A DNA stretch of 10,702 nucleotides from assembly GCA_903930515.1 (NCBI GenBank), contig CAIYYW010000055.1, positions 1-10,702 on the forward strand, given 5' to 3'. The notes below the pieces were generated by a model. It had not been told where the DNA came from. It saw only the letters and a list, made by a program, of their open reading frames with translations, and did no database searches. The position numbers and the translations under genes are program-made. Source of the DNA: an uncultured delta proteobacterium. Lineage in GTDB: Bacteria; RBG-13-61-14; DRUE01. This document shows, one piece after another, positions 1 to 10,702 of the stretch (its first letter is position 1; each line of letters starts with the position of its first letter).

Positions 1-455
1 AGCATCGCCATCCATCCGAAAACGGCCGCGGAAACAAAATAAACCAGGAATCCCATCCAGCTCTTGTCCCGGTTCCAGAATAATTTTGTTCCTCCCAGCA
101 ATCTCCCGGACAGAGTGGCCAGGCCGTCCGCCATACTTAAAACTGCCCAGCCCCCGGCCAGAATCGGCCGCGGGAAAAATAACGCCAGGATCAAAATGGC
201 GACCGGATACGCCAACATCCCCTCGGAATATCCCCGTTCTTTTTCCTCCGGACGCAAGGTGTCCGGAAAAAAACGCGGCATCGCACACAGGTTCCAGAAA
301 AAAGCGATCCCCGCGAACACCAGCGCGTACCAAAACCCGAGCCAGCGGAGCGGGAGGATGAACAGGGCCGCCGCGGAGTGAAGGGCCTGCCGGTAAAATT
401 CCCGGAACAGGATTTCCATTCTGGGCTGAGATTTATCCATCGTCAACTGTTCCAT
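1..455 (-). CDS. Dolichol/phytol kinase-like membrane lipid kinase (partial, C-terminus outside window)
   Basis: 151 residues are visible, read leftward from ATG at 455; the frame is still open at base 1, so the C-terminus is missing. The family uses CTP (or related) to phosphorylate polyprenol, phytol or diacylglycerol in the membrane. Seen here: an N-terminal R-x-x-x-H-type segment (RQALHSAAALF, residues 22-32), hydrophobic spans near 27-57 and 80-108, then A-D-G at 109-111 followed by G-R-L-L-G-G (117-122) and W-N-R-D-K-S-W (127-133). This order (DG, GR..G, K, WN..KSW.G) is the family signature. An in-frame TAA lies just upstream, so ATG 455 is the most upstream start. However, a TGC-TAAAAT element (467-459) ends only three bases before it, so the ATG at 440 or 419 may be the real start. 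Divergent from the MshEN gene. A role in supplying polyprenyl phosphate to the nearby glycosyltransferases is inference. The exact lipid substrate cannot be told. Confidence 0.75.
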   Translation of the reverse strand, partial: MEQLTMDKSQPRMEILFREFYRQALHSAAALFILPLRWLGFWYALVFAGIAFFWNLCAMPRFFPDTLRPEEKERGYSEGMLAYPVAILILALFFPRPILAGGWAVLSMADGLATLSGRLLGGTKLFWNRDKSWMGFLVYFVSAAVFGWMAM

Positions 456-502
456 GATATTTTAGCATTTCTCCCCCAAAGATCACGGCCGCGGATAAAT
501 AA

Positions 503-532
503 TTGCCAACCCCGGGTAAAAAGTGGTAGAAT
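503..532 (+). promoter_or_regulatory. Sigma70-type promoter for the MshEN-domain gene
   Basis: TTGCCA (503-508), an 18-base spacer and TAGAAT (527-532), with a TGG just before the -10 that fits an extended -10. Transcription should start near 539, so an alternative GTG start at 523 would lie upstream of the transcript. The gene's leader would be only about 14 bases. Confidence 0.6.
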
Positions 533-540
533 ACTTTTGC

Positions 541-544
541 GAGG
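541..544 (+). promoter_or_regulatory. Ribosome binding site deciding the start at 553
   Basis: GAGG lies eight bases before ATG 553 and inside the predicted transcript. It supports ATG 553 over the in-frame GTG at 523. Confidence 0.6.
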
Positions 545-552
545 TATATAGA

Positions 553-1968
553 ATGGCAAGAAAGAAAATCGGAGTGTTGCTTGAAGAAAAGGGATTGATC
601 ACGGAATTCCAACTGGTCGCCGCGCTTAGCCAGCAGCGGAAGTGGAAAATCCGCCTGGGCAAAGCCCTGATCGAGCAGGGATATATTGAGGAAAAAAAAT
701 TGTTTGAAGTCATTGCCGAGCAATGGGGGATGGATCTGGTTGATTTTAGCCAGGTGAGAATTCCGGACGAGTTGAAAAGAAAAATCGGCCGGGACAAGGC
801 CACCGCTTTGATGGCGGTGCCGGTGAGGCAGGAAGAGGACATTCTGGTGGTCGCGGTGGCGGAGCCGGATCGCGCGAAATTGAAAGAGGATTTAGAAAAG
901 ATCATCGGGATGCCGGTCCGGCTGGTGCTGGGGATGGACAGCCAGGTGGAAGAGATGGCGCGGCTGATGGCGGAGAAGGTTCCGGTCGGAACAGTTAAGC
1001 CGGTGAAGAAGGCTTTCCGCAAAAACGACAACGGCGAAATTAAACTGGTGGACAAAGAATCCGCGGACTCGGAAGCTCTCTTGGGCGGGAAAGACCTGGT
1101 GGAAAAGCAGCCGGAAGAGCCTGTCGTTTTGGGAGAAGAACCGGTGCCTTTGGAGGAAGGGCCGGTGGAATTGGAAGAAGAAGCCCCGGAGACGATAGTC
1201 ACGGCGCCTTCCCGGGAGACCGGCGAGGAAGTCCCGGACTTGGATAAGAAAGATCCTGCTCTCGGGGCGGAAGAAAAAACCGCGATCCCCTCGCCGGAAA
1301 TACCTAAGATGGAGAAGCCGGTGGTCGGCGAGGACACTGATGAATTGTGGGACAATGCCCAGCCGGTGGCCTCGGTGTCAAAGGGAAAAGTTCCCGCAGA
1401 AATTCCCGGGCCGGAATCTTCTCTTGAAGCTATGCCGGAAGCCAGAGCCGCGGCCAAGTCGGAAGATGCTTCGGCTTCATCATTGTCGGATTATTTCCCG
1501 GGACAGATGCGCGATTTGGAAACGCCGCGGCTGGAAGAGCAGACCGGGCCGAAAGCGGAAGAAGGTGTGATGGAACTGGGAGCGGACCTGCCGGCAAAAA
1601 AGATCATCGAGCCGCCTGAAAAAGAGCCGGAGCCGATTGAAGCCGGAGAGACTATTCCTTTGGAATCGAAAGAGCCGGTGCCGGGTTTTTTGTCCGGAAC
1701 CAATCCGGAAGAAATATTTGCCAAAGATCCGACCGCGAGGGAGTTCCATCGGGAGGAACCCGCGCCGGTGATGCGGGAAGAAAATAATCCGGAGCCTGAG
1801 CCGATCTCCAAACAGGTGGCATCATTGGAAGTGGAATCCGAGTTGTCCAAGCCCGGTCCGGGGGATTTGGAAAAGCAGGAAATCCTGCAAATGGTTACGG
1901 AAATTGAGCAGAAACTCAAGCGGCTGCGGGAGATGGTGAAGGTTCTGAAGGAAAAATTGGAGTCCTGA
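553..1968 (+). CDS. Stand-alone MshEN (GspE/PilB N-terminal) domain protein with acidic linker and coiled coil
   Basis: 471 residues from ATG 553. Residues 5-135 match the N-terminal domain of type II secretion/type IV pilus ATPases (T2SSE_N, MshEN). The double motif that binds cyclic di-GMP in MshE is visible: K5-I6-G7, L10, I16, L21, L25, Q28, then after exactly five residues R34-L35-G36, L39, I45, L50, I54, Q57. Residues 68-140 form the usual second lobe (IPDELKRK, ILVVAVAEPD). The family normally continues into a Walker-type ATPase. Here there is none: residues about 150-435 are rich in Glu, Pro and Ala (low complexity, probably disordered), and about 437-471 are a charged heptad-like coiled coil (EIEQKLKRLREMVKVLKEKL). 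No signal peptide or membrane span is seen, so the protein is probably cytoplasmic. It may be a c-di-GMP-responsive adaptor for a pilus or secretion machine; that function is inferred. The first motif has K-I-G for R-L-G. The next gene starts 38 bases downstream. Confidence 0.85.
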   Translation: MARKKIGVLLEEKGLITEFQLVAALSQQRKWKIRLGKALIEQGYIEEKKLFEVIAEQWGMDLVDFSQVRIPDELKRKIGRDKATALMAVPVRQEEDILVVAVAEPDRAKLKEDLEKIIGMPVRLVLGMDSQVEEMARLMAEKVPVGTVKPVKKAFRKNDNGEIKLVDKESADSEALLGGKDLVEKQPEEPVVLGEEPVPLEEGPVELEEEAPETIVTAPSRETGEEVPDLDKKDPALGAEEKTAIPSPEIPKMEKPVVGEDTDELWDNAQPVASVSKGKVPAEIPGPESSLEAMPEARAAAKSEDASASSLSDYFPGQMRDLETPRLEEQTGPKAEEGVMELGADLPAKKIIEPPEKEPEPIEAGETIPLESKEPVPGFLSGTNPEEIFAKDPTAREFHREEPAPVMREENNPEPEPISKQVASLEVESELSKPGPGDLEKQEILQMVTEIEQKLKRLREMVKVLKEKLES

Positions 1969-1988
1969 TTTATCCTTGCGCCGCGCAG

Positions 1989-1997
1989 TGATACAAT
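1989..1997 (+). promoter_or_regulatory. Possible extended -10 promoter just before the first glycosyltransferase
   Basis: TGA-TACAAT (1989-1997) matches an extended -10, without a clear -35 at the right distance. Transcription would begin near 2004, about three bases before the TTG start, giving an almost leaderless mRNA. Read-through from the preceding gene is an alternative. Confidence 0.35.
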
Positions 1998-2006
1998 AAA
2001 CCTGTC

Positions 2007-3719
2007 TTGCGAAAACTGGAATTCACTATCGTAACCGTCCTTTTGGGCTGGTTCGCGGCTGTCAGTTTTTTCAGCCAGCGCTGGTCGAGCGTGACCATTG
2101 ACGAGTTCGCGCATCTTCCAGCCGGATACTATTATTGGCTCACCGGCGATTACCGTCTCTACGCCAAGAACCCTCCGCTGGTCAAGCTGATCACCAGCCT
2201 GCCCCTGGCCTGGAAACATTCATCCGCGGAAACGGATTTGTCCCGCCTGCCTAAAAGCGGCTGGATGCCCTGGCTCTATGGCACGGATTTTATGCTTCGC
2301 AACCAAGGCAACTATCTTAAAATATTCGAATCCGGCCGGATGATGGTGATTTTAATGGGGCTGATCCTAGGACTGATCCTGTATGGATCAGCGCGCCAGT
2401 GGTATGGAAAAACCGGCGCGGTCTTGAGCCTGGCGATTTTCGCCTTCTGCCCGAATTTGATCGCGCACAGCCAATTGGCAACGGTTGACACCGGCGCTTC
2501 CCTTTTTATCCTCATCGCCCTGCTTTCCCTGGTTCATTATTTGAAAAAACCATCCTGGTCCCGCGCGGCATTGGCCGGCCTGGGCCTGGCCACGGCCCAA
2601 CTATCCAAGTTCAGTTCGGTGTCGCTGCTCCTCTTTTACGGGCTCGCGCCGATCCTGGCGGTTTGGCCGTTCCGCTCCGATCGGGCATCGGCGAGAAGAT
2701 TTATTTTGAGGATCTGCCAGGTTGGATTGATGATCATCATCTGGCTATTTCTGACCGCGGCCTGCTACCGCTTCCAGAATCTTTTCCATACCACCGCGGA
2801 TTTCGATTTCCACAGCAGATGGATGAAACGGATCCAAGCCGTCACCGCCCCGCTTCCGGCCCCGTTTCCGGAAACATATCTCCTGGGCCTGGACCGGCAG
2901 CTCGAGGATATGCAACAGGGAGAGTTCGGGAATTACCTGCTCGGCAATTGGTATCACGGGGTCAGCCGAAAATATTTCCTGATCGCCCTGCTGGTCAAGG
3001 TCCCCATCCCGGTTATGATTTTGTTTCTGCTCGCGATGATTTCGGGCGTAATTCCCGGAAAATTAAAATGGGGCTTTGCCCCGGAAGAACTGTTGATTAT
3101 TGCCGTGATCGGATGGATGTTCCTGCTCTTCTCCTTCCGAAACAGCCTTCAGATCGGCGTCCGGTACCTGCTCCCGATGTTCCCACTCGCTTATTTGCTG
3201 ATCGGGCGGATCGGCAAATCCCTTTCCACCCCCGGGATCGTGAAAAAAATGGGCGTCGCTGTCCTGGTGGCCTGGCTGATCGGAGAATGCGCCGGGACCT
3301 ACCCGCATTATTTATCTTATTTCAACCAGTTCGCGGGCGGCCCGAAAAACGGGCATAAGGTTTTGCTCGACTCCAACCTGGACTGGGGACAGGACCTCCC
3401 GGCGCTCGCCGCTTTGATGAAGGATAAAAAAATTGACAAAATCGAGCTCTGGTATTTCGGGCATCCCTCGCCCGATCTTTACGGCGTCAACTACCAACTG
3501 CTCGGCCAGGAGCCGCGACAGAAATACGCCGCGATCAGCGCCCAGTTTTATTACTCGCAGGGAAATTTTCATTACCCGCTCCTTTATTACCATCCGCTGG
3601 AAATCCTGTTCCAGGGTAAAAAACCGATCGCGCTGAATAAAATCCAGATCCTGCCCTATCTCGGCAAAAAGCCCGTTGCTTTATGCGGATCCTCGATTCT
3701 GGTGTTTGAGAATGAATGA
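2007..3719 (+). CDS. GT-C fold membrane glycosyltransferase (family 39/PMT-like)
   Basis: 570 residues. Such enzymes move a sugar from a polyprenyl-phosphate donor onto an acceptor outside the cytoplasmic membrane. Seen: a first membrane span at about 7-22, then a periplasmic loop with the acidic pair D32-E33 (TIDEFAHLPAGYYYW) and N-P-P-L (55-58), which match the D-E and PPL motifs of the GT39/ArnT-like group. About ten further hydrophobic spans reach residue 430, including G-V-R-Y-L-L-P (384-390). The soluble C-terminal part carries the SNLDWGQDL motif (456-464) and a YFG...YG segment (483-493), typical of bacterial members. The start is TTG 2007: an in-frame TGA sits 18 bases upstream and no ATG or GTG precedes the first membrane span. 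There is no recognisable ribosome binding site. It overlaps the next glycosyltransferase by eight bases, so the two are probably co-expressed. Donor and acceptor are unknown. Confidence 0.82.
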   Translation: MRKLEFTIVTVLLGWFAAVSFFSQRWSSVTIDEFAHLPAGYYYWLTGDYRLYAKNPPLVKLITSLPLAWKHSSAETDLSRLPKSGWMPWLYGTDFMLRNQGNYLKIFESGRMMVILMGLILGLILYGSARQWYGKTGAVLSLAIFAFCPNLIAHSQLATVDTGASLFILIALLSLVHYLKKPSWSRAALAGLGLATAQLSKFSSVSLLLFYGLAPILAVWPFRSDRASARRFILRICQVGLMIIIWLFLTAACYRFQNLFHTTADFDFHSRWMKRIQAVTAPLPAPFPETYLLGLDRQLEDMQQGEFGNYLLGNWYHGVSRKYFLIALLVKVPIPVMILFLLAMISGVIPGKLKWGFAPEELLIIAVIGWMFLLFSFRNSLQIGVRYLLPMFPLAYLLIGRIGKSLSTPGIVKKMGVAVLVAWLIGECAGTYPHYLSYFNQFAGGPKNGHKVLLDSNLDWGQDLPALAALMKDKKIDKIELWYFGHPSPDLYGVNYQLLGQEPRQKYAAISAQFYYSQGNFHYPLLYYHPLEILFQGKKPIALNKIQILPYLGKKPVALCGSSILVFENE

Positions 3720-5427
3720 GCCGGAAAAACAAAATACCTTGATCAAAGAGCGCTGGCTGCTCTTACTGATCTTTCTGGCAGCCATCACCCTTCGCCTGAT
3801 CTATTTATCCGAGCTGAAAGATTCCCCGTTACTCTACTATCCCGGCCTGGACCCCGCGGCCTATGATTTATGGGCGCGGAGGATCGCGGCCGGGGATTGG
3901 CTGGGCCGAGAGGTATTTTATCAATCTCCGCTCTACCCGTATTTATTGGGTATTTTCTACGCCCTGTTCGGCCGTCATCTGTTTTGGGTTTATATCCTTC
4001 AAATCCTGGCCGGATCAATTGACTGCCTGCTAATCTATGGAATCGGGAAGAGGGTTTTCGGAACCCGGGCGGGATTCCTGGCCGGCCTGTTCGCCGCGGT
4101 TTACAAGCCTTTTATTTTTTACGATGTGGCGCTGCTGAAAACATTCCTGGAAGTCTTCCTGATCGACCTCTGCATTTATCTGCTGCTCCGGGCCGGGGAC
4201 CGGAAGAAACCGGCGACCATTTTTCTCGCCGGCCTGATCCTGGGATTGGGGAGTTTGGCACGGGATAATTTCCTGATCCTGGTCTTCTGGTTTTATCCCT
4301 GGCTATGGTATCAACTGAATAAATCAAGGTGCGCGGCCCGGTCATCCTGGTTTCTAGCGGGATTCGCGCTCATCATCGGGATCAGCGGAATCCGGAACCG
4401 AGTGGTGGGAAAAGATTTTGTCCTCACCACCAGCCAGGCCGGGCAAAATCTTTATATCGGGAACCACCTGAAAAATTTGACCGGGACTTATACCCCGCCT
4501 GATTTTGTGACCGCGAACCCATCATTTGAGCAAACCGACTTCCGGAACGAGGCAATCCGGCGGACGGGCCTTAAGCAACTGACCCCAAGCCAGGTCAGCA
4601 ATTTCTGGATAGCGCGGACCTTTCAGGAAATCCGGTTGGACCCGAAGCTGTTCCTGGAGCGGCTGTTGCTTAAGCTGGGCCTGTTCTGGAACCGGAAGGA
4701 AATCGCGGATAATGTCAGCTACTACCTCACCCAAATAGAATTTTCCTTCCTGCTCCGGATGCCGCTCCTGGATTTCGGATTGATCATGCCCTTCTCCATA
4801 CTGGGAATGATCCTGGCGCTCCGGAAAAAACGCGGGATTTTGCTCTTCGGATATGTGCTGATTTACTGGCTGAGCGTGAGCCTGTTTTTTATCTTCGCCC
4901 GCTACCGGCTGGCCGTGATCGGGCCGCTCTTGGTCTATGCCGGGTTCAGCCTGGAAATTTTATCGGGATGGGTCAAAGGAAAAAATTGGAAAAAAATTGC
5001 CGCGGCCATGATTTTGCTCGCGACCGCAGCCGGGTTGACTCTTTCGCCCTTGATCGTTGAGACCCTGGATTACGCCTATTACAATTTGGGCAACAGCTAT
5101 GCCCGGGCCGGCAAATTCCCACAAGCGGTTTCCGCCTATCGCAAAGCCCTCTTATATAATCCGGCGCCCGCGGAATTTTGGATCAACCTGGGAATCGCGG
5201 CCAGCCGGGTCGGAGACCTGGACCAAAGCCTGAACGCATTTGCCGAGGCGGTGGTCCGCGATCCGGATAATGCCAACGGCCATCTCGGATTCGGGATCGC
5301 CCTTTATCAGGCGCGATATTTTTCGGCCGCGGAAAAGGAGTTGGAAAGGGCTTTGACTATAAATCCGAATCTGTCGCAAGCCCGGGTTTATTTGGAGTTG
5401 ATCCAGTCAAAACAAAAAGGCGGTTGA
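3712..5427 (+). CDS. GT-C membrane glycosyltransferase with C-terminal TPR repeats
   Basis: 571 residues from ATG 3712, which lies inside the end of the previous gene (ATGAATGA). A possible in-frame start at 3676 would add 12 residues unlike the family N-terminus. Residues 15-33 form the first membrane span. The next loop has GLDPAAYDLWARRIAAGDW (45-63) and F-Y-Q-S-P-L-Y-P (69-76), the catalytic-loop pattern of GT39-like enzymes, with D47 the likely catalytic acid. About eleven more hydrophobic spans follow to residue 446, including F-A-R-Y-R-L (395-400). Directly after the last span come three tetratricopeptide repeats at about 454-487, 488-521 and 522-555, with the usual Y-N-L-G-N-S-Y, A-x-x-x-Y-R-K-A-L and N-P pattern. 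The TPR region may bind a partner or acceptor protein; this is inference. The two GT-C proteins differ clearly in sequence, so they are not a recent duplication. Substrate unknown. Confidence 0.82.
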   Translation: MNEPEKQNTLIKERWLLLLIFLAAITLRLIYLSELKDSPLLYYPGLDPAAYDLWARRIAAGDWLGREVFYQSPLYPYLLGIFYALFGRHLFWVYILQILAGSIDCLLIYGIGKRVFGTRAGFLAGLFAAVYKPFIFYDVALLKTFLEVFLIDLCIYLLLRAGDRKKPATIFLAGLILGLGSLARDNFLILVFWFYPWLWYQLNKSRCAARSSWFLAGFALIIGISGIRNRVVGKDFVLTTSQAGQNLYIGNHLKNLTGTYTPPDFVTANPSFEQTDFRNEAIRRTGLKQLTPSQVSNFWIARTFQEIRLDPKLFLERLLLKLGLFWNRKEIADNVSYYLTQIEFSFLLRMPLLDFGLIMPFSILGMILALRKKRGILLFGYVLIYWLSVSLFFIFARYRLAVIGPLLVYAGFSLEILSGWVKGKNWKKIAAAMILLATAAGLTLSPLIVETLDYAYYNLGNSYARAGKFPQAVSAYRKALLYNPAPAEFWINLGIAASRVGDLDQSLNAFAEAVVRDPDNANGHLGFGIALYQARYFSAAEKELERALTINPNLSQARVYLELIQSKQKGG

Positions 5428-5433
5428 CCGCCT
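5409..5433 (-). terminator. Minus-strand intrinsic terminator shape at the end of the glycosyltransferase operon
   Basis: AGGCGG (5418-5423) pairs with CCGCCT (5428-5433) around a four-base loop and spans the stop codon of the plus-strand gene. Read on the minus strand the stem is followed by TTTTTGTTTT, the classical Rho-independent form. On the plus strand no T-run follows. It would stop leftward (antisense) transcription rather than end the operon. Confidence 0.4.
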
Positions 5434-5535
5434 CACCGATTTCAAAATCAATTCCGGGGCAAGACCTGGGTCAAAAATAAATCGCGGTTTTGAGGACCAG
5501 CCGCGGAATCATCAAACCGGGAATCCGGGCAAAAC

Positions 5536-5564
5536 TTGAGCGCGGCTCCAAAGCGATCTATGAT
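5536..5564 (+). promoter_or_regulatory. Sigma70-type promoter for the sensor kinase/regulator operon, giving a leaderless mRNA
   Basis: TTGAGC (5536-5541), a 17-base spacer and TATGAT (5559-5564). Transcription should start at about 5571-5573, on or next to ATG 5573. An in-frame TAA at 5567-5569 leaves no earlier start, and no Shine-Dalgarno sequence is present. Both points agree with a leaderless transcript. No sigma54 (-24/-12) element was seen here, so the operon is not obviously controlled by its own regulator. Confidence 0.6.
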
Positions 5565-5572
5565 GGTAATCG

Positions 5573-7507
5573 ATGAGAGCTATTTACAGAAGCGAACAGC
5601 CGTGCGGATTATGCCTGAGTTGTCTGCGCGCCTGCCCGACCCAGGCGATCGCGCTCGCGAAAAAACAGTTGCTTGATGATCGTTGTATTCATTGCGGGTT
5701 GTGCGTATCCACCTGCCCGGAACAGCGTTATCAGACCGGCAACCTCCAAGAATGGGAATCGGTCCGGGCTTCTCCTCTAAATAAAATCGCCCTGGTCAGC
5801 CCCTTGCTCGCGGGCGCGTTCCTGGAATTTGATCCGGAACAGATCGCGGACGCGCTTTTTCGGCTCGGGTTCGACGAAGTGTATCTGGCGGAGTCCGGCT
5901 TTAAGCCGGTCGCGGAACGTTACCGGGAAATTTTGGAACGCAATCCCCGATCTCCGGTTATCTCCAGCCACTGCCCAGCCGCGGTCGAGTATCTCGAGAA
6001 ATTTTATCCCGACCTGACCGGGAACCTGGCCGGGGTGGTCAGCCCGGAAATCGCCGCGCTCAGATACCTGGAAGAGATTTCTAGGCCTTCTAAAATCGTT
6101 CTGATCAGCGCCTGTCCGGGCCAAAGTTATGATTTAGAAAAACGGTTCCAAACCGTGACGGCCATCACTTTCCCCGAGCTGCGCCGGATATTAGCTGAGA
6201 ATAAAATCGAGCCGGAAAAACTATCCAGGCGAAAATTCCAGGGACTGAGCCTGGACTCCGGGTCCACCCTGCTCGGCGAAGGAGACCTGGTCCGGGAGGC
6301 ATGCGGAACCGGATCGGATCAGGAGTCGGCGGGCATTTCCGCCGGGGGCCTGTCCCAGGTCCGGCAAATTTTGGACGGGATCCGGCTGGGGGAAATCCGG
6401 TCGCGGCTGGTGGAAATAAATTTATGTTCCGGCGGATGCCTGGGCAGTCCCGCGATGGCAAACCGGCTCAGCCTGCCGCAGCGAAAAGAGCGGATTATGA
6501 GTTACTTGATGTCCCGATCTGAAACCGAGCGGGTAAAACTTAGGCTGATGCCGGAATCGGCTGCGGATTTGTCCGCTCAATTCTCTCCCAAACGAATCCA
6601 GAATCCGGAGCCGTCTTCGGAAAAAATCAAGGATACCCTGTCCTCCCTGGGCCTGGGATCAGAACTGGGACTGACCAATTGCAAGTCCTGCGGGTATCCG
6701 ACCTGCCAGGAATTCGCCAAAGCCCTGATCCGGGGAGAAGCCGAGCCGAATTATTGTTTCCCGGCCTTGATCCGAAAAAACACCAAGTTTGACGAGCACA
6801 TTCTCCGTTCCGAGCGGCTGGCCAGCGTGGGCCAGATCGCGACTGCGCTGGCGCACGAGGTCAACAATCCGCTCGGCTTGGCCAGCGGTTATGCCCAGGC
6901 CATCGCCACCGATAAAAGACTGCCGGCCGAGATCAAGGAAATCGTCGAGATGATCCGGGAGGAAATCGAAATCGCCGCGTCCACCATCCAGAACCTGCTT
7001 TCGCTCTCGCGCGGACGGCCGATCAAATTCGAGCGGATCAATCTATATGAGGCGCTCTCGGCCACGCTCCGGCTGCTGGCCCCGCGTCTGGAGACCGGCG
7101 GGATCGCCCTGAAATTCAACTGCCCTCCCAACCCGCTTTTCCTGGAATGCGACCCGTACGGCTTGCAGCAGGTGTTCACCAATTTAGCGCTCAACGCCGG
7201 TCAGGCCATGCAAAGAGGCGGCACGCTTTTTATTTCCGTCCAGGCCGGGCCGGACCAGGTGGAAATAAATTTCCGAGACACCGGCGTCGGGATCAGACCC
7301 GAGCATCTTCCCCGCCTGTTTGATCCCTTCTTCACCACCAAGGCCCCGGGAGAAGGAACCGGGTTGGGATTGTCCATCGCCTATAACATCATCGAGCGGC
7401 ACCGCGGAGACCTCCGGGTGAAAAGCGAACTCGGCAAAGGAACCGAGTTCACCATCGTCCTGCCCCGGTCCCAGGCGTCACCCCAAACCCGATCTGGGGA
7501 GCGATGA
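5573..7507 (+). CDS. [FeFe]-hydrogenase-like iron-sulfur sensor histidine kinase
   Basis: 644 residues, soluble, no membrane span. Domains in order: two ferredoxin-type [4Fe-4S] sites, C11-C14-C17-C21 and C38-C41-C44-C48; an [FeFe]-hydrogenase large-subunit-like domain (about 70-312), with H-cluster loops reading S-S-H-C134-P, S-A-C181-P-G-Q and L-C285-S-G-G-C289-L-G-S-P; a four-cysteine Fe-S domain (PF04060 type, C370, C373, C378, C395); then a histidine kinase. The kinase shows the phospho-acceptor H428 in A-H-E-V-N-N-P-L, the N-box N-L-A-L-N-A-G-Q-A-M (537-546), D-T-G-V-G-I (569-574), a D-P-F-F-T-T-K segment (584-590) and G-T-G-L-G-L-S (595-601). All four cluster-ligating cysteines remain, but other catalytic residues of true hydrogenases are replaced, so a sensory role for redox state or H2 is likely (inference). 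No PAS domain lies between the Fe-S part and the kinase. Phosphotransfer to the overlapping NtrC-type regulator is expected. ATG 5573 is the only possible start. Confidence 0.88.
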   Translation: MRAIYRSEQPCGLCLSCLRACPTQAIALAKKQLLDDRCIHCGLCVSTCPEQRYQTGNLQEWESVRASPLNKIALVSPLLAGAFLEFDPEQIADALFRLGFDEVYLAESGFKPVAERYREILERNPRSPVISSHCPAAVEYLEKFYPDLTGNLAGVVSPEIAALRYLEEISRPSKIVLISACPGQSYDLEKRFQTVTAITFPELRRILAENKIEPEKLSRRKFQGLSLDSGSTLLGEGDLVREACGTGSDQESAGISAGGLSQVRQILDGIRLGEIRSRLVEINLCSGGCLGSPAMANRLSLPQRKERIMSYLMSRSETERVKLRLMPESAADLSAQFSPKRIQNPEPSSEKIKDTLSSLGLGSELGLTNCKSCGYPTCQEFAKALIRGEAEPNYCFPALIRKNTKFDEHILRSERLASVGQIATALAHEVNNPLGLASGYAQAIATDKRLPAEIKEIVEMIREEIEIAASTIQNLLSLSRGRPIKFERINLYEALSATLRLLAPRLETGGIALKFNCPPNPLFLECDPYGLQQVFTNLALNAGQAMQRGGTLFISVQAGPDQVEINFRDTGVGIRPEHLPRLFDPFFTTKAPGEGTGLGLSIAYNIIERHRGDLRVKSELGKGTEFTIVLPRSQASPQTRSGER

Positions 7508-8889
7508 CCGAGCGCGTTCTGATTATTGAGGATGAGAAACGCTGGTGCGATTTTCTCAGTCTGCTGATCCGCCAGGGCGGATGGGAGCCGCTCGCGGTCA
7601 CGGACCCGGAACAAGGCCTCCAACTCCTCTCGCAACAAGAGTTCGATTTATTGCTCACCGACCTGCGCATGCCCAAGATTGACGGGATCCAGGTTTTGAA
7701 AACGGTCAAGGCCGAAAAGCCCGGCCTGCCGGTGATCGTGCTCACGGCCTTTTCCACCGTGGAAGCCGCGATCGAGAGTATGAAGCTGGGCGCGTTTGAT
7801 TACATCACCAAGCCCTTTGACAATGAGCAGGTCCTGTCCGTGATCCGGAGGGCCTTGCGCCAGGTCCAACTGGACCGTGAAAATAATTTCCGGTTCAAGG
7901 CCCCGGAGCCTAGGGAGCGGGCCGTGAATTTGGTGGGCAAGAGCGAGAAGATGCAGGAGGTTTACAAACTGATCGGAAAGGTCGCCGCAACCAATGCCAC
8001 GGTTTTGATCCGGGGCGAAAGCGGCACCGGCAAGGAGATGGTGGCGAGGACCCTGCACCAGTCTAGTCCGCGCTCGCCGAAGCCGTTCGTGGTGGTGGAT
8101 TGTTCGGCCCTGACCGAGACCTTGCTCGAAAGCGAATTGTTCGGTTATATCAAGGGCGCTTTCACCGGCGCGGCCAATTCCAGAATCGGCCTGATCGAAG
8201 AAGCCGCCGAAGGCACTATTTTCCTCGACGAGATCGGAGACATTTCCCCGGCGGTGCAGATGGATTTGCTCAGGTTTCTTCAGAGCGGCGAGATCAAGCG
8301 GGTGGGAGACACCAAGCTGCGCAAGGTGGAGGCGAGGATGCTCGCGGCCACCAACCGGGATTTGGAAAAATTGATCGGGGAGGGAAAGTTCCGGGAGGAC
8401 CTTTATTACCGGTTGAATGTGGTGACCATTACCGTACCGCCCCTACGGGACCGGAAGGAAGACATCCCGGAGCTGACCGAGCATTTCATCCGGAAATATA
8501 ACCAGCTCGAGCGACAGCAGATCCGGGGGATCAGCCCGCCGGCGATGGAAATCCTGATGAGCTATGGCTGGCCGGGAAATGTGCGGGAGCTGGAGAACAC
8601 CGTTGCCCGGGCAATGGTGCTCTCGCGCGGGAGAGTGATCGCTTCCGAGGATTTGCCCCTAGGGATGATGGTCAAGCCGGCGCGGGCCGAGAGCGAGATG
8701 GGGTTCAAGGAGCTGAAGCGGAAATACCTGGACAATTTTGAAGCCGGCCTGCTCAAGCACTACCTGGATCGGGCGCAAGGAAATGTCAGCATGGCCGCGT
8801 CCTACGCGCGGATCCCCCGGCAGAGTTTCCACCGGTTGCTGAAAAAATATCAGATCAAAAACGCGCGTCTCCCGGAAAAAGAGGATTAG
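7504..8889 (+). CDS. NtrC-family sigma54-dependent response regulator
   Basis: 461 residues, overlapping the kinase stop by ATGA, so translation is probably coupled; GGGGAG lies just before the start but is very close (two bases). Receiver domain at 1-120: acidic residues E9-D10-E11, phospho-acceptor D53 (LLTDLRMP), T81 and K103. AAA+ sigma54-activator domain at about 143-380: Walker A G-E-S-G-T-G-K (171-177), the sigma54-contact loop G-A-F-T-G-A (218-223), Walker B T-I-F-L-D-E-I (238-244), a likely arginine finger in F-R-E-D-L-Y-Y-R-L-N (296-305), and W-P-G-N-V-R-E-L-E (356-364). A Fis-type helix-turn-helix is at about 427-449 (NVSMAASYARIPRQSFHRLL). All key residues are intact, so it should activate sigma54 promoters when phosphorylated by the adjacent kinase. 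I found no convincing -24/-12 promoter in the window, so its targets probably lie elsewhere. Confidence 0.95.
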   Translation: MTERVLIIEDEKRWCDFLSLLIRQGGWEPLAVTDPEQGLQLLSQQEFDLLLTDLRMPKIDGIQVLKTVKAEKPGLPVIVLTAFSTVEAAIESMKLGAFDYITKPFDNEQVLSVIRRALRQVQLDRENNFRFKAPEPRERAVNLVGKSEKMQEVYKLIGKVAATNATVLIRGESGTGKEMVARTLHQSSPRSPKPFVVVDCSALTETLLESELFGYIKGAFTGAANSRIGLIEEAAEGTIFLDEIGDISPAVQMDLLRFLQSGEIKRVGDTKLRKVEARMLAATNRDLEKLIGEGKFREDLYYRLNVVTITVPPLRDRKEDIPELTEHFIRKYNQLERQQIRGISPPAMEILMSYGWPGNVRELENTVARAMVLSRGRVIASEDLPLGMMVKPARAESEMGFKELKRKYLDNFEAGLLKHYLDRAQGNVSMAASYARIPRQSFHRLLKKYQIKNARLPEKED

Positions 8890-8909
8890 CTTGCGGATGA
8901 ATTTGAATG

Positions 8910-8934
8910 CCGGCCGCCTGCGCCCAAAGGCCGG
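8910..8934. other. GC-rich hairpin between convergent genes
   Basis: CCGGCC (8910-8915) can pair with GGCCGG (8929-8934) across a 13-base loop, within the 51 bases separating the stops of the convergent regulator and HEAT-like genes. Neither strand has a following T-run, so a role as a two-way terminator is only possible. Confidence 0.25.
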
Positions 8935-8940
8935 AGCGCG

Positions 8941-9684
8941 TCAGGGATGGGACTTGGCGCCCTTGATTTCATAAAGCTTGGGAAGATTCACCGGCCCGAT
9001 TTTTTTCTCCGTCTCTTTCCACCATTGCTCCCACTTGGGATAGTCGTCTCCGAAATCCTTACCGCTGATGCTTTTCAGGGCCTCCACCGCAACCCCTTTC
9101 TGCAAGGCGGATTCCTGCTTGAGCTTTTGCGCGTCTTCCGAGGTCCCGACCGTCTCCAGCGATTTGGCCAGCTTTTCCTGCTGGACCCCTTCATAATAAT
9201 ATTTTAAAACCGCGGGGACGGCCTTGAGCTCCTTGATTCGGCCCAGGGCGGTCACATAAAATTGTCGGTATTTTTTACCCTCATCCAATACCGACTTGAT
9301 CAGCTCCGGCACGGCCGGCAGTCCGATCTGGATTAACTCGTTGGTCCATTTCACGCGGTTCTGCTCGATCTGCAAAGCCTGCGCGATTTCCGGAGATGAA
9401 TCATCAGGCACCACCCGGAAATCCTGGTTATACTTGCCGTCCGCGGTATAAGGCTGCCAGCCGGGATCCTTGACCACCCGCGCCCTGGGGTTGACCATCA
9501 ACAGGTTCGGCTCCTGGTTGATCAGATCAATCAATTGCTTCACCTGCTTCTGGATTTCGGCATTCTGCGGGGATGCTTGAGCGCCGCCTCCCCGATCCTG
9601 GTTAGAGGACGGCTCTTTCGCCGGCAGGCCCGCGCTCAGGGCCAGAGAAAAAATAATCGCGATCCCCGCAACCTTAACCTTCAT
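8941..9684 (-). CDS. Exported HEAT-repeat-like protein of unknown function
   Basis: 247 residues from ATG 9684; GAAGG sits eight bases upstream. Residues 1-22 look like a Sec signal peptide: basic start MKVK, hydrophobic core to about 18, then L-P-A as a possible signal peptidase I site; no lipobox cysteine. A Ser/Gly/Gln-rich stretch follows (25-40), then helices. Residues about 112-165 have the alternating helix pattern of HEAT repeats (I-G-L-P-A-V-P-E-L-I, A-L-G-R-I-K-E-L-K-A-V-P-A-V-L). Residues 199-222 give V-E-A-L-K-S-I-S-G-K-D-F-G-D followed by W-E-Q-W-W, a module common near the end of exported HEAT proteins in environmental bacteria. HEAT folds usually bind proteins, and no catalytic motif is seen. 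It lies 17 bases after the 67-residue gene and is probably transcribed from the same promoter. Location is likely periplasmic. Confidence 0.8.
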   Translation of the reverse strand: MKVKVAGIAIIFSLALSAGLPAKEPSSNQDRGGGAQASPQNAEIQKQVKQLIDLINQEPNLLMVNPRARVVKDPGWQPYTADGKYNQDFRVVPDDSSPEIAQALQIEQNRVKWTNELIQIGLPAVPELIKSVLDEGKKYRQFYVTALGRIKELKAVPAVLKYYYEGVQQEKLAKSLETVGTSEDAQKLKQESALQKGVAVEALKSISGKDFGDDYPKWEQWWKETEKKIGPVNLPKLYEIKGAKSHP

Positions 9685-9701
9685 CGTTCCAACCTTCCCG
9701 G

Positions 9702-9905
9702 TCAGCTTTCTTTTTCCACTTGAAATTCCCCTGACTGGGGCAGGTAAATCAGTTTGTATTTCTTGCTCCCGTCCTTGTTCTTGAAATGAGCCGTGTTGTC
9801 AAAATTAGTTTTGGCCTCGGTAACCAGATATTTCAAATAGTCCAGCTTGGTCTTCATCATCTCTTTCAATTCCAGGATGCCGTCCGGGTCTCCGTTCAAT
9901 TTCAT
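9702..9905 (-). CDS. Small protein of unknown function (67 aa)
   Basis: I do not recognise this protein. It begins at ATG 9905 with a strong AGGAGG site and its own promoter, which supports a real gene despite its size. It has no signal peptide or membrane span. The first half (about 8-33) is charged and helical (L-E-L-K-E-M-M-K-T-K-L-D-Y-L-K-Y), perhaps a short coiled coil. The second half (about 38-65) looks like beta strands (K-K-Y-K-L-I-Y-L, S-G-E-F-Q-V-E). There are no cysteines. It is the first gene of the operon with the exported HEAT-like protein, but being apparently cytoplasmic it may not act in the same compartment. Confidence 0.65.
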   Translation of the reverse strand: MKLNGDPDGILELKEMMKTKLDYLKYLVTEAKTNFDNTAHFKNKDGSKKYKLIYLPQSGEFQVEKES

Positions 9906-9911
9906 CTCTGC

Positions 9912-9917
9912 CCTCCT
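9912..9917 (-). promoter_or_regulatory. Strong ribosome binding site for the 67-residue protein
   Basis: A full AGGAGG on the minus strand, six bases before ATG 9905. It shows that this organism uses Shine-Dalgarno initiation for some genes, in contrast to the apparently leaderless starts at 2007 and 5573. Confidence 0.75.
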
Positions 9918-9928
9918 CGTCTTTTTAT

Positions 9929-9958
9929 ATTTTAACAGATTTCTCGGTTAAATTGCAA
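9929..9958 (-). promoter_or_regulatory. Sigma70-type promoter for the small-protein/HEAT operon
   Basis: On the minus strand TTGCAA (9958-9953), an 18-base spacer and TAAAAT (9934-9929), with TGT just before the -10 (extended -10). The start point would be near 9922, leaving a leader of about 17 bases that contains the AGGAGG site. Confidence 0.6.
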
Positions 9959-10030
9959 GATCCCGGGAAAATATCCCTGAGGGTAAAAACCGATTCGCTT
10001 CCGAAACATCACCGATGGGTCGAAACCAGG

Positions 10031-10702
10031 CTACTCTTTATCCCAGGTTCTCCAGGGAGTTTTTTCCCGGCGCCGTTTATCCTTCTTGGGGATCCGTTTG
10101 ACCTTGGGCCCGGCAGGCATCATCGATTTAGCCTTCTCCCTTTTCCTCGCCGCGGCCTCGGGATCAAACTCTCCTTTTCGGATCATTTTCTGGACAAATA
10201 TATCCCGCTCCACGATTTCAAACCGGGTCAGCTCCATCTCCATTTCAACCAAGTCGCTGATTTTCAAACCGGCAAAACCTTTAAGATAGATCGCCTCGGC
10301 TCGCGCTCCGATCTGGTCGTAATTCTTCAGGCCCTTTTTCCATTGAGTGGGGATCGCGCCCTCTCCGAACCTCGCGCCCAGGATCGCTCCGGTGATCGCG
10401 GCCAGGCTGTCCGCGTCCCGGCCCAGGCGCAACGATTCCCTGATCCCGCTTTCATAATCCCGGCTGGTCAGGCCGAGGAAGAGCGCAGTGACGCCGGCGG
10501 CGAGCGAAAAATTCTGAGCCGGACTTTGAATTTTTTCGCGAGGAAAAGACAGGTTGGCCAAGTTGACAATCTGCCGATAGACCAGCTCCAACTCCATCCC
10601 CTGCCAGTGCCGGAACGGCTCCACCGCCCGGAAAAGCAAATTGAAAAAGTCATAAACCCGGGGCGGAAGATAAATGAGATATTCCTGCTCAATCTGTTTC
10701 TC
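10031..10702 (-). CDS. ADP-ribosylglycohydrolase-family protein (partial, N-terminus outside window)
   Basis: 223 residues are visible to the TAG at 10031-10033. The frame is open to the right edge, so the TTG at 10639 is an internal leucine, not a start. Family members remove ADP-ribose from proteins or cleave related compounds, using two Mg ions. The visible part holds the C-terminal metal site: G-R-D-A-D-S-L-A-A-I-T-G-A-I-L-G-A (94-110 of the visible part), where D96 and D98 match the family D-T-D pair with Ala in the middle. I-P-x-x-W at 117-121 is also typical of the family. The N-terminal metal-binding residues are not visible, so activity cannot be judged. After about residue 130 the protein continues with a helical stretch and ends in a strongly basic tail (190-215, many Lys/Arg) not usual for the family. 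No ADP-ribosyltransferase partner is in the window. Confidence 0.78.
   Translation of the reverse strand, partial: EKQIEQEYLIYLPPRVYDFFNLLFRAVEPFRHWQGMELELVYRQIVNLANLSFPREKIQSPAQNFSLAAGVTALFLGLTSRDYESGIRESLRLGRDADSLAAITGAILGARFGEGAIPTQWKKGLKNYDQIGARAEAIYLKGFAGLKISDLVEMEMELTRFEIVERDIFVQKMIRKGEFDPEAAARKREKAKSMMPAGPKVKRIPKKDKRRREKTPWRTWDKE

Follow-up and report, generated by a model that had tools for sequence, protein, structure and literature searches.

The annotation 'sensory [FeFe]-hydrogenase, group C' is read as a sign of H2 sensing, and the gene pair described here raises the question which signal, H2 or redox state, such a protein passes on to transcription. The pair lies on a 10,702-nt stretch of DNA (the window), which is the entire contig C55 of a draft genome (G000; 3.65 Mb in 401 contigs, 93.5% complete), and was compared with the draft genome of a congener (G001; 87% complete). 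Pfam and motifs confirmed the original prediction that a single polypeptide joins two ferredoxin clusters, an [FeFe]-hydrogenase-like domain, a PF04060 domain and a complete histidine kinase (Table 1): Fer4_10 matches aa 4-49 (3.5e-7), and the H-, G1- and G2-boxes of the kinase were all found. The AlphaFold model of aa 1-396 (pLDDT 79.5, pTM 0.80) has [FeFe]-hydrogenases as its top PDB matches (E ~1e-16). Also as predicted, the sensor gene overlaps, by an ATGA, the gene for an intact NtrC-type regulator, which matches Response_reg (2.1e-27), Sigma54_activat (5.7e-69) and HTH_8 (3.2e-5) and contains the receiver Asp53, a Walker A motif, GAFTGA (8155-8172) and a Fis-type HTH (about 8728-8850). 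An rpoN gene, whose absence would have spoken against the prediction, is present in the genome, with a Sigma54_AID match on contig C34 (8.7e-17), so that phospho-acceptor Asp, GAFTGA-bearing AAA+ domain, Fis-type HTH and rpoN, the hallmarks of an NtrC-type sigma54 regulator, are all in place. The regulator reached none of the named NCBIfam equivalogs NtrC, AtoC and ZraR (the best, AtoC, scored 441.9 bits where 714 are required, and NtrC 420.6 where 558.6 are required).

Table 1. Features of the sensor-regulator locus, in positions of the window
Feature	Position	Strand	Basis
Promoter-like TTGAGC-17 nt-TATGAT, ending 8 nt 5' of the sensor ATG	5536..5564	+	consensus match only
Hydrogenase-like iron-sulfur sensor histidine kinase, 644 aa	5573..7507	+	ORF, Pfam, congener, AlphaFold model
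Two ferredoxin-type [4Fe-4S] sites, C11-C14-C17-C21 and C38-C41-C44-C48	5603..5716	+	Pfam, alignment, motifs
H-domain PF02906 (Fe_hyd_lg_C), aa 72-293, 1.7e-28	5786..6451	+	Pfam, alignment
Diiron-pocket motif 1, VSPLL; CpI A230-P231-S232 -> S-P-L	5795..5809	+	alignment
Diiron-pocket motif 2 (L2), SACPGQS; CpI M353-P354-C355-x-x-K358 -> S-A-C-P-G-Q	6107..6127	+	alignment
PF04060 FeS domain, aa 368-397, 6.6e-12; exact Cx2Cx4Cx16C (C370, C373, C378, C395)	6674..6763	+	Pfam, motif
HisKA, aa 420-481 (8.2e-10; His428 in AHEVNNP), and HATPase_c, aa 527-633 (6.9e-27)	6830..7471	+	Pfam
NtrC-type response regulator, 461 aa	7504..8889	+	ORF, Pfam, motifs

The same overlapping pair is found in G001, with identities of 58% for the sensor part, 77% for the kinase and 82% for the regulator, indicating that the gene pair is no assembly artefact; outside these two genes no local synteny between G000 and G001 was found. 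In the congener (L041, just before position 9058) a TTGAGC-17-TAATAT occupies the equivalent place and ends 9 nt 5' of the sensor ATG, and the location of both promoter-like boxes, 8-9 nt 5' of the start codon, suggests that the transcripts may be leaderless. Elsewhere in the window, positions 523-1968 encode a 481-aa protein with an N-terminal MshEN (c-di-GMP-binding type) domain and no matched ATPase domain.

By its domain architecture the sensor is a kinase-linked relative of the group C (sensory-type) [FeFe]-hydrogenases, as one protein combines a ferredoxin domain, an H-domain, the PF04060 Cx2Cx4Cx16C motif and a C-terminal signalling domain. Group C proteins bearing a kinase ATPase domain have already been published (PMC11406978) and kinase-linked group C relatives are widespread, so that the fusion itself is not new. 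A close counterpart is provided by the Hydrogenedentota group C1 proteins, H-domain proteins with a kinase-type HATPase domain in which the authors hardly found H-cluster motifs, leaving H2 sensing open; in 21 of 53 cases these have an A3 hydrogenase as a neighbor, whereas no other [FeFe] enzyme was found in the window's genome, and, unlike them, the window sensor has a gene that overlaps that of a sigma54 regulator, and HydF and HydG were looked for and not found (PMC11406978). TmHydS of Thermotoga maritima (group C) resembles the window sensor in its ferredoxin clusters, an H-domain without C299, M353 and M497, and a C-terminal Fe-S cluster, but it ends in a PAS domain instead of a full kinase, and it keeps the diiron-holding residues, which are replaced in the window sensor, and binds the cofactor (PMC10055695). 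TamHydS (group D) has the same cluster layout including Cx2Cx4Cx16C, but carries no output domain and yields an active H-cluster after artificial maturation (PMC8163306, PMC13104023).

Alignment to CpI showed that all four ligands of the [4Fe-4S]H cubane (C134, C181, C285, C289) are retained in the window sensor. Including those of the other clusters, 16 of 16 ligand cysteines are shared with G001 although the H-domains are only 55% identical, as compared to 77% for the kinase, suggesting that the four cubanes are under selection. The low identity could also mean that the H-domain is a decaying leftover with a purely structural role, the kinase responding to another signal or being constitutive. 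Its place among the least conserved parts of the protein would fit such decay, as would the loss of the bridging cysteine in the relatives G273 and G109, but we consider it improbable given that both congeners have kept every ligand cysteine and an open frame, and that sensors with an altered pocket still have an intact output in several lineages.

We next mapped the residues of the diiron pocket by profile alignment to CpI. The equivalent of C355 is retained, and those of A230, S232, M353, P354 and K358 are replaced; the positions of A230, S232, P354 and K358 are replaced in G001 as well, and the window sensor thus lacks the complete set of residues that holds the diiron site in CpI (A230-P231-S232, P354, K358). 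Among these, K358 has a role at the distal CN ligand of CpI. S232 hydrogen-bonds the proximal CN ligand of CpI (PMC12138974), and, while M353 is often replaced in sensory enzymes, the residues hydrogen-bonding the [2Fe] cofactor are reported to be conserved there (PMC10055695).

The original prediction had proposed a search for the hydEFG maturases, which we carried out for two of the three, with TIGR03918 (HydF) and TIGR03955 (HydG), in 42 sensor-bearing genomes. HydF was found in 23 and HydG in 24 of them, whereas both were below cut-off in the draft genomes G000 (93.5% complete) and G001 (87%). Neither of these two genomes contains a second PF02906 protein, that is, another [FeFe]-hydrogenase. 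Thus, of the proposed self-contained H2 or redox switch, the iron-sulfur sensor kinase coupled to a sigma54 activator is supported, while the H2 half is not, given the replaced pocket and HydF, HydG and other [FeFe]-hydrogenases not being found. A true H2 sensor, in which H2 reduces an assembled H-cluster and the kinase relays its presence to sigma54, is therefore improbable, even though all four [4Fe-4S]H cysteines are retained, kinase-linked relatives with an intact pocket occur in HydABC/HydEFG operons, and [NiFe]-hydrogenase-type genes in the genome mean that H2 may matter to the host.

Together, the altered pocket and the failure to find HydF and HydG indicate that the sensor most likely reads redox state via ordinary Fe-S clusters and not H2. 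The explanation we favor, to which we give about an even chance, is that of a redox sensor kinase which has [4Fe-4S] clusters only, with no diiron site, and uses an [FeFe]-hydrogenase scaffold to drive sigma54-dependent transcription. Nar1/IOP1-type H-domain proteins have a hydrogenase-like fold and [4Fe-4S] clusters without a diiron site, and function in eukaryotic Fe-S assembly without a kinase; the window sensor would share the fold lacking a diiron site and differ by its kinase. The cytoplasmic protein would hold four [4Fe-4S] clusters: two of ferredoxin type, the cubane of the H-cluster, and that of PF04060 beside the kinase. Since it would have neither a diiron site nor a further domain for input, its signal would most simply be electrons from a low-potential donor, e.g. 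ferredoxin, whose reduction state would reach the clusters via the ferredoxin domain. The state of the clusters would then switch autophosphorylation of His428, in a direction that we can only infer, and the phosphate would pass from His428 to Asp53 of the overlapping regulator, which in its phosphorylated form would activate sigma54 promoters. This output is supported by the overlapping regulator gene, by rpoN and by fusions of sister sensors to sigma54 AAA+ domains. The PF04060 cluster, which adjoins the kinase, could relay the redox state. However, H2 does not reduce the C-terminal cluster of TamHydS (PMC13104023); electrons may therefore not simply be handed on through PF04060, and the coupling may be conformational.

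The same clusters might instead report their own integrity: damage to a cluster by O2, NO or iron starvation would switch the kinase with no electron input at all. NreB-type proteins, which are [4Fe-4S] oxygen sensors, provide the model for such a reading, and four solvent-reachable cubanes with conserved ligand sets would suit it. It is the main rival of the redox reading, but we regard it as less likely, since the entire hydrogenase-like chain from the two ferredoxin clusters to the H-domain cubane has been kept, which exceeds the needs of a damage sensor, and since relatives are found within hydrogenase operons.

Pocket and maturases were compared among the relatives of the sensor. Matches at E <= 1e-10 were present in 88 of 386 genomes, a count that includes catalytic enzymes, and an alignment-based scan of genome contigs gave at least 538 confirmed relatives; a contig scan with the single protein as query gave no match. 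We aligned 56 sensors and called a pocket intact if it contained 'AP[ST]' and 'PCx[AGS]K', a criterion fixed after the alignment had been seen. By this criterion, 29 of the 30 rows that come from maturase-positive genomes have an intact pocket. So do 5 of the 6 rows from genomes with a catalytic enzyme but no maturases, but none of the 13 rows from genomes with neither. Fisher tests of pocket against maturases, both of which ignore descent, gave 4e-10 by row and 3e-8 by genus. On the tree each trait requires five changes, and the number of independent pairs, 2 on starred branches or 5 on all branches, with none opposed, is too small for significance; as the tree is unrooted, it is compatible with loss as well as with late gain. 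Among the 18 genomes without HydF and HydG, 5 (G146, G301, G350, G079, G080) have strong catalytic-type PF02906 matches, and their maturases were probably missed or unassembled, whereas the 13 without such matches include a genome in a single contig (G059, 5.04 Mb) and one that is 100% complete (G310). Partial pockets occur among these 13, G148 and G285 retaining PCxxKK. The sole altered-pocket sensor of the maturase-positive genomes (L077, G380b) is a second, long-branched copy in a genome that also encodes an intact one. Altered pockets were likewise seen in three H-domain proteins that lack an output domain and are about 425 aa long (L040 in G047, L064 in G322, L067 in G136), all from genomes with neither HydF nor HydG, indicating that diiron-less forms are not confined to the kinase type.

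The surroundings of the relatives were read at 79 loci, the readable ones of the best 80 among the at least 538 relatives (L175 was unreadable). Judged by a motif rule, the sensors at 46 of the 79 end in a tail of the kinase type, and the pocket is intact at 60 and altered at 19. The catalytic-type motif TSCCP[AGS]W appears in the fetched stretch of 17 of the 60 intact but of 0 of the 19 altered loci (p 0.008, uncorrected for descent). Direct fusions of the sensor part to a sigma54 AAA+ domain, i.e. single proteins without kinase or receiver as found in Geobacteraceae and others, all have altered pockets among these loci (14 of 14, e.g. L140 of Oryzomonas japonica and L148 of Geomonas silvestris). 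The same holds for the fusions of G310 and G109, whereas those of the maturase-positive genomes G140 and G277 have intact pockets; in G140 the fusion lies directly 3' of HydG, a radical-SAM gene and HydF.

The architecture of the window, in which the genes of sensor kinase and NtrC-type regulator overlap, recurs at three Dehalococcoidia loci (L131, L132, L142). These differ by a preceding sigma54 gene (tested with Pfam at L131 and L142) and by a pocket in which only the APS motif is changed, to SSS, PCxxKK being retained. The sigma54-like proteins directly 5' of the sensor kinase are short (363-371 aa with Sigma54_DBD; 2906-3994 in L131, 2886-3998 in L142), and together with kinase and regulator they possibly form a dedicated sigma54 module. 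The L131 genes come shortly after those of a [NiFe]-hydrogenase and a maturation protease, and a Geobacteraceae fusion (L208), which was read in two frames, has a [NiFe]-hydrogenase operon as its divergent neighbor. Within the fetched stretch, a [NiFe] motif occurs at only these 2 of the 19 altered loci and at 0 of the 60 intact ones. By analogy, the sister systems point to electron metabolism, e.g. [NiFe]-hydrogenases, as a putative target.

From these relatives we tentatively propose, as a generalization that may well not hold, that bacteria have a class of H-cluster sensors without a diiron site, hydrogenase scaffolds which would have lost the H2 subsite and the maturases several times (or never gained them), kept all cubanes and coupled low-potential redox input to sigma54, with some lineages controlling [NiFe]-hydrogenases. 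Checking pocket and maturases separates sensors able to hold a diiron site from those probably unable to do so, of which the window sensor is a clear example. If the proposal is true, these natural diiron-less versions would allow a direct test of the signalling role of the other clusters, including that of PF04060, which was left open for TmHydS and TamHydS (PMC10055695, PMC13104023).

The targets of the regulator had been expected outside the window, and indeed none is visible in it, the window being the whole contig. A search for -24/-12 promoters at hydrogenase genes, as originally suggested, revealed no convincing site in the vicinity of the [NiFe] genes, either in G000 or in G001. The exact pattern TGGCACNNNNNTTGCW has 4 sites in G000 and 4 in G001, the reversed control 1 in each, and two kinds of gene have a candidate site in both congeners. 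One is an ECF-type sigma factor gene with an exact TGGCAC-N5-TTGC 50 to 70 nt upstream (L107 on G000:C312, L108 on G001:C754), making a sigma54-to-ECF cascade possible. The other is an HdrBC-like gene (CCG and Fer4_8) with a -24/-12-like site that lies about equally far upstream in both congeners (L111, about 1385, on G000:C329, with 2 mismatches; L110, about 1411, on G001:C550), which in G000 adjoins genes reading as amtB and glnK. With 8 sigma54 activator matches in G000 and 9 in G001, and with amtB and glnK as neighbors of the HdrBC-like gene, neither candidate can be attributed to the window regulator. At the end of contig G000:C138 (L213, 6535-6852), [NiFe]-hydrogenase-like genes are followed by one for a receiver-only response regulator, which shares 47-49% identity with the receiver-only proteins encoded 3' of the sensor kinase in G059 and G199.
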